NCBI GenBank assembly: GCA_003978465.1
Contig: QNZS01000009.1
Coordinates: 1 to 64,000 of the forward strand
Reading direction: 5' to 3'
Length of the DNA stretch: 64,000 nt
Source of the DNA: Sulfurimonas sp.
GTDB taxonomy: Bacteria; Campylobacterota; Campylobacteria; Campylobacterales; Sulfurimonadaceae
Numbering within the stretch: the stretch's first letter is position 1; each line of letters begins with the position of its first letter. Shown piece by piece: positions 1 through 64,000 of this stretch. The position numbers and the translations under genes were made by a program. Below the pieces are notes generated by a model that made no database searches, had not been told where the DNA came from, and saw nothing but the letters and a program-made list of their open reading frames with translations.

Positions 1-96
1 AACTTTGCAAAACGAAACATATTAGCTCAATCGGGTTCATATGCTATGAGTCAAGCAAATGCAGTACAACAAAATGTTCTAAGATTACTTCAGTAG
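1..96 (+). CDS. flagellin, C-terminal end (partial)
   Basis: The open frame enters from the left edge and stops at the TAG at 94-96, giving 31 residues. It reads [13 protein letters not shown] at the end, which is the conserved C-terminal D0 helix of bacterial flagellins (the usual ...QANxxxQNVLxLLQ ending). This helix packs in the core of the exported filament. The start and the rest of the gene lie outside the window. The fliD and fliS genes that follow support the call. Which flagellin paralogue this is cannot be told. Confidence 0.9.
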
Positions 97-112
97 TCTT
101 TCTCCATTTCTT

Positions 113-147
113 AAAGGTCAAAGAGTTTTTCTCTTTGACCTTTTTTT
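113..147 (+). terminator. rho-independent terminator of flagellin gene
   Basis: A perfect 13-bp stem (AAAGGTCAAAGAG pairing with CTCTTTGACCTTT) with a 5-nt T loop is followed by a run of T, 17 bp after the flagellin stop codon. It should separate flagellin transcription from fliD. Confidence 0.9.
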
Positions 148-288
148 CGCTATACCCACTTTTTAGAAAACTTGTAGCACTTGATAGTACAGTTTCAAAT
201 AGACATTACCAAGAAAAATATAAAATTGTTTTTGATAATGGATACTTTGATGTTTTAAAAAAGAGACAGGTAGGTTTCTTTTAAATAC

Positions 289-315
289 TACAAAATATAT
301 AATAAATGCCGATAT
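289..315 (+). promoter_or_regulatory. candidate sigma-28 (FliA) promoter of fliD
   Basis: TACA at 289-292, exactly 15 bp, then GCCGATAT at 308-315. The FliA consensus is TAAA-N15-GCCGATAA, so 10 of 12 positions match. The box is 54 bp before the fliD start, in the right direction and between flagellar genes. Confidence 0.7.
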
Positions 316-369
316 AATACTTAATAAATATTATAATAATGAAAGATTATTTTTTAAAAAGGATGTGTT

Positions 370-1740
370 ATGAGTATTAGTTCTTTAGGTGTGGGTTCAG
401 GAATTTTAACTCAGGATGTGTTAGATCAACTTCGTAAGGCAGATGAATCGGGTAAACTTACTCCAGTTACATTGTCAATTGCACATGAAAATGATAAAAA
501 AGAATCTTTTAAACTTGTTGATGAAAGAATGACAAACTTTATAGATAGTGTAAATGATATTAAAAGTCAATCGGTATGGAATGAACGTACTGCAACTGTT
601 GCATCAGGTAGCTCTATTTCTGTGAGTGCAGTTGAAAAAACAGATTTACAAGACTTTACAATTGAGGTAATAACTTTAGCAACCAAACAGATAGAACGGT
701 CCGGTGCTTTTACAACTGCAACTGATGTAGTAGATACTGCTGCTGGTAGTTTTGATATTAGTGTTGGTGGAGGAACTGCAGTTAGTATAAATTATAGTGC
801 AGGTGCAACTTTAACCGATATTAAAAACCTTATTAATAACGATATTTCATCCCCGGTAAATGCAACCATAGTACAAATAAATAGTGGAGAGTTTCGTCTG
901 TTTTTAAACTCTTCTGATATGGGTGCCTCAAAAGACATCAAGATAATAAGTTTTGATGGTCTTGATACAAAATTAACAACAGAATTCGATTTAGCAGCAG
1001 TTAGAGATGCTGGGGATGCTGCATTTACATATAATGGAGTAGCATTTATTCGTTCAAGTAACAAAGTAGATGATCTTATTGTAGGGCTAAGCATGACACT
1101 TACAGATGTAGGTACATCAGAAGTAAGTATAACACAAGATAGAACAAGTATTTTTGATAAATTTGACAATTTTGTTTCTAAATATAATGAAAGTCTAACT
1201 GAATTAAATAGCCTGACTGCAGTGAGTATTGAGGCAAGTGAGAGAGGAATATTCTCAAATGACAGTCTAATTAAAGGTTTAAAAAGAACTATGCAGGACT
1301 TACTGGATAGTGTTGGTGGAGGAGTTGGTGCTATCATGGATTATGGATTTGACATAGATAGGGATGGAAAACTTTCTTTGAACAAAACAATATTAGGAGA
1401 AAAATTTGATGCAGAACCTAAGAACACTCAAGCTTTCTTCTCTGGTGGTGATTTTACTAAAAGTGATGGAAGTATTGTAAGTCTCAGTGGTGTATTTTCT
1501 GAGATTGCTACAAGGATTGAAAGTTATACAAAAACAGGTGCTATGTTAGATAGTTTTAGTGAAGGCTTAACACAAAAAGTGAGTGATCTGGAAGAGAGAA
1601 AATTACAAGTAATTGCTCGTTTAGATGCTAAGTATGAAATCTTAAAAAAACAGTATACGGCTTACGACTTGATTATAAATAGAATTAATTCAACATCAGA
1701 TATCTTCACACAACTAATAGCACAAAATAATAATAATTAA
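370..1740 (+). CDS. fliD: flagellar hook-associated protein 2 (filament cap) FliD
   Basis: FliD forms the cap at the tip of the flagellar filament and helps exported flagellin fold into place. The N-terminus MSISSLGVGSGILTQDVLDQL is the typical FliD start (D0 segment), and the last ~60 residues are a heptad-rich helix that would complete D0/D1; the Thr/Ser/Gly/Asp-rich middle forms the outer domains. At 456 residues it is shorter than the ~650-residue Campylobacter proteins, mostly in the variable outer region. A ribosome site (AAAAGGATG) precedes the ATG. It has no cleavable signal, as expected for type III export. It sits between flagellin and fliS and has its own sigma-28 candidate promoter. 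Confidence 0.93.
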   Translation: MSISSLGVGSGILTQDVLDQLRKADESGKLTPVTLSIAHENDKKESFKLVDERMTNFIDSVNDIKSQSVWNERTATVASGSSISVSAVEKTDLQDFTIEVITLATKQIERSGAFTTATDVVDTAAGSFDISVGGGTAVSINYSAGATLTDIKNLINNDISSPVNATIVQINSGEFRLFLNSSDMGASKDIKIISFDGLDTKLTTEFDLAAVRDAGDAAFTYNGVAFIRSSNKVDDLIVGLSMTLTDVGTSEVSITQDRTSIFDKFDNFVSKYNESLTELNSLTAVSIEASERGIFSNDSLIKGLKRTMQDLLDSVGGGVGAIMDYGFDIDRDGKLSLNKTILGEKFDAEPKNTQAFFSGGDFTKSDGSIVSLSGVFSEIATRIESYTKTGAMLDSFSEGLTQKVSDLEERKLQVIARLDAKYEILKKQYTAYDLIINRINSTSDIFTQLIAQNNNN

Positions 1741-1751
1741 GAGAAAAAGAC

Positions 1752-1778
1752 TAAATATTTTAGTAAAAGTGTCGATTT
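1752..1778 (+). promoter_or_regulatory. candidate sigma-28 (FliA) promoter of fliS
   Basis: TAAA at 1752-1755, exactly 15 bp, then GTCGATTT at 1771-1778, close to TAAA-N15-GCCGATAA and to the CGATWT core reported for Campylobacter FliA promoters. It lies in the 84-bp gap between fliD and fliS, 46 bp before the fliS start. Confidence 0.65.
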
Positions 1779-1824
1779 ATTTAATAGAAAAAAGTTAAGA
1801 ATTTTTTCATGAAAAGGATTTCAA

Positions 1825-2196
1825 ATGTATGCTAGTAGCGCTCATAATATTTATGCCCAAAATAATGTAGGGATAGAATCTCCATCAAAACTTATAGAGA
1901 TGTTATACGAGGGAGTACTTCGTTTTAATGCACAGGCTAAACAAGCAATAAAAGATAAAAATGTAGAAAAACGTGTGTATTGGATGAACCGCTCAACTGC
2001 AGTCATTACAGAACTTATTGGAATACTAGATATGAACGAAGGAGATATCTCCCACTATTTAGAAGGTGTTTACAATTACCAGATACAACTCATTGCAGAT
2101 GCAGGGTGTACACAGGATATTTCTAAGCTAGATGAATGTAGTGCCGTTTTTAAAGTGCTTTTAGAAACATGGAGAGAAAGTACAGATGTGGCTTAA
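1825..2196 (+). CDS. fliS: flagellar export chaperone FliS
   Basis: FliS is the cytoplasmic chaperone that holds the C-terminus of flagellin unfolded before export. The 123-residue length is normal for the family. Family features visible are the tyrosine-rich start (MYASSAHNIY), the segment ESPSKLIEMLYEGVLRF matching the family's SPxxLIxMLYdGai motif, and the later helices with YQIQLIADA. An AAAAGGATTTCAA ribosome site precedes the ATG. The flagellin end at the window edge is its expected client. The 3' end overlaps the next gene by 11 nt, so the two are translated together. Confidence 0.93.
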   Translation: MYASSAHNIYAQNNVGIESPSKLIEMLYEGVLRFNAQAKQAIKDKNVEKRVYWMNRSTAVITELIGILDMNEGDISHYLEGVYNYQIQLIADAGCTQDISKLDECSAVFKVLLETWRESTDVA

Positions 2197-2440
2197 AGAG
2201 CTAAAGATTGCCATAATAGAAAAAAATACAGAAAAAATAAGTTCACTTTTAGAAGATATCCCAAAAGGATTATCTCAAGATGAGTTGCTTCAAGCTCAGT
2301 ATCTTTTAAAAGGTGCGAACGAGTTAATACATGAGTTACAAAAAAATACACAGTCATCAATGCTACAGATGAAAAAAAACATAGATTTTTTAAAATCAAC
2401 ACAAGCTCCACATACTCCAAAACTAAATATAAATTCTTAA
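2186..2440 (+). CDS. small flagellar-operon protein (FliT-like position)
   Basis: This 84-residue, highly charged and mostly helical protein overlaps the end of fliS by 11 nt, the signature of a co-translated partner. I do not recognise a named family from the sequence. The residues up to about 70 look like two long amphipathic helices (LLEDIPKGLSQDELLQAQYL, then ANELIHELQ...). In many bacteria fliT, a small helical chaperone of FliD, follows fliS. Size, position and predicted fold fit a FliT analogue, but that is inference from context. It ends 2 bp from the stop of the opposite-strand SDR gene. Confidence 0.7.
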   Translation: MWLKELKIAIIEKNTEKISSLLEDIPKGLSQDELLQAQYLLKGANELIHELQKNTQSSMLQMKKNIDFLKSTQAPHTPKLNINS

Positions 2441-2442
2441 AC

Positions 2443-3135
2443 TCACTTCTTTTTATTTATACCAAAGTTTAAACTTCTAATAGTATAGTCACTCACAACA
2501 GCACCTTTTCTCATACTCAGTATATGTGCAACTGCATCTGCGATATCTTCACAAAGTAATTTTTCATTTTCCTTTTTAGTGACCTCAAAACGCAGCTCAT
2601 CATAAAATCTAGACTCTGTCATATCGGGGTTAATATTTGTGATACTAAGACCACTCTTTCTAGTCTCTTCAAAGAGGGCATCGCTAAATGATTTGAGACC
2701 TGCTTTTGTAGCAGAGTAAACCCCAGCAAATTTACTGGCTCGTATCGCTTCAATTGAGTTTATATTCATAAGGTAGCCATCATTTTTTTTGAGACTTCGG
2801 AGTAGGGTGCTTGTAAGTAACATAGGTGCAGTTAAATTTAAAAAAGTCATATCAGTGATAGTCTTAGCACTAAGTTCTTCATGCGGTTCGAATCTTCCAA
2901 AACCTGCTGCATTTACTAGTAAATATAGAGACTTTTGTTTGAGTGTTTCACAAAGCTTTAGAGTCTCTTTTTCATTTGACAAGTCTGCATTTATACTGGA
3001 AAAATTCTTATCTTGAAGCAGTACTTCACAGTTAGTTCTACTTATCCCGATCACTTTATATCCAAGTAATAAAAGCCTCAAACTTATGGCTTTTCCTATG
3101 CCGGAACTCGCTCCTGTAACTACTGCTAATCTCAT
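2443..3135 (-). CDS. short-chain dehydrogenase/reductase (SDR) protein
   Basis: A classical SDR oxidoreductase of 230 residues. Starting at the ATG at 3135, the nucleotide-binding motif TGASSGIG lies at residues 7-14, NAAG near residue 75, a catalytic Ser in NINSIEA, and YSATK as the YxxxK pair. The frame is open to 3204, but the start at 3135 has a good GGAG site seven bases before it and puts the Rossmann motif at its usual distance. The substrate cannot be read from the sequence. It is divergent from the HAD phosphatase, with only 32 bp between the two starts, so the two promoters overlap. Confidence 0.85.
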   Translation of the reverse strand: MRLAVVTGASSGIGKAISLRLLLLGYKVIGISRTNCEVLLQDKNFSSINADLSNEKETLKLCETLKQKSLYLLVNAAGFGRFEPHEELSAKTITDMTFLNLTAPMLLTSTLLRSLKKNDGYLMNINSIEAIRASKFAGVYSATKAGLKSFSDALFEETRKSGLSITNINPDMTESRFYDELRFEVTKKENEKLLCEDIADAVAHILSMRKGAVVSDYTIRSLNFGINKKK

Positions 3136-3155
3136 GCTAACTCCACTTATTTTGC

Positions 3156-3161
3156 TATACT
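3156..3161 (+). promoter_or_regulatory. -10 box (TATACT) directly before HAD gene start
   Basis: TATACT, preceded by the extended GC, ends 6 nt before the ATG at 3168. Transcription would begin at or next to the A of the start codon, and no Shine-Dalgarno is possible. This is a candidate leaderless promoter. Confidence 0.5.
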
Positions 3162-3167
3162 GCTTGT

Positions 3168-3998
3168 ATGAAAAATATTTATATAACTGACTTAGACCAT
3201 ACATTTTTAAAAAATGATTTATCCGTGAGTGATTATACTAAAAAAATATGGAATTCTTATGCACAAAACTCCATTATGAGTATAGCAACTGCTAGGACTT
3301 ATATGAAAACTGCTCAGTTTTTAAAAGGCATAGAGATAAATGCACCAATGATTTTACTCGATGGTGCACTTATAGCAACGATGGATAAAAAAATCATTAA
3401 AACTACAACTCTTGGACGTGATGCAACGGATACAATCATCGAAGAGGGATGGAAGTTTGGGATATATCCTTTTGTGTTAGCACTTGAAGATGCAAAAAAT
3501 CTTAAAGAGAGTTTTGTGCATGACAGAGTTTTAAATAAATACCAAAAAGAGGTACTTTCTCGTTACTCTACAGCGGACAATATCCAAACAGAAGATGGAA
3601 TTAGAGGTAAAGAAGAGAATTTCAAAATAGTCTATATGGGTGAAGAAGAGTTACTAAGAGAACTTCAAGAGCACTTTCTTACTAAGTTCGGGAACAGTGT
3701 GAAGTATATTTTAGCTCCTGAAACTTATACGGGCTGTTATTTTTTAACGATACTCAATAAAGATGCAGACAAGTCACATGGCATACAAAGTGTTAGCGAG
3801 GCTATGGGTTTTGATTTAGAAAAACTTACTGTTTTTGGTGATAACTTTAATGATATGGGTATGTTTGGCCTTGCTGGGATGTCAGTTGCAATGTTAAATG
3901 CACAAGAAGAAGTCAAAGAGATGGCAAAGATAGTTCTAGCACATACAAATGAAGAAGATGGTGTAGCAAAATACTTAGAAGGATTAAAAGATGCATAA
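3168..3998 (+). CDS. HAD-superfamily (Cof-type) phosphatase
   Basis: A 276-residue haloacid-dehalogenase phosphatase. Motif I is DLDHT (nucleophile Asp8, general acid Asp10), motif II lies around SIATART, and motif IV is GDNFNDMGMF near residue 224. The large insert between motifs II and III is the type IIB cap of Cof/sugar-phosphatase proteins. These usually remove phosphate from sugar phosphates. It overlaps the transporter gene by 8 nt and heads a transporter-mutarotase run, so the likely substrate is a hexose or hexose-derived phosphate (inference). The gene has no ribosome site and a -10 box only 6 nt upstream. Confidence 0.85.
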   Translation: MKNIYITDLDHTFLKNDLSVSDYTKKIWNSYAQNSIMSIATARTYMKTAQFLKGIEINAPMILLDGALIATMDKKIIKTTTLGRDATDTIIEEGWKFGIYPFVLALEDAKNLKESFVHDRVLNKYQKEVLSRYSTADNIQTEDGIRGKEENFKIVYMGEEELLRELQEHFLTKFGNSVKYILAPETYTGCYFLTILNKDADKSHGIQSVSEAMGFDLEKLTVFGDNFNDMGMFGLAGMSVAMLNAQEEVKEMAKIVLAHTNEEDGVAKYLEGLKDA

Positions 3999-5253
3999 AA
4001 AATCAAGTCTCATCCCTATGATAATTATAGGTATACTATTTTTTATATTTGGTTTTGTGACTTGGTTAAATGGTTCGTTGATACCTTTTTTAAAGGTTAT
4101 TTGTAGCCTTAGTGATGTCGAAGCCTTATTTGTTACTTTCGCTTTTTACATCGCTTATACTGTTATGGCTTTACCTATGGCTTATCTCCTGGATAAAACA
4201 GGCTATAAGAATGGTATGAGTCTTGGACTTGGTACGATGTCAGTTGGTAGTTTACTCTTTATCCCTGCGGCATTAAACGGAGAGTTTATATACTTTTTAG
4301 TCGCACTTTTTACTCTTGGTTCAGGACTTACCTTACTCCAAACTGCTTCAAACCCTTACATAGTTTTAATAGGTCCTATAGAGAGTGCTGCAATGCGTAT
4401 AAGTATTATGGGGCTTATCAACAAGAGTGCAGGAGTTTTAGCTCCTATTATATTTACTGTTTTAATTTTATCAGGAATTGGTTCGATTGAGAATCTATCC
4501 ATTTTTGAGATTGAAGCTTTAGCTCAAAAACTGATTCTACCTTATGGCACAATGGCAATTGTTCTTTTTCTTTTAGCATTTTTTGTAAAGTTTTCAGCTC
4601 TTGAAGAGTTAGAGTTTACACAAGATGAGTATGACGACAGTTCGGTTTTCAGTTTCCCTCGTATTGTTTTAGGTGCAGTTGCACTCTTTTTTTATGTAGG
4701 TATAGAAGTTATTGCCGGTGATACCATAGGTCTTTATGCTCAAAGTTTAGGTGTTATAAACGTAACTGTTTTAACCTCATACACTATGGTTTTTATGGTT
4801 ATCTCATATCTAGTGGGAGTATTTTTTATACCTAAGTACCTCTCTCAAGAAAAGGCACTTAGTGGTTCTGCCATTTTAGGTATAGTATTTCTTATAGGTG
4901 TTACATTTAGCTCAACAACAGATAATACTATATCTGAGTTTTTGTGGGGATGGAGTGGGATACAAACACTTCCTAATAGTGTTACATTTGTAGCACTTCT
5001 GGGTCTTGCAAATGCTCTTGTTTGGCCAACTATATGGCCCTTAGCTTTAGCAGACTTAGGAAAACATACTGCAAAAGGTTCAGCACTACTTATTATGTCC
5101 ATAGCAGGTGGAGCATTACTTCCTTTAGCTTTTGGAAAACTCTCACTTCTTAGTGGTAGTATGCAAGAAGCATATCTGTACGGCATTATTTGTTATGGTG
5201 TGATTCTTCTTTATGCACTTAAGGGGCATAAAGTAACTGGATGGGGTAGATAG
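3991..5253 (+). CDS. MFS sugar transporter, FucP/GluP (glucose/galactose) type
   Basis: A 420-residue inner-membrane protein with about 12 hydrophobic segments. The opening GFVTWLNGSLIPFLK is the hallmark of the fucose/glucose-galactose:H+ symporter family, whose N-terminal helix carries the sugar-site residues of FucP (the FxxWxxNxxLxP pattern). Later family-like segments are QTASNPYIVLIGP and VWPTIWPLAL. It therefore probably takes up a hexose by proton (or sodium) symport. It overlaps the upstream phosphatase by 8 nt and is followed 6 bp later by a mutarotase. No sugar kinase is visible nearby. Confidence 0.88.
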   Translation: MHKKSSLIPMIIIGILFFIFGFVTWLNGSLIPFLKVICSLSDVEALFVTFAFYIAYTVMALPMAYLLDKTGYKNGMSLGLGTMSVGSLLFIPAALNGEFIYFLVALFTLGSGLTLLQTASNPYIVLIGPIESAAMRISIMGLINKSAGVLAPIIFTVLILSGIGSIENLSIFEIEALAQKLILPYGTMAIVLFLLAFFVKFSALEELEFTQDEYDDSSVFSFPRIVLGAVALFFYVGIEVIAGDTIGLYAQSLGVINVTVLTSYTMVFMVISYLVGVFFIPKYLSQEKALSGSAILGIVFLIGVTFSSTTDNTISEFLWGWSGIQTLPNSVTFVALLGLANALVWPTIWPLALADLGKHTAKGSALLIMSIAGGALLPLAFGKLSLLSGSMQEAYLYGIICYGVILLYALKGHKVTGWGR

Positions 5254-5259
5254 TGTTAG

Positions 5260-6093
5260 ATGATTAAAAAATTCAAAAATGGTTTTACTTATATAGAAGT
5301 AAGTAACAAAGTAGCCTCTGCTAAAATAGCACTTCAAGGTGCACATATTTTTGAATATAAATGTGACAGGGCTAAAGAGATACTCTGGTTAAGTCCTACT
5401 AGTTATTTTGAAACAGGAAAGGCTATTCGTGGCGGTATACCCATCTGTTGGCCACGTTTTGGAGTCTTAGATAAAGAAATGCCTGCTCATGGTTTTACTA
5501 GAACTGCTGTATTTGAGCTCGTTTGCATAAATGAGATAGATGGGACTACAACAGAAGTGATTCTAAGACTAAAAGATACAAAAGAGAGTAGAGAGGTTTG
5601 GGATTATAAGTTTGAACTTGACATTGTATTTGTAGTCTCGGATACTTTAAGTGTGAAGATGATTAGTAAGAATTTAGACATTAAAGACTTTAAAATAACT
5701 CAAGCATTACATACTTATTTTGATGTTTCAGATATAGATGATGTCTCTATAAGTGGACTCCAAGAAAAAATATATATAGACACTCTTATAGGTAAAATGA
5801 TAGTTCAAAAGGAGAGTATTAAAATAGATTCAGAGTGTGATAGAGTCTATTTTGATGTAGATAAAGTACTTTTTCTGGTGGATAAAGAAAAAAAAATAAG
5901 TATAAAGACAATAGGTTCAGCCTCGGTAGTTGTATGGAATCCTTGGATAGAAAAAGGTTCAAATATGGCTGGTATGAAAATAGATGCTTATAAAGAGTTC
6001 GTCTGCATAGAGACTGCAAATGCTTTTGATGATTTTCGGGTGATACAACCAGGGAGGAGCCATACACTAGGTGTAACCCTTGGTATACTTTAA
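5260..6093 (+). CDS. D-hexose-6-phosphate mutarotase (YeaD family)
   Basis: A 277-residue galactose-mutarotase-like beta-sandwich protein. YeaD proteins interconvert the alpha and beta anomers of hexose 6-phosphates. Visible family motifs are RGGIPICWPRFG, PAHGFTR with a candidate active-site His, ALHTYF with the second His, and FVCIETAN with the catalytic Glu. It starts 6 bp after the transporter stop and is the last gene of the sugar module. The 248-bp gap after it shows no strong terminator; it does hold a short minus-strand stretch of coding-like sequence that I could not assign. Confidence 0.88.
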   Translation: MIKKFKNGFTYIEVSNKVASAKIALQGAHIFEYKCDRAKEILWLSPTSYFETGKAIRGGIPICWPRFGVLDKEMPAHGFTRTAVFELVCINEIDGTTTEVILRLKDTKESREVWDYKFELDIVFVVSDTLSVKMISKNLDIKDFKITQALHTYFDVSDIDDVSISGLQEKIYIDTLIGKMIVQKESIKIDSECDRVYFDVDKVLFLVDKEKKISIKTIGSASVVVWNPWIEKGSNMAGMKIDAYKEFVCIETANAFDDFRVIQPGRSHTLGVTLGIL

Positions 6094-6341
6094 AGAGTGC
6101 TAAAAAACTCTACAGCTTCATTTTCGTACTCTGCTTGAGCAGGACTAGCAAGCTTTATTTGTTACACAAGACTATCAGCCACAACTTGAACAAAAAAATG
6201 ACAAAAAAGTAAAGCGGGGGAGTAACTAGGATTTATAACTGGTATGAGAAAGTTTAGAGAAAAAGATAACAATATCAAGATATATTGATTTAATTAGCTA
6301 GTTTGGTTATAGTTCCATTACTTTAATATATAGGAATATTT

Positions 6342-7604
6342 ATGATTTTAGCGTTTAGCCTCTTTTTAGTGACTTTAGTTTTTATTATCTGGCAACCCAA
6401 AGGTTTGCAGATTGGAACTTCTGCTGTAGTCGGTGCAGTTATTGCTGTACTTATAGGGGTTGTAAGTTTAGAAGATGTAGTTACAGTTACAAGTATAGTT
6501 TGGGATGCTACACTGGCATTTATAGGTATTATCATTCTTTCTATGGTTTTAGATGAGATAGGATTTTTTGAATGGGCAGCAATTAAAATGGCTAAACTCA
6601 GTGGGGGAAGTGGTAAGAAGCTTTTTATTTATATCTTACTTTTAGGTGCTTTAGTCTCAGCATTTTTTGCAAATGATGGAGCGGCTCTTATTCTCACACC
6701 GATTTTACTTGCTAAAATGAAGTACTTAAAGATGAAACCTTTAGCAATTTTTGCATTTTTAATGGCAGGTGGATTTATAGGCGATAGTGCTTCAAATCCT
6801 TTAGTCATCTCAAACCTAACAAACATTGTAACAGCAGGCTATTTTAATATTGGTTTCTTAGAGTACATGAAAAATATGTTCTTACCAAACCTTTTATCTA
6901 TCTTTGCATCTATTGTTGTACTTTTTATCTACTTCCGTAAAGATATCCCACTCAATGTAGATGTAGATGCACTTCCAGAGGCTTCAAGTGTTATCAAAAA
7001 CCAAACTATATTCAAACTTTCATGGGTATTCCTGACCCTTTTAATGCTCGGTTATTTTATAGGAGATATATATGATTTACCTATCTCCGTTTTTGCTCTA
7101 GGTGGTGCTTTACTCTTTCTAGCAATTGCAAACTATTATAAGGCAGTGAAACCACTAGAAACAATTAAAAATGCTCCATGGCAGATAGTATGGTTTAGTA
7201 TAGGCCTTTATGTAGTGGTTTATGGTCTTAAAAATGCAGGACTAACTGACATTATCGCTTCATTAATTGTAGATCTTCAAGCAGAGGGCACAACAGTAGC
7301 TATCATCGGAACAGGTTTCCTATCTGCATTTATATCTTCAGTAATGAACAATATGCCTACAATAATGATTATGGATATTGCCATTGACAAGGTTGGATAT
7401 GCTGGGAATGAAGTTCTTGTATATGCAAATATTTTAGGTTCAAACCTAGGACCAAAAATGACACCTATTGGCTCTTTAGCAACACTTCTTTGGTTACATG
7501 TATTAGCGAAAAAGGGAGTGAAAATTGGCTGGATTGAGTATATGAAAGTAGGGCTTGTGATAACACCACCTGTACTTTTTGTAGCACTATTAGGATTATT
7601 ATAA
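6342..7604 (+). CDS. arsB: arsenite efflux transporter ArsB
   Basis: A 420-residue inner-membrane protein that follows E. coli ArsB almost segment by segment: IWQPKGLQIG near the start, FFANDGAALILTPI near residue 108, GDSASNPLVISNLTNIV, WQIVWFSIGLYVVVYGLKNAG, SSVMNNMPT and LGPKMTPIGSLATLLWLHVL. ArsB exports arsenite and antimonite using the proton gradient. No arsR, arsC or arsA is adjacent, so it stands alone here. A weak AGGAATATTT ribosome site precedes the ATG. The gap behind it holds a small TTAACTT palindrome that might end transcription. Confidence 0.92.
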   Translation: MILAFSLFLVTLVFIIWQPKGLQIGTSAVVGAVIAVLIGVVSLEDVVTVTSIVWDATLAFIGIIILSMVLDEIGFFEWAAIKMAKLSGGSGKKLFIYILLLGALVSAFFANDGAALILTPILLAKMKYLKMKPLAIFAFLMAGGFIGDSASNPLVISNLTNIVTAGYFNIGFLEYMKNMFLPNLLSIFASIVVLFIYFRKDIPLNVDVDALPEASSVIKNQTIFKLSWVFLTLLMLGYFIGDIYDLPISVFALGGALLFLAIANYYKAVKPLETIKNAPWQIVWFSIGLYVVVYGLKNAGLTDIIASLIVDLQAEGTTVAIIGTGFLSAFISSVMNNMPTIMIMDIAIDKVGYAGNEVLVYANILGSNLGPKMTPIGSLATLLWLHVLAKKGVKIGWIEYMKVGLVITPPVLFVALLGLL

Positions 7605-7665
7605 AGACTTAACTTAAAAGTTAATTTATAGAGATAAACTACAAAAGTAGACAGCAAAGTTATGC

Positions 7666-7671
7666 TATTAT
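7666..7671 (+). promoter_or_regulatory. -10 box upstream of MOSC gene
   Basis: TATTAT preceded by TATGC, 34 bp before the start at 7706, in AT-rich intergenic DNA. No convincing -35 box is present, which is usual for Campylobacterota promoters. Confidence 0.45.
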
Positions 7672-7705
7672 CGCACAAATTATAAATGTGTGAAAAAGGA
7701 AAAAT

Positions 7706-8155
7706 ATGGAAAATGGAAAAGTACTCTCGTTATATATGATTCTCCCTGATATGATACGTGCAGGTCATAGAATGCAGGTTGATGATTTTGATTGTGACCC
7801 AAGTGGAATTGTTGGTAGTAGAGATTACGAAGATACTGTAGACTTTACGATGGTTTTAGTTTCTAAAAAAAGTTATGACATCATAGAAGAAGCAGAACTT
7901 GTTGTAGGAGATGGTGTTTTAATGGAAGATATTTATGTAGATATTGATCTTTATCACTTAAAAAAAGGCTCAATCATTGAAGTAGGTGAAGCTATTTTTG
8001 AAGTAAGAGGTCCTTGTGAAGATTATCGTTACCTATATGCATTTGCACCCGAACTTCCTGAACTTTTAGAGAAAAAACGTGGTCTTATTATAGCTCCTAT
8101 TGACTACGGTAGTATCGCAGTAGGCGATGAAGTTAAAGTGATAAAAGAAGCTTAA
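7706..8155 (+). CDS. MOSC-domain protein
   Basis: A 149-residue cytosolic protein. The order VVGDGVLMEDI, then LKKGSIIEVGEAIFEV, RGPCEDYRYL, a proline-rich stretch and finally YGSIAVGDEV reproduces the MOSC (Mo-cofactor sulfurase C-terminal) fold pattern, including its single conserved cysteine (the PC dipeptide). MOSC proteins carry sulfur or bind molybdenum cofactor, so the likely role is Moco-related sulfur handling (family knowledge; substrate unknown). A GGAAAAAT ribosome site precedes the ATG. It is one base away from the next gene, so the two are probably made together. Confidence 0.72.
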   Translation: MENGKVLSLYMILPDMIRAGHRMQVDDFDCDPSGIVGSRDYEDTVDFTMVLVSKKSYDIIEEAELVVGDGVLMEDIYVDIDLYHLKKGSIIEVGEAIFEVRGPCEDYRYLYAFAPELPELLEKKRGLIIAPIDYGSIAVGDEVKVIKEA

Positions 8156-8156
8156 G

Positions 8157-8627
8157 ATGAGTATTATAGGGATAGGAATAGACTATAGTAATATCTGTAA
8201 AGATTACAATACAGTCTATTTAGATAGAGATAATACAGATCCTGATACAAAAAAATGTATGAAAAAAGTAATGACATGGACAAAAGAGTTTGTGTCTGAA
8301 CTTTTAGAGACCTTTGAGTATAAACTTTACAATCTTAGCTCAGAAACTCCAGTAAAAATAGATGATGTCGCCTCAAAAAGATTTCTTTTTTACTCTCTTG
8401 AAAAAGAGATTATACTTCAAAGTTATGTACTAGATAAAGAGTATGTTCAGTACAACAACTTAAGTACTTGGGAGTCAGATAATGAAAACAGTCTGCTTAT
8501 TAGAAATGATGAAGATGGTGGTTCAATTTACTTTTATGTAGATAAAAATCTGAAAGTTCGTGAATGGATTTTAGAAAAACTAAAGAAGTTTTCTTTAGAT
8601 GAAGTAGAGTTCGAAGCTAAACAATAA
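8157..8627 (+). CDS. unknown protein paired with the MOSC protein
   Basis: A 156-residue acidic, soluble protein of no family I recognise. It begins one base after the MOSC-gene stop (TAAGATG), with no separate promoter, so its production is coupled to that gene. The N-terminal ~40 residues contain Cys14 and a CMKKVM segment; the rest alternates strand and helix and is rich in Asp, Glu and Lys. There is no signal peptide or membrane segment. The tight pairing suggests a shared job, but nothing in the sequence names it. Confidence 0.8.
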   Translation: MSIIGIGIDYSNICKDYNTVYLDRDNTDPDTKKCMKKVMTWTKEFVSELLETFEYKLYNLSSETPVKIDDVASKRFLFYSLEKEIILQSYVLDKEYVQYNNLSTWESDNENSLLIRNDEDGGSIYFYVDKNLKVREWILEKLKKFSLDEVEFEAKQ

Positions 8628-8643
8628 AGTAAGCTCTTAAAAC

Positions 8644-8669
8644 ATCATGGCTTTAAACTAGGCCATGAT
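8644..8669. terminator. two-way terminator hairpin between convergent genes
   Basis: ATCATGGC (8644-8651) pairs perfectly with GCCATGAT (8662-8669) around a 10-nt loop. It lies between two convergent genes and overlaps the last codons of the minus-strand one. T-rich flanks are modest. Confidence 0.5.
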
Positions 8670-9246
8670 ACTTCTGATACACTCTTTTTACATACTTCGC
8701 TTTTAATCCTGAAGTATTAATCTCATATACTTCTTGTTTGATATGCTCTTTTTTGATGTTGATTAGGCGTTCCCATCTTTGTGCTAAAAGAACTCTTGCA
8801 TCTGCTTCAAAGTCACCTGCATATTCTGGAAATTTAGCATTAAAAACTTCTATTAATTGTGTAAAATCTGTTGCTTTAATTAGCTCAAATTGCTCTAAAG
8901 GGTGAGTTTTCTGCACTTCTACAAAGTCTTGCCAGCCAAGTTCTACAATAGTATTGAGTTCTGATAGGAAGTCTCTTTCTTCTTTTGGAAATGCTTTATG
9001 CATCTCAGTTGCAATATCTTTAAACGGATGTTTATTTACTAAAAAAAGCTCATCTTCAAAGCCTTTTAAGTCTGCTTCATACTCTGCTGCATCATTATAC
9101 ATTTCAGCAATAGCTGCATTTTTAGCATTGTGATTAGGATTCACTTTTTTTTCTGTAGTAGAGTTTTGTGCGATATTATCAGCATGAGCTTCTTTTAGCT
9201 CCTCCATCTGTAATTCTAAATATCGTTTTCTTTTTTGCTCAGCCAT
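8653..9246 (-). CDS. conserved unknown coiled protein
   Basis: A soluble, strongly charged and largely helical protein of 197 residues when started at the ATG at 9246 (MAEQKRKRYLELQMEEL). That start has an ACGGGA ribosome site at a normal distance; the frame remains open to an ATG at 9285 that has none. The first ~60 residues are a polar, probably flexible Lys/Glu/Asn region; the rest looks all-helical (DEAxAF-like blocks such as DIATEMHKAFPKEERDFL). I do not recognise a family. It is convergent with the MOSC pair and stands alone. Confidence 0.75.
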   Translation of the reverse strand: MAEQKRKRYLELQMEELKEAHADNIAQNSTTEKKVNPNHNAKNAAIAEMYNDAAEYEADLKGFEDELFLVNKHPFKDIATEMHKAFPKEERDFLSELNTIVELGWQDFVEVQKTHPLEQFELIKATDFTQLIEVFNAKFPEYAGDFEADARVLLAQRWERLINIKKEHIKQEVYEINTSGLKAKYVKRVYQKYHGLV

Positions 9247-9715
9247 ATTTTTAGATCCCGTAATAATTTTTTCGTATTTTAGCATGAAATTGTAGTTCTG
9301 AAATTAAATATTTAAAGTGATTCTTCTGATAAAGTTGATTTTTTGTTTAGAAGTCTAGTAATTTAATTAAGTTTTAACTCGTTTTAATACATCTAAACTG
9401 ATAAAAGAGATAGATACTACAAGGTTTATATAAAATACTAGCAGGTGACATTTATGCTTTAATTACAATAATGACAAATGAGATGGGCTCACGACTATTT
9501 AGTATGAGAATAGTCAGAAAGCATATAAAGATCAACTACTGATGGATTCCCTAAATAACCTCATTGTTATTTATTAGCTACTCTGTTTATTTTAAACTTA
9601 TTTGTTTTTGATATAACGGTAGACATGAAAAAGAAGCGGATAATATGGCTTAACAATTTAAATTCTTAAATATCTTCATGTAAAACCCAAGGGCTTGAAA
9701 TTTCTGTTTGAATAC
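9247..9715. other. 469-bp non-coding stretch
   Basis: No gene, tRNA or clear hairpin is seen. The longest start-to-stop run is a 23-codon frame at 9471-9542 on the plus strand without a recognisable product. The DNA is very AT-rich, like the acyltransferase gene that follows, and may be part of the same late insertion. Confidence 0.5.
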
Positions 9716-11533
9716 TTATTCTTTTTCAAAGTTTTGTTCTGTATTGACATTAAAAATATCTTTTCCTAAGTCAGCCTCAATAAATCGTTTTGCAAAAAAA
9801 TCTCCAGCATAATTATTAATATGAAAACCATCAAGATATAATGCAATATTATTATGAGAACATATATAATTACCTTTTTTATTTATTTGTACATCATAAA
9901 TATTTAGACTTTTTGCATTTAGTTCTTTCAATACACTATCTATTACTTCATAGCCTTTAGTCGTTGTGTATGGTTTTTGTACTAGACATTTAAATGAATT
10001 CTCACTCTCACTGATAAAAAGATTATTTAATCTAAATAATTGTTTTTTATTAATCTCATTATTGTATTTGGTTCCCTTTACAAATATTACTTGAGTATGT
10101 TTGGAGAGTTCTTTGTATTCTCTAATAAGTTTATTTTTATTTGCATTCAACCATGGATAATATAGTATTAAATAATCATATTTTTCATCTATGATACTTT
10201 GATACAATTTATCTGTTTGTATTTTATCTCCGAATAAATAGTAAAAATCTGATTTAACATTATAGTGTGCTGTAACTTGATCTAAAAAAACAAGACCACC
10301 ACTATGGACAAATGAATTTCCTAAAACTAAAGCAGTTTTTGTTTTTTTATTAATTTTGACTGTAGAGCAATTTGTTAATAATTCCCCTTTATTATCTAAA
10401 CATCCTTTGTATTTTCTACTAACTTCTATTCCTGCTAAATTAGAGTAGAATAATAAAGGGCTTAGTGTTATTTTTTCATATAGTGTATTAATAATAGGAA
10501 AATTTACTGTCTGGTTCTTTTTGTAGTATGTTATAGATATCAAATACATCAATGGGAGAATAATAATTAATATAGTGTAATTACCATAATTTTTTGGTAT
10601 AAACTTTTTTTCAATTGTAAAATAAGTAAATATTGAAAGTCCTAATAGCATGACAATTAGTATAGAAATGCTTAACATACTAATCTCTATACCTAAATGG
10701 TGAAAAAATAAAAATAATGGGTAGTGCCATAAGTAAATTGAATATGATATTAAGCCAATAAATATAAATAACTTATATCGTTTTTCAGTACCAATTTTAC
10801 CAAAAACAAGTGCTAATGTAGATAGTAAAACAACTATTATATTATTGTAATTCGGATATGTTTTTATATTCATATCAATAAAACTTAACACAATAAGGGA
10901 GAATAATGATATAAAAAATATATAATTATTGGGTTTCATCTTATCGTGTAGTAGGTATGCCATTACTCCCATGACAAATGCCAATATACGTCCAAACGAA
11001 TGATAATAACTAAGCTCCATTAAAAGTAATAAAGTAGCAAGAAAGATGAGTCCAGTTGTGATATAAAAAATATTCTTTTTAACTCTTCTATTTAGTAGTA
11101 ATAATGGAAATAATAGATAAAACTGCAGTTCTATTGCAATACTCCATAGATGAAGCAAGTAGTTATTATCATTATTCCCAAAATAATCTATATTTATTTT
11201 TTCTGCTTTGAAATTTGAATTAAATGTTATTGTATCTCTAAACATTTGTAATGTCTCTAATTCAAGGTACTCTATTAATGAAAGAGCAAAGATCACTAGA
11301 AATGAAATAAATAAAAATACTGGATATATCCTCATAATTCTTTTTATATAAAATTGTTTTAAACTTTGTGCATCATTGACTCTTTTTAAAGCAATTTTTG
11401 ATATTAAAAATCCTGATATTACAAAAAAAATGTCTACACCTATGTATCCTGATATTAAAATTTTATTATTAAAATGGAATATAAGTACAAGAAGTATCGC
11501 TGCTGTTCGTAATATGCTTATATGATTTAGCAA
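9716..11533 (-). CDS. membrane O-acyltransferase with C-terminal SGNH domain (OafA-like)
   Basis: A 605-residue protein with two parts. Residues 1-~330 are an acyltransferase-3 membrane domain of about 10 helices; the early RTAAILLVLIFHF holds the conserved His, and GVDIFFVISGFLI is the family signature. Residues ~360-605 form an SGNH-hydrolase-like periplasmic domain: LGNSFVHSG as the Ser block and DGFHIN as the Asp-His block. Such proteins add acetyl groups to O-antigen or other surface sugars. The gene is more AT-rich than its neighbours, has no operon partners and sits beside a tRNA cluster, which together suggest horizontal gain. The acceptor sugar cannot be told. Confidence 0.9.
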   Translation of the reverse strand: MLNHISILRTAAILLVLIFHFNNKILISGYIGVDIFFVISGFLISKIALKRVNDAQSLKQFYIKRIMRIYPVFLFISFLVIFALSLIEYLELETLQMFRDTITFNSNFKAEKINIDYFGNNDNNYLLHLWSIAIELQFYLLFPLLLLNRRVKKNIFYITTGLIFLATLLLLMELSYYHSFGRILAFVMGVMAYLLHDKMKPNNYIFFISLFSLIVLSFIDMNIKTYPNYNNIIVVLLSTLALVFGKIGTEKRYKLFIFIGLISYSIYLWHYPLFLFFHHLGIEISMLSISILIVMLLGLSIFTYFTIEKKFIPKNYGNYTILIIILPLMYLISITYYKKNQTVNFPIINTLYEKITLSPLLFYSNLAGIEVSRKYKGCLDNKGELLTNCSTVKINKKTKTALVLGNSFVHSGGLVFLDQVTAHYNVKSDFYYLFGDKIQTDKLYQSIIDEKYDYLILYYPWLNANKNKLIREYKELSKHTQVIFVKGTKYNNEINKKQLFRLNNLFISESENSFKCLVQKPYTTTKGYEVIDSVLKELNAKSLNIYDVQINKKGNYICSHNNIALYLDGFHINNYAGDFFAKRFIEADLGKDIFNVNTEQNFEKE

Positions 11534-11623
11534 AAATTATCCTTTTTATTTTATAAAGTATAAAGGTGTACACAACTATTTAATTAAGTACACTATAGAG
11601 AGAATGCCTTAAGAATTAAAATT

Positions 11624-11650
11624 AATAAGCACACAAGATGTGTGCTTATT
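11624..11650 (-). terminator. terminator of the tRNA operon
   Basis: AATAAGCACAC (11624-11634) pairs perfectly with GTGTGCTTATT (11640-11650) around a 5-nt loop. Read on the minus strand it is followed by ATTAATTTTAATT. It lies 150 bp beyond tRNA-Leu and before the acyltransferase gene. Confidence 0.7.
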
Positions 11651-11801
11651 ATAGGTATCTCATCCTGAAGAAAAATATAAGTAGGTATTAATGTTCTAGC
11701 ACAGTAAATATTCAGAATATTAAATTGATGGAACTGTTTGAATGATTTTGAACTATTGAAGTAGTATTAAATAGAGAGTTTATATTAATTTATTTTGTTG
11801 A

Positions 11802-11886
11802 TGGTGCGGATGAAAGGACTTGAACCTTCACACCTTGCGGCACCAGATCCTAAGTCTGGCGTGTCTACCAATTTCACCACATCCGC
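11802..11886 (-). tRNA. tRNA-Leu (anticodon TAG)
   Basis: An 85-nt class II tRNA with the encoded CCA. The acceptor arm GCGGATG/CATCCGC, the anticodon stem CCAGA/TCTGG around CTTAGGA (TAG), a long variable arm and the T-loop TTCAAGT are all intact. It reads CUA and, by wobble, other CUN codons. It is the last gene of the five-tRNA operon. Confidence 0.96.
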
Positions 11887-11938
11887 GTGGATAAGTATTT
11901 ACTGTCACTTCTGACATCATAACATAATAAGTCGTAAA

Positions 11939-12015
<77 letters not shown>

Positions 12016-12028
12016 ATATTTCTAAAGG

Positions 12029-12105
12029 TGGTGCGCCCGATAGGATTCGAACCTATAACCCTCGGAGCCGAAATCCGAAACTCTATCCAGTTGAGCCACG
12101 AACGC
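12029..12105 (-). tRNA. tRNA-Arg (anticodon TCG)
   Basis: A 77-nt tRNA with encoded CCA. Acceptor GCGTTCG/CGGGCGC includes two G-T pairs; the anticodon stem TCGGA/TCCGA encloses TTTCGGC, so the anticodon is TCG and it reads CGA/CGG. Third in the operon. Confidence 0.94.
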
Positions 12106-12155
12106 TACTACGTATGAGTTATTATTGTTATTAAGTTTTATATTTATTTAAATTA

Positions 12156-12233
12156 TGGGGTGGGATACGGGATTCGAACCCGCGACCCCCGGCACCACAA
12201 ACCAGTGCTCTAACCAACTGAGCTAATCCCACC
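12156..12233 (-). tRNA. tRNA-His (anticodon GTG)
   Basis: Acceptor GTGGGAT/ATCCCAC with C at position 73 and an encoded G just before position 1, the G-1:C73 pair that identifies tRNA-His. The anticodon loop TTGTGGT gives GTG. CCA is encoded. Second in the operon. Confidence 0.95.
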
Positions 12234-12271
12234 ATAGTTATTTTTTAAATATAAATCTTGTAATTTTAAAG

Positions 12272-12349
12272 TGGTCGGGGTGAAAGGACTCGAACCTTCG
12301 GCCCCCTGGTCCCAAACCAGGTACTCTAACCATACTGAGCTACACCCCG
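12272..12349 (-). tRNA. tRNA-Pro (anticodon TGG)
   Basis: A 78-nt tRNA with encoded CCA. Acceptor CGGGGTG/CACCCCG, anticodon stem CCTGG/CCAGG around TTTGGGA (TGG), reading CCA and other CCN codons. It is the first gene after the promoter. Confidence 0.96.
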
Positions 12350-12395
12350 ACCTAAACACAAAAATCGAACAGCTAGTGCTGATTAATGAGCCGGA

Positions 12396-12424
12396 ATTAT
12401 AGACAATTAATGATAAAATGTCAA
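12396..12424 (-). promoter_or_regulatory. consensus sigma-70 promoter of the tRNA operon
   Basis: On the minus strand TTGACA (12419-12424), exactly 17 bp, then TATAAT (12396-12401), a perfect match at both hexamers and spacer. It lies 46 bp before tRNA-Pro. It is the only fully consensus promoter I found in the window, fitting the high demand for stable RNA. Confidence 0.9.
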
Positions 12425-12491
12425 GAGTATTTAGCACTAATTATAAATTACTTTGCTACAATTGGCGAATTAGTATATTTCGGGGGTCATT

Positions 12492-13943
12492 TTGGGTGAA
12501 CTTTTTTCGGTTGCAAACTCTTTTTTAGAGACTGTTTTATTTTTTGACATACTTTTTGGAGCGATTGAAGGTGTGAGCCTTCCATTCTTAGTTGTTTGGC
12601 TTATAATGGGTGGGATTTATCTTACTCTTGTAACAAAGTTTATTAATGTAAGAGTATTTAAACACTCATTGGACATTATTAGAGGTAAATATCGTACAGC
12701 TGATGATAAAGGTCAGATATCTCCTTTTGGAGCTTTAACAACTGCTCTAAGTGCCACTGTTGGCCTAGGAAACATAGCAGGTGTAGCATTAGCTGTTGCA
12801 ATCGGTGGTCCAGGAGCTACCTTTTGGATGATTTTTGCTGGATTCTTAGGAATGAGTTTAAAGTTTACCGAAGTCACCCTTTCCATACAGCATAGAGTTT
12901 TTCTTAAAGACGGAACTATTATGGGTGGTGCAATGCAGTATCTCTCACACGGTCTCGCACAAAAAGGCTATCCTAGTTTTGGAAAAGTTTTAGCCGTAGT
13001 ATTCGCATTTTTGATGATTGGTGGTGCTATTGGTGGAGGAAATATTTTTCAAGTCTCTCAAGCTTATAGTGTTATTTCTCACGAGATTCCTTATTTTGCA
13101 ACTAATCCTTTACACTTTGGTTTTATTTTAGCAGCCTTAACGGGAGCAGTCATTATAGGTGGTGTTCAACGAATTGCTTCTATAACTGAGATGTTAGTCC
13201 CGGTGATGGTAGTCATTTATGTGAGTGCCTCTATCTGGATTTTAGCTGTAAACTCTGATAAAATATACGATGCATTTGCACTTATTCTTTCAGAAGCATT
13301 TAATTCAAGTGCTGTTTATGGTGGTACTTTAGGGGCTTTAATTCAAGGTTTCCAAAGAGCTGTGTTTTCTAGTGAAGCTGGAATCGGTTCATCCCCGGTT
13401 GCACATGCACCAGCACTTACAAAGTATCCAGTTCGTCAAGGTTTTGTAGCTTTGTATGAGCCTTTTATCGATACTGTTATCATTTGTACAATGACAGCTT
13501 TAGTTATCATTATCACGGGAGTATATGAATCAGATGGTGCTTATACTGCCTTAATCACAGCAAAAGAGGGTGCGGCTTTAACAAGTGCAGCTTATGGAAC
13601 AGTTATCTCGTGGTTTCCTGTTGTTTTATCAGTAAGTATCTTCTTGTTTGCCTTTTCAACTATGATATCTTGGTCATACTATGGAGAACGTGCTTGGGTA
13701 TATCTTTTTGGTGCTAGGTTTTCTATAATCTATAAGATAATGTTTTTATCCCTTTCAGTTATTGCAACAGTAGTGAGTACTGGTATACTAGTAGACTTTA
13801 GTTTTATGCTTATGCTAGCAATGGCCCTTCCAAATATATTGGGACTTATTATACTTAGTGGAGATGTAAGAGTGCAGTTAAATATATATATGTTTAAACT
13901 TAAAAGTGGTGAGTTAGATGCAGAGGCTCTCAGAGATGAGTAA
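12492..13943 (+). CDS. sodium:alanine/amino-acid symporter, AGCS family
   Basis: A 483-residue inner-membrane protein of the alanine or glycine:cation symporter family (AlsT/DagA type). Family landmarks are LSATVGLGNIAGVALA with GGPGATFWM close behind, GGAIGGGNIFQ, FSSEAGIGSSPVAHA and FAFSTMISWSYYGE. It would import alanine or glycine with sodium. The start is a TTG, chosen because a GGGGGT ribosome site lies five bases before it and no ATG fits. It is divergent from the tRNA operon. Its final codons overlap the start of an eroded gene. Confidence 0.92.
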   Translation: MGELFSVANSFLETVLFFDILFGAIEGVSLPFLVVWLIMGGIYLTLVTKFINVRVFKHSLDIIRGKYRTADDKGQISPFGALTTALSATVGLGNIAGVALAVAIGGPGATFWMIFAGFLGMSLKFTEVTLSIQHRVFLKDGTIMGGAMQYLSHGLAQKGYPSFGKVLAVVFAFLMIGGAIGGGNIFQVSQAYSVISHEIPYFATNPLHFGFILAALTGAVIIGGVQRIASITEMLVPVMVVIYVSASIWILAVNSDKIYDAFALILSEAFNSSAVYGGTLGALIQGFQRAVFSSEAGIGSSPVAHAPALTKYPVRQGFVALYEPFIDTVIICTMTALVIIITGVYESDGAYTALITAKEGAALTSAAYGTVISWFPVVLSVSIFLFAFSTMISWSYYGERAWVYLFGARFSIIYKIMFLSLSVIATVVSTGILVDFSFMLMLAMALPNILGLIILSGDVRVQLNIYMFKLKSGELDAEALRDE

Positions 13944-14206
13944 TATTTCTGATGAGTGTAAGAAGATTTTATTAGAAGAAAATATTGATATTTTCTCTGA
14001 GATAGATTTTAAGGTTAACTCTAAAGTGCATACACTTAGTTTTGAGTATATTGTTGACATTTGTATGTAAGCATCAGATGAATTGTAATTAGTCTTTTTA
14101 GCTGCTTTAAAAAAAAGCTCTGTTAATAGATGAAATGGGAGTGAAGAAGTTTTTTGAAGGTATGGGCCAGTTACAACTGATGACCCATTTCTCGACTAAG
14201 ATTTAG
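13936..14206 (+). pseudogene. eroded small gene downstream of the symporter
   Basis: An ATG at 13936, overlapping the symporter end, opens a 44-codon frame (MSNISDECKKILLEE...) that stops at 14068. The same frame stays protein-like past that stop and a second one at 14086 (LVFLAALKK), then shifts by one base at an A8 run near 14110-14117 and continues as ALLIDEMGVKKFFEGMGQL to a TAG at 14204. About 90 residues are spread over two frames and broken by two stops, which looks like a recently dead gene. The family is not known to me. The last bases overlap the opposite hemerythrin gene. Confidence 0.55.
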
Positions 14207-14603
14207 TCGCATTTACTAGAAATATTGCCGTATCTGTGTCTAGTATTTCTGTATGGTTTAAAAGCCATGGTATTAAAGAACCATCAACATAAGAAGTTAT
14301 AAGTGAAAAGTCACCTTCTCCCTCGCTAAAGATTCTAGTAATATTATTTAGTTCTTTTAAAACTCTATCATGTTCAGCTTTGTGAATAGAATAAGAAGGA
14401 AAGTTATGCTCTTTCATCATCGCCTCTTCAGTACTAAAATGAGCAATACTATGCTCAACTAATTCTTCTAAAAAAATCTTTGTAGCAGCAATGTTTTTAC
14501 CCTGTGCCGCAGAAGAGAGCTGATTTATTAAAATCATATCTTCTAAATGAATATCATTCATGCTAGGCATTGCTACCATAGGTAGTTGTTCTTGAGCTAT
14601 CAT
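14196..14603 (-). CDS. bacteriohemerythrin
   Basis: A 135-residue single-domain hemerythrin, a non-haem di-iron oxygen-binding protein of the cytosol. All usual ligands are visible: His19, His51/His55 with Glu59 (HSIAHFSTEE), His74 and His78 (HKAEH), and His117 with Asp122 (PWLLNHTEILD). Its role is likely oxygen storage, sensing or scavenging in a microaerobe. The ATG overlaps the thiG stop by one base (TAATG), so it is read from the same message as thiG. Confidence 0.92.
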   Translation of the reverse strand: MIAQEQLPMVAMPSMNDIHLEDMILINQLSSAAQGKNIAATKIFLEELVEHSIAHFSTEEAMMKEHNFPSYSIHKAEHDRVLKELNNITRIFSEGEGDFSLITSYVDGSLIPWLLNHTEILDTDTAIFLVNATKS

Positions 14604-15382
14604 TAGAACTGAATCATTCCATTAACAGGGCTCGAAGCAGTAGCATAAGGCTTCTTAGGTATACGTCCAGCAAGGTAAGATCTACGACCAGCTAAAACTG
14701 CATATTTCATAGCCTCAGCCATTATCATAGGGTTTTGTGCTTGAGCTATAGCAGTGTTAGTAAGTACACCATCAGCACCTAACTCCATTGCATAAGCAGC
14801 ATCGCTAGCACAACCGATTCCAGCATCAACGATGATTGGAAGATTTACAGCTTCACGAACAAAAACAATGTTATACGGGTTTTGAATACCAAGACCTGAA
14901 CCAATAGGAGCAGCGAGAGGCATAATAGCATGAGCACCAGCATCTTCAAGACGTTTTGCCATGATTGGGTCATCTGAAGTATAAGCCATAATAGTAAAAC
15001 CATCTTTAGCAAGTACTTTACAAGCTTCGATAGTCTCTAAAACATCAGGATAAAGAGTTTTTTTAGTATCACCAATTACTTCTAGTTTGATAAGATCTAT
15101 TCCGGTCGCTTCGCGAGTTAAACGAAAAGTTGTAATAGCTTCTTCAGCAGTTACACATCCAGCAGAGTTTGGAAGAAATTTTACATTTGTTCCTGCAAAA
15201 GTATCTCTTAGGTTTTCTTTATCTGGGTCAGTGATATTTAAGCGACGAACTGCAACAGTGATAAGTTCACTACCTGAAGCAAGTGTTGCATCTTTTGTCA
15301 TCTCGAATGAGTCATATTTTCCACTTCCAACGATTAGACGTGAACCGAGTTCATATTTTCCAATTTTTAAAATGTTATCCAT
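14603..15382 (-). CDS. thiG: thiazole synthase ThiG
   Basis: ThiG condenses 1-deoxyxylulose 5-phosphate, dehydroglycine and the ThiS thiocarboxylate to make the thiazole ring of thiamine. The 259-residue barrel shows [12 protein letters not shown] near the start, [22 protein letters not shown] with the Schiff-base Lys, and phosphate-binding segments [11 protein letters not shown] and [11 protein letters not shown]. An AGGAAATATA ribosome site precedes the ATG. No thiS, thiF or thiH is in the window and no TPP riboswitch is visible in the 67-bp leader. Confidence 0.95.
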
Positions 15383-15449
15383 TATATTTCCTATTGTAGT
15401 ATTTAATTTATAATTATTACTGATTTATCGTAATTATAATGATCTTTTC

Positions 15450-16817
15450 TTAGAGATTACCAATTTCTTCTATTAAATCATCAGGTGTAAGAGAAAAATC
15501 AGTACCAGTATAGTTTTTTGCTAACTTGGTATGAGCGAGTGAAGCATGTACAGCCGCATTTAAGGGGGAGTACCCTTGTGCTAAAAGTGAACCGATAAGT
15601 CCAGATAAAACATCACCACTGCCACCTTTTGCAAGAGCTGAAGTCCCATGAGGATTTACAAATATTTCTTTTTCTTTTGCGATAATTACATTTGCTCCCT
15701 TTAGGAGCAGTGTTACATTGTTATATTTTGTGACAAAGAGTTCTACATAAGTAAAACGATTTTTTTGTAGTTCTTCTATAGATATATTGGCGAGATTTGT
15801 CAGTTTTAAAAGAGAGATAAATTCTTTAGGATGTGGCGAAAGAACAAGAGATTCACGTTTTAGTAGTGTGAGAATTATAGGCAGGTAAAAGATATCTGCA
15901 TCAAGAATAAGTGGGTACTCATTATCAAAAAATGTTTCTAAATCATCATTACTAAAAGCATTTCCTAAACCCATACCACAGCATAATGCTGTAGTGTTTT
16001 TTGGGAGTTGGGCAGAACTCATTAATGAGTAGTGAAAGGCATTGTTATGATCGTGAGTGATAAGTGTCACTAAACCACAGCCAAAACGAGTGGCTGCAAG
16101 AGCAGACATTGTACTAGCTCCTCTCATTTCTCCATGGGCGATACTGAGATGACCAAAACTTCCCTTATGAGAATTTTGTTGTGTACGGTAGGGAAGTTCT
16201 AAGTCATCTTCATCAAGAAGTTTACATGTAGATTCTATTTCATATAAATCTCGATGAATACCTAAGTCTAGCACTCTTATCTCTCCTACTATATCTTTTA
16301 CTTTGTCACAAAAAAGAGACTTTTTTAAGGCACCCATAGTTAATGTCACATCTGCATTAAAAACAAAACCAGAAGGAATATCACAGGCTATTTTAAATGC
16401 AGACATCTTGTTCATACCTTGGAGAAGGTCTATGAGAGTAGGGCTAAGTTCGCCTTTAAAACCAGTTCCAATAAGAGCATCTACGAGGATATCTGATTTT
16501 TCTAGTATTTCTGACTCTTTGATGTTAAGGTTTTGGATGCGCTGATATTGTAGTTTAGACATCGCAGAAGTGGGAGGTCTTGTTAAAAAAAGAGTAATAT
16601 TAAAATGAAGGTGAAGTAACCGAGCAAGGGCTAAACCATCGGCACCGTTATTACCAGAGCCACAAACGATGGTAAGTTTAGCACCTTGAGTGAAGTTTTC
16701 TTTGATGTATAAAGCCATACCATTAGCAGCATGCTCCATAAGTAAGTCCTCAGTAAGTCCAAACTCAGAATAAGAGCGTTTATCTAAAAAGCCAACTTCA
16801 TCAAAGAGATTTTGCAT
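15450..16817 (-). CDS. nnr: bifunctional NAD(P)H-hydrate epimerase/dehydratase
   Basis: A 455-residue repair enzyme for hydrated NADH/NADPH. Residues 1-~195 are the YjeF N-domain epimerase (CGSGNNGADGLALARLL binding loop; DALIGTGFKGEL). Residues ~205-455 are the ribokinase-like dehydratase (HKGSFGHLSIAHG; AKGGSGDVLSGLIG near residue 400 with the catalytic Asp). It follows the ATPase gene by one base and precedes thiG by 67 bp, in one minus-strand run. The dehydratase region is somewhat short between the two motifs, but both active sites look intact. Confidence 0.93.
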   Translation of the reverse strand: MQNLFDEVGFLDKRSYSEFGLTEDLLMEHAANGMALYIKENFTQGAKLTIVCGSGNNGADGLALARLLHLHFNITLFLTRPPTSAMSKLQYQRIQNLNIKESEILEKSDILVDALIGTGFKGELSPTLIDLLQGMNKMSAFKIACDIPSGFVFNADVTLTMGALKKSLFCDKVKDIVGEIRVLDLGIHRDLYEIESTCKLLDEDDLELPYRTQQNSHKGSFGHLSIAHGEMRGASTMSALAATRFGCGLVTLITHDHNNAFHYSLMSSAQLPKNTTALCCGMGLGNAFSNDDLETFFDNEYPLILDADIFYLPIILTLLKRESLVLSPHPKEFISLLKLTNLANISIEELQKNRFTYVELFVTKYNNVTLLLKGANVIIAKEKEIFVNPHGTSALAKGGSGDVLSGLIGSLLAQGYSPLNAAVHASLAHTKLAKNYTGTDFSLTPDDLIEEIGNL

Positions 16818-16818
16818 A

Positions 16819-17553
16819 TTAGCCTTCTAAAATATACTCGTCTATTTTAACGATATTACTTTTTATCGTATTAAAGAGTAGCGTTTGATGAGCTGCTCTA
16901 TACTGATAATAAAATTCATTTTTTTCTAATGTTTTTATAATGGCAGTGTTAAAATAGTTGCTGTTTGAACATCGCCCAAGGTAGAGAAATGTGAACAGTA
17001 GTTTGAGGTGTTGGTTCTCAAAGGTAATGTGTGGTTGTGCAAGAAATGTAAACCCGAATCTTTGTAGGTGACTAAAACTTAAAAGGTAAAGTAAAAAATC
17101 TTCAAATTTTGTATAAAAACCATTTAAATTGTCGATGTCGTGAAAGAAGTAGTAGTAGTTCTTCAGTAAAATATCCTGAGCAATAGTTTTTGAAAGATGA
17201 CTTTGAATATCTTTTTTATTTGAGAAGTAATCAGGATTGACAGCCATATAGATGTGTTTTTTTTGTGCTGTAAGTTTTGCAAATTCTTCATCAAAAGCAT
17301 CACTTTCTTCAAATTTTATATAGTTAAAATGTTCATCTTTGTAACGAAGCTCTATTTCTTCTTCAAAAGAGTTGTTAAAATCAAAATAAATGGTAGGAAT
17401 ATTGCTGTCTATAGCAAAGTTGCGTATTCTGCAAGCTAAATTTGTCTTGCCTGAACCTACTTCTGCAATGATAAGTGTGTTGTGTGTCAGTATTCTGTCT
17501 TCAAGTATTAACGGGTTAATTGTATTTGTATATTGTCCAATATTATTTCTCAT
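16819..17553 (-). CDS. P-loop ATPase (HerA/VirD4-like)
   Basis: A 244-residue protein with a Walker A loop EVGSGKTN at residues 31-38, then YFDFNN as the first strand after the loop and a possible Walker B around YYFFHDID near residue 138. The general layout resembles the HerA/VirD4/FtsK group but lacks their extra domains, so it is a minimal ATPase. The substrate is unknown. An AAGGAACAACT ribosome site precedes the ATG. It is the first gene of the run to nnr, thiG and hemerythrin; the ATPase and nnr are one base apart. Confidence 0.75.
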   Translation of the reverse strand: MRNNIGQYTNTINPLILEDRILTHNTLIIAEVGSGKTNLACRIRNFAIDSNIPTIYFDFNNSFEEEIELRYKDEHFNYIKFEESDAFDEEFAKLTAQKKHIYMAVNPDYFSNKKDIQSHLSKTIAQDILLKNYYYFFHDIDNLNGFYTKFEDFLLYLLSFSHLQRFGFTFLAQPHITFENQHLKLLFTFLYLGRCSNSNYFNTAIIKTLEKNEFYYQYRAAHQTLLFNTIKSNIVKIDEYILEG

Positions 17554-17626
17554 AGTTGTTCCTTCTAGTATCGTAGCCGTATTTTAACACATTTTAGGTA
17601 CTATTTGATACTTTAATTTTTGGAAG

Positions 17627-17836
17627 ATAACGAACTGCTTAATTCACTTTCACCTCTTTGCAGCTATTGAATGGATCGGTGGTTTTGTATTTATGTTTGT
17701 TTTTGAGGTTACTCTTTTAGATAAGGCGAAACAGAGGGCAGTTTATTCTCATATTAGCCCGATATTTGGTTGCTTTGAACTTGTCTCTTTAGCTATCCTT
17801 TTGGGCTCTGGTTTAGTCATAATAATAAACTTTTAG
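17627..17836 (+). pseudogene. relic of a CopD-like membrane protein
   Basis: No start codon is present, but the frame reads HLFAAIEWIGGFVFMFVFEV, then ISPIFGCFELVSLAILLGSG and stops at 17834. This follows the spacing of the intact gene at 41496 (FLHVISAVVWVGGMIAM ... FTIVTPFVIILII), matching its first two membrane helices including the HxxxAxxWxGG motif. The second half survives only as scattered pieces up to ~17935. It is a dead paralogue or an old gene fragment in the 437-bp gap between the ATPase and yaeQ. Confidence 0.55.
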
Positions 17837-17990
17837 AGTTACTTCTGAGTAAGGATAGTTCAGTAGTGGTAGAGTGACTTGCTAGAAAGCTGATTCTAGT
17901 GACTCCTTTTTACTTAACCTCCTTATTCTACATTATGTAAGGATGATTAACTCAATACTATTCTAAAATAGTATAAAATAAGGATTTTTC

Positions 17991-18527
17991 TTGGCTACAA
18001 AAGCAACAATTTATAAGGCAAATATTAACATTGCAAACATGGATACTCATTATTATGCTGAGCATTCTTTGGTCATAGCAAAGCACCCCTCAGAAAATGA
18101 CCTACGTTTAATGGTACGTTTAACTGCATTTATCCTCAATGCTACTGAGACACTGGAATTTACAAAAGGTATAGACCAAGACGATGAACCAGATTTATGG
18201 CAAAAATCTATGGGTGGGGATATAGAACTCTCTATTATCTTAGGGCAACCTGATGAAAAACGAATTAAAAAAGCTTCAGGTACTTCGGATGAAGTTATCA
18301 TTTACATTTATCAAGACGGAATGGCAACTTCTTGGTTTAAACAAAATGAAAAAGTACTCAAACGCTTTAAGAATGTAAGGGTAGCTTTTCTCTCGTTTTC
18401 TAGTGATATACAAGTGATATGTAATCGTTCAATGGATCTGCAATGTAATACCCAAGATAGAGAGCTTACACTGATTTCTGGTGAGAGTTCTATAATAGTT
18501 AGTGAAGATATTTGGAGTAGAGATTAA
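17991..18527 (+). CDS. yaeQ: YaeQ family protein
   Basis: A 178-residue soluble protein of the YaeQ family, which has a PD-(D/E)xK nuclease-like fold but an uncertain cell role. Family blocks are the start ATKATIYKANINIANMDTHYY, HPSENDLRLMVRL, the DEPDLW segment and DIELSIILGQPDEKRIKKA. The first codon is TTG, with AAGGA six bases before it; no ATG fits better. It stands alone between a gene relic and kdsD. YaeQ is best known from proteobacteria such as E. coli and is patchy in Campylobacterota. Confidence 0.88.
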   Translation: MATKATIYKANINIANMDTHYYAEHSLVIAKHPSENDLRLMVRLTAFILNATETLEFTKGIDQDDEPDLWQKSMGGDIELSIILGQPDEKRIKKASGTSDEVIIYIYQDGMATSWFKQNEKVLKRFKNVRVAFLSFSSDIQVICNRSMDLQCNTQDRELTLISGESSIIVSEDIWSRD

Positions 18528-18547
18528 CTACTTCAAGCACAAAACGC

Positions 18548-18553
18548 TATAAT
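18548..18553 (+). promoter_or_regulatory. -10 box (TATAAT) directly before kdsD
   Basis: A perfect TATAAT ends 6 nt before the ATG at 18560, leaving no room for a 5' leader. Candidate leaderless promoter. Confidence 0.6.
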
Positions 18554-18559
18554 ACATTT

Positions 18560-19522
18560 ATGAATTATAAAACAATTGCACAAGAGACTCTAAACATCGA
18601 AGCAAAAACACTTTTTAATGCAGCAATGCTCATTGATGATGTATTTGATAAAGCTGTTGAAGTCATCTTAAAATGCAAGGGTAAACTTGTCATTACAGGT
18701 GTGGGTAAAAGTGGACTTATTGGGGCTAAAATGGCTGCAACTTTCGCTTCTACTGGAACACCAAGCTTTTTTCTTCATCCAACTGAAGCACTTCACGGTG
18801 ATCTTGGTATGATAGGTGAGGGTGATGTAGTGATAGGCATTAGTTATAGTGGTGAGAGTGAAGAGCTTAGCTCTATTTTACCTCATATAAAACGCTTTAA
18901 TGTACCTCTAATTGGTATGACAAGAGATGAAAAGTCTACACTCGGATCTTTTAGTGATATGGTTATAAAGATAAATGTTGAAAAAGAGGCCTGCCCAATA
19001 GACACAGCCCCAACTTCTTCAACTACTTTAACACTTGCACTTGGTGATGCATTAGCAGTTTGTCTGATGAAAGCTAGAGACTTTAAAAAGAGTGATTTTG
19101 CTTCTTTTCATCCTGGCGGGGCTTTAGGTAAAAAACTTTTTATAAAAGTATCAAACCTGATGCAAAAAGAAAACCTACCTACCATAAGTAAAGATGCAAA
19201 ACTTAAAGATGCAATTTTAAGTATTAGCGAGGGGCGTTTGGGTACTACACTTATCATAGACGAAAATGCAAAACTCCTTGGACTTTTAAGCGATGGTGAT
19301 GTCCGTCGTGCACTTTTAAGTGATTCGTTTTCACTCGAAGACGAGGTCTTAAAGTATGCAACTCTCAACCCTATGACTTGCCAAAATGCAGAAATGCTTG
19401 CAAGTGATGCACTTGTTTTAATAGAAGAAAAAAAGATACAACTATTAGTTGTTACAGATAAAGATAAAAATATAAAAGGCGTGCTTCATATTCATACGCT
19501 AATAGAAAAAGGAATTTCATAA
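18560..19522 (+). CDS. kdsD: arabinose-5-phosphate isomerase (KdsD/KpsF)
   Basis: Converts ribulose 5-phosphate to arabinose 5-phosphate, the first step towards Kdo of lipopolysaccharide. Residues ~35-170 are the SIS sugar-isomerase domain (GVGKSGLIGAKMAATFASTGTP is the family block, followed by FLHPTEALHGDLG and SYSGES); residues ~205-318 hold two CBS domains. The 320-residue length and the start match E. coli KdsD. No Shine-Dalgarno precedes the ATG and the -10 box is 6 nt away, so the mRNA may be leaderless. The next gene starts 4 bp after its stop. Confidence 0.95.
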   Translation: MNYKTIAQETLNIEAKTLFNAAMLIDDVFDKAVEVILKCKGKLVITGVGKSGLIGAKMAATFASTGTPSFFLHPTEALHGDLGMIGEGDVVIGISYSGESEELSSILPHIKRFNVPLIGMTRDEKSTLGSFSDMVIKINVEKEACPIDTAPTSSTTLTLALGDALAVCLMKARDFKKSDFASFHPGGALGKKLFIKVSNLMQKENLPTISKDAKLKDAILSISEGRLGTTLIIDENAKLLGLLSDGDVRRALLSDSFSLEDEVLKYATLNPMTCQNAEMLASDALVLIEEKKIQLLVVTDKDKNIKGVLHIHTLIEKGIS

Positions 19523-19526
19523 TATT

Positions 19527-20414
19527 ATGATGAGATTAAACAAATTTATAGCACACTACTCGACATACTCGCGTAGAGAAGCTGACAAAGTAGTCCAAGA
19601 TGGTTATGTAAGAGTAAACGGTGAAATACAAGAAAACCCTGCGACTCAAGTTGATGAGAAAGAGGATATTGTTTATGTCAGTGGAAAACAGATAAGCCGT
19701 CAAGAAAAGTACACTGTTATCGTTTACAACAAACCAAAAGGCGAACTTGTAACAAAGTCTGACCCTAAAGGGCGTCGTACTATTTATGATTCACTTAGCC
19801 ATGAGTTTAAACATTTTGTTCCTGTTGGACGTTTAGACTATGCTAGTGAAGGAGTACTTCTTTTAACAGATGCTTCTCATGTCGCAACTGCTCTGATGAC
19901 TTCAGATTTGGAGAGACGCTACAAGATAAAGATAAAGGGCGAGGTGACTTCTGAGATGGAGACTGCTATGCTAGAGGGTATGTATATAGCAGATGCAACA
20001 GCAGGTGGGCACTCTCACTCAAAGATAACATCGATGCAATTTAAACCATTTTTAGGCTATCAAATCCAGAAAAATGCACATAACTACTCAACACTTAAGG
20101 TTGCGATTTCTGAGGGTAAAAACCGTGAACTTCGTAGGTTCTTCGCTCACTTTGATGCTGAGATAGCTGATCTTAAACGTGTTAGTTTTGCAGAAATAGA
20201 GTTAAACAATCTTCCAGAAGGTAAAACACGTTTCTTGACACGTAGTGAGTACTCAGCACTCTTCACTTTCTTAAAATCAGAAGAAAAATTAGCACGTGAA
20301 ATGGCAGGAAGTAAGCCCAAACCAGCGTTTAAAGCCAAATTTAATAAAGCTAAACCTGCTCCTAAGCCTAGAGGGGATTCAAAGACAAACCCAAATGGTA
20401 AAAGAAAAAAATAA
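19527..20414 (+). CDS. 23S rRNA pseudouridine synthase, RluB/RsuA type
   Basis: A 295-residue RsuA/RluB-family enzyme. Residues 1-~50 are an S4 RNA-binding domain (RLNKFIAHYSTYSRREAD); the catalytic block is PVGRLDYASEGVLLLTD, whose Asp makes the covalent RNA intermediate. The last ~35 residues form a Lys/Pro-rich tail that should bind RNA. RluB modifies 23S rRNA U2605; whether this one acts there or is RsuA-like on 16S cannot be settled here. It begins with two Met codons, 4 bp after kdsD. Confidence 0.88.
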   Translation: MMRLNKFIAHYSTYSRREADKVVQDGYVRVNGEIQENPATQVDEKEDIVYVSGKQISRQEKYTVIVYNKPKGELVTKSDPKGRRTIYDSLSHEFKHFVPVGRLDYASEGVLLLTDASHVATALMTSDLERRYKIKIKGEVTSEMETAMLEGMYIADATAGGHSHSKITSMQFKPFLGYQIQKNAHNYSTLKVAISEGKNRELRRFFAHFDAEIADLKRVSFAEIELNNLPEGKTRFLTRSEYSALFTFLKSEEKLAREMAGSKPKPAFKAKFNKAKPAPKPRGDSKTNPNGKRKK

Positions 20415-20429
20415 TCAAATGGAGATAAG

Positions 20430-21446
20430 ATGTTAAAACAGTTGATAGTAACAGCATTAATGACAAGTATAGTTTTTGCAAGTAGTTTAAGTAAAGATGC
20501 AAAAGATGCAGGACTTATAGCAATTCCGGCAGATAAAGGCTCTCTTTTAAAACTAATAGATGATAAGAGAAATCCTATCACAGCAAAAAAAACGGAACTG
20601 GGTAAAATGCTCTTTTTTGAGCCGCGTTTATCTAAGAGCGGACTTATCAGCTGTAACACTTGTCATAACCTTGCAACGGGTGGTGATGATGGTTTAGCTG
20701 CTGCAGTAGGACATAAATGGAAAGTTAACCCTCACCACTTAGGTTCTCCAACTGTTTATAATGCAGTCTTTTTTGATTCACAGTTTTGGGATGGTAGAGC
20801 ACAGGATTTAGAAGCACAAGCTGCTGGACCAATCCTTGCAGGCCCTGAGATGGCAAATACAAAAGAAAATGTTGTAGCCACAATAATATCAATGCCAGAG
20901 TATGTAGAAAAATTCCAAGATGCATATGGTGAAGATGTGAAAATAAGCTATAAATTAATAGCAGATACTATAGGAAACTTTGAGCGTACGCTAGTAACTC
21001 CATCTGCTTTTGATGACTACTTGAATGGCAAAGAAGATGCACTGAGTAAAGCTGAAAAATCTGGAATGAAAAAGTTCATAGAAGTAGGCTGTGTAACTTG
21101 CCATACAGGTATAGCACTTGGTAGTTCTATGAATATAGTTGGTGTTACCGCAAAGTATAAGTATGCAAATGTAGGGGACTTTAAAGGTGATGTAAACGGT
21201 ATGGTAAAAGTAGCAACTCTAAGAAATATCACACAAACAGCACCATATTTTCATAATGGACAAATTAAGACTTTAAAAGAAGCTATAGTGGAGATGGGAA
21301 GAATTCAACTTGGTAGAAGTATCTCAGATGCAGATGCGACTTCAATAGAACTCTTTTTACATACACTTGATGGAAGAAAACCAGAGATAGTGTATCCAGT
21401 ATTACCAACAAGAACTGCAACTACTCCTGTACAGAATATCAACTAG
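20430..21446 (+). CDS. di-haem cytochrome c peroxidase
   Basis: A periplasmic enzyme that reduces hydrogen peroxide with electrons from the respiratory chain. The first ~18 residues are a signal peptide. Two haem-binding motifs are visible: CNTCH at residues 75-79 (peroxidatic low-potential haem) and CVTCH at 221-225 (electron-transfer haem). Further CcpA/MauG-family blocks are GSPTVYNAVF, FWDGRA and APYFHNG. Length (338) is normal. It starts 15 bp after the pseudouridine synthase and 17 bp before rarA. Cytochrome c peroxidase is common in microaerobic Campylobacterota. Confidence 0.94.
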   Translation: MLKQLIVTALMTSIVFASSLSKDAKDAGLIAIPADKGSLLKLIDDKRNPITAKKTELGKMLFFEPRLSKSGLISCNTCHNLATGGDDGLAAAVGHKWKVNPHHLGSPTVYNAVFFDSQFWDGRAQDLEAQAAGPILAGPEMANTKENVVATIISMPEYVEKFQDAYGEDVKISYKLIADTIGNFERTLVTPSAFDDYLNGKEDALSKAEKSGMKKFIEVGCVTCHTGIALGSSMNIVGVTAKYKYANVGDFKGDVNGMVKVATLRNITQTAPYFHNGQIKTLKEAIVEMGRIQLGRSISDADATSIELFLHTLDGRKPEIVYPVLPTRTATTPVQNIN

Positions 21447-21463
21447 AGTTTAAGTAGAGTTCT

Positions 21464-22645
21464 TTGCTTGATTTTACACAAGCCCTTCGACCAAAAAACT
21501 TTGACGAGATAGTAGGTCAAGACCATCTAAGTGCCGAGGGTTCACCCCTTCGTACTTTATGTGAAAAGTTTGCGTTAGGGCATAGTTTTTTTTATGGACC
21601 AGCAGGAACGGGTAAAACTTCCATTGCTAGAATCATTGCAAAAACAATGGACTTACCTTTTTATGAGTTCAATGCAACAAGCCTCAAAATAGATCAACTT
21701 CGTAAAATATTTGAAGAGTATAAAAATACTCTACAACAACCGCTGATATTTATAGATGAAGTACACCGTTTAGCAAAAAACCAACAAGAAGTTTTATTAC
21801 CCGTTATGGAAAATAATTCTGTTATTATCATTGGTGCTTCAACTGAAAATCCTTTTTTCTCACTTACTTCGGCAATTCGTTCACGTTCTATGCTTTTTGA
21901 ACTTAAACACATAACAAATATAGCCCTAAACACACTAGTAACTCGAGCATGCACTATAGGCGAGTTAACTTTAGATGAATCAGCACAGAAATATTTAGTA
22001 TCGAGTTCTGGTGGTGATGCTAGAGCGATGCTAAAACTGCTAGAGTTTGCAGCCAACCTTGATACTTGTATCACTATAAAAGTACTAAAATCTCTGAGAC
22101 CAAATGCTCTTGCAGCTGGGAGTAGTGAATCAGGTGTTCATTATGACCTGATATCTGCACTGATTAAGTCAGTTCGTGGGAGTGATGAAAACGCAGCGAT
22201 TTATTATCTTGCTCGTTTAATAGAGGGTGGAGAGAGTGCTGATTTTATAGCTCGTAGACTTGTAATCCTTGCAAGTGAAGATATAGGAAATGCAAATCCC
22301 CAAGCGATGACACTTACGGCTTCTTGTCTAACATCAGTAAGTAAAATTGGTTTTCCTGAAGCGAGAATTATTTTAGCACAAGCAGTCATTTATCTTTGTG
22401 GATCACCTAAGTCTAATGCAGCATACTTAGCAATAAACGAAGCATTAGAGTCTGTCCGAAGTGGAAATATCTTAGATATTCCACCTGCCTTGCAGCAAAA
22501 TAATGGTACAGGTTACTTATACCCTCATGACTATGGTGGTTATGTTAAACAAAACTATTTATCTAAACCTATGAAATTTGTTGACTTAAAAGATATAGGT
22601 TATGAGAAAAAAATTAAAGATTGGTTAAAAAGTATAAAGGATTAA
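21464..22645 (+). CDS. rarA: replication-associated recombination protein RarA
   Basis: A 393-residue clamp-loader-like AAA+ ATPase that acts at stalled replication forks. It shows Walker A GPAGTGKT at residues 45-52, Walker B FIDEVHR, sensor SRSMLFEL, and the C-terminal MgsA part ending in PHDYGGYVKQNYL. The usual family start LRPKNFDEIVGQDHL sits at residues 8-22. The start codon is TTG at 21464 (LDFTQALRP...), which gives the normal family length. It is the last gene of the kdsD-rluB-ccp run. Confidence 0.94.
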   Translation: MLDFTQALRPKNFDEIVGQDHLSAEGSPLRTLCEKFALGHSFFYGPAGTGKTSIARIIAKTMDLPFYEFNATSLKIDQLRKIFEEYKNTLQQPLIFIDEVHRLAKNQQEVLLPVMENNSVIIIGASTENPFFSLTSAIRSRSMLFELKHITNIALNTLVTRACTIGELTLDESAQKYLVSSSGGDARAMLKLLEFAANLDTCITIKVLKSLRPNALAAGSSESGVHYDLISALIKSVRGSDENAAIYYLARLIEGGESADFIARRLVILASEDIGNANPQAMTLTASCLTSVSKIGFPEARIILAQAVIYLCGSPKSNAAYLAINEALESVRSGNILDIPPALQQNNGTGYLYPHDYGGYVKQNYLSKPMKFVDLKDIGYEKKIKDWLKSIKD

Positions 22646-22691
22646 TCTTTCTCATGATATATTATCTGATACAAAGTCATAAGGTTTTATT

Positions 22692-24194
22692 ATGTCACAA
22701 TCTCAACGTAATTTCGAAGTTATAATTGTAGGTGCCGGTATATCTGGTGCTGCACTTGCTTACGAGTTGGCTCGTTATACAGATGTAAAGAGTATAGGTA
22801 TTTTAGAGAAGTATGAAGCTATCGCAACACTTAATTCAAAAGCTACAAGTAACTCTCAAACTCTTCATGTTGGAGATATTGAAACAAACTACACATTAGA
22901 AAAAGCAGCTATTACTAAACGAACAGCTAAGATGGTTGAGCTGTATTGTCTACAACACAATCTTCAAAATAAAGCAATCTTTTCACATCAAAAAATGGCT
23001 CTAGGGGTTGGTGAGGATGAAGTAGAGTTTTTACTCCATCGTTACGAAGAATTTTCTGAACTTTTTCCTTATTTAGAAGTTTGGGATAAAGATAGACTCA
23101 AAGAACTTGAACCTAAGGTTGTTTGGGATGCTGATGGTAAAGAGAGACCTGAACCTATAGTGGGAATTGGAACACGAGAGCAATGGATAACAGTTGATTA
23201 TGGTATTTTAGCTGAGGATATGATTGAAAAAGCAAAAGAAGAGCCAGATACAGAGGTAGAGCTTTTTTTAAATACTGAAGTTAGAATTATGCAAAGAAGT
23301 GGAAAGCGGGGTTATAAGGTTTTCACAAATGGGGCAACTTTTTATGCGGATTTTGTTGTTGTAAATGCAGGGGCACATAGTCTCTTTTTAGCACACAAGA
23401 TGGGTTTCGGTCACAACTTAGGTTGTCTACCAATCGCAGGAAGTTTTTATCTTACAAAAGAGCATCTACTAAACGGTAAAGTTTATATGATTCAAAACCC
23501 AAAACTCCCTTTTGCAGCACTTCATGGGGATCCAGATGTTTTAGTTGATGGGCATACACGTTTTGGACCTACCGCACTGATCTTACCCAAACTAGAACGT
23601 TTTAGACGAGGAAGTTATCTAGACTTCTGGAAAACTCTTCGACTAGACATGCATATAGTAAAAGCATTATGGAAATTACTCAGAGAGAGTGATATCCGTT
23701 CTTATATTATGAAAAACTTTCTTTTTGAAGTGCCTTATATAAATAAAATATTGTTTTTAAAGGATATTCAAAAGATTGTTCCATCCCTTACAAAAGAGCA
23801 GTTTACTTATGCCAAAGGTTGGGGGGGGATAAGACCACAGGTTATAAATAAAGATGATGAAAAGCTTATGCTTGGAGAGGCTTCAATCAATACAGGTGAG
23901 GGTATTATCTTTAACATGACACCATCACCAGGAGCTACAAGTTGTTTAGGAAATGCAGAAAGAGACTTGCGTTTTGTGACTACTTATTTAGGAAAAAGTT
24001 TTGATGAAGATCGTTTTAAAGAGGAACTAACTGAGGGTGAGTATTGTGCCTTACCAGAGCAGATAAATACTCAAAAAGAGAATGTAAACCGTATCAGAGA
24101 TGCGATTAGAAAAACATATGAAGAGTATTATATTGACTATATTGAGGGTGAACCAGATGAGAACTTCTGGAAGCAACCACATAGTAAAATTTAG
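22692..24194 (+). CDS. mqo: malate:quinone oxidoreductase (FAD-dependent)
   Basis: A 500-residue flavoprotein. The FAD-binding loop IIVGAGISGAALAYELA is at residues 11-27. The segment SNSQTLHVGDIETNYTLEKA lies where Mqo proteins carry their conserved substrate-side block, and the C-terminal MTPSPGATSCLGNAERD closes the FAD site. Mqo oxidises malate to oxaloacetate and passes electrons to the quinone pool at the inner face of the membrane; Campylobacterota use it in the TCA cycle. AAGG lies before the ATG. A related FAD oxidoreductase with another 2-hydroxyacid substrate cannot be excluded. Confidence 0.78.
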   Translation: MSQSQRNFEVIIVGAGISGAALAYELARYTDVKSIGILEKYEAIATLNSKATSNSQTLHVGDIETNYTLEKAAITKRTAKMVELYCLQHNLQNKAIFSHQKMALGVGEDEVEFLLHRYEEFSELFPYLEVWDKDRLKELEPKVVWDADGKERPEPIVGIGTREQWITVDYGILAEDMIEKAKEEPDTEVELFLNTEVRIMQRSGKRGYKVFTNGATFYADFVVVNAGAHSLFLAHKMGFGHNLGCLPIAGSFYLTKEHLLNGKVYMIQNPKLPFAALHGDPDVLVDGHTRFGPTALILPKLERFRRGSYLDFWKTLRLDMHIVKALWKLLRESDIRSYIMKNFLFEVPYINKILFLKDIQKIVPSLTKEQFTYAKGWGGIRPQVINKDDEKLMLGEASINTGEGIIFNMTPSPGATSCLGNAERDLRFVTTYLGKSFDEDRFKEELTEGEYCALPEQINTQKENVNRIRDAIRKTYEEYYIDYIEGEPDENFWKQPHSKI

Positions 24195-24217
24195 TCTTTA
24201 TAAGAGAGGAATACTTC

Positions 24218-24316
24218 ATGGAAACTAATACAGTAGAAGATATAAAATTGATAGCAGCTAGGCCTATTAGATTCACAGTAGTAAATCCAACCCCTGAGCT
24301 CTCCCAAACAATATAA
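24218..24316 (+). CDS. possible 32-residue small protein or relic
   Basis: A short frame with a strong AGAGAGGA ribosome site seven bases before the ATG. It encodes METNTVEDIKLIAARP... and stops at 24314. A second mini-frame (MKRVEAYALVDLALLIK) follows from 24325. The ribosome site looks real, but the short lengths and back-to-back stops may mean this is the worn start of a larger lost gene. No family is recognised. Confidence 0.3.
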   Translation: METNTVEDIKLIAARPIRFTVVNPTPELSQTI

Positions 24317-24370
24317 ATATAGCGATGAAAAGAGTAGAAGCTTATGCCTTAGTAGACTTAGCCTTACTTA

Positions 24371-25024
24371 TTAAGTAGTTTTTTGTGCTTCTTTATAAAA
24401 GAGAGTAAGTCCGCGCTTGGACTTAGAGTCTAACTTATAAGAAATAAGTTTTAGGTAGTCTACAATATCTTTTTTACTTACTCCTGTCTCTTGTGATGCT
24501 TTTTCTAGGAGATACTGCGGTATTTTCACATTTGTTTTTAAAAATTCTTTTTCTATTTTTTGGTATACTTTTCTATCTTTATGGTAACAAAGAAGGGCAA
24601 ACACAAAGGGCAGTCTATATTTTTTGTACCACATGGCTGCAAGGTCAATATACTCATCGCTTACAAGTGTATAACGAAGTGCTTTATCGCCTATAAGGAC
24701 TTCACCCTCTACATTCAAAATATTTGCAAGTACATTCGAACTTGCTGACTCTACATCACTTTTATTTTGTAAAGAGGGGATGACTATAACACTTTTGACA
24801 TCTTTTTTGGCAATTATGCCAAGTCCTACATACTTACTTCTTTTGGCACTGATACTTGAGATAAACGCAGCATCTACTCTTCGTGAGTGAAACTCTCTGT
24901 TTATTTTAGAAGGGACACCTCGTTTATACTCCATACTTATTTTTGAAGAACTATTTTTTAAAAAAGCTTTCATAAAAACATGAAATGGAATAAGGTTAAG
25001 ATACTGTATTTGGCCAAAAATCAT
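24371..25024 (-). CDS. mqnA: chorismate dehydratase MqnA (futalosine menaquinone pathway)
   Basis: MqnA removes water from chorismate to make 3-enolpyruvyl-benzoate, the first step of menaquinone synthesis through futalosine, the route used in Campylobacterota. The 217-residue protein has the family start GQIQYLNLIPFHVF, then RGVPSKINREFHSRRVDAAFISS, and VLIGDKALR with its lysine and arginine. It is slightly shorter than typical MqnA (230-280). There is no ribosome site: a perfect -10 box lies only 6 nt before the ATG. It is divergent from the membrane-protein/rsmE pair. Confidence 0.85.
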   Translation of the reverse strand: MIFGQIQYLNLIPFHVFMKAFLKNSSSKISMEYKRGVPSKINREFHSRRVDAAFISSISAKRSKYVGLGIIAKKDVKSVIVIPSLQNKSDVESASSNVLANILNVEGEVLIGDKALRYTLVSDEYIDLAAMWYKKYRLPFVFALLCYHKDRKVYQKIEKEFLKTNVKIPQYLLEKASQETGVSKKDIVDYLKLISYKLDSKSKRGLTLFYKEAQKTT

Positions 25025-25030
25025 GAAAGT

Positions 25031-25036
25031 ATTATA
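25031..25036 (-). promoter_or_regulatory. -10 box (TATAAT) directly before mqnA
   Basis: Perfect TATAAT on the minus strand, 6 nt before the ATG at 25024, with no Shine-Dalgarno. Candidate leaderless promoter. Confidence 0.6.
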
Positions 25037-25099
25037 CTTTGATAATATTAATTTAGGTACTATTACATAAGAAAAGACCGCAAGGAAATAAAATATAAT

Positions 25100-25513
25100 A
25101 TGAATGAAATGTATAGCTTAGGATTATCCATACACAGTGTCGTAGCACTTGCTATTTTAGGAGTGATTTTTATGAATCTCTTTTTACTAATAAGTAATAA
25201 TGACTTAAAAAAATACAAAAGGCTTCATAGTATAGTGCTCTGGCCTCTTACCTTTAGTGTTTTAGGTGTAATTGTATTTACAGGTATCACTATGATGGCA
25301 GCAAAACATTTAGACTTTAGTTTATCAAACATCATTATGATTCTTATCACTATAATTTACATCGTTTTAGAAGTTAAGCGTGTGAAGTCTTTAAAGTATC
25401 TCAGTGACACAAAAGAGCATGCTTTAAATGCATATAAACCAATGGCACGAACTATTTTACAGATAGAGTTTATTTTGATACTCTTACTTTCTCTTGGAAT
25501 GTGGTTTCTTTGA
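25100..25513 (+). CDS. four-helix membrane protein of unknown function
   Basis: A 137-residue inner-membrane protein with four predicted helices, at about residues 11-30, 46-67, 75-92 and 117-136. A positively charged loop (LEVKRVKSLKYL) lies between helices 3 and 4. His12 and a GITMMAAKHLDF segment could be metal or haem contacts, but this is speculation. I do not recognise the family. The stop overlaps the likely TTG start of rsmE, so the two are co-translated. Confidence 0.75.
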   Translation: MNEMYSLGLSIHSVVALAILGVIFMNLFLLISNNDLKKYKRLHSIVLWPLTFSVLGVIVFTGITMMAAKHLDFSLSNIIMILITIIYIVLEVKRVKSLKYLSDTKEHALNAYKPMARTILQIEFILILLLSLGMWFL

Positions 25514-26181
25514 TATATGTCTTTGATGAAAATGCAGGTGTAGAGGCACTCACTTTAAAAGGAGAACTTCATAAGTACCTTATAAAAGTACGTCGTCATT
25601 CTCTTGGAGATGTTTTATCTTTTAGAAACAAAGAGAGTATAGAAAAATTACATAAGTATGAGATAGTAATACTTGAGCCAAAATTTGCCACTTTAAAACT
25701 TATTAGTACAGAAGAACTTGAAATAAATCCACTCAAAGAATTGCATGTTGCATGGTGTATTATTGACTCCAAGTCAGTTGAAAAAGTTTTGGCTTCTTTA
25801 TGTGAAATAGGGGTGAGTCGTATCTCTTTTATAGGCTGTGATAGAAGTCAAAAAAACTTTAAGATAGACTTCAAGCGCTATGCACGAATAGTAGAAGCTT
25901 CTATGCAACAAAGTGGTAGAACTTCATTTATGAGTTTTGATATATATAAAAACATTAGTAGCTTTGTGCAAGAGTTCCCTGATACAAAAGTATTCGATTT
26001 TACAGAAAATATTTTGCAAGATAGTAGTAATTTTAAACGTGTACTTATTGGATGTGAAGGTGGTTTTTCAGCGAACGAGAAAAAATTATTAAAAAGCCAA
26101 GAGGTTTTTAGACTAAACTCTCAAATGGTACTGCGTTCAGAGTCTGCTGTTATAGCTGTTGCTTCTAAAATTTTACTATAA
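25510..26181 (+). CDS. rsmE: 16S rRNA m3U1498 methyltransferase RsmE
   Basis: A SPOUT-class enzyme that methylates U1498 of 16S rRNA. From the TTG at 25510 it has 223 residues: an N-terminal PUA-like region (LKGELHKYLIKVRRHSLGD) and a C-terminal knot with VLIGCEGGFSANEKK and LRSESAVIAVASKIL. The frame also offers a GTG at 25501; the TTG is preferred because it overlaps the upstream stop (TTGA) and gives the usual IYVFDE start. The family arginine block SRISFIGCDRSQKNF is present. Confidence 0.93.
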   Translation: MIYVFDENAGVEALTLKGELHKYLIKVRRHSLGDVLSFRNKESIEKLHKYEIVILEPKFATLKLISTEELEINPLKELHVAWCIIDSKSVEKVLASLCEIGVSRISFIGCDRSQKNFKIDFKRYARIVEASMQQSGRTSFMSFDIYKNISSFVQEFPDTKVFDFTENILQDSSNFKRVLIGCEGGFSANEKKLLKSQEVFRLNSQMVLRSESAVIAVASKILL

Positions 26182-26210
26182 TTATTTATAAATAACAAAG
26201 AAAGATTAAA

Positions 26211-26912
26211 ATGAATACAAAAACTTTACAAAAACTAGGATTAGTAATAGTACTTCTTCTTAGTACTATTCTTTACGTGATTCAAAGTATAAAAGTAAAT
26301 GATAAGATAAGTTCTAGTGGGAGTATAGTACCTAAAAAGATAACTGTACAAGAAAAAAAACAGAAATTTCTGGACCTTGTAGTTCCTGCAGTAAACAAGG
26401 TATATGCAGATTTACAAACGAAGTATAAAGAAGCTAAAAAAATACTAGATAATGGTAATTCTAATGTAAAAATAGAGAAACTAATGAAATTGTATAGTGC
26501 TAAAAACCCACAAGACTTACTAGTGAGAATGAAACCACATGCAAAAAGTGTAGCTATAGCACAAGCTGCAATGGAGTCGGCTTGGGCTACTTCAAGATTT
26601 ACAAGAGTTGCTACAAATCTTTTTGGTGTTTGGTCTCTTAACAAAAATGAGCCAAGAGTAGTTGCAGGCAAAAAACGTGGTAAAAAAACTATATATGTAA
26701 AAAAATACTCTAGTGTAGAAGCTTCTATTCGTGATTATTATAGAATTTTAGCGACTGGTAGAGTCTTTGACGAGTTTAGGGCTGAGAAGATGAGAAGTAA
26801 TGACCCATACAAGTTGGTAAAAAAACTTGATAAGTATTCTGAAAAAGGTGCTGAGTATGGAAAAGAGTTAAAGTCTATGATTAGTTATAACCATTTTTAC
26901 AAGTTCGACTAA
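26211..26912 (+). CDS. Bax-like glucosaminidase-domain protein
   Basis: A 233-residue membrane-anchored protein with a signal anchor at about residues 7-27 and a periplasmic domain. QAAMESAWATSRFTRVATNLFG is the core of glucosaminidase/Bax proteins, with the catalytic-type Glu in MESAWG-like context; KKYSSVEASIRDYYRIL and DPYKLVKKLDKYSEKG follow in family order. Such proteins cut or remodel peptidoglycan. It starts 29 bp after rsmE and ends at a hairpin terminator. The exact bond cut is not deducible. Confidence 0.88.
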   Translation: MNTKTLQKLGLVIVLLLSTILYVIQSIKVNDKISSSGSIVPKKITVQEKKQKFLDLVVPAVNKVYADLQTKYKEAKKILDNGNSNVKIEKLMKLYSAKNPQDLLVRMKPHAKSVAIAQAAMESAWATSRFTRVATNLFGVWSLNKNEPRVVAGKKRGKKTIYVKKYSSVEASIRDYYRILATGRVFDEFRAEKMRSNDPYKLVKKLDKYSEKGAEYGKELKSMISYNHFYKFD

Positions 26913-26942
26913 GTAGAGAATAAAGTATACTCTCTACTTTTA
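26912..26942 (+). terminator. terminator after the Bax-like gene
   Basis: AGTAGAG (26912-26918) pairs with CTCTACT (26932-26938), followed by TTTTA. It begins at the stop codon of the gene. Confidence 0.65.
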
Positions 26943-27351
26943 TAGTTAGAATATCCTTCCTGTGAGGGTATGTTTCCTTGCATAATTTGGACTGGAATTT
27001 GCATTTGATGTACTTAATATTTCTAAACATTGAGTTGTCTTTTATGTATAGGAATTAAGCTTTTTTCTAAAGAAGTATTACGAGGGAGGCTTTAAAAACT
27101 TTTATTAAGAAGTGCTGATTCTATCTCTGAAGTCTCTTTAATCAGTGATTCAATAACATTTAAATATACTTAATTAGTTATTAATGAAGTGAAAGTCAGT
27201 AGTGTGAAAAGTATTTTTTAAACAATTGTATATCCTTTTGTATTGATTTGGTGATTCTTTAATAACAAAAAAATGATACAAAAGAAGTATTAGCTGTTTG
27301 TAAGTAGACTATTAGATGAGAGGTTAATTCCTTCTTTAAGAATTATTTAGA
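26943..27351. other. non-coding stretch with minus-strand coding-like debris
   Basis: No intact gene. On the minus strand between about 27160 and 26930 one frame stays protein-like (VIESLIKETSEIESALLNKS, then SLEKSLIPIHKRQLNV) but is cut by several in-frame stops and has no start. I read this as possible remains of a lost gene, with low certainty. The rest is AT-rich and ends in the rpmE promoter. Confidence 0.35.
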
Positions 27352-27357
27352 TATAAT
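27352..27357 (+). promoter_or_regulatory. -10 box of rpmE
   Basis: TATAAT preceded by TTTAGA, about 80 bp before the rpmE start, giving a leader of roughly 75 nt in which a regulatory structure could sit. No clear -35 box. Confidence 0.6.
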
Positions 27358-27437
27358 TGCAGTTCAAAAATCTGCACCCATACGGATTTAAAAATATATA
27401 GTATTACGTAAACCTCGTAGTACAAAAGGCAAATAAA

Positions 27438-27638
27438 ATGAAAAAAGACTTACACCCAAACTTCGTAACATGTACTGTAACATGTGCTTGTGGAAACACT
27501 TTTGAGAACAGAGCTGTTCAAGATACACTTAAAATAGACATCTGTAATGAGTGTCACCCATTCTTTACAGGTTCTGAGAGAATGGTAGATACAGCTGGTA
27601 GAATCGAGAAGTTTAACGCTCGTTATAACAAAAAATAG
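27438..27638 (+). CDS. rpmE: 50S ribosomal protein L31 (zinc-binding form)
   Basis: A 66-residue L31. The start MKKDLHPNF, the [10 protein letters not shown] block and [12 protein letters not shown] are diagnostic. Cys16, Cys18, Cys36 and Cys39 form the zinc site, so this is the C+ form used when zinc is plentiful. It has its own promoter and is followed 13 bp later by rsmI, a common pairing in Campylobacterota. Confidence 0.97.
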
Positions 27639-27651
27639 TCAAGAACTTTTT

Positions 27652-28467
27652 TTGCTTAGTCTAGTTCCAACTCCCATTGGTAACATAGGCGACATTTCAC
27701 TAAGAAGTATTGAACTTCTTAGTGATGCTGATATACTACTATGTGAAGATACTCGCGTTACAAAAAAACTCATAAATATACTTAAAGTTCGGTATAACAC
27801 TATTTTTAAAGAAGACCAAGAGTTTATTTCTCTACATTCACATAATGAAAAATATTTCATTGAAAAACTATCACCTGATTTTTTTGACTTAAATGTTGTT
27901 TATGCTAGTGATGCTGGTATGCCAGGAGTGAGTGATCCAGGTCAAGCACTTGTAGCTTACTGTTTAAGAGAAAATGTAGAATTTGATGTTCTCCCTGGGG
28001 CAAATGCAGTGCTTACTGCATTTGTTGCGGCAGGATTTGAAGAGACTAAAATGCTCTTTTTAGGTTTTTTAGACCATAAAGGTGCTTCTCGTGCTGCAGG
28101 ACTTCAAAAAGCTCTCCATAATGGTTTTACCACAGTCTTATATGAATCACCGCATCGTTTAGAGAAACTTCTTTTGGAACTAAATGAAGAAGAGCCTGAT
28201 CGTAAAATATTTTTAGCAAAAGAGTTGACTAAGAAGTATCAGAAGTATCTCAAAGGTACAGCATCTGATGTTTTAACTATTCTTGATGGAAACTATCGTG
28301 GAGAGTGGGTTCTTGTGATTAGTGCAGGTCAAGCGCAGGCAGACTCCGCTATTAGTGAAAAAGATATACTCGCACTTGACCTTCCAAAAAAGGTTCAAGC
28401 GAAATTAATCTGTAAGATTACGGGCGAAAATAGTAAATCCTGTTATAAAAGATTATTGGAATTATAA
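27652..28467 (+). CDS. rsmI: 16S rRNA 2'-O-ribose C1402 methyltransferase RsmI
   Basis: RsmI methylates the ribose of C1402 in the decoding centre. The 271-residue protein shows the tetrapyrrole-methylase fold: LVPTPIGNIGDISLRSIELL at the start, LCEDTRVTKKLI, SDAGMPGVSDPGQ, PGANAVLTAF, and YESPHRLEKLL. It begins with TTG 13 bp after rpmE. The ribosome site is weak, so it probably depends on rpmE translation. Confidence 0.95.
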   Translation: MLSLVPTPIGNIGDISLRSIELLSDADILLCEDTRVTKKLINILKVRYNTIFKEDQEFISLHSHNEKYFIEKLSPDFFDLNVVYASDAGMPGVSDPGQALVAYCLRENVEFDVLPGANAVLTAFVAAGFEETKMLFLGFLDHKGASRAAGLQKALHNGFTTVLYESPHRLEKLLLELNEEEPDRKIFLAKELTKKYQKYLKGTASDVLTILDGNYRGEWVLVISAGQAQADSAISEKDILALDLPKKVQAKLICKITGENSKSCYKRLLEL

Positions 28468-28515
28468 TTTTTTAGTAAAAATGATCTTTCCTCACTGAAT
28501 TAACACTTTTTTAGA

Positions 28516-28521
28516 TAGAAT
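28516..28521 (+). promoter_or_regulatory. -10 box (TAGAAT) directly before rlmB
   Basis: TAGAAT ends 6 nt before the ATG at 28528; no Shine-Dalgarno is present. Candidate leaderless promoter. Confidence 0.5.
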
Positions 28522-28527
28522 ACTTCC

Positions 28528-29205
28528 ATGTTAATTTATGCAAAACAACCAATATATTATTTAATTAATAAATACCCAAACAAAATCAAAATATTGTATC
28601 TAGCCAAAGAGCTAGAGAAAAAAGAATATTCACGTCTTATGAAAATGGGCTTTGAAATTAAACGAATTCCAAATGAAGCTGCACAAAAGATGTGTAAAAA
28701 TGCTTCTCATCAAGGTTTTTTAGCTGAGGTTGACGATGTTCACCTTCAGCCCTATGATTTCCTTTTAGAGAAGAAATTTGTACTCATTCTCTCTGGTGTA
28801 ACAGATGTTGGAAACATAGGAGCACTGGTTCGTAGTGCTTATGCCTTAGGAGTAGATGGAATCATCGCCTGTGGTCTAAAACAACTTCCACTTGATACTA
28901 TTATGAGAACAAGTACAGGTGCTCTATATGATATGCCTTTCGCTGTAGAAAATAATATTCATGATGTAATTAATGACTTTAAAATGTCAGGTTTTACAAC
29001 ATATGGTGCTGATATGAGTGGTATGGACATAAGAGAGACTCGTATAGATAAGAAAAAGATACTCGTTCTAGGAAGCGAAGGAGAAGGTCTAACTTCTCGT
29101 ATCGTTTCAAAACTAGACTGTGCAGTAAGTATAAAAATGAAGCACGAATTTGACTCACTTAATGTAAGTGTAGCAGGTGCCATTTTAATGGACAGGATGA
29201 GATAA
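28528..29205 (+). CDS. rlmB: 23S rRNA (Gm2251-type) SpoU methyltransferase
   Basis: A 225-residue SPOUT 2'-O-methyltransferase. An N-terminal substrate-binding domain (residues 1-~75) precedes the three knot motifs: DVGNIGALVRSAYALG (motif 1), ILVLGSEGEGLT (motif 2) and DSLNVSVAGAILMDRM (motif 3). RlmB modifies G2251 of 23S rRNA; a tRNA-targeting TrmH-like role is possible but less likely given the N-domain. The stop overlaps the next start (ATAATG). A -10 box lies just 6 nt before its own ATG. Confidence 0.9.
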   Translation: MLIYAKQPIYYLINKYPNKIKILYLAKELEKKEYSRLMKMGFEIKRIPNEAAQKMCKNASHQGFLAEVDDVHLQPYDFLLEKKFVLILSGVTDVGNIGALVRSAYALGVDGIIACGLKQLPLDTIMRTSTGALYDMPFAVENNIHDVINDFKMSGFTTYGADMSGMDIRETRIDKKKILVLGSEGEGLTSRIVSKLDCAVSIKMKHEFDSLNVSVAGAILMDRMR

Positions 29206-29987
29206 TGAATGACGAACTAGAAAGGTTAAAGAGTTTAGGTGCACAAAAAATATATGAAGATACACATATCCAGGTATTACATATAAAAGGCATTCTAGAA
29301 CATAACTTTGCTAGTTTGAAAAGAGTACAGTTTTTAGGGTTTATCTCTATTTTAGAAAATGAATATAATTTAAACCTCTCAGATTTACAAGAATCAGGTC
29401 TAGCTTATTTTGATGAAGAAAATGCTAGTAACTTAGAAGAGCGGCTTTCTGTTATACCAAAGAAGAAGAAAAAAATAAATATTTTTTACCCTCTTGTCGC
29501 TATAGCTATAGTTGTTGTGGTCTACCAGTTCGGTTATTTTGGTGAAAACAAGCCAACAGAGAAGAAAGTAGATAATGTACTTATAGACAAGATGCAAGCG
29601 AAAATTAAATCAATCGAAATAGTAAAAGAACTCAATACTACAAAAGAAAATAATATTACTGATACTAAATTTGAAGTAATGGAAGTTCCTGAGGTAGTTG
29701 TAAAATCATTTAAAATTTTTACAAAATCGAAGGTTTGGGTTGGTTATATCGATGTTGAGACAAATAAAAAGAAGCATAAAACATTTAGAGGTGAGATAGA
29801 TTTAGATCCTAATAAAAAATGGTTACTACTTTTTGGACATGGGCACAATATAGATATGTTTGTAAACGGAGAATTAGTAAAACTGAGGTCACGATATTAT
29901 GATATTCGTTTTTTATATGAAAACTCTACTGTGAAAATGATCTCCCTTGAAGAGTTTAAGAGATTAAACAGAGGTCGTAAATGGTAA
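29205..29987 (+). CDS. RodZ-like membrane protein
   Basis: A 260-residue protein. Residues ~18-65 (THIQVLHIKGILEHNFASL ... FLGFISILENEYNLNLSDL) follow the order of the RodZ helix-turn-helix domain, in which a short helical repeat contacts MreB. A KKKKK stretch precedes a single membrane helix at ~93-112. The C-terminal ~90 residues (KVWVGYIDVETNKKKHKTF ... VNGELVKL) look like the DUF4115 beta domain of RodZ. This domain order is the basis of the call. Expected role: linking cell-shape machinery to the wall. It overlaps genes on both sides. Confidence 0.65.
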   Translation: MNDELERLKSLGAQKIYEDTHIQVLHIKGILEHNFASLKRVQFLGFISILENEYNLNLSDLQESGLAYFDEENASNLEERLSVIPKKKKKINIFYPLVAIAIVVVVYQFGYFGENKPTEKKVDNVLIDKMQAKIKSIEIVKELNTTKENNITDTKFEVMEVPEVVVKSFKIFTKSKVWVGYIDVETNKKKHKTFRGEIDLDPNKKWLLLFGHGHNIDMFVNGELVKLRSRYYDIRFLYENSTVKMISLEEFKRLNRGRKW

Positions 29988-30814
29988 AATTTTTATTAGG
30001 ATTTATCCTAATTTTTAGTTTCTTAAATGCCGAAGATGTAAGTGAAAATCTGCTTACTTTAAAGATAAAAAGTTTTTTAGATGAAGATACATATAATGAA
30101 AACAGTGAGTTTATAAATGTTATTTTTGACCCAGAAAGTGCATTTTATGAAAACCGAAGAATAAACTCGGTTAAAGTCGCACAAACACTCAAAGAAAATG
30201 GTCTTTTAAAGCTTTTTTTTACAAGTCCAAGGGAATTGAAACTTAACTTTAAAACAAGAGGTACCCCACTCTTTTTTGTAAAAATAATGGGAGATACCCT
30301 TCGAAATATTAGTTATTACCGTTATGTTACTAGAGCTTCCAATCTTGATGCATCAGAGTTTACTTGGAATATATCGCTCACATCAGAGTATGCAACTGAC
30401 CCCCTTGTTTTAGAACAAGAATTACAAAAAAGTGGCTGTAAAATCACAGATATAGAGCGTAACTCACCTTATGAATGGACATATGTTATTGATATGGACA
30501 ATGCTTATTTAGACATAGAGGTTTTAACTTCAAGAGAAGATATCAGACTCAAACGTTCTCTGTATGCACACTGGCTAAATGTATCAAAGATTAAAAAACT
30601 AAATATCTCTAGTAGTCGTCGTAATCGTTGGTACCCATATATCTCATATTATGATGCCTCTCTTCATCTCTTAAAAGTTATTAGAGAAGATAAAATTTAC
30701 CACTATATCAAACTTGACATCCCCCAAAATGCAAAGTATATGAAGATTTCAGACCTCTATACTATGAAAAATATACGTGACGAACTAAAGCTTCAAGCAC
30801 AAGGTGTAAAGTAA
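29981..30814 (+). CDS. periplasmic protein of unknown function next to RodZ-like gene
   Basis: A 277-residue protein with a signal peptide (MVKFLLGFILIFSFLNAED, cleavage after Ala). The rest is a mixed alpha/beta soluble domain with no family I recognise; it contains one cysteine (SGCKITDI) and several aromatic-rich strands (YEWTYVIDM; RNRWYPYISYY). It overlaps the RodZ-like gene by 7 nt, so both are made together, and a role at the cell wall is a reasonable guess. The next gene has its own ribosome site 70 bp later. Confidence 0.75.
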   Translation: MVKFLLGFILIFSFLNAEDVSENLLTLKIKSFLDEDTYNENSEFINVIFDPESAFYENRRINSVKVAQTLKENGLLKLFFTSPRELKLNFKTRGTPLFFVKIMGDTLRNISYYRYVTRASNLDASEFTWNISLTSEYATDPLVLEQELQKSGCKITDIERNSPYEWTYVIDMDNAYLDIEVLTSREDIRLKRSLYAHWLNVSKIKKLNISSSRRNRWYPYISYYDASLHLLKVIREDKIYHYIKLDIPQNAKYMKISDLYTMKNIRDELKLQAQGVK

Positions 30815-30884
30815 TAAATCACTCTATTGGGTTATTCTCAATTTATTTAGATAAAATGTCATTAATAAATTTAGAGGGCTAAAT

Positions 30885-32120
30885 ATGTTTGATGAGATAA
30901 AGTTTAACAGAGTTGAGAGATTACCGAAATATGTATTTGCTGAGGTTAACGACATTAAAATGCGCGAGCGTCGTGCTGGTAAAGATGTAATAGACTTTTC
31001 TATGGGTAATCCTGATGGTGACACTCCAGAGCACATTCGTGCAAAACTTGTTGAATCGGCCCAAAAAACTAAAACACATGGTTACTCTACTTCTAAGGGT
31101 ATCCCAAAACTTCTAAAAGCAATAGCAGGCTGGTATGAGAGTCGTTATGGCTGTATACTTGATCCAGAGACTGAATGTGTTGCAACTATGGGAAGTAAAG
31201 AGGGTTATGCTCACTTGACTTATGCTATCACAAATCCAGGTGATGTTGCAGTTGTCCCTGATCCTACATATCCTATTCATGAGTTCTCTTTTATACTTGC
31301 TGGTGGAAATGTTGTAAAGTTTGGTATAAAATTTGATGAGAAATATCGTTTAGATGAAGATCATTTTTTTGAAAACCTAGACCGTGTTTTTAAAGAGAGT
31401 TCTCCTAAACCAAAGTATGTTTTAGTAAACTTTCCACATAACCCTACTACAGTGACAGTAACTCCAGAGTTTTATGTACGTTTAGTAGCTGAGGCAAAGA
31501 AAAAAAGATTTTATGTTATCTCTGATATCGCTTATGGTGATATCACTTTTGATGGTTACAAAACTCCTTCAATCATGTCAGTTCCAGGTGCAAAAGATGT
31601 AGCAGTTGAGTCTTTTACACTCTCTAAGTCTTATAACATGGCAGGTTGGCGTGTAGGTTTCTTTGTAGGAAATCCAAAACTAATCGGTGCACTGCAAAAG
31701 ATGAAATCATGGTTAGACTATGGAATGTTTACTCCTATTCAAGTAGCAGCAACCGTTGCCCTTACTGGGGACCAACAGTGTGTACAAGATATTACAGATA
31801 AGTATGACCACCGTCAAGAAGTTCTTATTGAAGCATTTGATAGAGCTGGCTGGCATATAAACAAGAATGAAGCGAGTATGTTTTCATGGGCCAAAATGCC
31901 TGAGTGTGTACAACACCTAGGTTCTTTAGAGTTTTCTAAACGTCTTTTGCTGGAAGCTGGTGTAGCTGTTGCTCCTGGAATCGGATTTGGCGAGTATGGT
32001 GAAGGATATGTACGTATAGCATTAATAGAAAACGACAATAGAATCCGTCAAGCAGCAAGAAATATAAAAGAATTTTTAAAACAATTTAAAGAGTGTAAAA
32101 TATCAGAGGAAGAGAAATAG
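30885..32120 (+). CDS. alaC: class I/II aminotransferase, AlaC type
   Basis: A 411-residue PLP enzyme that follows E. coli AlaC (glutamate-pyruvate aminotransferase) closely: RLPKYVFAEVNDIKM, DFSMGNPDGDTPEHI, HGYSTSKGIPKL, GSKEGYAHL, FTLSKSYNMAGWRVGF with the PLP lysine, and APGIGFGEYG. It should make alanine from pyruvate. In Campylobacterota related enzymes are sometimes annotated as diaminopimelate or aspartate aminotransferases, so the exact substrate is open. It heads an alaC-hom-SDR run, with one base between it and hom. Confidence 0.88.
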   Translation: MFDEIKFNRVERLPKYVFAEVNDIKMRERRAGKDVIDFSMGNPDGDTPEHIRAKLVESAQKTKTHGYSTSKGIPKLLKAIAGWYESRYGCILDPETECVATMGSKEGYAHLTYAITNPGDVAVVPDPTYPIHEFSFILAGGNVVKFGIKFDEKYRLDEDHFFENLDRVFKESSPKPKYVLVNFPHNPTTVTVTPEFYVRLVAEAKKKRFYVISDIAYGDITFDGYKTPSIMSVPGAKDVAVESFTLSKSYNMAGWRVGFFVGNPKLIGALQKMKSWLDYGMFTPIQVAATVALTGDQQCVQDITDKYDHRQEVLIEAFDRAGWHINKNEASMFSWAKMPECVQHLGSLEFSKRLLLEAGVAVAPGIGFGEYGEGYVRIALIENDNRIRQAARNIKEFLKQFKECKISEEEK

Positions 32121-32121
32121 T

Positions 32122-33384
32122 ATGATAAAAGTTGGAATAATAGGTGTCGGAACAGTCGGAACTAGTGTTGCAGAAATATTAAGAGATAATGCTGATGTAA
32201 TCTCCGCTCGTGCTGGTGTAGATATCATTGTAAAGAGTGGTGTTGTTAAAAATCTAAACAAAGACAGAGGTCTTGACATTATTATCACTGATAATGTTGA
32301 TGATATTTTAAATGATAAAGAAATTGACATAGTAGTTGAACTTATGGGTGGTGTGGAAGAACCTTTTGAAGTAGTTAAACGTGCTTTAAATGCAGGAAAA
32401 GCAGTTGTTACAGCAAATAAGGCACTTCTTGCTTATCATCGTTATGAGCTTCAAGATATCGCTAAAAATATAGCCTTTGAGTATGAAGCTTCTGTTGCTG
32501 GCGGAATCCCTATTATTACTGCACTTCGTGATGGTTTGTCTGCAAATCATATCGAATCTATTATGGGAATTATGAATGGTACTTGTAACTACATGATGAC
32601 AAAGATGACGGAGGAGGGTGTTTCTTATGATGCTATTTTAAAAGAAGCACAAGACTTAGGTTATGCAGAATCTGACCCATCTTTTGATGTGGGTGGTTTT
32701 GACGCGGCTCACAAACTTCTTATCCTAGCTTCTATTGCTTATGGAATAGATGCTAAACCAGAAGATATTCTTATAGAGGGAATTGACAAGGTAAGAAGTG
32801 AAGATATAGCATTTGCAAAAGAATTTGGTTATGCTATCAAACTTTTAGGTATCGCTAAAAAAGATGAGAATGAAGTTGAGCTTCGTGTTCATGCTTGTCT
32901 TATCAAACAAGAAGAGATGATAGCTAAGATAGATGGTGTTATGAATGCTATCTCAGTTGTTGGCGATAAAGTAGGGGAAACTCTTTACTATGGTCCTGGT
33001 GCTGGTGGAGATGCAACAGCATCTGCTGTTGTTGCTAACATCATCGATATTGCAAGAAGTGGAAAGTCAACTCCAATGCTTGGATTTAACAGACCGATGG
33101 AAGGGAATAAACTTACTCTAAAGTCAACTGACGATATTAACTCAAAATACTATCTCCGTATAAATGTTTCAGACCGTACAGGAGTTTTAGCAAGTGTTAC
33201 AAAACTTTTTGAAGAGAACCAAATTTCAATTGAGACAATGTTACAACGTCCATCAACACAGACATCAGCGAACCTCCTTATCTCAACACATATAGCATTA
33301 GAAAAAGATGTGCAAACACTTATCAAAGAACTTGAAGCTCAAGACTTCGTAAATGCGACTCCTGTTATGATTAGGATAGTATAG
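32122..33384 (+). CDS. hom: homoserine dehydrogenase
   Basis: Reduces aspartate semialdehyde to homoserine for threonine and methionine synthesis. The 420-residue protein has the NAD(P) loop GVGTVGTSVAE, ELMGGVEEPFEVVKRAL, TANKALLAYH, EASVAGGIPII, GIMNGTCNYMMTKM and the catalytic Lys region AYGIDAKPEDI; the C-terminal ~75 residues (LRINVSDRTGVLASVTKLF) are an ACT domain for feedback by threonine. It is one base after alaC. Confidence 0.97.
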   Translation: MIKVGIIGVGTVGTSVAEILRDNADVISARAGVDIIVKSGVVKNLNKDRGLDIIITDNVDDILNDKEIDIVVELMGGVEEPFEVVKRALNAGKAVVTANKALLAYHRYELQDIAKNIAFEYEASVAGGIPIITALRDGLSANHIESIMGIMNGTCNYMMTKMTEEGVSYDAILKEAQDLGYAESDPSFDVGGFDAAHKLLILASIAYGIDAKPEDILIEGIDKVRSEDIAFAKEFGYAIKLLGIAKKDENEVELRVHACLIKQEEMIAKIDGVMNAISVVGDKVGETLYYGPGAGGDATASAVVANIIDIARSGKSTPMLGFNRPMEGNKLTLKSTDDINSKYYLRINVSDRTGVLASVTKLFEENQISIETMLQRPSTQTSANLLISTHIALEKDVQTLIKELEAQDFVNATPVMIRIV

Positions 33385-33391
33385 GTTCTTT

Positions 33392-34132
33392 GTGAAAATT
33401 CTCATTACTGGTGCTAGTTCAGGTCTCGGCAGAGAACTTGCTCGTCAGTATGTAAGTAAAGAAAATGAACTTATTCTCTTAGCGCGTAGAGAAGATAAGC
33501 TTTATTCTCTTCGCAGTGAACTATTTGAGAGCTGTAAAAGTGTAGAAGTTATCGTTGCAGATGTGACAAACTTCAAAATCCTCCAAAAAAAAATACGTAA
33601 AATCACTACTTTAGACATGGTTATCTTAAATGCAGGTGTCTCACTGGGACATTCAGGTAACACTGAGAATATTCCTACAATTGATGAGTTTGAAAATCTT
33701 TACCGTGTTAATGTACTCTCAAACCATGCTATTTTAGAGATACTTTTACCACTTTTTCGTGAACAAGGTAGTGGAAAAATTGTTTTTATATCTTCTCTCG
33801 CTTCGCTCTTTACAATGCCAAGTTCAAAAATATACTCTTCTTCTAAACGTGCTTTAAATGCTTATGCTGAGGGCATACGGTACAAGTATAATCGCTATGG
33901 AATCAAGGTGATAAACATCTTACCTGGTTTTATAAAAAGTGAACTCACAGATAAAAATGAGTTTAATATGCCATTTTTACTTGAGACTAAAGTAGGTGTG
34001 GCAAAAATTATAAAAGCTATCAAAAAAAACAAACGAATATATATATTTCCCCTTAGATTTTATTTAATTATTCGACTTTTAAATCTACTTCCAAGTTTCT
34101 TAAGAGAGAAGATTGTAAAATGGTTGGATTAA
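33392..34132 (+). CDS. SDR-family oxidoreductase
   Basis: A 246-residue classical SDR with TGASSGLG at residues 6-13, ILNAGVS, the Ser in FISSLAS and YSSSK as the YxxxK pair. The start is GTG, 7 bp after hom. A hydrophobic and basic C-terminal tail (LRFYLIIRLLNLLPSFL) suggests the protein sits on the membrane, as in lipid- or sphinganine-type reductases, but the substrate is unknown. It is a different protein from the SDR at 2443 and is not a recent duplicate. Confidence 0.85.
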   Translation: MKILITGASSGLGRELARQYVSKENELILLARREDKLYSLRSELFESCKSVEVIVADVTNFKILQKKIRKITTLDMVILNAGVSLGHSGNTENIPTIDEFENLYRVNVLSNHAILEILLPLFREQGSGKIVFISSLASLFTMPSSKIYSSSKRALNAYAEGIRYKYNRYGIKVINILPGFIKSELTDKNEFNMPFLLETKVGVAKIIKAIKKNKRIYIFPLRFYLIIRLLNLLPSFLREKIVKWLD

Positions 34133-34207
34133 TTGCTGTGAAATTGTAATACTGTTCTACTTGATTGGGAGTAGTTTTAAAATTTTAAAATAGGGGAGAT
34201 GTTAATA

Positions 34208-36301
34208 ATGGAAAATGAAAAGAACGAAAATATAGTTACGATAGATAGTGTATGTGCATACTGTGGTGTTGGTTGTGATATAGCCGCTCATGTTGATGTT
34301 AAAGAAAATAAGATTAAGAAAATATTTGCTCATCCTGATGGCGCTACTTCAGAGGGAAACCTTTGTGTAAAAGGAAAATATGGATTTGATTTTGTTGATT
34401 CAAAAGCACGTATTCTAAAGCCACGTATTCGTAAAAGTTTTTTAGAGAAAAATCCTGAAATTAAAACAGCTATTGCTGATTCACTAACAGACCTTGACGA
34501 TACATGGTTTGAGTCTGACTTAGAAGCTGCTACAACAGCAGGTGCAATGAAACTTAAAGATATTCAATCTACATATGGTAGAAAATCTGTATGTTCACTT
34601 GGTGGTGCTAGAAGCTCTTGTGAGTCTGCATACTACTTCCAAAAATTTACTCGTTACACACTAAACTCACCGCATGTTGATAACTGTGCTCGTGTTTGTC
34701 ACTCACCATCACTTAAAGGTATGAGACTTACTATTGGTGAAGGTGCTGCGTCAAATCCATTTGATGACATCTATAAAACAGAGTTTATGATCGTTATGGG
34801 TTCAAACACAACTGAAGCACACCCAATCGTTGCAAACCGTATGATAAAAGCGGCACAAGCTGGTACTGGTATCGCATGTTTTGATGTACGTGAAATTAAA
34901 CTTCATAAATTTTCAAAGTATAAGGTAATTGCTCCTCATGAGTCTAACTTACTTATTTTAAATATGATTGCACATACTATTATTACTGAAGAATTGTATG
35001 CTCCTGATTTTATTGAAAAAAGAACAAAAAACTGGGAACACTTTAAAGAGAACATTTTAGCTGATCCTTATGCAAATCCAGAGTTTTTTAGAGAAGTAGA
35101 AGGTTTTGAGTACTTAGCAGATATGATTCCTAAAATCGCTAGAGAGTATGCAACTAAAAAGTCTTTAATCCTTTGGGGACTTGGTATTACTGAGCATGTT
35201 GATGGTTCTTATGCTGTAATGGCCATAGTGCACCTTGCTCTTATGACTGGAAATATCGGTTTAGATGGAGCAGGTGTTATGCCTCTTCGTGGACAGACAA
35301 ATGTACAAGGTGTATGTGACATGGGTATGCTCCCATACTATGCACCAGATTATCAAGCTCCACGTGAAGTTGGTCTTATGACTCCTCAGTTGGTAGATGG
35401 TATGATAGACGGAACTATAAAAGGTGTTTTAAACATCGGTGAAGATTTAACACATATCCACCCAAATCTTAACAAGATAAAAAAAGCATTTAAGAACTTA
35501 GAACTTATCTTTGTTCAAGAGCTTTTTATGACAGATATCGCTCAGCGTGCAGACATCGTTGTAGGTGTTAAATCTATATACGAAAAAACTGGTGTTTATA
35601 TAAATGCGATGCGTAAAGTTCACCTTTCAACTCCTTTAGTAAAATCAGATCTTCCAGATGACTGGGAAGTTATCAAACTTCTTGATGAGAAGATGGGTGG
35701 GGGTTATGACTTTAACAGTTCTGAAGATATATGGAATGATGTTTGTAAAACTGCTACAAATAGATTTAAAGGTGCTTCTTATAAAGTACTTCGTGACAAT
35801 GAAAAAGTGGGAATCTCTTGGCCAATACTTGAAGATGGAACAGGTACTCCAGTTCTGCATCGTGAAGACTTCAGAACACAAGATGGAATCGGTGCATTTA
35901 GATACCACAGATATGAGCTTTCAGGTATGGTAGAAGAGATTTTAAACAAGAGTCTTAAAGGTTATCACCTAACAACAGGTCGTGCAATGGCTCACTATAA
36001 CAACTCTGCACAGACTAAATACACAGAAAAACTAGCTAAACGCTACACAGAAGACTTACTTCTTGTACACAATGATGATGCGGCAGATTTTACTACTGAA
36101 AAAGTTATACTCAAAACAGAGTTTGGTCAAACAAATCCTTTAAGAGTAAAGTTTACAGATAAGGTTCGTCCTAAGACTCTGTATACAACTTTTCACCATG
36201 AAGACTCAAAACTAAATAATGTTTTTGGTGACAAGAGTGATGTTCTTATCATGACAGCAGCATTCAAGTCTATTCAAGTTGAGATTATTAGCGTAGCATA
36301 A
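34208..36301 (+). CDS. formate-dehydrogenase-like molybdopterin oxidoreductase
   Basis: A 697-residue cytosolic enzyme similar in order to E. coli FdhF. Cys16, Cys19, Cys23 and Cys53 hold a 4Fe-4S cluster; NCARVCHSPS carries the Mo ligand position Cys164 next to His165, where FdhF has selenocysteine. Further blocks are AHPIVANRMI, LRGQTNVQGVCDMG and a C-terminal Moco-binding domain. It should oxidise formate or a similar small molecule. The ATG at 34208 is chosen because GGGGAG is nine bases before it; an ATG at 34199 touches that site. No FdhB/FdhC subunit, tat signal or accessory gene is adjacent. Confidence 0.85.
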   Translation: MENEKNENIVTIDSVCAYCGVGCDIAAHVDVKENKIKKIFAHPDGATSEGNLCVKGKYGFDFVDSKARILKPRIRKSFLEKNPEIKTAIADSLTDLDDTWFESDLEAATTAGAMKLKDIQSTYGRKSVCSLGGARSSCESAYYFQKFTRYTLNSPHVDNCARVCHSPSLKGMRLTIGEGAASNPFDDIYKTEFMIVMGSNTTEAHPIVANRMIKAAQAGTGIACFDVREIKLHKFSKYKVIAPHESNLLILNMIAHTIITEELYAPDFIEKRTKNWEHFKENILADPYANPEFFREVEGFEYLADMIPKIAREYATKKSLILWGLGITEHVDGSYAVMAIVHLALMTGNIGLDGAGVMPLRGQTNVQGVCDMGMLPYYAPDYQAPREVGLMTPQLVDGMIDGTIKGVLNIGEDLTHIHPNLNKIKKAFKNLELIFVQELFMTDIAQRADIVVGVKSIYEKTGVYINAMRKVHLSTPLVKSDLPDDWEVIKLLDEKMGGGYDFNSSEDIWNDVCKTATNRFKGASYKVLRDNEKVGISWPILEDGTGTPVLHREDFRTQDGIGAFRYHRYELSGMVEEILNKSLKGYHLTTGRAMAHYNNSAQTKYTEKLAKRYTEDLLLVHNDDAADFTTEKVILKTEFGQTNPLRVKFTDKVRPKTLYTTFHHEDSKLNNVFGDKSDVLIMTAAFKSIQVEIISVA

Positions 36302-36328
36302 GAATAAATATAACTATTAGGAACTAAA

Positions 36329-36526
36329 ATGGAAATATCAGAAGAAGCAAAACTAGACATGAAAAATGCACTTAACGGTAAGTTAAGTGATAACTATGAT
36401 GAGTTAAAAATAGTACTAGAGAATCTTACTGCTAAAAAAGCAGTAACTACAGACCACGGTAGCTTTAAGCAGATAGATAAAGCTATTGGTAAAGTTCAGC
36501 TTAAAATGAACAGACTACAACCATAA
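36329..36526 (+). CDS. small helical protein after the formate-dehydrogenase-like gene
   Basis: A 65-residue charged, all-helical protein (SEEAKLDMKNALNGKLSDNY ... KAIGKVQLKMNRLQ) with no cysteine. TAGGAACTAAA is a fitting ribosome site. It lies 27 bp after the molybdoenzyme and just before a strong terminator, so it is probably co-transcribed and may be a partner of that enzyme. The family is not known to me. Confidence 0.7.
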   Translation: MEISEEAKLDMKNALNGKLSDNYDELKIVLENLTAKKAVTTDHGSFKQIDKAIGKVQLKMNRLQP

Positions 36527-36540
36527 GTTAGACTTCTAGC

Positions 36541-36565
36541 TAGATACAAGTTCTTCTTGTATCTA
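36541..36565 (+). terminator. terminator of the formate-dehydrogenase-like operon
   Basis: TAGATACAAG pairs perfectly with CTTGTATCTA around a TTCTT loop, 15 bp after the small gene. The tail is only moderately T-rich. Confidence 0.65.
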
Positions 36566-36600
36566 TTCCCTCTCTCCGACTTCCAAAATTCAATGTATGT

Positions 36601-36606
36601 TATAAT
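36601..36606 (+). promoter_or_regulatory. -10 box of yraN
   Basis: TATAAT in AT-rich DNA, 41 bp before the yraN start. Confidence 0.5.
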
Positions 36607-36647
36607 TATTTTATGATATTCACAAATAAACAAATTGAGTTAAGTAT

Positions 36648-36977
36648 ATGAGCCGAGCTAAAGGAAATATAGCAGAAGATAAGGCCTGTACTTTTCTTTA
36701 TGAAAATGGCTTTCTTATACTCGAGCGAAACTTCTACTCTCGTTTTGGTGAGATAGATGTCATTGTCACCAAAGATAATATTCTTCATTTTGTAGAAGTG
36801 AAAAGTGGTGAAGATTATGAACTTTCTATTCAAAACATAACCCCTTCTAAACTCTCAAAACTTCTTAAAACCTGCGATGTTTATATGAAAAAAAATGCTT
36901 ATGATGGGGACTATATGCTTGATGCTTTAGTGGTTACTCCAGGGACAATAGAACATTTAGAAAACATTACAATCTAA
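36648..36977 (+). CDS. YraN family (UPF0102) nuclease-fold protein
   Basis: A 109-residue member of UPF0102, a small PD-(D/E)xK nuclease-like family of unknown exact role. GNIAEDKACTFLYENGF and the active-site style block GEIDVIVTKDNILHFVEVK carry the typical Glu/Asp ... Glu-x-Lys residues. The usual N-terminal length is kept. It stands between its own promoter and the aldehyde-dehydrogenase gene. Confidence 0.9.
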   Translation: MSRAKGNIAEDKACTFLYENGFLILERNFYSRFGEIDVIVTKDNILHFVEVKSGEDYELSIQNITPSKLSKLLKTCDVYMKKNAYDGDYMLDALVVTPGTIEHLENITI

Positions 36978-36984
36978 TTTTTGC

Positions 36985-36990
36985 TATAAT
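36985..36990 (+). promoter_or_regulatory. -10 box of the aldehyde dehydrogenase gene
   Basis: TATAAT preceded by TTTTTGC, 25 bp before the start, with a second near-identical TTATAAT just behind it. Confidence 0.5.
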
Positions 36991-37015
36991 TCGCTTATAA
37001 TTTTAGAGGATATTA

Positions 37016-38434
37016 ATGATGCAAGCAAAGATATTTTTTGGCTCAAGCCAAGCAATAACAGATACTTTTAGTGAAAGAAAGTCACCTTTTAATGGGGAAG
37101 TAGTTTCAACTGCTCCTTTATGTACAGAACAAGATGCAAAAAAGGCACTTAGTATTGCTAAAGAAGCTACTGTAGCAGCTAAGGCATCAACTCTTGCACA
37201 AAGATGTAACTGGCTTTTAGATGTTGCTTCAAAGCTTAAAGAGAATAAAGAAGACATAGCAAAAACTATCACTGATGAAGTGGCAAAACCTATCACTTTT
37301 GCTCGTGTAGAAGTTGAGCGTTGTATAGAAACACTCACTCTTTGTGCTGAGACTATGCGTACTATGCATGGTGAAACTATAAACACAGATGCTATGAATA
37401 GCGGGAAAAAAACACTCGCATTTTTTCGTCGTGAACCTGTTGGTGTTGTAGTAGCGATTACTCCTTTTAACTTTCCTCTTAACCTTGTAGCTCATAAACT
37501 AGGACCTGCACTTGTAGCGGGAAACACTGTTGTACTTAAACCAACTCCAGAAGCACCACTTACAGCATACAAGTTCGCAAAACTCTTCATCGAGAGTGAG
37601 TATGCTATAAAAGATGCACTCTCAGTAGTGTATGGTGATGCAGAAGTCGGTTCGGCTCTTATAGGTTCGGATATACCTCGTGTTATCTCCTTTACAGGTT
37701 CTGTTCCTGTTGGAGAAATCATCACAAGAAACTCTGGTATCAAAAAGATAGGACTAGAACTTGGTGGAAATGCAGCTACATTTATAGAAAAAACAGCTGA
37801 TTTAGCACTAGCTGCCTCGAGATGTGCTCTTGGTGCATTTGTAAACTCAGGGCAAGTTTGTATCTCTTTACAACGCATTTATGTTCAAGAGGAAGTTTAT
37901 GATGAGTTTGCTTCACTTATGGCGATGGAGACTAAAAAACTTAAAGTTGGAAGTCCATATGAGGATGATACTTTTATGGGCCCTCTCATAGATGACGAAG
38001 CTGCTCAGCGTGCAATGTCTTGGGTGGAGTCTGCGATAGAAGAGGGTGCAGTACCTCTTCTTCCACCTCACCGTGAAGGTAGAATGTTTCATCCATGTGT
38101 GATGGCAAATGTTGCTGATGACATGGCCATAGTATGTGAAGAGGTTTTTGCACCAATAGTTAGTCTTGTAAAAGTCGACTCTTTTGATGATGCACTTCCT
38201 CGTATGAACAACTCTCCTTATGGACTACAGTTTTCAGTATTTACAAATGATTTACGCATAACAAACCGTGCTATTGATGAGTTAAATGCAGGGGGTATAG
38301 TTATAAACGACATGCCTACTCTGCGTTTTGACATTCAACCTTATGGTGGGGTGAAACTCTCTGGTGTTGGTCGTGAAGGTCCGCGTTTTACTATTGAAGA
38401 AATGACAGAGATTAAAAGCATTGTCATCTGCTAA
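37016..38434 (+). CDS. NAD(P)-dependent aldehyde dehydrogenase
   Basis: A 472-residue aldehyde dehydrogenase. TPFNFPLNLVAHKLGPALVAG is the nucleotide-binding start, SFTGSVPVG the Rossmann loop, LELGGNAA the general-base Glu region and NSGQVCISLQR the catalytic Cys (near residue 283). EEVFAPIVSL closes the site. It belongs to the broad lactaldehyde/succinate-semialdehyde/GapN-like group, and the substrate cannot be fixed. Two Met codons start it, with GAGGATATTA before them. The DUF523 gene overlaps its end by 14 nt. Confidence 0.88.
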   Translation: MMQAKIFFGSSQAITDTFSERKSPFNGEVVSTAPLCTEQDAKKALSIAKEATVAAKASTLAQRCNWLLDVASKLKENKEDIAKTITDEVAKPITFARVEVERCIETLTLCAETMRTMHGETINTDAMNSGKKTLAFFRREPVGVVVAITPFNFPLNLVAHKLGPALVAGNTVVLKPTPEAPLTAYKFAKLFIESEYAIKDALSVVYGDAEVGSALIGSDIPRVISFTGSVPVGEIITRNSGIKKIGLELGGNAATFIEKTADLALAASRCALGAFVNSGQVCISLQRIYVQEEVYDEFASLMAMETKKLKVGSPYEDDTFMGPLIDDEAAQRAMSWVESAIEEGAVPLLPPHREGRMFHPCVMANVADDMAIVCEEVFAPIVSLVKVDSFDDALPRMNNSPYGLQFSVFTNDLRITNRAIDELNAGGIVINDMPTLRFDIQPYGGVKLSGVGREGPRFTIEEMTEIKSIVIC

Positions 38435-38876
38435 AAAGAGAGTAATCATCTCTGCTTGTTTACTTGGAGAGTATTGTCGTTATGATGGTAAAACTAAAGT
38501 AGTAAACGCAGTGATAGAAGCATACAAAGAGTATGAAATCATTCCATTTTGTCCTGAAGACCCTCTCTTTGGAACTCCTCGGGAGAGGATAAATGTTGTA
38601 GAAGTAAATGGTGAAAATAGAATTATCACAGAGATAACTAATATGGATGTGACCCTACGTTTAGAAGAAGAAATCAATGCATTTTGTGCTAAACATCACG
38701 ATATAGATGCAATAGTTCTCAAGTCAAAATCCCCAAGTTGTGGTTATAAAACCACATCTATCATAAATAAAGAGAAAATTTTCTTACATTTTGGTAGTGG
38801 TATTGCTAGTACGATACTTTCAAAAAAGTATCCAAATATAAAAATAGAAAATGAAATTGAATTTGAAGTGAAATAG
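38421..38876 (+). CDS. DUF523 family protein
   Basis: A 151-residue protein of the DUF523 family. Its start SACLLGEYCRYDGKTK and the LKSKSPSCGYKTT block near residue 95 are the conserved cysteine-bearing motifs of that family; such cysteines could hold a metal or an Fe-S cluster. The start is TTG at 38421, inside the end of the aldehyde dehydrogenase gene, giving a 14-nt overlap and co-translation. The function is unknown. Confidence 0.85.
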   Translation: MSSAKKRVIISACLLGEYCRYDGKTKVVNAVIEAYKEYEIIPFCPEDPLFGTPRERINVVEVNGENRIITEITNMDVTLRLEEEINAFCAKHHDIDAIVLKSKSPSCGYKTTSIINKEKIFLHFGSGIASTILSKKYPNIKIENEIEFEVK

Positions 38877-38909
38877 AAGAGATAAACTATATTTTTAGTA
38901 CATTTTAGA

Positions 38910-38915
38910 TATAAT
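38910..38915 (+). promoter_or_regulatory. -10 box of the alaS operon
   Basis: TATAAT in TTTAGATATAATCGCG, 28 bp before alaS. It appears to drive the seven-gene run to pbp1A. Confidence 0.6.
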
Positions 38916-38943
38916 CGCGTAATTTTATAAAAGAGATGTAGCT

Positions 38944-41496
38944 ATGAATATCAAAGAAGAGTACCTTAAATTTTTCGAATCTAAACAACATAAGCGTGTA
39001 GCCTCAGGACCACTAGTGCCTGATGATGCAACACTACTTTTTAACAATGCAGGAATGGTACCATTTAAGTCCATTTTTACAGGTGAAATTCCAACACCTT
39101 CAAACCCGAGAGCAACTTCATGTCAAACATGTATTCGTGCAGGTGGAAAGCATAATGACCTTGAAAATGTAGGTCACACTGCAAGACACCATACATTTTT
39201 TGAAATGATGGGGAACTTCTCTTTTGGAGACTATTTCAAAGAGGAAGCTATTGCTTATGCATGGGAGTTTATAACTGAGGTTATCAAACTTGATGTAGAT
39301 AAGCTTTGGGTTACAGTTCATGACTCTGATGATGAAGCTGAGGAGATATGGAAAAAGCATATCTCAGCAGACAGAATTATACGTCTTGGTGATGCAGATA
39401 ACTTTTGGTCTATGGGTGATACAGGTCCATGTGGTCCATGTTCTGAAATTTTTTATGATCAGGGGGCGCAAGAGTTTAGCGGTCCTGAAGATAAAATGGG
39501 TGGAGAGGGAGATAGATTTTTAGAAATTTGGAATCTTGTTTTCATGCAGTACGAAGTAAAAGAAAAAGGTGGAGAGAGACTTTCCCTTGCCAAACCTTGT
39601 ATAGATACAGGTATGGGTTTAGAGAGAGTTGTAGCGATAAAAGAGGGTAAAACTTCTAACTATGGTTCTTCACTATTTATGCCGATGATAGAACAAGTTG
39701 AGCAGCTAATTGGGAAAAAGTATATTTATAAAACTGGTGCTTCTTACCGTGTTATCGCTGATCACATACGTACATCAGTTTTCTTACTTAGCCAAGGCAC
39801 AAACTTCTCAAATGAGGGTCGTGGCTATGTACTTCGTCGTATCCTTCGTCGTGCAGTTCGTCATGGTTACCTACTAGGTTTCCGTGCTCCTTTTATGTTT
39901 AAGATTGTGGATACAGTTGTAAATATTATGGGCGGGGAGTATGACTACTTAAGAGTAAAAAAAGAGGCTGTAAAAGAACAGATAGAACTTGAAGAAGCAA
40001 GATTTTTTAAGACTATTGAGTCTGGTATAGCACTTTTTGAAGAAGAACTCAAAAATACTAAAGAGACTTTTAGTGGTAGAGTAGCATTTAAACTTTATGA
40101 TACATTCGGTTTCCCACTTGACCTGACAGCAGATATGCTTAAAGAAAAAAATCTTGGACTTGACAGTGAAAAATTCAAAGTCTTAATGCTAGAGCAAAGA
40201 ACACGTGCAAAAGCAGCTTGGAAAGGTTCTGGAGACGGCTCAACTCAGGGTGACTTTAAAGTACTTTTAGAAGAGTTCGGTGAGAATACTTTTGTTGGTT
40301 ATGAGTTTACAGAACACTCTGGTGAAGTTCAAGCACTTTTAAATGCAGAGTATAAAAAAGTTGACAGTTTAAGTGCTGGTGAGAATGGCTGGGCACTTTT
40401 AGATACAACTCCTTTTTATGCTGAGTCTGGGGGACAGACTGGTGATGAGGGAGAGTTAGAAGGTTTTGCAAAAGTTTTAGATACTAAAAAATTCTTTGGC
40501 CTTTCTCTAGTTCAAATCAGTGTAGAAAAAGTACTTAAAGCAGGGACTGTAGTGGATGGAAAAGTAGACACAAGCCGTAATGAAATCATTAAACACCACT
40601 CGGCAACTCACCTCCTCCATGCAGTGCTCTCCGATGTTTTAGGAGATCATATAGCTCAAGCAGGTTCACTTAACGATGCAAGCCGCCTTCGTTTTGATTT
40701 CTCACATCCAAAAGCTATAAGTGATGTAGAACTAATAGAGATAGAGACTCGTGTTAACAACGAGATTATGCGTCAGATTCCTACTAAAACAGAAGTCCTA
40801 GGTATAGAAGATGCAAAAAAATCAGGTGCTAAAAGCCAGTTTGGTGAGAAGTATGGTGATGAGGTAAGAGTAGTTAGTTTTGCGGATGCAAGTATAGAGT
40901 TTTGTGGTGGTGTTCATGTAAACAACACTGCCAATATAGGCTCATTCATTATAACTAAAGAGTCTGGTGTAAGTGCTGGTGTTCGTCGAATTGAAGCTGT
41001 CTGTGGAAATGCAGCTTATAAGCATTTCGTAGAGCAAAGAGCATTAGTTCAAGCTGTTTCAGCAGAGGTAAAAAATCTTGATGTAATCGCAGGAATTAAT
41101 AGACTTAAATCATCAGTGAATGAACTAAAAGCTGAACTTAAAGAGGCTCAAAATACTTCAAAAGTTGAAGTTGTCGCAAGTGAGATTAACGGTGTAACTG
41201 TAGTTGTTGAAGAGTATCCAGCTGGAGATATCAAAGAGAAGATAGATGCTTTAAAGAACGAAAACAAGCAACTCTGTGCGATGCTTTTCCAAGTCAAAGG
41301 TGATAAGGTTCTTATTGCTTGTGGTGTGAAAGGAGCAAGTGTAAAAGCTGGAGATTGGATTAAAAATATTGCTCCTATTCTTGGTGGCGGAGGTGGTGGT
41401 CGTCCAGATTTTGCTCAAGCTGGTGGAAAACTACCTGCAAAATTGCCTGAAGCAAAAGAAGCAGCATTAAAATTTATTACAAAGGAACTTAACTAA
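38944..41496 (+). CDS. alaS: alanyl-tRNA synthetase
   Basis: An 850-residue class II synthetase. The N-terminal catalytic part shows [27 protein letters not shown] and [14 protein letters not shown]; the editing domain has [12 protein letters not shown] and the zinc-site CGGVHV; the C-terminal domain ends [15 protein letters not shown]. It charges tRNA-Ala and edits mischarged Ser/Gly. It leads a long co-directional run: its stop overlaps the next start by one base. Confidence 0.98.
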
Positions 41497-42032
41497 TGAA
41501 AGAATTGATTTATGAAATTTTTGCAAATTACAGAACTGAGATAATATTTTTACATGTAATCTCAGCAGTAGTATGGGTAGGTGGTATGATTGCTATGCGT
41601 TTTGCAGCACATAATTCGTTTATGAGTATAGAGTCACCATTAAATAGACTTGAAAGAATATCCCATGGTTTAAAACGCCTCTTTACCATAGTAACTCCTT
41701 TTGTGATTATTTTAATTATTACAGCAGTTATCATGGCAGTTGGACTCGGATTTCGTGAAGCAGCTGTAGATGCTAACCATAATGTTATAGATGAGTATGC
41801 TATGGGTCTTTACAATATGGTACATATTAAAGAGGGTATTTGGATGGTTATGGCAATAAACTTAGCAGCGATGGCAATTTTTAGAGCACAAGCGGATAAA
41901 TTTTTAGAGAAAGGTGATACAAGAGGTGCAAAGACTAAATTAAGCCGTATAGGAAAGTATATGGTGCCTATAAATATAGTACTTGGTCTTGTAGCTATTT
42001 ACATGGGTGTTTTCTTAAGGAATGCATACTAA
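41496..42032 (+). CDS. CopD-like four-helix membrane protein
   Basis: A 178-residue inner-membrane protein with four helices (about residues 18-36, 63-86, 112-130 and 152-172). FLHVISAVVWVGGMIAMRF and MVHIKEGIWMVM carry one conserved-looking His each, at positions that would face each other across the bilayer, as in CopD/haem-binding membrane domains. I read it as a possible haem or copper membrane protein. It starts on the last base of the alaS stop, and maf begins directly after it. A broken relative lies at 17627-17836. Confidence 0.75.
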   Translation: MKELIYEIFANYRTEIIFLHVISAVVWVGGMIAMRFAAHNSFMSIESPLNRLERISHGLKRLFTIVTPFVIILIITAVIMAVGLGFREAAVDANHNVIDEYAMGLYNMVHIKEGIWMVMAINLAAMAIFRAQADKFLEKGDTRGAKTKLSRIGKYMVPINIVLGLVAIYMGVFLRNAY

Positions 42033-42593
42033 ATGATAAGACTTGCTTCTTCTTCACAAACTCGTTTTATGTTACTAGAAAATGCTGGTGTAGTATTTAA
42101 ACAAGAGAGTGTTGACTTTGATGAAGAAAAAATAATCGCTTCATCTCCTAAAAATTTTGTATATCAAGCAACTTTAGGAAAATATGAGGCAAATATTAAA
42201 GCTTTTGGATACGATGATATGCCACTACTTGTAGCAGATACAGTAGTTACATCACAGGGAAAAATTTTACGTAAAGCAAGTTCTATCGATATTGCCAGAG
42301 ATATATTAATGACACAGAGTGATAATATCACATCTATCATCACTTGTATGATATATCATTCAAAGTATAAAAAGATAATAGATATTTCACAAACCGATTA
42401 TTTATTTAAAGCATTTAACCCTGAGGCTTTGGATAAATACTTAGAAAGTGGTGAGTGGAGAGGAAAGGCTGGTGCCTGTATGGTTGAAGGTTTTTGTAAA
42501 TCCTATATCAAAGAGGTACGAGGATTTGAGTCGACAGCAATGGGTCTGAGTGTGGAAGTCTTAAAAACATTTATGGAGCAGCCATATGAGTGA
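42033..42593 (+). CDS. maf: Maf-like nucleotide pyrophosphatase
   Basis: A 186-residue Maf protein, a pyrophosphatase for dTTP/UTP or modified nucleotides. RLASSSQTRFMLLENAGV is the family start, LLVADTVVTSQG holds the catalytic Asp region, and ESGEWRGKAGACMVEGFC replaces the common YxxxxpxGKAGaYgIQG block. That last block is somewhat divergent from well-studied Maf enzymes. It begins immediately after the CopD-like gene and overlaps a small gene by 8 nt. Confidence 0.88.
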   Translation: MIRLASSSQTRFMLLENAGVVFKQESVDFDEEKIIASSPKNFVYQATLGKYEANIKAFGYDDMPLLVADTVVTSQGKILRKASSIDIARDILMTQSDNITSIITCMIYHSKYKKIIDISQTDYLFKAFNPEALDKYLESGEWRGKAGACMVEGFCKSYIKEVRGFESTAMGLSVEVLKTFMEQPYE

Positions 42594-42741
42594 TTTTTTG
42601 AAATTAAATAACAGACTATATATGACTTTAGTAAGAGAAACTACTATGAGTTTTGGTCTAGTAGAGTATGAAAAAGGTAATGATGCTCAGAGTATCTTTA
42701 AGCATGTAGATACAGGGCGAAGCAAGGTCATTATTGGATGA
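42586..42741 (+). CDS. 51-residue small protein between maf and bioF
   Basis: A short frame that starts inside the last codons of maf (8-nt overlap) and stops on the bioF start (ATGA overlap). It reads MSDFLKLNNRLYMTLVRETT ... and ends GRSKVIIG. The two-sided overlap in an operon of overlapping genes is strong positional evidence that it is translated. It has no cysteine, no membrane helix and no family I recognise. It is easily missed by length cut-offs. Confidence 0.6.
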   Translation: MSDFLKLNNRLYMTLVRETTMSFGLVEYEKGNDAQSIFKHVDTGRSKVIIG

Positions 42742-43835
42742 TGTTTTACGAGCAAGAGTTAAAAGCACTTCGTAAATCAGGTAGATATAGAACAAGAGAA
42801 ATCCTTGATAATAGTGTACTAGACTTTGCTTCAAATGACTACTTGGGACTTTCTCACATTGCTTCTCTACATACACAAACTACTCAAATACTAGATAACC
42901 TAAATGCTCATAGTTCAAAAGCCTCAATGCTTGTAAATGGTTACCACCAGATTCATAAAGATTTTGAAGATGCACTTTGTGATGCAAATTCTTTTGAAGC
43001 CGGAGTGGTTTTAGGTAGTGGATTTAATGCAAATATAGGACTTATAGAATCCCTTGTACGAAAAGGTGATGAACTTTTTATGGATGAGTTATATCATGCT
43101 TCAGGAGTTCTAGCGAGTAACTTAAATTCTGTAAATGTGACTTTTTTTAAACATAATGATATGAACGAACTATCTAAATTACTAGAAAATTCAAATGCTA
43201 AACGTAAGATAGTAGCAGTTGAGGGTATCTACTCTATGGATGGGGACTTATGTCCAAAAGAAGTGTTTTCTATATGCGATAGTATGAATGCAATTTTAAT
43301 TGTAGATGAGGCACATAGCAGTGGTGTAGTTGGTAATAAACTAATGGGTGTATTTGATCTGTATGAAATATGTCCAAAAGAAAATCATATAAAAATGGGA
43401 ACACTAGGCAAGGCATATGGGAGTTTTGGAGCATTCATCTTAAGTTCCGAGCATATAGTTTCATATCTTATCAACCGTGCTAAACCTATTATTTATGCCA
43501 CATCTCTCTCTTTGTATGACACAATCTTAGCACATAAATCTCTTAAATATATTTTACAAAACAGGGATAGACTACGAGAAGAGATACAAGCTAGACAAGA
43601 GATAGTTTTCGACGAGCTAGGTATAAAGATAGAGGGTTTAATAGTACCTATTGCAATAGGTGATAATAAAAAAGTTTTAGAGATAAAAAAAGAATTATAC
43701 TTAGCAGGTTATAGTGTTGGGGCAATAAGACAGCCAACAGTTCCTAGTGCAATTATAAGACTTATAGCTCGTTTGGGTCAAAGTCAAAATGAACTAAGGG
43801 CCTTATGCCAAATCTTGGTTAGAATAAAATCATGA
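42738..43835 (+). CDS. bioF: 8-amino-7-oxononanoate synthase-like (BioF)
   Basis: A 365-residue alpha-oxoamine synthase. LDFASNDYLGLS, the HSSKASMLVNGY block, VEGIYSMDGD, VDEAHSSGVVG and MGTLGKAYGSFGAF (PLP lysine) are all present. BioF joins pimeloyl-ACP/CoA with alanine in biotin synthesis. No other bio gene is in the window, so a related enzyme such as KBL is possible, though the short length favours BioF. It starts by ATGA overlap with the small gene and overlaps the ABC gene by 4 nt. Confidence 0.85.
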   Translation: MMFYEQELKALRKSGRYRTREILDNSVLDFASNDYLGLSHIASLHTQTTQILDNLNAHSSKASMLVNGYHQIHKDFEDALCDANSFEAGVVLGSGFNANIGLIESLVRKGDELFMDELYHASGVLASNLNSVNVTFFKHNDMNELSKLLENSNAKRKIVAVEGIYSMDGDLCPKEVFSICDSMNAILIVDEAHSSGVVGNKLMGVFDLYEICPKENHIKMGTLGKAYGSFGAFILSSEHIVSYLINRAKPIIYATSLSLYDTILAHKSLKYILQNRDRLREEIQARQEIVFDELGIKIEGLIVPIAIGDNKKVLEIKKELYLAGYSVGAIRQPTVPSAIIRLIARLGQSQNELRALCQILVRIKS

Positions 43836-44521
43836 AAATTAGTAAGTTAAAAATCATACTGAAAAATAATACTTTAGTAGATGTCTCATTTGATCTACCT
43901 TCATCTTTGGCACTTGTAGGACAGAGTGGAAGTGGAAAAAGCTTGATACTAAAAGCACTGCTTGGAATGTTACCTCAGGAAATGAATCTGGACTTAGAAT
44001 GTAGTTCCAACTTTGAACTTGTGGCTGGAAAAAGTGTGGCTTTTATACCTCAAAATCCATTTACATCACTTTCACCTCTTACGAAAATTCATAAACAATT
44101 TTTTGTGAATGAGGAAAGAGTTAAAGAACTTTTTTTAAGTGTTGGTTTAAATGATGACTTACTTGATAGGTTTCCCTCAGAACTTTCAGGTGGGCAACTT
44201 CAAAGGGTGGTAATCGCAATGGCTCTGAGTAATAAGCCTAAACTTTTACTTCTTGATGAACCAACAACAGCACTAGATCCACAGACTCGTGTTATGATTA
44301 TAGACTTACTTAAATCCTTACAGAATAAAGAGAACTTTAAAATGCTTTTTGTAACACATGATATCTCTTCTGTAAAGAGCTTATGTAAGCATATATGTGT
44401 GATCAAAGAGGGGAAAGTGATAGAGAGTGGGTTAATGGAGGAAGTGAGTACTTCACCAAAAGCTGAGTATACAAAAATATTAATAGAGGCAAATTTTGCT
44501 AATAGGAAATTTAGAATATGA
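43832..44521 (+). CDS. orphan ABC transporter ATPase (peptide/nickel type)
   Basis: A 229-residue ATP-binding subunit. Walker A GQSGSGKS is at residues ~32-39, the Q-loop FIPQNPFTSLSPL and the signature LSGGQLQRV resemble DppD/NikD/NikE-type proteins, and Walker B LLLLDEPTTALD is intact. No permease or binding protein is adjacent; the neighbours are bioF and pbp1A. It is joined to each of them by a 4-nt ATGA overlap, so it is read in the same operon. The transported substrate is unknown. Confidence 0.88.
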   Translation: MKISKLKIILKNNTLVDVSFDLPSSLALVGQSGSGKSLILKALLGMLPQEMNLDLECSSNFELVAGKSVAFIPQNPFTSLSPLTKIHKQFFVNEERVKELFLSVGLNDDLLDRFPSELSGGQLQRVVIAMALSNKPKLLLLDEPTTALDPQTRVMIIDLLKSLQNKENFKMLFVTHDISSVKSLCKHICVIKEGKVIESGLMEEVSTSPKAEYTKILIEANFANRKFRI

Positions 44522-46545
44522 GAAAATATTTCAAGAAGATTTTGATTAGTTTAGTAGCAATAGGGTTTGTGTCACCCTTTATTTTAGTCGGCTATTTCTT
44601 AACTTCATATGATTATGATATATCAAAACTAGTAGAGTATAAACCTGAGTTAACAAGTAGGATATACGATAAAGATGGAAAAAAAATAGCAAATATTTTT
44701 AAAACAAAACATAGATATTATGCAAGATTTGATGAAATTCCTCCTCGGATCATTGAAGCACTTGTGGCTATAGAAGATACTACATTTTTTGAACACCCAG
44801 GTATAAATATAGATGCAATATTTCGTGCAGCTATTAAGGTTATACGTGCAGGAAAGGCTGTTGAAGGTGCAAGTACTATTACACAACAGTTAGTAAAAAA
44901 TGTCTTACTTACACGAGAGAAAAAGCTCTCACGTAAGATTAAAGAGGCTATATATGCCATAAAAATCGAGAGAGCCTTAAGTAAAGAGCAGATCCTTGAA
45001 TGTTATCTTAATGAGATATATTATGGGCATGGTTATTATGGTATAAAAACAGCTGCAGATGGTTACTTTCATAAAGACTTAAAGGATTTAACACTCAAAG
45101 AAATGGCAATTCTTGTAGGCCTTCCTAAAGCTCCAAGTACATATGCACCTACAAAAAATTATGATATTTCTATGGGTAGAGCAAATCGTGTTATAAAAAG
45201 AATGCATGTTTTAGGCTGGATAGACGACACAACTTATGAAAGTGCTTTAGTAGAGAATCCAGAAGTTTTTAATGAGACACTCACACAAAATAGAGCACCA
45301 TTTATAGTTGATGAAGTAGCTCGTAGATTTAGAGATATAAACATAAGTGATTTAAAAACTGGCGGTTATGAAATCTACACAACTATTGATCTTAGATTAC
45401 AAATTGCAGCTAGGGAATCACTTTCATTTGCATATGCAAAGTCACTAAAACGCATAGAAAAGTACAAAGAAAAGGAATTGAAAAAACTTGCTAAATTTCA
45501 AGCAATAAAGAATCCAACTGAAGATGATATTTTTGAATTACAAGATGTAAATATGACTCAATTAAATGGTGCTTTAGTCTCTCTAGATTCCGAAAGTGGA
45601 AATATTTTAGCACTTGTGGGAAGTTGTGACTACAAAGTGAGTTCATATAATCGTGCTACACAAGGCAGACGCCAACCTGGATCTGCATTTAAACCTTTTA
45701 TCTATCAAGTGGCTATTGACCTTGGGTTTAGTGGGGCAACTGAATTAGTAGATATAGCAAAAACATATGCTTATGAAAAAGATGGTGAAGAGATGAAGTG
45801 GAGACCAAAAAACTATGAAAAAAACTACAAAGGTTTAATAACACTGCGAGAAGCTCTTGTTCACTCTCGAAATCTTGCGACAATTAATCTAGTCAATGAT
45901 ATAGGCTTATATAATCTTCTTCGAGAGCTTAAAAAGTTCAATATTAAACATATTCCAAGAGATTTATCTATCTCTCTTGGAACAATGTCTATGTCACCGC
46001 TACAATTAGCGGAGGTTTATACAGCTTTTTCAAACTATGGTGTTCAAGTAAAAACACATTTAATTCTAAGTATAGATAAGGATAATCAGACTATTTATAA
46101 GAAAAAAGAGATAAGTAATATTACTTCTATACCTACACAGTCTTATATAATGACTACAATTCTTCGTGATGTTGTAAACCGTGGTACGGCTAGACGGGCT
46201 CGTGTATGGGGTCTCGAACTTGCAGCAAAAACAGGAACAACAAACTCAAATGTTGATGGTTGGCTGGCTGGATACTCCCCAACAATTACAACCGTTGTAT
46301 GGTTTGGGAATGATGATAATACACCAATGTATAAGCGCGAAACAGGTGGTAAGATTGCAGGGCCTGCATTTAGAAGTTTTTATCAAAAAACATTAAAACT
46401 ATATCCTCAGATTAAAAGAAAATTTGATGTTCCTGCGGGAATTACCGAAGTTCATATCGGTAAAAGAATAGAGTATTTTAGTGATATATCTAGACCACCA
46501 AGAGTGGAGAAAAATTCAGATCCAGAAGAAGAGTTACTGTGGTAG
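44518..46545 (+). CDS. mrcA: class A penicillin-binding protein 1A
   Basis: A 675-residue peptidoglycan synthase. A membrane helix at ~9-30 is followed by the GT51 glycosyltransferase (EDTTFFEHPGIN with the catalytic Glu; GASTITQQLVKN), then the transpeptidase with SAFK (PGSAFKPFIY) as the acylated Ser motif, SRN and KTGTT. The active sites of both parts are intact. It is the last gene of the alaS run and ends at a two-way terminator shared with can. Confidence 0.95.
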   Translation: MRKYFKKILISLVAIGFVSPFILVGYFLTSYDYDISKLVEYKPELTSRIYDKDGKKIANIFKTKHRYYARFDEIPPRIIEALVAIEDTTFFEHPGINIDAIFRAAIKVIRAGKAVEGASTITQQLVKNVLLTREKKLSRKIKEAIYAIKIERALSKEQILECYLNEIYYGHGYYGIKTAADGYFHKDLKDLTLKEMAILVGLPKAPSTYAPTKNYDISMGRANRVIKRMHVLGWIDDTTYESALVENPEVFNETLTQNRAPFIVDEVARRFRDINISDLKTGGYEIYTTIDLRLQIAARESLSFAYAKSLKRIEKYKEKELKKLAKFQAIKNPTEDDIFELQDVNMTQLNGALVSLDSESGNILALVGSCDYKVSSYNRATQGRRQPGSAFKPFIYQVAIDLGFSGATELVDIAKTYAYEKDGEEMKWRPKNYEKNYKGLITLREALVHSRNLATINLVNDIGLYNLLRELKKFNIKHIPRDLSISLGTMSMSPLQLAEVYTAFSNYGVQVKTHLILSIDKDNQTIYKKKEISNITSIPTQSYIMTTILRDVVNRGTARRARVWGLELAAKTGTTNSNVDGWLAGYSPTITTVVWFGNDDNTPMYKRETGGKIAGPAFRSFYQKTLKLYPQIKRKFDVPAGITEVHIGKRIEYFSDISRPPRVEKNSDPEEELLW

Positions 46546-46571
46546 TCTAAAAGCAGTTTTTTACTTTTAGA
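46546..46571. terminator. two-way terminator between pbp1A and can
   Basis: TCTAAAAG pairs with CTTTTAGA around CAGTTTTTTA, 1 bp after the pbp1A stop and overlapping the can stop. The A/T runs allow use from both sides. Confidence 0.6.
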
Positions 46572-47154
46572 TTAGTTTTAAATCTTTTAAAAGACCATCC
46601 TTAATGTCATAAATCCAGGCATGTACATGGAGTTCTTTACCATTACTAAGTGTATTTTTAACTATAGTAGTATTTTCAACATTTCGAACTTGCTCTAAAA
46701 CATTAAGTTCACAGAGTCTGTCAAACTTTTGTGTCTCGTCTGTAAAACTTGTTAACTCTTTCTCATGAAAACGCTGTACATCTTTTATGTGACGTAACCA
46801 GTTATCTATAAGACCATGTTGAATCTCACTCATAGAAGCTTTAACACCACCGCAGCCATAATGACCACAAACGATAATATGTGTGACTTCTAGTACTTCA
46901 ACAGCATATTGTATAACGGAGAGAGCATTTAAATCAGTGTGGACAATTACATTTGCGATATTACGGTGAACAAATACATCACCAGGGGGAAGGTTCATAA
47001 TTTGATTTGCGGGAACACGGCTATCCGCACAACCAATCCAGAGATAATCTGGATTTTGTTGTTTTGATAGTTTATGAAAGAACTCAGGATCTGCTGATAA
47101 AATCTCTTTTGCCCATGACTTATTATCTTCAAATATTTGAGACAACTTATTCAT
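46567..47154 (-). CDS. can: beta-class carbonic anhydrase
   Basis: Interconverts CO2 and bicarbonate in the cytosol. The 195-residue protein has the zinc ligands Cys42, His98 and Cys101 and the Asp44-Arg46 pair (GCADSRVPANQ; CGHYGCGG), at the same positions as E. coli Can. AAGGAAAACAT is a good ribosome site. It follows leuA by 11 bp on the same strand. Bicarbonate supply matters in autotrophic Campylobacterota that fix CO2 by the reverse TCA cycle. Confidence 0.96.
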   Translation of the reverse strand: MNKLSQIFEDNKSWAKEILSADPEFFHKLSKQQNPDYLWIGCADSRVPANQIMNLPPGDVFVHRNIANVIVHTDLNALSVIQYAVEVLEVTHIIVCGHYGCGGVKASMSEIQHGLIDNWLRHIKDVQRFHEKELTSFTDETQKFDRLCELNVLEQVRNVENTTIVKNTLSNGKELHVHAWIYDIKDGLLKDLKLI

Positions 47155-47165
47155 ATGTTTTCCTT

Positions 47166-48827
47166 TTAGTTAAACGTCCTATTGAGTGCACAAAACATTG
47201 CTTTAATGGAAGCAGTTGCAATATCACTATCTATACCTGCTCCAAAGCAAGAACTTATGTCCTGTGTTTGTAGTTCTATGTATGCCACAGCAGTAGCACT
47301 GCTTTGCTCACCACAAGAATGTTCAGAGTATGAGTTGATACTAAACTCATGTGTATAGTTTTTCATTAATGCTTTTTTACAAGCATCGATAGGACCGTTG
47401 CCTTCACCAGTTGCTGTAATCTCTTTACCATTGTACTTATAGATAAGTGTACATTTCGATATTTTATTATCAGATGAGAGAGTAAAGTCTACTAGAGATA
47501 TACTTTCTTTAAGCTTGAAATATGTATTTTCAAATATAGAAAAAATCTCGTTAGAACTCAGTACTTGACCCTTCTCATCAGCTACTGCTTGAACTATATT
47601 TCCTATTTCAGGGTGCATAGATTTTGGAAGTTGATATCCATACTCTTTTTCTAAGATATAAGCCACACCACCTTTTCCAGACTGTGAGTTTATACGGATA
47701 ACAGACTCATAAGTACGGCCAACATCAGCTGGGTCAATTGGTAAATATGGAACTTCCCATAAGGCATCATCTTTACTCTTTTGATAGGCAAGACCTTTGT
47801 TTATGGCATCTTGATGACTCCCACTAAATGCAGTATAAACTAACTCCCCTACATAAGGATGTCTGACATGTGTCTCTATTTCTGTACATTTTTCAACTAT
47901 TGATAAAACTTCATCTATGTTTGTAAAGTCTAACTGAGAATCGACACCTTGTGTTGTAAGGTTAAGGGCAAGTGTAATAATGTCTACATTACCAGTTCTC
48001 TCTCCATTACTTAAAAGGGTACCCTCAACTCTATCAGCTCCAGCTAAAAGTGCAAGTTCAGTTGCTGCAACACTTGTCCCTCTATCATTATGTGTATGAG
48101 TTGAGATAATTACATTCTCTCTATTGTTTAAATGCCTAGACATCCATTCTATCTGGTCAGCATAAATATTTGGTGTAGCCATCTCAACTGTTGCAGGTAA
48201 GTTAATGATAACTTTACGTTCCTCACTTATACCCCAACATGCAGTAACAGCATTAGAAATATCAGCAGCAAATTCAAGTTCGGTACCTGTAAAACTCTCA
48301 GGAGAATACTCTAAATATATCTCTCCATCATGCTCTTTCTCAAACTGTTTTACAAGTTCTACTCCATCTATTGCTAAAGCCATTATTTCTTTTTTAGTTT
48401 TACCAAAAACTATTTTTCTTTGAGCAATACTCGTTGAATTATATAAATGAACAGTAGCTTTTTTTACACCCTTAAGTGCCTCAAATGTTTTAGCTATTAA
48501 ATGTTCGCGTGCTTGGACTAAAACCTGAACTGTAACATCATCAGGAATTAAATTATCATCTACTAAGCATCGTAAAAAATCGAACTCTACTTTTGAAGCA
48601 GAAGGAAAGCCTACCTCTATTTCTTTAAATCCGAGTTTGAGTAAGAGTGTAAAAAGTTCAAGTTTTTTATTCATGTCCATTGGGTTAATTAGTGCTTGAT
48701 TACCATCACGTAAATCTACACTACACCATGCAGGAGCATTTGTAATTGTTTTTGTAGGCCAAACTCTGTTTGGTAAGTCTATCGTAGGGTAAGCTCTGTA
48801 CTTACCCTTAGGTATTGTTTGATTCAT
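47166..48827 (-). CDS. leuA: 2-isopropylmalate synthase (long form)
   Basis: First committed step of leucine synthesis. At 553 residues this is the longer LeuA type with a C-terminal regulatory domain. WCSVDLRDGNQALINPMD, the metal-site THTHNDRGTSVAATELALLAGADRVEG region (THNDRGT) and GNGPIDACKKAL in the regulatory part are visible. AAGGATTCTTT precedes the ATG. It is followed by can on the same strand, probably on the same message. No leucine leader peptide is evident upstream. Confidence 0.95.
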   Translation of the reverse strand: MNQTIPKGKYRAYPTIDLPNRVWPTKTITNAPAWCSVDLRDGNQALINPMDMNKKLELFTLLLKLGFKEIEVGFPSASKVEFDFLRCLVDDNLIPDDVTVQVLVQAREHLIAKTFEALKGVKKATVHLYNSTSIAQRKIVFGKTKKEIMALAIDGVELVKQFEKEHDGEIYLEYSPESFTGTELEFAADISNAVTACWGISEERKVIINLPATVEMATPNIYADQIEWMSRHLNNRENVIISTHTHNDRGTSVAATELALLAGADRVEGTLLSNGERTGNVDIITLALNLTTQGVDSQLDFTNIDEVLSIVEKCTEIETHVRHPYVGELVYTAFSGSHQDAINKGLAYQKSKDDALWEVPYLPIDPADVGRTYESVIRINSQSGKGGVAYILEKEYGYQLPKSMHPEIGNIVQAVADEKGQVLSSNEIFSIFENTYFKLKESISLVDFTLSSDNKISKCTLIYKYNGKEITATGEGNGPIDACKKALMKNYTHEFSINSYSEHSCGEQSSATAVAYIELQTQDISSCFGAGIDSDIATASIKAMFCALNRTFN

Positions 48828-49787
48828 AAAGAATCCTTTAACTTGAAATTTTATAATAACACACTCTTACATCTGTTATTTAGTTCGAAATTATATCCTA
48901 TTTTGATATACTATTTGCATCAAACAAAAGAGATGTCTTTGAAAACAATCTTTCTTTTTTACTTTATACTCTCTCTAACACTTTTCTCTAGCTAAATTAT
49001 CGATACTGTTGTTGAAACAATATCAGGTTATGGGGTGAAGGTGCAAATGCTACAAGTCAAAATTATGTAAACTCTATGAAAATAGTTCAGTATTTGTTTC
49101 AATAGTAGGGTAGTAACACTCTATAGAAGCAAGAGAAAATAACTCAGGTTTTGGAGAAAGAAAAGCAGCGAGAAAGTTTGGACTATGAGTTGGTTTGATT
49201 CGAGTATATGATTTTGTTCTTAGTGCCTATTATTTAGTTCTCTTGGTTTACAGTATTAATCTTCGGAGTTATTAAACTACTACTACGGGGCATTGGATTA
49301 TGACACTTCAAATGGACATAGTGCATAAATTAAGTTTATTGGAATAGATACTAGAGAAAATTATGGAGTCTTTTAGACCTTCGTTATTATTGATATGTAA
49401 GTCAGGTTACAGACAGCCTTATAGTAAAGAAAAATAATAACTTACAGATTTTAGTGCTTACTTCCATTGGTGAGTAATGGTATATAGCATCTCACCAATG
49501 GAAGTAATTTTGCCTGTTGTTCATAGCATTTATGAATCCCTTCTGCTAACTTTAGTTGTAGTGTTATTTTCTTTTCTATATGATGCTTAAGTTAGTTGAG
49601 GACAGTTTGTTTTACAGCATCTAATAAATTTTCAGTACCCAGTTGAGTATATTTTCTCTTGGATTCTCTCTTCGTTTTATGACTGGATTGTTGTTTGTAA
49701 AATTATTATTATTTATGTTAATAGATTATAATAAAAAAGTGTAAATTAGATATAGAGATTATTTACTTTGGGTGTAGGAAGGAGTAA
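48828..49787. other. 0.96-kb eroded stretch without intact genes
   Basis: Several short coding-like pieces in different frames on the plus strand suggest one or two dead genes: a signal-peptide-like start at 48934 (MSLKTIFLFYFILSLTLFSS, then stop), pieces reading GEGANATSQNYVNSMKIVQ and ENNSGFGERKAARKFGL between ~49040 and 49190, and NYYYGALDYDTSNGHSA near 49270-49325. All are cut by stops. No tRNA or repeat family is seen apart from the strong hairpin reported separately. Confidence 0.45.
49458..49507. repeat. perfect 17-bp inverted repeat
   Basis: TTACTTCCATTGGTGAG (49458-49474) is followed after 16 nt by its exact reverse complement (49491-49507). It lies in the eroded stretch about 300 bp beyond the glnA terminator and is longer than any terminator stem in the window. 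It could be an old mobile-element end, a strong terminator or a small-RNA hairpin. Confidence 0.75.
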
Positions 49788-49809
49788 AACGAGGATAAAC
49801 CTCGTTTAT
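49788..49809 (-). terminator. terminator of glnA
   Basis: AAACGAGG and CCTCGTTT form an 8-bp stem with an ATAA loop, starting 3 nt after the glnA stop; the minus strand continues with TTTT. Confidence 0.75.
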
Positions 49810-49811
49810 GA

Positions 49812-51242
49812 TTAGCACTGGTATGTAGTTTTAAACTCATAAGCAGTTGGACGACCTTCATCTGGCCATACATCACGCTCAAATCTATGGTGCTGGTAAG
49901 CATTGATAAACTCTGCACTAAATACAGGCTTAAGAAATTCGTGATCAATAATAAGACCTTCAAGCGCTTCACGTAGTGTGTGAGGCATTTGAGGAATTCC
50001 TTTTTCACGAATCTCATCTAGAGAAAGCTCATAAAGATCTTCATCCATTGGACCAACAGGAACATCAGCATTCTTGATACCGTCAAGACCAGCCATCATC
50101 ATTACAGCAAATGCTAAGTAAGGACAACAAGAACTATCTGGGAATCTCATCTCTAAACGAGTAGCACCTTCGCCAGCACCGTAAGGAATACGACAAGCAG
50201 CAGAACGATTTTTAGCAGAGTAAGTTAAGATACTTGGCGCTTCAAAACCGGGTAATAGTCTCTTGTAAGAGTTCGTTGTTGGATTAGTAAATGCTGAAAC
50301 TGCAGCAGAGTGTTTAAAGATACCACCAGCATACTGAAGAGCCATTTCAGAAAGGTTACCATAGTTTCCTTCTTTATAGAAAAGGTTCTTACCATCTTTC
50401 CAAAGTGATTGGTGAACATGCATTCCGTTACCATTATCACCAAACATTGGTTTAGGCATAAAGGTAGCAGTTTTACCATTTAAGTGCGCAATCATTTTGA
50501 TAACATACTTGTACTTTTGAACATTATCAGCAGCACCGATGATGTCAGAATAAACGATACCGATTTCATGTTGTCCTTGAGCAACTTCGTGGTGACCAAG
50601 AACAACTTCTAGACCAACTTGCTCTAGTATTAGCATCATTTCAGCTCTTATATCTACAGCAGAATCAGTTGGTGCAACTGGGAAATAACCACCTTTAGTT
50701 CCTGGACGGTGCCCAGTGTTGTACATATCTGGATAAGGGTTATTTGAATTCCACTCACCCTCTTCAGTATCTACTTTATATCCTGATTCGTTTATGTTAT
50801 CAACAAAAGTTACAGAGTCAAACATAAAAAATTCGTTTTCAGGTCCAAAGTATGCAGCATCAGCAACACCCGTAGCTTCAGCATGTTTAAGTGTCGCTTT
50901 AGCGATAGAACGTGGACATCTTTCATAAGCTTGTTCTTTGTATATGTCATAAACATCACAGAATACGATAATAGTTGGATCAGCAGTAAATGGATCTAAG
51001 AAAGCAGTACCGATATCTACTTTAAGAAGCATATCTGATTCATTAATTGGTTGCCATGCTTCAATGGAAGAACCATCAAATGGTAAACCATTCTCTAGTT
51101 GACCAGTAGTTACAGCACTCATTCTGTAACTAATATGGTGCCATGCACCTTTAATATCTGTAAATCTAAAGTCTACAAATTGAACATCATTTTCTTGACA
51201 GTATGCAAAGAATTCCTCTACATTATTAACGAATTTACCCAT
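49812..51242 (-). CDS. glnA: glutamine synthetase type I
   Basis: Makes glutamine from glutamate and ammonia with ATP. The 476-residue protein carries [14 protein letters not shown], the latch [35 protein letters not shown], the glutamate site [11 protein letters not shown] and [15 protein letters not shown]. The LYELS segment near residue 400 holds the Tyr that is adenylylated in GSI-beta enzymes, so regulation by AMP addition is possible. An AGGAG site precedes the ATG and a TATAAT box lies ~30 bp upstream. Confidence 0.97.
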
Positions 51243-51271
51243 TAAATATCTCCTGATTTTTTTCTGAGATA

Positions 51272-51277
51272 ATTATA
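51272..51277 (-). promoter_or_regulatory. -10 box of glnA
   Basis: TATAAT on the minus strand, about 30 bp before the glnA start. No clear sigma-54 (GG-N10-GC) site was found alongside. Confidence 0.55.
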
Positions 51278-51505
51278 TCGGATTAATGAACAATAAACTC
51301 TTTTAGCATGATTAAAAAGTATGCAGGTTAATAGGAGTGCTTCTAAAAGTTATATGCTCAATCTAAGATATACGTTTGTGAGTGGGATTTGGTTGTTTGC
51401 TATGATGAAATTATCTCATTCATAATACTAATAATAGTTTTTGCTAATAACGATGCATTATTAAGGAAAATGTAGTTAGTTTTTCTGTACTTGATAAAAA
51501 TATAG

Positions 51506-51511
51506 TATAAT
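51506..51511 (+). promoter_or_regulatory. -10 box of the porin gene
   Basis: TATAAT 28 bp before the porin start. The AT-rich 240 bp before it separate it from the divergent glnA and could hold regulatory sites, but none is recognisable. Confidence 0.55.
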
Positions 51512-51539
51512 TCCATCATTAAAATACCGAGGAATATAT

Positions 51540-52883
51540 ATGGGAAAAATTGTTTTATCACTTATAGCTGCTTTAAGTATTAGTGCTCTATCTACAAGTG
51601 CAGGTGAAATAAAACTATATCAAAATGCTAATGGCCAAGTATTTACGACTCCTGCTACAGATCGTACTGATATAGATATGATAAGCCTGAGTGGAGCAAA
51701 AAAATCAATAACAATTGTTGATAATAAGTCTCCTGACTTTTTACTTGGAAAACAGACTCATATTAATATGAAGTTTATTGCTGATGATAACTCGGATATG
51801 TGGCTTAAAGCTGGTGTACGGATTCAAGGGACATTTGAAAATGTGAGTACCAATTATAAAAGTGATGTAAATAAAGATACAAGTATTTTAGATGCTTACC
51901 TTCGCCGTGTTCGTTTTGAAGTATCAGCTGGATTTAACAAGTGGACTTCATTTGTAATGGATATAAGAAATGATAAAGCAAACTTTGAAGACAAGGGTGA
52001 ACAAAGCTTTAATGTTGGTGATGCATATGTAAAAATCAAGAAACCATTTAATACATCTTTAGTAAACTTCAAACTTTACCGTGCTAAAATTGATATATCT
52101 CGTAGTGAGACTGTGAAATCTGCAAGAGTTATCGCATATGATAGACCAAAAGTAGCTGATGAAGCGGCACAATACATTACGCATAACCGTCGTGGAACAA
52201 ATATCCAAGCATATGGTGACTGGGAGAAAAAAATTCATTACCAAATTGCAACAGGTGATGGTGTTTATTCTGGAAAGATGAAAGATGCAGCAGGAGCTAA
52301 ACTTAGTAAACAAACTAAAGACGATGTGACACAAAACAGCTTTTTCTATGGTGGAAAGATAGTCCTTTCTCCATTTGATGGTTGGGAAGAGACTAAAAGA
52401 ACAGAAACATATTTCGCTCAAGGTAAACACTTTGAAATAGGTGCTGCATACTGGGCTAGTGATCATATTAATTATGATGATGGTACCGTTGCACAGAAGA
52501 TAGATCATACATTGACAAATCTTGAGATGTCTGCACACTATAAAGGTCTTTTTGTTCAGGCTGAGTATTTTCAATTTGATGGTGTTGTTAAAGCATGGCA
52601 TTCTACTGAAATAGGTAAGTCGTCAGGTTGGTATATAACTTCTGAGTATGTAATTGAAGAGTTAAATTATCTTGCTCCATTTGTAAGATATGAGTCATGG
52701 GATAAGTTTAAAGGTGCAGATGGTTATGATTATACAGCCACAACTGCTGGTGTTAACTGGTACTTAAAAGGGAATTCAATCAAAGCTGGTTTAGTTTATC
52801 AAACTGAAAACTATGGAACAGAACTGGATCAGGGAGAAAGAACTGTATCTACGGTTAGACTCACATCTCAGTTCTTCTTCTAG
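51540..52883 (+). CDS. OprO/OprP-type outer-membrane porin
   Basis: A 447-residue outer-membrane protein with a signal peptide of about 21 residues (ending STSAG). The body is a run of alternating beta strands with glycine and aromatic girdles, and the chain ends in SQFFF, the C-terminal aromatic signature recognised by the BAM complex. RVRFEVSAGFNKWTSFVMDI and the later strand pattern match the phosphate-selective porin O/P group. In Campylobacterota this group is wide, so phosphate selectivity is not assured. GAGGAATATAT is the ribosome site. Confidence 0.85.
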   Translation: MGKIVLSLIAALSISALSTSAGEIKLYQNANGQVFTTPATDRTDIDMISLSGAKKSITIVDNKSPDFLLGKQTHINMKFIADDNSDMWLKAGVRIQGTFENVSTNYKSDVNKDTSILDAYLRRVRFEVSAGFNKWTSFVMDIRNDKANFEDKGEQSFNVGDAYVKIKKPFNTSLVNFKLYRAKIDISRSETVKSARVIAYDRPKVADEAAQYITHNRRGTNIQAYGDWEKKIHYQIATGDGVYSGKMKDAAGAKLSKQTKDDVTQNSFFYGGKIVLSPFDGWEETKRTETYFAQGKHFEIGAAYWASDHINYDDGTVAQKIDHTLTNLEMSAHYKGLFVQAEYFQFDGVVKAWHSTEIGKSSGWYITSEYVIEELNYLAPFVRYESWDKFKGADGYDYTATTAGVNWYLKGNSIKAGLVYQTENYGTELDQGERTVSTVRLTSQFFF

Positions 52884-53014
52884 AAAAGAATCATATCTAG
52901 ATAAACAAATTTAAAGTTTTATATCTCCTTGCAAAGGCACTCCTTGTGTCTTTAGTTCTAAATAAATTTAAAATACATTTTTTTTTACACTGTATAAATT
53001 CAGTATATTCTGAT

Positions 53015-53020
53015 TATAAT
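53015..53020 (+). promoter_or_regulatory. -10 box of the first desaturase gene
   Basis: TATAAT 30 bp before the gene start, in a very AT-rich spacer with several TATA-like steps. Confidence 0.5.
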
Positions 53021-53050
53021 CACAATAAATTTTTTCTCTAAGGTCAGAAT

Positions 53051-54037
53051 ATGTCGATAATTTATCCAGATAATTTTAATGAGTTAAAAGCAGAGGTCCG
53101 TGCTAGTGGCCTTTTAGAGAGGGTTCCTGTGAGGGGTACCATAGAAATGGTTGCTATTTTTATGAGCTTAGCTGTGGTCTTTAGTATTGTTTTTAATTGG
53201 ACAGACATAGTCTCAAGTCCTCATTTGACTGCCTTTGGACTTGGTCTTTTTATGGTAGTTATTTTTACTCGAGCAGTATTTGTATCACATGATATCTTAC
53301 ATTTGCAGTACTTTAAAAGTAAGTCTTTATCTTTTAAACTATCCTACCCATTTTCAGCATTAATACTCTCTACCTCTTCTTCATGGTGGGATTTTAAACA
53401 TAATGTAAATCATCATACTTGGTGTAACGTACTAGAAAAAGATGAGGATATTTGGGCATTAGATGGTGCATTTACTCCAAATAACAAAGGAAATAGTCCC
53501 TTTATTAAGAAGTACAAACATATCATTTTTTGGGGTGCTATGTTCTTTATGTATAGTGCTTTTATCATACAATCATATAATTTTGTAATCAAACGTAAAC
53601 TTTGGGGTGAGTTTGCTCTTATGCTTATGCATATTCCTCTTATATGGGGAAGTATCTTTTATTCTCTTCCTTTAAGTGATGCTCTTATTCTTTTAGTCAC
53701 ACTTAATTTTATACTCTCTCCATGGCTAGCATTTGGTTTTATAACAAACCATTTAGGATGTGAAGTTTTTGACTACGAAGAGGGGAAAAAGTTTTCTTGG
53801 ATGGAGTTACAGATGAGAACTTCTCGTTCACTTAAAGGTGGTTTTTTAGTACACTGGCTTTATGGTGGGCTTAACACTCAGATAGAACATCATCTCTTTC
53901 CAAGAGCACCGCGTTTTAATTTACTCAAGGTTCAAGATATGACAAGAGAATTTGCAAAGAAGCATAATCTAACATATTTTGAGACGACTCCAATTGATGC
54001 ATATATACAGATAAATGAGGCACTAAAAGAGTACTAG
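53051..54037 (+). CDS. membrane fatty-acid desaturase (plus strand)
   Basis: A 328-residue di-iron membrane desaturase. The three histidine boxes are HDILH, KHNVNHH and QIEHHLFP, the last with the Q of front-end-type desaturases; four or so membrane helices lie between. Such enzymes put a double bond into acyl chains using O2 and reduced ferredoxin or cytochrome. There is no fused cytochrome b5 domain. AAGGTCAGAAT is the ribosome site. It converges on a second, different desaturase 18 bp away. Confidence 0.9.
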   Translation: MSIIYPDNFNELKAEVRASGLLERVPVRGTIEMVAIFMSLAVVFSIVFNWTDIVSSPHLTAFGLGLFMVVIFTRAVFVSHDILHLQYFKSKSLSFKLSYPFSALILSTSSSWWDFKHNVNHHTWCNVLEKDEDIWALDGAFTPNNKGNSPFIKKYKHIIFWGAMFFMYSAFIIQSYNFVIKRKLWGEFALMLMHIPLIWGSIFYSLPLSDALILLVTLNFILSPWLAFGFITNHLGCEVFDYEEGKKFSWMELQMRTSRSLKGGFLVHWLYGGLNTQIEHHLFPRAPRFNLLKVQDMTREFAKKHNLTYFETTPIDAYIQINEALKEY

Positions 54038-54053
54038 AACAGATTGTTCTAGT
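54033..54053. terminator. two-way terminator between the desaturase genes
   Basis: ACTAGAACA pairs with TGTTCTAGT around a 3-nt loop. It overlaps the stop of the plus-strand gene and ends 2 bp before the minus-strand stop. Confidence 0.65.
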
Positions 54054-54055
54054 CT

Positions 54056-55219
54056 TTAGATACCATCTATTCTTAATACTTTCGTCTTTCCTACCATCAA
54101 CTCCAAGGTCATAATCATTCTTTTAAATACTGATTCTTGACGGTACTCTAAATTATGTTTTTTACATATTTCTTTTACTATTGGTTGCATCTCTTGGTAA
54201 AAAGAAAGAGGCATGTTTGGGAAAAGGTGATGCTCTATTTGATAGTTTAAAAATCCATGTAAATAGTCAATAACATCATTTCCAGTATTGTAGTTTACAC
54301 TTCCCATAATTTGTCTCAGGTAAAACTCACCCTGTGTTTTATGTGGAGTAGAAAACTGATAAATATCCTCTGCTGAGTGGTTTGGCACGATAACAAGAAA
54401 TGAGTGTAGGTTTGCATAAAGCTCTACAAGAAGCATAAATATTAAGGCACTGCTTACTGCTTGCATACCAAATGGTAAAAATAGAAGTGGTAAAAAGGCA
54501 AAACGAAAAAGTCCATAAGGAAGAAAATATGACAACCATAATTCTTTTCCATTTCTTGTAAAAGGAGAAACTTCGTAGTCAGTTGTGGGCTCAAGTCCTT
54601 TAGCTATTCTCTCTTTATTTTTTAAAATTCGGAGTGTATTTGGTCCATAATACGCAACCTTCCAAAGAGAAGCAAAAAACAAAACAACAAGATACTTTAC
54701 AAAAATAGGTACTTTCATATCGTGAATCCATTTCACATCTTTTTCTACATTATCAGGGTCATCAAGTTCACCTAGGTGGTAGTGGTGCATAATGTTATGC
54801 TCATAAGCCCATGCCTCAGGTTTAATCCAGTCAAACCAGTCTAGCCATCTTCTATGCCCAGCTGCAAAACCTTTTTTTGTATAACGAAAAGGAATATTTG
54901 GAACTTTATCATAAGCACCATGTAAAATAGGGTGTGCAACATTGGCCCACCTTGAAAGATTTCCAATTCCCATAAGAACTACACCCATGAGCCCAAGAAA
55001 CCAAAAAGCTAATTGAGATATGCCTAAGCCTAATGCATCAGTTATAATCACACTAGTTATCATAACTGCACCAAGTAGTGTTGAAAAACGTCCCCATTTT
55101 TCAAGTTTTAGAAGGTGCCTAAAGTCTTTTTTACCTACCTTAAGTGTCTTTTTTATATCGTCTATATCAATTTGAAGTTGTTCTTGATTTATATCTTTAT
55201 AGTCTGCATATTGTGCCAA
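54056..55219 (-). CDS. membrane fatty-acid desaturase (minus strand)
   Basis: A 387-residue desaturase of the same superfamily. Histidine boxes: HPILHG, then HNIMHHYH, and NYQIEHHLFPN near residue 335, with membrane pairs in between (about residues 48-90 and 225-270). It is clearly different from its convergent neighbour (longer N-terminus, other box 1). The start is TTG with AGGA seven bases ahead. It needs O2, so the pair implies life at least partly with oxygen and adjustment of membrane fluidity in the cold. Confidence 0.9.
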   Translation of the reverse strand: MAQYADYKDINQEQLQIDIDDIKKTLKVGKKDFRHLLKLEKWGRFSTLLGAVMITSVIITDALGLGISQLAFWFLGLMGVVLMGIGNLSRWANVAHPILHGAYDKVPNIPFRYTKKGFAAGHRRWLDWFDWIKPEAWAYEHNIMHHYHLGELDDPDNVEKDVKWIHDMKVPIFVKYLVVLFFASLWKVAYYGPNTLRILKNKERIAKGLEPTTDYEVSPFTRNGKELWLSYFLPYGLFRFAFLPLLFLPFGMQAVSSALIFMLLVELYANLHSFLVIVPNHSAEDIYQFSTPHKTQGEFYLRQIMGSVNYNTGNDVIDYLHGFLNYQIEHHLFPNMPLSFYQEMQPIVKEICKKHNLEYRQESVFKRMIMTLELMVGKTKVLRIDGI

Positions 55220-55336
55220 TTCTTTATCCTAAGTAGTATTTAATACTCGTAATTATATACAAAGATACTTAGAGTTAATACTATATAAACATCATTTTAG
55301 ATAGAATAAGCATAATAATAAAAGTATGGAGAATTT

Positions 55337-56257
55337 ATGGACGCTGCCAAATATATTTGGATGAATGGGAAGTATATTGCTTGGGAAGATGCCAAAGTAC
55401 ATGTACTTTCACACACACTACACTATGGAAATGGTGTAATCGAAGGAACTAAAGCATATAAAACTGCAAAAGGTTATGCTATTTTTCGCCTAAATGAGCA
55501 TACTACAAGACTTAAAGAGTCTGCAAAAATGACACTGATCGACATTCCTTACTCAGTTGAAGAGATGAACAAGGCTCAAATAGATTTAGTAAGAATGAAT
55601 AAGTTTACACTTGATACTGTCTATCTACGTCCTTTTGCATTTTTGGGTTATGGAGTTATGGGTGTTTATCATAAAGATGCACCTGTTGAGACTGTTATGT
55701 CAGCTTGGGAATGGGGTGCTTATCTTGGTGAAGATGCTCTTAAGTATGGTATAAAACTTAAAATAGCTTCAATGACAAGACCTTCAAATACTTCAAACAT
55801 GGGTAAAGCCAAAGCAACCGCAAATTATTTAAACTCTCAAATGGCAAAATATGAAGCTATTGATTGTGGATATGATGAGGCACTTTTGTTAGATGATCAA
55901 GGATATGTTGCTGAAGCTAGTGGAGCATGCTTTTTTATGGTAAAAAATGGAGAGTTAATTACTCCTCCAAATGATAACTCTTTAGCTTCAATTACACAAA
56001 AGATGGTTATTGAAATGGCAGAAGACTTTGGTATCAAAGTAGTGCGTCGTCGTATCACGAGAGAAGAAGTGTATGTGGCTGATGAAGCATTTTTAACTGG
56101 AACTGCAGCTGAGATAACTCCTGTAGCAAATGTTGATGCGAGAATTATCGGTTGTGGAAATCGTGGAGAGATGACTGAAAAATTACAGTCAACTTATTTT
56201 GATATAGTATTCGGACGTAACAAAAAGTACGAACATTACTTGACTTATATAGACTAA
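55337..56257 (+). CDS. ilvE: branched-chain amino acid aminotransferase
   Basis: A 306-residue fold-type IV PLP enzyme that makes or breaks down Val, Leu and Ile. HTLHYGNGVIEGTKAYKT, YLRPFAFLGYGVMGV, the PLP-lysine region KATANYLNSQMAK and EASGACFFMVKNG are as in IlvE. TGGAGAATTT is the ribosome site. It begins a co-directional run with an SPFH protein, hisIE and a membrane protein. Confidence 0.95.
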   Translation: MDAAKYIWMNGKYIAWEDAKVHVLSHTLHYGNGVIEGTKAYKTAKGYAIFRLNEHTTRLKESAKMTLIDIPYSVEEMNKAQIDLVRMNKFTLDTVYLRPFAFLGYGVMGVYHKDAPVETVMSAWEWGAYLGEDALKYGIKLKIASMTRPSNTSNMGKAKATANYLNSQMAKYEAIDCGYDEALLLDDQGYVAEASGACFFMVKNGELITPPNDNSLASITQKMVIEMAEDFGIKVVRRRITREEVYVADEAFLTGTAAEITPVANVDARIIGCGNRGEMTEKLQSTYFDIVFGRNKKYEHYLTYID

Positions 56258-56287
56258 AAAATTAAATAAAACTAAGGAAAATTTACT

Positions 56288-57364
56288 ATGGCATCAGATA
56301 TGAATGATTATTTCAACAAAAAAAAGAGTGAAGGTGGAGGACAAAAGAAGTCTAGTGGCGGTTCAGGTGGTCCATCAGGCCCACAAATGCCAAACATGCC
56401 AGACTTTGGTTCTAAATCAGGGCTAGTTTACTTTCTTATTGCATTTGTTGTAATGTTAGTAATTGCAAAGCCTTTTACAATTATTGAAGAGGGACAACGC
56501 GGAATTTTAAGTACAAATGGTAAGTACCAAGATCAAGCACTTCTTCCAGGGCTTCATTTTATCGTACCTATTATCCAAAAGGTATATACCGTAGATACAA
56601 AGGTTCGTATTATTAACTATGCTTCTCGTATAGAGCTTAGTTCAAATACATCTGGAATTGTAAGTAAACCAGCAATTACAGTTTTAGATAAGCGTTCTCT
56701 TCCTGTAACTATTGAGCTAACGGTTCAGTACAGACTTAACTCTGAGTTTGCTGCACAGACTATTTCAAACTGGGGATTTAGTTGGGAAGATAAGATAATT
56801 AACCCTGTTGTTCGTGATGTTGTTCGTAATGTTATCGGAAAGTATGATGCGGAAGCATTAACTCAAATGAGAAATGCTTTAGGTAAAGAGATAGAAACTG
56901 GGATTCGTCAAAATGTTACAAGTCTTAAAAATACTCCAGCAGTACTTCAATCAGTACAACTTCGTGACATAGTTTTACCTACAAAAGTAAAAGAGCAAAT
57001 TGAAGCAGTTCAAATTGCAAAACAAGCAGTACAAAAAGCAGAACAAGATGTTCAACGTGTAAAACAAGAAGCATTAAAACGTGCAGCTGAAGCAGAAGGT
57101 GTTGCTCAACAAGCTAGAATTGAAGCAAAAGGTAAGGCAGATGCTGTTACTATTCAAGCAGATGCAAAAGCTAAAGCAAACCTTTTAATTTCAAAATCTT
57201 TAACTACTAAACTTTTACAATTAGAGCAGATAAAAGTTCAAGGTAAGTTTAATGATGCACTTCGTGTAAATCGTGATGCAAAAATCTTCTTAACACCTGG
57301 TGGATCTACTCCAAATATCTGGGTAGATACAAAGAATGCAAGACAAAGAACTACGGCTAAGTAA
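56288..57364 (+). CDS. SPFH/prohibitin-like membrane protein
   Basis: A 358-residue protein. Residues ~12-45 are a flexible Gly/Ser/Pro-rich cytosolic start, ~47-65 a membrane helix, ~68-250 the SPFH domain (EEGQRGILSTNGKYQDQALLPG; YRLNSEFAAQTISNWGF), and ~235-310 a coiled coil rich in Ala/Lys/Gln. This order resembles HflK and prohibitin, which form membrane scaffolds and regulate FtsH protease. There is no hflC next door. Its stop overlaps the hisIE start. Confidence 0.9.
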   Translation: MASDMNDYFNKKKSEGGGQKKSSGGSGGPSGPQMPNMPDFGSKSGLVYFLIAFVVMLVIAKPFTIIEEGQRGILSTNGKYQDQALLPGLHFIVPIIQKVYTVDTKVRIINYASRIELSSNTSGIVSKPAITVLDKRSLPVTIELTVQYRLNSEFAAQTISNWGFSWEDKIINPVVRDVVRNVIGKYDAEALTQMRNALGKEIETGIRQNVTSLKNTPAVLQSVQLRDIVLPTKVKEQIEAVQIAKQAVQKAEQDVQRVKQEALKRAAEAEGVAQQARIEAKGKADAVTIQADAKAKANLLISKSLTTKLLQLEQIKVQGKFNDALRVNRDAKIFLTPGGSTPNIWVDTKNARQRTTAK

Positions 57365-58044
57365 TGATAAATGCAGTAGGTAGAGTAGATTGGAAGAAGT
57401 CAGAACTTCTTCCTGTTATTGTTCAAGAAGTTTCAACAAATGAAATTTTAATGATGGCTTATATGAATAAGGAAGCATTAGAACTCTCTTTAAATACAAA
57501 AATTGCACACTACTTTTCTCGCTCAAAACAACGTATCTGGAAAAAAGGTGAGAGTAGTGGACATACTCAAGCTATTCACTCCTTTAGTATAGATTGCGAT
57601 AACGATACTCTTCTTATAAAAGTCACACAAGAGGGTGTAGCATGTCATACTGGCCGCAAATCTTGTTTCTTCACAGAATTAGAATCAGGTGAGACTAACT
57701 CTGAAGTTGAAGTTGATACGACTGCTTCTTATGGTGTTATAGATACACTGTACCATACTATACAAGAGAGAAAGCTAGCTGATCCTACAACTTCTTGGAC
57801 AGCTAAACTTATTGATAAGGGTGATAATACAATTTTGAAAAAAGTTGTAGAAGAAGCTGGTGAGTTTTGTTTTGCATATAAAGATAATGATGAAGCAGAG
57901 ATGATTTATGAAGCAGCTGATTTAACTTATCATATGCTTGTCGCACTTGCTGTTAAAAATATCTCTCCTGATAGAATTAAACAAGAGTTAGTTCGTAGAT
58001 TTGACATGAGCGGGATAGCTGAGAAAAATGCAAGAGAGGATTAA
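57364..58044 (+). CDS. hisI: bifunctional phosphoribosyl-AMP cyclohydrolase/ATP pyrophosphatase HisIE
   Basis: A 226-residue fusion for two early histidine steps. Residues 1-~120 are HisI (HYFSRSKQRIWKKGESSGHTQ region; SIDCDNDTLLIKVTQEG and ACHTGRKSCFF with the zinc Cys). Residues ~120-226 are HisE (TLYHTIQERKLADPTTSWT and KVVEEAGEFCFAYKD). It overlaps the SPFH stop and the next start by one base each, so it is embedded in the operon even though other his genes are elsewhere. Confidence 0.96.
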   Translation: MINAVGRVDWKKSELLPVIVQEVSTNEILMMAYMNKEALELSLNTKIAHYFSRSKQRIWKKGESSGHTQAIHSFSIDCDNDTLLIKVTQEGVACHTGRKSCFFTELESGETNSEVEVDTTASYGVIDTLYHTIQERKLADPTTSWTAKLIDKGDNTILKKVVEEAGEFCFAYKDNDEAEMIYEAADLTYHMLVALAVKNISPDRIKQELVRRFDMSGIAEKNARED

Positions 58045-58556
58045 TGAACTCTAAAATCACTTTTTTTATAGATGGGCTTATTGAATGGGATTATCTATTA
58101 TTTGGAAGTGTTTTTCTTCTTTTTCTTTTTTTTATAATACTGGGTATAGTTTTTAGAAAAAAGCTTATTTTATCGATACTATTTCTTTTACTTGGATTCT
58201 CTATCCTTCTTCTTGGCCCGACTTGGGGTTATATGAAACTCCACGAAACTCTTTTTAAAAACTCAACAAAACTTCTCAGTCAAAAACGACTACAATTTAG
58301 CGAAGCTGTAGTGGTAAAGGGAAGCATGATAAATGAGTCAAATAGAGACTTCCAAGAGTGTAAAATTACAGCTAGTGCTTATGCTGTGAGTTCTAACAAA
58401 CTCAAAAACTATCTTAAAAAATTTAAGCCATTCAAAAAAAAATCGATTATAGAAATGAATATAGTAAAGTTGGAAACTAGAGAGTTTAAAATTATTGTTG
58501 AACCTTTTATTTACAGTAAAAATTACAATATTTCAATTGGAGCAGATTGTAGATAA
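58044..58556 (+). CDS. two-helix membrane protein, DUF2393-like
   Basis: A 170-residue protein with two hydrophobic helices at about residues 16-36 and 41-62, then a soluble, probably periplasmic domain with the segment VVVKGSMINESNRDFQECKI, typical of small beta-sandwich domains that follow such helices. I think it belongs to the DUF2393-type group of Campylobacterota membrane proteins, but this rests on general layout. It overlaps hisIE by one base and ends the run. Confidence 0.6.
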   Translation: MNSKITFFIDGLIEWDYLLFGSVFLLFLFFIILGIVFRKKLILSILFLLLGFSILLLGPTWGYMKLHETLFKNSTKLLSQKRLQFSEAVVVKGSMINESNRDFQECKITASAYAVSSNKLKNYLKKFKPFKKKSIIEMNIVKLETREFKIIVEPFIYSKNYNISIGADCR

Positions 58557-58576
58557 CACTTTTAAATTATTAGCAC

Positions 58577-58729
58577 TTTATCACTTTTGGAGTAATATTT
58601 CTTACTTTTATGGAAGGTAAAATTGGTTCAATAAAATAAGATGAAGCAAAAATAAAAGTAGGTATATTTATACCTACCTCTGTAGCATGTCTTTTATTAG
58701 CAGGATTTTGAGCTAAAGTTAGTAAATAA
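58577..58729 (+). pseudogene. relic of an NhaA-type Na+/H+ antiporter C-terminus
   Basis: One frame reads ITFGVIFLTFMEGKIGSIK, stop, DEAKIKVGIFIPTSVACLLLAGF, stop, AKVSK, stop. The piece resembles the end of NhaA antiporters (GIGFTMSIFI..., then AKIGI...SL.AG..G). It has no start and two inner stops, so it is not functional. It sits in the ~400-bp gap after the membrane-protein gene; the remainder of that gap up to 58961 shows nothing clear beyond a 7-bp hairpin at 58832-58857. Confidence 0.4.
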
Positions 58730-58961
58730 TAGTCATGCTGCAGTAAATATTAAGGGTGAAAATTGTTACAGGGCAAGCGGATTCTTAGACTTTTTTACAA
58801 GTGGTTTTAACAAAGTAAATAAATGCAGTCGGTTGTAAAAGAGTTTGTGGTTACAACTAACTTAAAACCTGGAACTTCCCAAGTCTTTAGAGTTTACTTT
58901 AGATACCCACAGCACTTCAGAATCACAGCATAGTTCACTAAAGTTTGAGGACACTAAACTT

Positions 58962-59921
58962 CTAGTATTTAAGTCCAACTTTTTTAAGTGCTTTATTAAT
59001 ATTTTTTACTTGAATATTTTTATTTCTACACCATTGTGGTGCTAGAAGTGAGTCATCATCTAACCCTGCAGTTATTCTTTGAACATGCACATGTGCTGGT
59101 TTCATTTCTATAGACTTCACTAAAACATCAAGATACTCTTCTTCACTGATTGGAGTGAATTCTCCACGATTGTATTCATTTGCTAAAGCTGTGCGTTTTA
59201 CAACATATAAAGGATGATACTTTACAGAATCAATTCCCCACTCATATGCAGCACGTGATGTCTCAAGCATCATCTCCTGTGTTTCATCTGCCAAACCAAA
59301 GATTAGGTGACCACAGACATTCACTCCGGCCTTTTTAGATTTAATAATCCACTCTTTAACATTTGCACTATCATGACCACGATTGATTTTAATCAATGTT
59401 TCATCATATACAGATTGGATACCAAACTCTAGCCATATCTCACTCTTTTTTGATAACTCTGCTAAGTAATCAAGTGTTTCTTGTGTGATACTGTCCGAAC
59501 GAGTACCAATACTTAATCCAACTACATTAGGAAATGAAAGTGCTTTTTCATAGAGAGCTTTAAGTGTGTCAAATGGAGCATAAGTATTTGTAAATGACTG
59601 GAAGTAAACAAGAAATTTCTCTGCTCCATACTCTTTAGCTTGGCGTTTAGATATAGCAGAAAACTGTTGTTCAAGTTGAAGAATCTGTTTATCCAAATAA
59701 GGATTTTCTTTTGAGTCAAGATTTAAATGAAAACTTTTAAGCTCTTGTACTTCATCCGTACTTGCAGAAAAAGAATCGTTTTCACAAAATGTACAGCCAC
59801 CTCTAGCAACTGTTCCATCTATATTTGGACAAGTAAATCCAGAGATATTGATACCAACTTTATAGACTTTAGCATTAAATTTCTTTTTAAGGTACCCACC
59901 ATATGTATATATTTGTTCCAT
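58962..59921 (-). CDS. radical SAM protein, TIGR01212/YhcC family
   Basis: A 319-residue radical SAM enzyme from the ATG at 59921. Cys31, Cys43 and Cys46 (CPNIDGTVARGGCTFC) hold the 4Fe-4S cluster with the long CX11CXXC spacing of this family; FGIQSVYDETLIKINRGHD and HLIFGLADET follow. The start at 59921 overlaps the purF stop (TAATG) and matches the start of E. coli YhcC; an upstream ATG at 59948 would add nine unrelated residues. The reaction is not known for the family. Confidence 0.9.
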   Translation of the reverse strand: MEQIYTYGGYLKKKFNAKVYKVGINISGFTCPNIDGTVARGGCTFCENDSFSASTDEVQELKSFHLNLDSKENPYLDKQILQLEQQFSAISKRQAKEYGAEKFLVYFQSFTNTYAPFDTLKALYEKALSFPNVVGLSIGTRSDSITQETLDYLAELSKKSEIWLEFGIQSVYDETLIKINRGHDSANVKEWIIKSKKAGVNVCGHLIFGLADETQEMMLETSRAAYEWGIDSVKYHPLYVVKRTALANEYNRGEFTPISEEEYLDVLVKSIEMKPAHVHVQRITAGLDDDSLLAPQWCRNKNIQVKNINKALKKVGLKY

Positions 59922-61282
59922 TAAACTATGTATTTCCCTGTAAAACATGCCGTACAGTACTTCTCTTCAGAGACAGTAGAGTTTACACTATGTAAAAGTG
60001 AATCTTCATCAAGGTAGGCAAGTGAATCAGCTTCTATATACTCACAGATCTCTTGTTTAGTCATATTAGAAGCGATGAGTTTATCTTTACTTGGAGTATC
60101 TACACCGTAAAAACATGGGTCAGTTGTTGGAGGAGAAGAAACACGCATATGAACTTCACTGGCTCCTGCCTCTTTAAGCATTCTAATAATACGGCGAGAA
60201 GTTGTACCACGAACGATAGAGTCATCAACTACAATAACACGCTTACCTTTGATAACATCAATCATAGGAGAGAGTTTCATTTTTACTTTTAAATCACGCA
60301 TCTCTTGTGTTGGTTCAATAAATGTACGACCGATATAATGGTTTCTCATGATACCCATCTCATAAGGGATACCACTCTCTTGCGCATAACCAATTGCCGC
60401 TGGAACACCACCATCTGGAACAGGGATAACTACATCAGCTTCAATTGGTTGGATTGCTGCTAATGCTTGACCCATGTTTTTACGCATATGATATACAGAT
60501 TGACCATATACTGTTGAGTCCGGACGTGCAAAATAAACATACTCAAAGATACAGTGTTTAGGTGTTGGTTCAAAAACTTTAATACTTTGAGGTGCCTTAT
60601 CTTTTTCAAAAATAAGAAGTTCACCAGGCTCTACATCACGAATCAAAGTAGCACCTACTAAATCAAAAGCACATGTTTCACTTGCGACAATGTAACCACC
60701 ATTTGGAAGGCGACCTAAACTAAGAGGACGAAAACCAAAACGGTCACGCATAGCAAACATTTTTGTTCTACTTAAAAATACTAAAGAGAAAGCACCTTCA
60801 ATTCTCTGAACAGCATCAACAATTCTATCAACTAGTTTGTCCTTAGAACTTTTAGCGATTAAGTGAATAAGGTTTTCAGTGTCCATAAATGTTTGAAAAA
60901 TTGCACCTTTCTCAATAAGTGAAGTACGAACTTCTTTAGCATTGGTTAGGTTACCATTGTGAACAATAGCCATTTCACCAAGGTCATAACGAGCAAAGAC
61001 TGGTTGTGCATCAAGGATTGAGTCATCACCAGCTGTTGAGTAACGTGTGTGACCCACGGCAGATGAACCACAAAGTGTTTCTAACTTTTCTTCATTAAAA
61101 ACTTTCATAACAAGACCACGGTCTTTAATAGTATGAAGTTTTTTTCCATCAGATGAGCTGATACCTGCAGCTTCTTGTCCACGGTGTTGTAGAGCATGTA
61201 GAGAAAAGTAAGCTAACCTAGAAGCTTCTTCATGACCAAAAATTCCAACAACAGCACACTTTTCATTTATATCTTCGCGCAA
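59921..61282 (-). CDS. purF: amidophosphoribosyltransferase PurF
   Basis: First step of purine synthesis: glutamine amide to PRPP. The 453-residue protein starts MREDINEKCAVVGIFGH, so Cys9 becomes the N-terminal nucleophile after cleavage of a short propeptide. ALQHRGQEAAGI, VGHTRYSTAG, the PRPP loop VIVVDDSIVRGTTS and the C-terminal CTACFTG are intact. The start codon is TTG with AAGGA seven bases ahead. It overlaps the radical SAM gene by one base. Confidence 0.97.
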   Translation of the reverse strand: MREDINEKCAVVGIFGHEEASRLAYFSLHALQHRGQEAAGISSSDGKKLHTIKDRGLVMKVFNEEKLETLCGSSAVGHTRYSTAGDDSILDAQPVFARYDLGEMAIVHNGNLTNAKEVRTSLIEKGAIFQTFMDTENLIHLIAKSSKDKLVDRIVDAVQRIEGAFSLVFLSRTKMFAMRDRFGFRPLSLGRLPNGGYIVASETCAFDLVGATLIRDVEPGELLIFEKDKAPQSIKVFEPTPKHCIFEYVYFARPDSTVYGQSVYHMRKNMGQALAAIQPIEADVVIPVPDGGVPAAIGYAQESGIPYEMGIMRNHYIGRTFIEPTQEMRDLKVKMKLSPMIDVIKGKRVIVVDDSIVRGTTSRRIIRMLKEAGASEVHMRVSSPPTTDPCFYGVDTPSKDKLIASNMTKQEICEYIEADSLAYLDEDSLLHSVNSTVSEEKYCTACFTGKYIV

Positions 61283-61460
61283 AATATATCCTTGTAATTG
61301 TAAGCTAATAGTAAATAATCAATGCAATTATACAAACATTACCTATAAGTAAAATGAAAGCTTATTGGAACTATAAATTAACACAGTAAGTCTAAAGAAA
61401 CTAATAGTGTAGAACTTTCTATTTATCTTAGATATAAAAATAATCCAAAAGGTAGTACAT

Positions 61461-61649
61461 ATGAATATTGTCTTGTGTAATAACCTTATTCCAATTACGA
61501 CGGATTTTACAATATTACATACTCGATGGATGAACGAATTTTTTAATTATCACACATATGGAGTACTCTTTTATTCACTACGAGAGTATCTAGTAGGTGC
61601 GAGTCAAAATACTCTTAAAAAGTTATCTGAAAAACTAACTAAAGTGTAG
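61461..61649 (+). CDS. possible 62-residue protein
   Basis: A frame with an AAAAGG site before its ATG, encoding MNIVLCNNLIPITTDFTILH ... and a C-terminal part (FYSLREYLVGASQNTLKKL) that looks like real helical protein. It may be a genuine small gene or the end of a lost larger one; nothing similar is known to me. The surrounding 470-bp gap between purF and the DUF234 gene shows no other feature. Confidence 0.35.
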   Translation: MNIVLCNNLIPITTDFTILHTRWMNEFFNYHTYGVLFYSLREYLVGASQNTLKKLSEKLTKV

Positions 61650-61750
61650 TATTCGGATAAGGTAATTCATAAAACTTCTGATATTGTAAAATACGATATT
61701 CAAAAATTTTAACTACTTGAAGAATTATATAAAGCATTGAAAGTTGTGAG

Positions 61751-62689
61751 TTAGATAAAATTTTCAATGAGTTCATCTTTTGAAGTATTTTTGAGTAAGG
61801 CTTGAAAATCTTCAGAACTGTAAAGTACAAGAGAACTGCTCTTTAGTTGCTCTAGCTCTTTACTAAAACCTCGCTTAGCAAAGAGAATAATTTGTGTAGG
61901 TTCTATGTTTAGCTTGACACATTTTTCATTCAGTTTATGTAACTCTTTTTTATTGATAAAGTGATTTGTCCATTTACATTCACTTACATATATTTTATGA
62001 TCATTTGTAAGGGTTAATATATCTATCTCAATGTTCGCATCCCAGTAACTTCCGGAACTGATAATTTGTGCATCTCTTAGGTTATAGTTAAGTAAAACCT
62101 CACTTAACTCTTCAAAAATTAAACTTGTATAACTATTTAAATGCTGTGTTATGTTTGAGTGCAAGACTTCATAGTTTTTCTTTTTGATATTTACTATCTG
62201 TGGGGTGATAAAATAAAACCAGAACCTAACAAATGGATGGGAAAAAAGTACCTTGTGTGAGATTCTATGTCTTGCATCTCGGCGTTTGAGTTTTGCATTA
62301 GGATTTAGCTCTCTAGGGTGGCATTCCCTAGAGTACTCCATCTGAATAAGTCCTACATCTTGGAGATAATTGAGTGCTCCTCCTCCATTTCCATTATTTA
62401 GTCCCGCTCGTCTAAAGGCAGAGAAGATTTTTCTATCCCCAGTTGCTAGTGCTTGAAGTAGTCGTTTATGAGTAGGTTCTGTATCTATTAACTCTTCTAT
62501 TTTTTCATTTAAAATATCAAACTTTTCTATAATTAACTCTTGTATTAACTCCTTGATGGGTTTAGATGTATCTATATCCCACCCTAAACCACCAAATACA
62601 GAGAAGTAGGAGATTTGAGTTTCCATATCATTTGGATAGTTACGAAAATAAAATGAGCGAAACTGCTCGAGTAGTTTAGAGTTTGTCAT
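61751..62689 (-). CDS. DUF234-type protein with PD-(D/E)xK-like nuclease domain
   Basis: A 312-residue protein. The middle (residues ~85-160: RKIFSAFRRAGLNNGNGGGALNYLQDVGLIQ, then HRISHKVLFSHPFVRFWFYF) is a winged-helix block known from the C-terminal side of archaeal-type DUF234 ATPases, but there is no Walker ATPase here. The end (EIDILTLTNDHKIYVSECKW) has Asp223, Glu237 and Lys239 in PD-(D/E)xK order, with Glu193/194 upstream. It has no ribosome site and a -10 box 7 nt before the ATG. It is 24 bp after the polymerase gene on the same strand. Confidence 0.78.
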   Translation of the reverse strand: MTNSKLLEQFRSFYFRNYPNDMETQISYFSVFGGLGWDIDTSKPIKELIQELIIEKFDILNEKIEELIDTEPTHKRLLQALATGDRKIFSAFRRAGLNNGNGGGALNYLQDVGLIQMEYSRECHPRELNPNAKLKRRDARHRISHKVLFSHPFVRFWFYFITPQIVNIKKKNYEVLHSNITQHLNSYTSLIFEELSEVLLNYNLRDAQIISSGSYWDANIEIDILTLTNDHKIYVSECKWTNHFINKKELHKLNEKCVKLNIEPTQIILFAKRGFSKELEQLKSSSLVLYSSEDFQALLKNTSKDELIENFI

Positions 62690-62696
62690 GGTAGGT

Positions 62697-62702
62697 ATTG
62701 TA
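62697..62702 (-). promoter_or_regulatory. -10 box (TACAAT) directly before the DUF234 gene
   Basis: TACAAT on the minus strand ends 7 nt before the ATG at 62689, and no Shine-Dalgarno is present. Candidate leaderless promoter, inside the short gap after the polymerase gene. Confidence 0.45.
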
Positions 62703-62713
62703 GCATAGAAGAA

Positions 62714-63985
62714 CTACATTTCACTGCCCCATTTTAATGTATCTATGCCATATCTCTCTCGTAAAACTTGTGTTTGTTCTGTGAGTTCTCTCATTTTTTT
62801 CTCATCTTCAAAGCCTATGAGTGAGAGCTCTTTTTTAGAGTCTCGTGTAAAACTAGAGCAATTAATACTTAGGTTTATTACTTTGAGCCTTTTTTGTGAG
62901 TCTGCTTCATTAAAAAGTCTTAGACATAAAGAATCAAATTTTTTTTCAGTAAAAAGCTCGGCCATAGAGATATTTTTATGAGATCTTTGATTCATTTCAT
63001 AACGAATACCTAAGTGAAATACTGTAGGGATAACATCAAGTTTTAAGATAGCATATACGAGATGTCGTGCAATTATATGCACTCTACGTTTAAGTTCAAC
63101 TCTATCATATAAAGGGTCCATGGTCCGGCTTATACCGATAGACTTTCTTCTATGTGTTGTTTTTATCGGTGCATCAATCTCACTATTCACACGTTTATAA
63201 AGGTCTTTGGCATAAGGTCCCCAAGACTCTAAAGTACCTCTGCGTTTACGGATGTCACCTAAAGTATGAATTTGAACAGCAGACAGTTTCTGTTTCATAC
63301 TTTTACCGATTCCTGCAAAGTTACCAACCGCAATGGGATTTACAAAAGCATCAAAGTTGTATTTATCTATGACCTTAGAGCCAAAAGGTTTTGCATAAGT
63401 AGTGGCAAGTTTTGCTATGTACCTAGTTGGAGCTGCACCTATAGAAACAGGAAGTTTTAAAGCATGAAGTATCTCATGACGGAGAGCATCAATAAAGGCA
63501 GGGATATCTTTATCTTCTACCCACCCACTCAAATCTCCATAAAATTCATCTATACTAGCTTGTTCAACTAAAGGTATTTTTGTACATAAAAACTCATGGA
63601 GTTCGTGTGAGAGTTTTTGATAGAGTGACATATTTGGTGCTTTTATGATGAGATGAGGACAGAGTTGAAGTGCTTCACGGATAGTCATAGCTGTTTTTAT
63701 ACCAAATGAACGTGCTTCGTATGAAGATGTAGTTAAAATACCTCTAATCCTTCCATTGGCATCTGTAAAGGATGCTATATCATCGTCTTTTTTCTCATAA
63801 GCCTTATAAAATGTAGGAACAAAACTTCCACTGTTTTCAAAGTTTACAGTCTGGTTCTTTGCATCTTTATTAAAAATTTTTGTATCACTCCTCCCCCCTA
63901 TAGCCACTGCTTTATGCTCTAAAGAAGGTTCTACTATGCGAGAAGCACTAACAAAAAAGCAGTCAATATCTATGTGTATCTTCAA
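62714..63985 (-). CDS. Y-family DNA polymerase (DinB/UmuC-like)
   Basis: A 423-residue translesion polymerase. HIDIDCFF carries the first catalytic Asp6 and the steric-gate Phe11; SIDEFYGDL the pair Asp146-Glu147; RGILTTSSYEARSFGIKTAM is the finger block. Between GGRSD (residue 34) and RGILTT (residue 81) it has about 45 extra residues that DinB lacks. A clamp-binding-like LSLIGF lies near the C-terminus. The TTG start at 63985 has TAGGTAAAGAA ahead and is complete in the window. Whether it is DinB or UmuC-like in role is open. Confidence 0.88.
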   Translation of the reverse strand: MKIHIDIDCFFVSASRIVEPSLEHKAVAIGGRSDTKIFNKDAKNQTVNFENSGSFVPTFYKAYEKKDDDIASFTDANGRIRGILTTSSYEARSFGIKTAMTIREALQLCPHLIIKAPNMSLYQKLSHELHEFLCTKIPLVEQASIDEFYGDLSGWVEDKDIPAFIDALRHEILHALKLPVSIGAAPTRYIAKLATTYAKPFGSKVIDKYNFDAFVNPIAVGNFAGIGKSMKQKLSAVQIHTLGDIRKRRGTLESWGPYAKDLYKRVNSEIDAPIKTTHRRKSIGISRTMDPLYDRVELKRRVHIIARHLVYAILKLDVIPTVFHLGIRYEMNQRSHKNISMAELFTEKKFDSLCLRLFNEADSQKRLKVINLSINCSSFTRDSKKELSLIGFEDEKKMRELTEQTQVLRERYGIDTLKWGSEM

Positions 63986-64000
63986 GTTCTTTACCTAATA

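What the first reader, a model, noticed from the sequence alone, without database searches (positions are those of the whole stretch)
63748..63884. About 45 extra residues in the fingers of the Y-family polymerase
Between GGRSD and the RGILTTSSYEARSFG block this protein carries an added, polar, Lys/Asp/Phe-rich segment (residues ~35-80) where DinB has only a few residues. It would sit by the nascent base pair and could change lesion choice or bind a partner.
Basis: partly seen in the sequence, partly recalled or inferred. Interest (0 to 1): 0.5.

Follow-up and report, generated by a model that had tools for sequence, protein, structure and literature searches.

The report
Conserved fingers insert in Campylobacterota DinB
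A DNA-damage-bypass polymerase of sulfur-oxidising sea bacteria carries about 45 extra, evolutionarily conserved residues in the part that faces the template, at the same spot where human REV1 carries its own added flap; the polymerase group is known, but I found no description of this added piece.

Summary
An intact DinB/Pol IV gene (62714-63985, minus strand, 423 aa) has 49 residues (32-80; DNA 63746-63892) between fingers strands beta2 and beta3, where E. coli DinB has four. It is no local error: 86 of 98 Campylobacterota rows aligned (near-copies included) carry 43-60 residues there. Among 31 insert-bearing representatives under 70% identity Ile37-Phe38 is invariant; Gly53 and Phe55 occur in 29, Phe73 in 28. 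pN/pS of the insert is as low as that of the catalytic part. One Campylobacterota branch has only 12-16 residues there but keeps Phe38. The host group was named 'epsilon-prot PolIV-like' in 2019. DinBs sampled outside the phylum lack the insert, except a Caballeronia-containing clade with its own. Human REV1 insert-2 (54 residues, a flap over the evicted template base) lies at the same turn, so long inserts seem to have arisen there three times. The protein lacks REV1's N-digit, so REV1-style protein-templated synthesis is unlikely. Most likely the insert is an anchored flap on the template side of the fingers that tunes lesion accommodation. That is inference: the model has low confidence there. 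A real variant of a known polymerase family, undescribed in what I searched; moderate interest.

The parts
62714..63985 (-). Y-family DNA polymerase (DinB / Pol IV type), 423 aa, TTG start; the only match to Pfam IMS in the held genome (82% complete)
   Evidence: catalytic residues D6, D146, E147 and steric-gate F11 present (roles recalled from DinB)
63746..63892 (-). insert, residues 32-80, between fingers strands beta2 and beta3
63872..63892 (-). insert motif 1, residues 32-38, R-[SG]-D-x-x-I-F; I37 and F38 invariant in 31 of 31 insert-bearing representatives; F38 also in 9 of 9 rows of the class without the full insert (7 short, 2 with filler)
63806..63835 (-). insert motif 2, residues 51-60, N-S-G-[AS]-F-V-P-x-x-[FY]; G53 and F55 in 29 of 31
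63746..63769 (-). insert motif 3, residues 73-80, F-x-[DE]-x-x-G-[KR]-I leading into R81-G82; F73 in 28 of 31
62714..62848 (-). C-terminal tail (residues from about 380): ELSLIGF, possibly a clamp-binding motif, then LRERYGIDTLKWGSE, which by eye resembles the RecA-NT motif described for many bacterial Y-family tails
   Evidence: sequence; motif described in PMC6511836; Pfam DUF4113 not reported for this protein

Best explanation
The gene encodes a DinB-class translesion polymerase of a Campylobacterota clade, with an intact active site. Its fingers turn beta2-beta3 has been extended by about 45 residues. SHOWN: place, length, shared presence within the clade, fixed aromatic/Gly points, purifying selection, and a tree position apart from the other bacterial clade with an insert at this site. 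INFERRED: the fixed residues I37-F38, G53-F55 and F73 anchor the segment onto the fingers, so that it forms a flap on the template side, over the gap between fingers and little finger where the 5' template strand and the templating base enter. There it would narrow or line the open template pocket and so tune which lesions or slipped templates are tolerated. This is the position and, broadly, the role of insert-2 in human REV1, reached by convergence. It does not copy REV1's protein-template chemistry, because the N-digit that supplies the arginine is absent.
For: Of 98 aligned Campylobacterota rows 86 have 43-60 residues between G31 and R81. I37/F38 31 of 31, G53 and F55 29 of 31, F73 28 of 31 among representatives under 70% identity, drawn from those 86. 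pN/pS of insert 0.187 against 0.189, 0.200 and 0.220 for the other three parts over 33 sequences (window and 32 of the 40 loci); 0.077 against 0.087, 0.075 and 0.127 in the six closest. Core fold is Y-family: Z 31.6, rmsd 2.9, 336 aligned with Dpo4; Foldseek also lists human REV1 3gqc at E about 1e-26. The insert joins beta2 (27-30) to beta3 (83-87). The human REV1 stretch at the same turn lies within chain positions 92-207 of 3gqc; counted from a construct start at residue 330 it holds E466, W467 and Y470, which PMC7913688 assigns to insert-2, a 54-residue flap over the pocket that houses the ejected template base (passages). [quoted passage not shown]
Against: Residues 33-68 have pLDDT under 50 in the better model, so no flap was seen. 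No sequence similarity between this insert and REV1 insert-2 was found beyond place and length. One Campylobacterota branch lives with 12-16 residues (9 of 98 rows), two rows of that branch (L091, L092, counted among the 86) have an Asn/Ser/Gln-rich filler without motifs 2 and 3, and three more rows have 36-37 residues: L032, a Sulfurimonas row lacking 12 residues across motif 2, L095, and L096, in which the motifs are not clear. So the segment can be lost. The positions that differ between insert-bearing and short rows (for example I83, K97, T98, Q142, W155, S286, E347) rest on one clade and may be only descent. Two same-genus genomes (G027, G126) gave no match at all.
Confidence: 0.4

Rival explanations
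1. The insert is a docking surface for a partner (RecA, beta clamp, SSB, replicase or an accessory protein) and not a DNA-contacting flap.
For: Conserved aromatic spots in a loop of the fingers across the clade. Most bacterial Y-family groups carry a RecA-NT motif and are predicted to work in complexes (PMC6511836 sections 11-13 read; PMC12926913 passages). Of four plasmid-borne members whose surroundings I viewed, three sit divergently beside S24/LexA-type genes and one does not, so RecA-linked control is plausible for some.
Against: The window's own copy is flanked by a DUF234 gene and a divergent flavin oxidoreductase gene; whether neighbours are conserved in relatives was not tested. The two S24 proteins scanned have a repressor HTH domain, so they look like regulators, not subunits. 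No complex was modelled.
Confidence: 0.25
2. The insert is a structural or autoinhibitory latch that holds fingers and little finger together without DNA and is released on binding a template.
For: Little-finger and palm positions S286, E347, Q142 and W155 are nearly fixed in insert-bearing rows (30 to 35 of 35) and mostly different in the 9 rows without the full insert.
Against: That contrast is a single clade; residues 33-68 are unresolved in the model, and I had no coordinates to measure contacts.
Confidence: 0.12
3. The insert is a tolerated surface extension with weak function: the beta2-beta3 turn is a permissive site and the conservation reflects only folding of the segment onto the fingers.
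For: The same turn carries different inserts in a Caballeronia-containing DinB clade and in human REV1. Length varies from 43 to 60, with 12-16 residues or Asn/Ser/Gln-rich filler in one branch.
Against: pN/pS as low as in residues 81-230 and invariant I37-F38 over rows down to about 32-34% identity to the query.
Confidence: 0.2

Closest known systems
'epsilon-prot PolIV-like' group of Timinskas and Venclovas 2019 (PMC6511836), typified by Arcobacter nitrofigilis PolIV ADG92494.1
   Same: Epsilonproteobacterial (Campylobacterota) Pol IV-like polymerases that cluster apart from E. coli DinB; my tree puts the window protein in one Campylobacterota clade (SH-aLRT 100) together with an Aliarcobacter plasmid copy.
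   Different: Term searches of the 2019 main text found nothing on an insertion in this group; supplements were not read. I did not fetch ADG92494.1 itself.
E. coli DinB / Pol IV (PolY-core)
   Same: Palm, fingers, thumb and little finger; catalytic D and DE; steric-gate Phe.
   Different: 4 residues in the beta2-beta3 turn instead of 49; according to PMC6511836 E. coli DinB ends with a clamp-binding motif, whereas this protein has a further conserved tail.
Human REV1 insert-2 (PDB 3gqc)
   Same: Long insertion (54 residues) at the same fingers turn, starting after the corresponding strand and ending before the corresponding SYEAR block.
   Different: No recognisable sequence similarity; REV1 has an N-digit that evicts the template base and supplies the templating arginine (passages), which this protein lacks; insert-2 is absent from yeast and plant REV1, so common descent is unlikely.
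DinB of a Caballeronia-containing clade with its own insert (perhaps the 'Betaprot-PolIV-like' group of PMC12926913)
   Same: Insert of about 24-42 residues at the same turn, counted by eye (L126, L165, L166, L167).
   Different: Separate clade (SH-aLRT 100) and a different consensus. Only L126 is from a named organism (Caballeronia); the equation with that named group is my guess.

Membership tests
Y-family DNA polymerase, DinB type | IMS catalytic domain and IMS_C little finger above curated cut-offs | tested here: met
   PF00817 133.4 bits (cut-off 23.2), PF11799 26.2 bits (cut-off 20.7)
Y-family DNA polymerase, DinB type | catalytic Asp and Asp-Glu pair, steric-gate aromatic | tested here: met
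   D6, D146, E147, F11; D6, D146 and E147 invariant in the 43 rows of alignment A4; roles recalled from DinB
Y-family DNA polymerase, DinB type | overall fold | tested here: met
   Z 31.6, rmsd 2.9, 336 aligned to Dpo4 2va2_B; Z 30.2, rmsd 3.3, 330 aligned to DinB 4r8u_A
Y-family DNA polymerase, DinB type | lesion bypass activity | not testable with these tools
   needs the enzyme
epsilon-prot PolIV-like group (Timinskas and Venclovas 2019) | clusters with Arcobacter nitrofigilis ADG92494.1 apart from PolY-core | tested here: inconclusive
   one Campylobacterota clade of 45 rows with SH-aLRT 100 against 30 other rows, with an Aliarcobacter row inside; the type sequence itself was not fetched
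epsilon-prot PolIV-like group (Timinskas and Venclovas 2019) | RecA-NT / DUF4113-like C-terminal motif (stated for most groups) | tested here: inconclusive
   LRERYGIDTLKWGSE tail looks similar by eye; DUF4113 not reported by hmmscan up to E 10
REV1-type protein-template polymerase | N-digit before the palm supplying the templating Arg and evicting Leu | tested here: not met
   the open frame has at most 3 residues before the start used (426 against 423); palm strand begins at residue 2
REV1-type protein-template polymerase | insert at the fingers beta2-beta3 turn (animal REV1) | tested here: met
   same place, not shown homologous
REV1-type protein-template polymerase | little-finger G-loop | tested here: inconclusive
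   no long extra little-finger loop against the DinB rows shown in A4, but not compared with REV1 directly

The most novel reading that the evidence does not exclude
Bacteria of the phylum Campylobacterota have convergently evolved a REV1-like template flap in a DinB polymerase: the conserved insert holds the template base, or a flipped-out damaged base, in a pocket between fingers and little finger, giving a bypass mode not known for bacterial Y-family enzymes.
Probability: 0.1. Interest if true: 0.75.

Novelty: new variant of a known kind. Interest (0 to 1): 0.4.

Why it matters
The fingers roof the nascent base pair in Y-family polymerases (established knowledge). Three lineages (this Campylobacterota DinB clade, a Caballeronia-containing DinB clade and animal REV1) carry long inserts at the same fingers turn. 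The Campylobacterota one is kept across most of its clade and is much shorter in one branch, which gives natural with/without pairs for asking what such a flap does to lesion choice. It also warns that DinB-based predictions of lesion specificity may not carry over to this phylum.

Tried and rejected
Local error or frameshift: rejected, since relatives share the segment and it evolves under constraint.

Homology of the insert with REV1 insert-2: not supported. The REV1 match runs across the insert with the 112-residue query (3-112 to chain 91-207) but stops at residue 34 with the 96-residue one; the residue-by-residue alignment of the two proteins was not printed. Yeast and plant REV1 lack insert-2.

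A separate known domain inside the protein: no Pfam family was reported for the insert as such up to E 10; the IMS match runs over it, and PF08827 at E 0.11 covers residues 84-107, outside it. The insert was not folded alone, and no fold search was made with it alone.

Structure of the insert: a first model on 27 sequences failed (mean pLDDT 53.4); a second with 43 rows gave a good core (mean 76.8) but pLDDT under 50 for residues 33-68.

Viral copies with the insert: one scan of viral contigs with an alignment of insert-bearing rows gave one relative, without insert; two single-sequence scans gave none. A scan with insert-less DinBs (15 loci) served only to deepen the alignment; the rows of it printed lack the insert. 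Of 16 phage records matched (15 listed) none was read for the insert.

S24 partner as a UmuD-like subunit: both S24 proteins scanned carry a repressor HTH domain.

Rows dropped: before the alignment I left out 13 loci (copies of the window's own gene, duplicates, contig-edge or split fragments, and the weak matches L103 and L104); before the counts also L041 (UmuC-type) and L109 (fragment). The 98 rows still hold near-copies (for example L010 and L043), and the 31 representatives come from the 86 insert-bearing rows only. One search used the window and 32 of the 40 loci; L003, L008, L032, L034, L037-L039 and L041 were left out, among them two rows with a long insertion or deletion inside the insert (L003, L032). 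In one search L091, L092 and L096 were taken out of the insert-bearing class, and L091 and L092 were counted with the short one. The tree left out further near-copies and used the quick method; its root is for drawing only, so it cannot tell gain from loss. One search did not list all its matches.

Full report
WHAT IS THERE. The ORF at 62714-63985 on the minus strand is intact and encodes 423 residues from a TTG codon. It matches Pfam IMS over residues 5-195 (133.4 bits) and IMS_C over 280-389. It is the only IMS match in the held genome (1.43 Mb, 82% complete). HMMER aligns residues 3-33 and 80-290 with E. coli DinB and leaves the stretch between unmatched. An E. coli-type DinB row reads GG-SRER-RG where this protein has GG, then residues 32-80, then RG: 4 against 49 residues.

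NOT AN ACCIDENT. A scan of Campylobacterota found a match in 125 of 298 genomes, and a scan of named genomes gave 40 loci, 39 of them with Campylobacterota titles, nearly all labelled Sulfurimonas. I aligned 98 usable rows: 86 have 43-60 residues between the G31 and R81 columns, 3 have 36-37 and 9 have 12-16. All 9 short rows are from family f3 of the tool's coding. Two further f3 rows, L091 and L092, counted among the 86, have an Asn/Ser/Gln-rich filler. Among 31 representatives under 70% identity, drawn from the 86, I37 and F38 are invariant, G53 and F55 occur in 29, F73 in 28, and D or E at 75 in 30. pN/pS over 33 sequences (window and 32 of the 40 loci) is 0.187 in the insert, 0.189 in residues 2-31, 0.200 in 81-230 and 0.220 in 231-423; synonymous differences are near saturation in that set (pS above 0.7). 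In the six closest sequences the ratios are 0.077, 0.087, 0.075 and 0.127. The insert is thus as constrained as the part that holds the active site.

WHERE IT SITS. The better AlphaFold2 model (43 rows, mean pLDDT 76.8, pTM 0.61) has a canonical Y-family core: Z 31.6 to Dpo4 and 30.2 to DinB 4r8u. Strand beta2 is 27-30 and beta3 is 83-87, so the insert extends the beta2-beta3 turn of the fingers. Residues 33-68 are below pLDDT 50 and nothing can be said of their fold.

EVOLUTION. A tree without the insert columns (75 rows, quick method) puts all 45 Campylobacterota rows on one side of a branch (SH-aLRT 100), and four rows with another insert, one of them Caballeronia, in a clade of their own (100) among the other DinBs. 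The Campylobacterota rows split into a branch with the short and filler forms and a branch with the rest. The 9 rows of the first branch used all keep F38 and mostly share clade-specific residues outside the insert (R16, F164, R300, R307, P320, F345). That fits an insert gained before the split and then cut down; a short F38-bearing loop that was later lengthened fits too, and the unrooted tree cannot decide. Outside the phylum: of 13 DinB-type rows from plasmids and one viral contig, 12 lack the insert and one (Caballeronia, L126) has another of about 24 residues. In a scan of 150 genomes of the phylum of the SUP05 genome G298, 113 have a match, and of the matches listed only three start before profile position 76, i.e. 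before the end of the insert (not all matches are listed). Those three (L165, L166, L167) have a different insert at this turn, and the 20 other distinct rows that I read have none. Other phyla were sampled only through the plasmid and viral rows.

COMPARISON WITH REV1. Human REV1 in PDB 3gqc has a long stretch at the same turn: chain positions 92-207 run from HVDMDCFF through the stretch to SCSYEARQLG and on. With the construct 330-833, position 137 is E466, followed by W467 and Y470. PMC7913688 (passages) puts these in insert-2, 54 residues, described as a flap over the pocket that houses the ejected template base and as unique to multicellular animals; changing E466 or Y470 to alanine perturbs G-quadruplex binding. 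The bacterial insert shares place and size but no sequence likeness that I could find. The protein has no N-digit, because the frame allows at most 3 more residues at its N terminus. So the REV1 reaction, in which an arginine serves as template, is not expected; a flap on the template side is.

WHAT IS ALREADY KNOWN. Timinskas and Venclovas 2019 (PMC6511836; abstract, sections 11-13 and term searches) name an 'epsilon-prot PolIV-like' group with an Arcobacter type sequence. The window protein very probably belongs there, though I did not fetch the type. The term searches found no mention of an insertion in this group in the main text. Their 2026 survey (PMC12926913; passages only) says that its grouping closely agrees with the earlier one and names a 'Betaprot-PolIV-like' group; my term searches there found no insertion either. 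Supplements of both were not read. Paper searches were seen as listings, and none of the titles and abstract openings listed is about this insert.

MECHANISM. I commit, at 0.4, to an anchored flap on the template side of the fingers that narrows or lines the open pocket and tunes lesion tolerance. Steps shown: place, conservation, selection, core fold, the same site used in unrelated enzymes. Steps inferred: that the segment is ordered, that it faces the template, that it changes bypass. Rivals are a docking site (0.25), a tolerated extension (0.2) and an interdomain latch (0.12).

SIDE FINDING. Of four plasmids of Campylobacterota viewed, those of Sulfurospirillum and Aliarcobacter carry insert-bearing members divergent from LexA-family genes, a Sulfurimonas aquatica plasmid carries a copy lacking the N-terminal part beside a divergent S24 gene, and a Sulfuricurvum plasmid carries an insert-bearing member with no such neighbour in the stretch shown. 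The two S24 proteins that I scanned (Aliarcobacter, Sulfurimonas aquatica) have Phage_CI_repr and Peptidase_S24 domains, which suggests RecA-triggered derepression of a mobile translesion polymerase.

Noticed in passing
L116 1731-3793; L117 1725-3793: Plasmid-borne members of the same polymerase clade stand divergently beside LexA-family genes (the Aliarcobacter one has CI-type HTH and S24 domains), suggesting SOS-type control of a mobile translesion polymerase; the Sulfuricurvum plasmid copy L115 has no such neighbour in the stretch shown.
   Followed up: partly
L114 903-2406: On a Sulfurimonas aquatica plasmid the polymerase copy lacks the N-terminal part, including the first catalytic Asp and the insert, and overlaps a divergent S24 gene.
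   Followed up: no
L126, L165, L166, L167: DinBs of a clade that holds Caballeronia carry another insert of about 24-42 residues at the same fingers turn.
   Followed up: partly
L091, L092: Two rows of the branch with short forms have an Asn/Ser/Gln-rich filler in place of most of the conserved insert.
   Followed up: no
L003 3001-4302: One Sulfurimonas orthologue has 11 further residues, including two Cys, inside the insert.
   Followed up: no
window 63983-63985: TTG start codon; several close relatives also have L or V at this first position, most other Sulfurimonas-type rows M.
   Followed up: no
window 61751-62689: Gene downstream on the same strand encodes a DUF234 protein (65.6 bits).
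   Followed up: no
   Followed up: no
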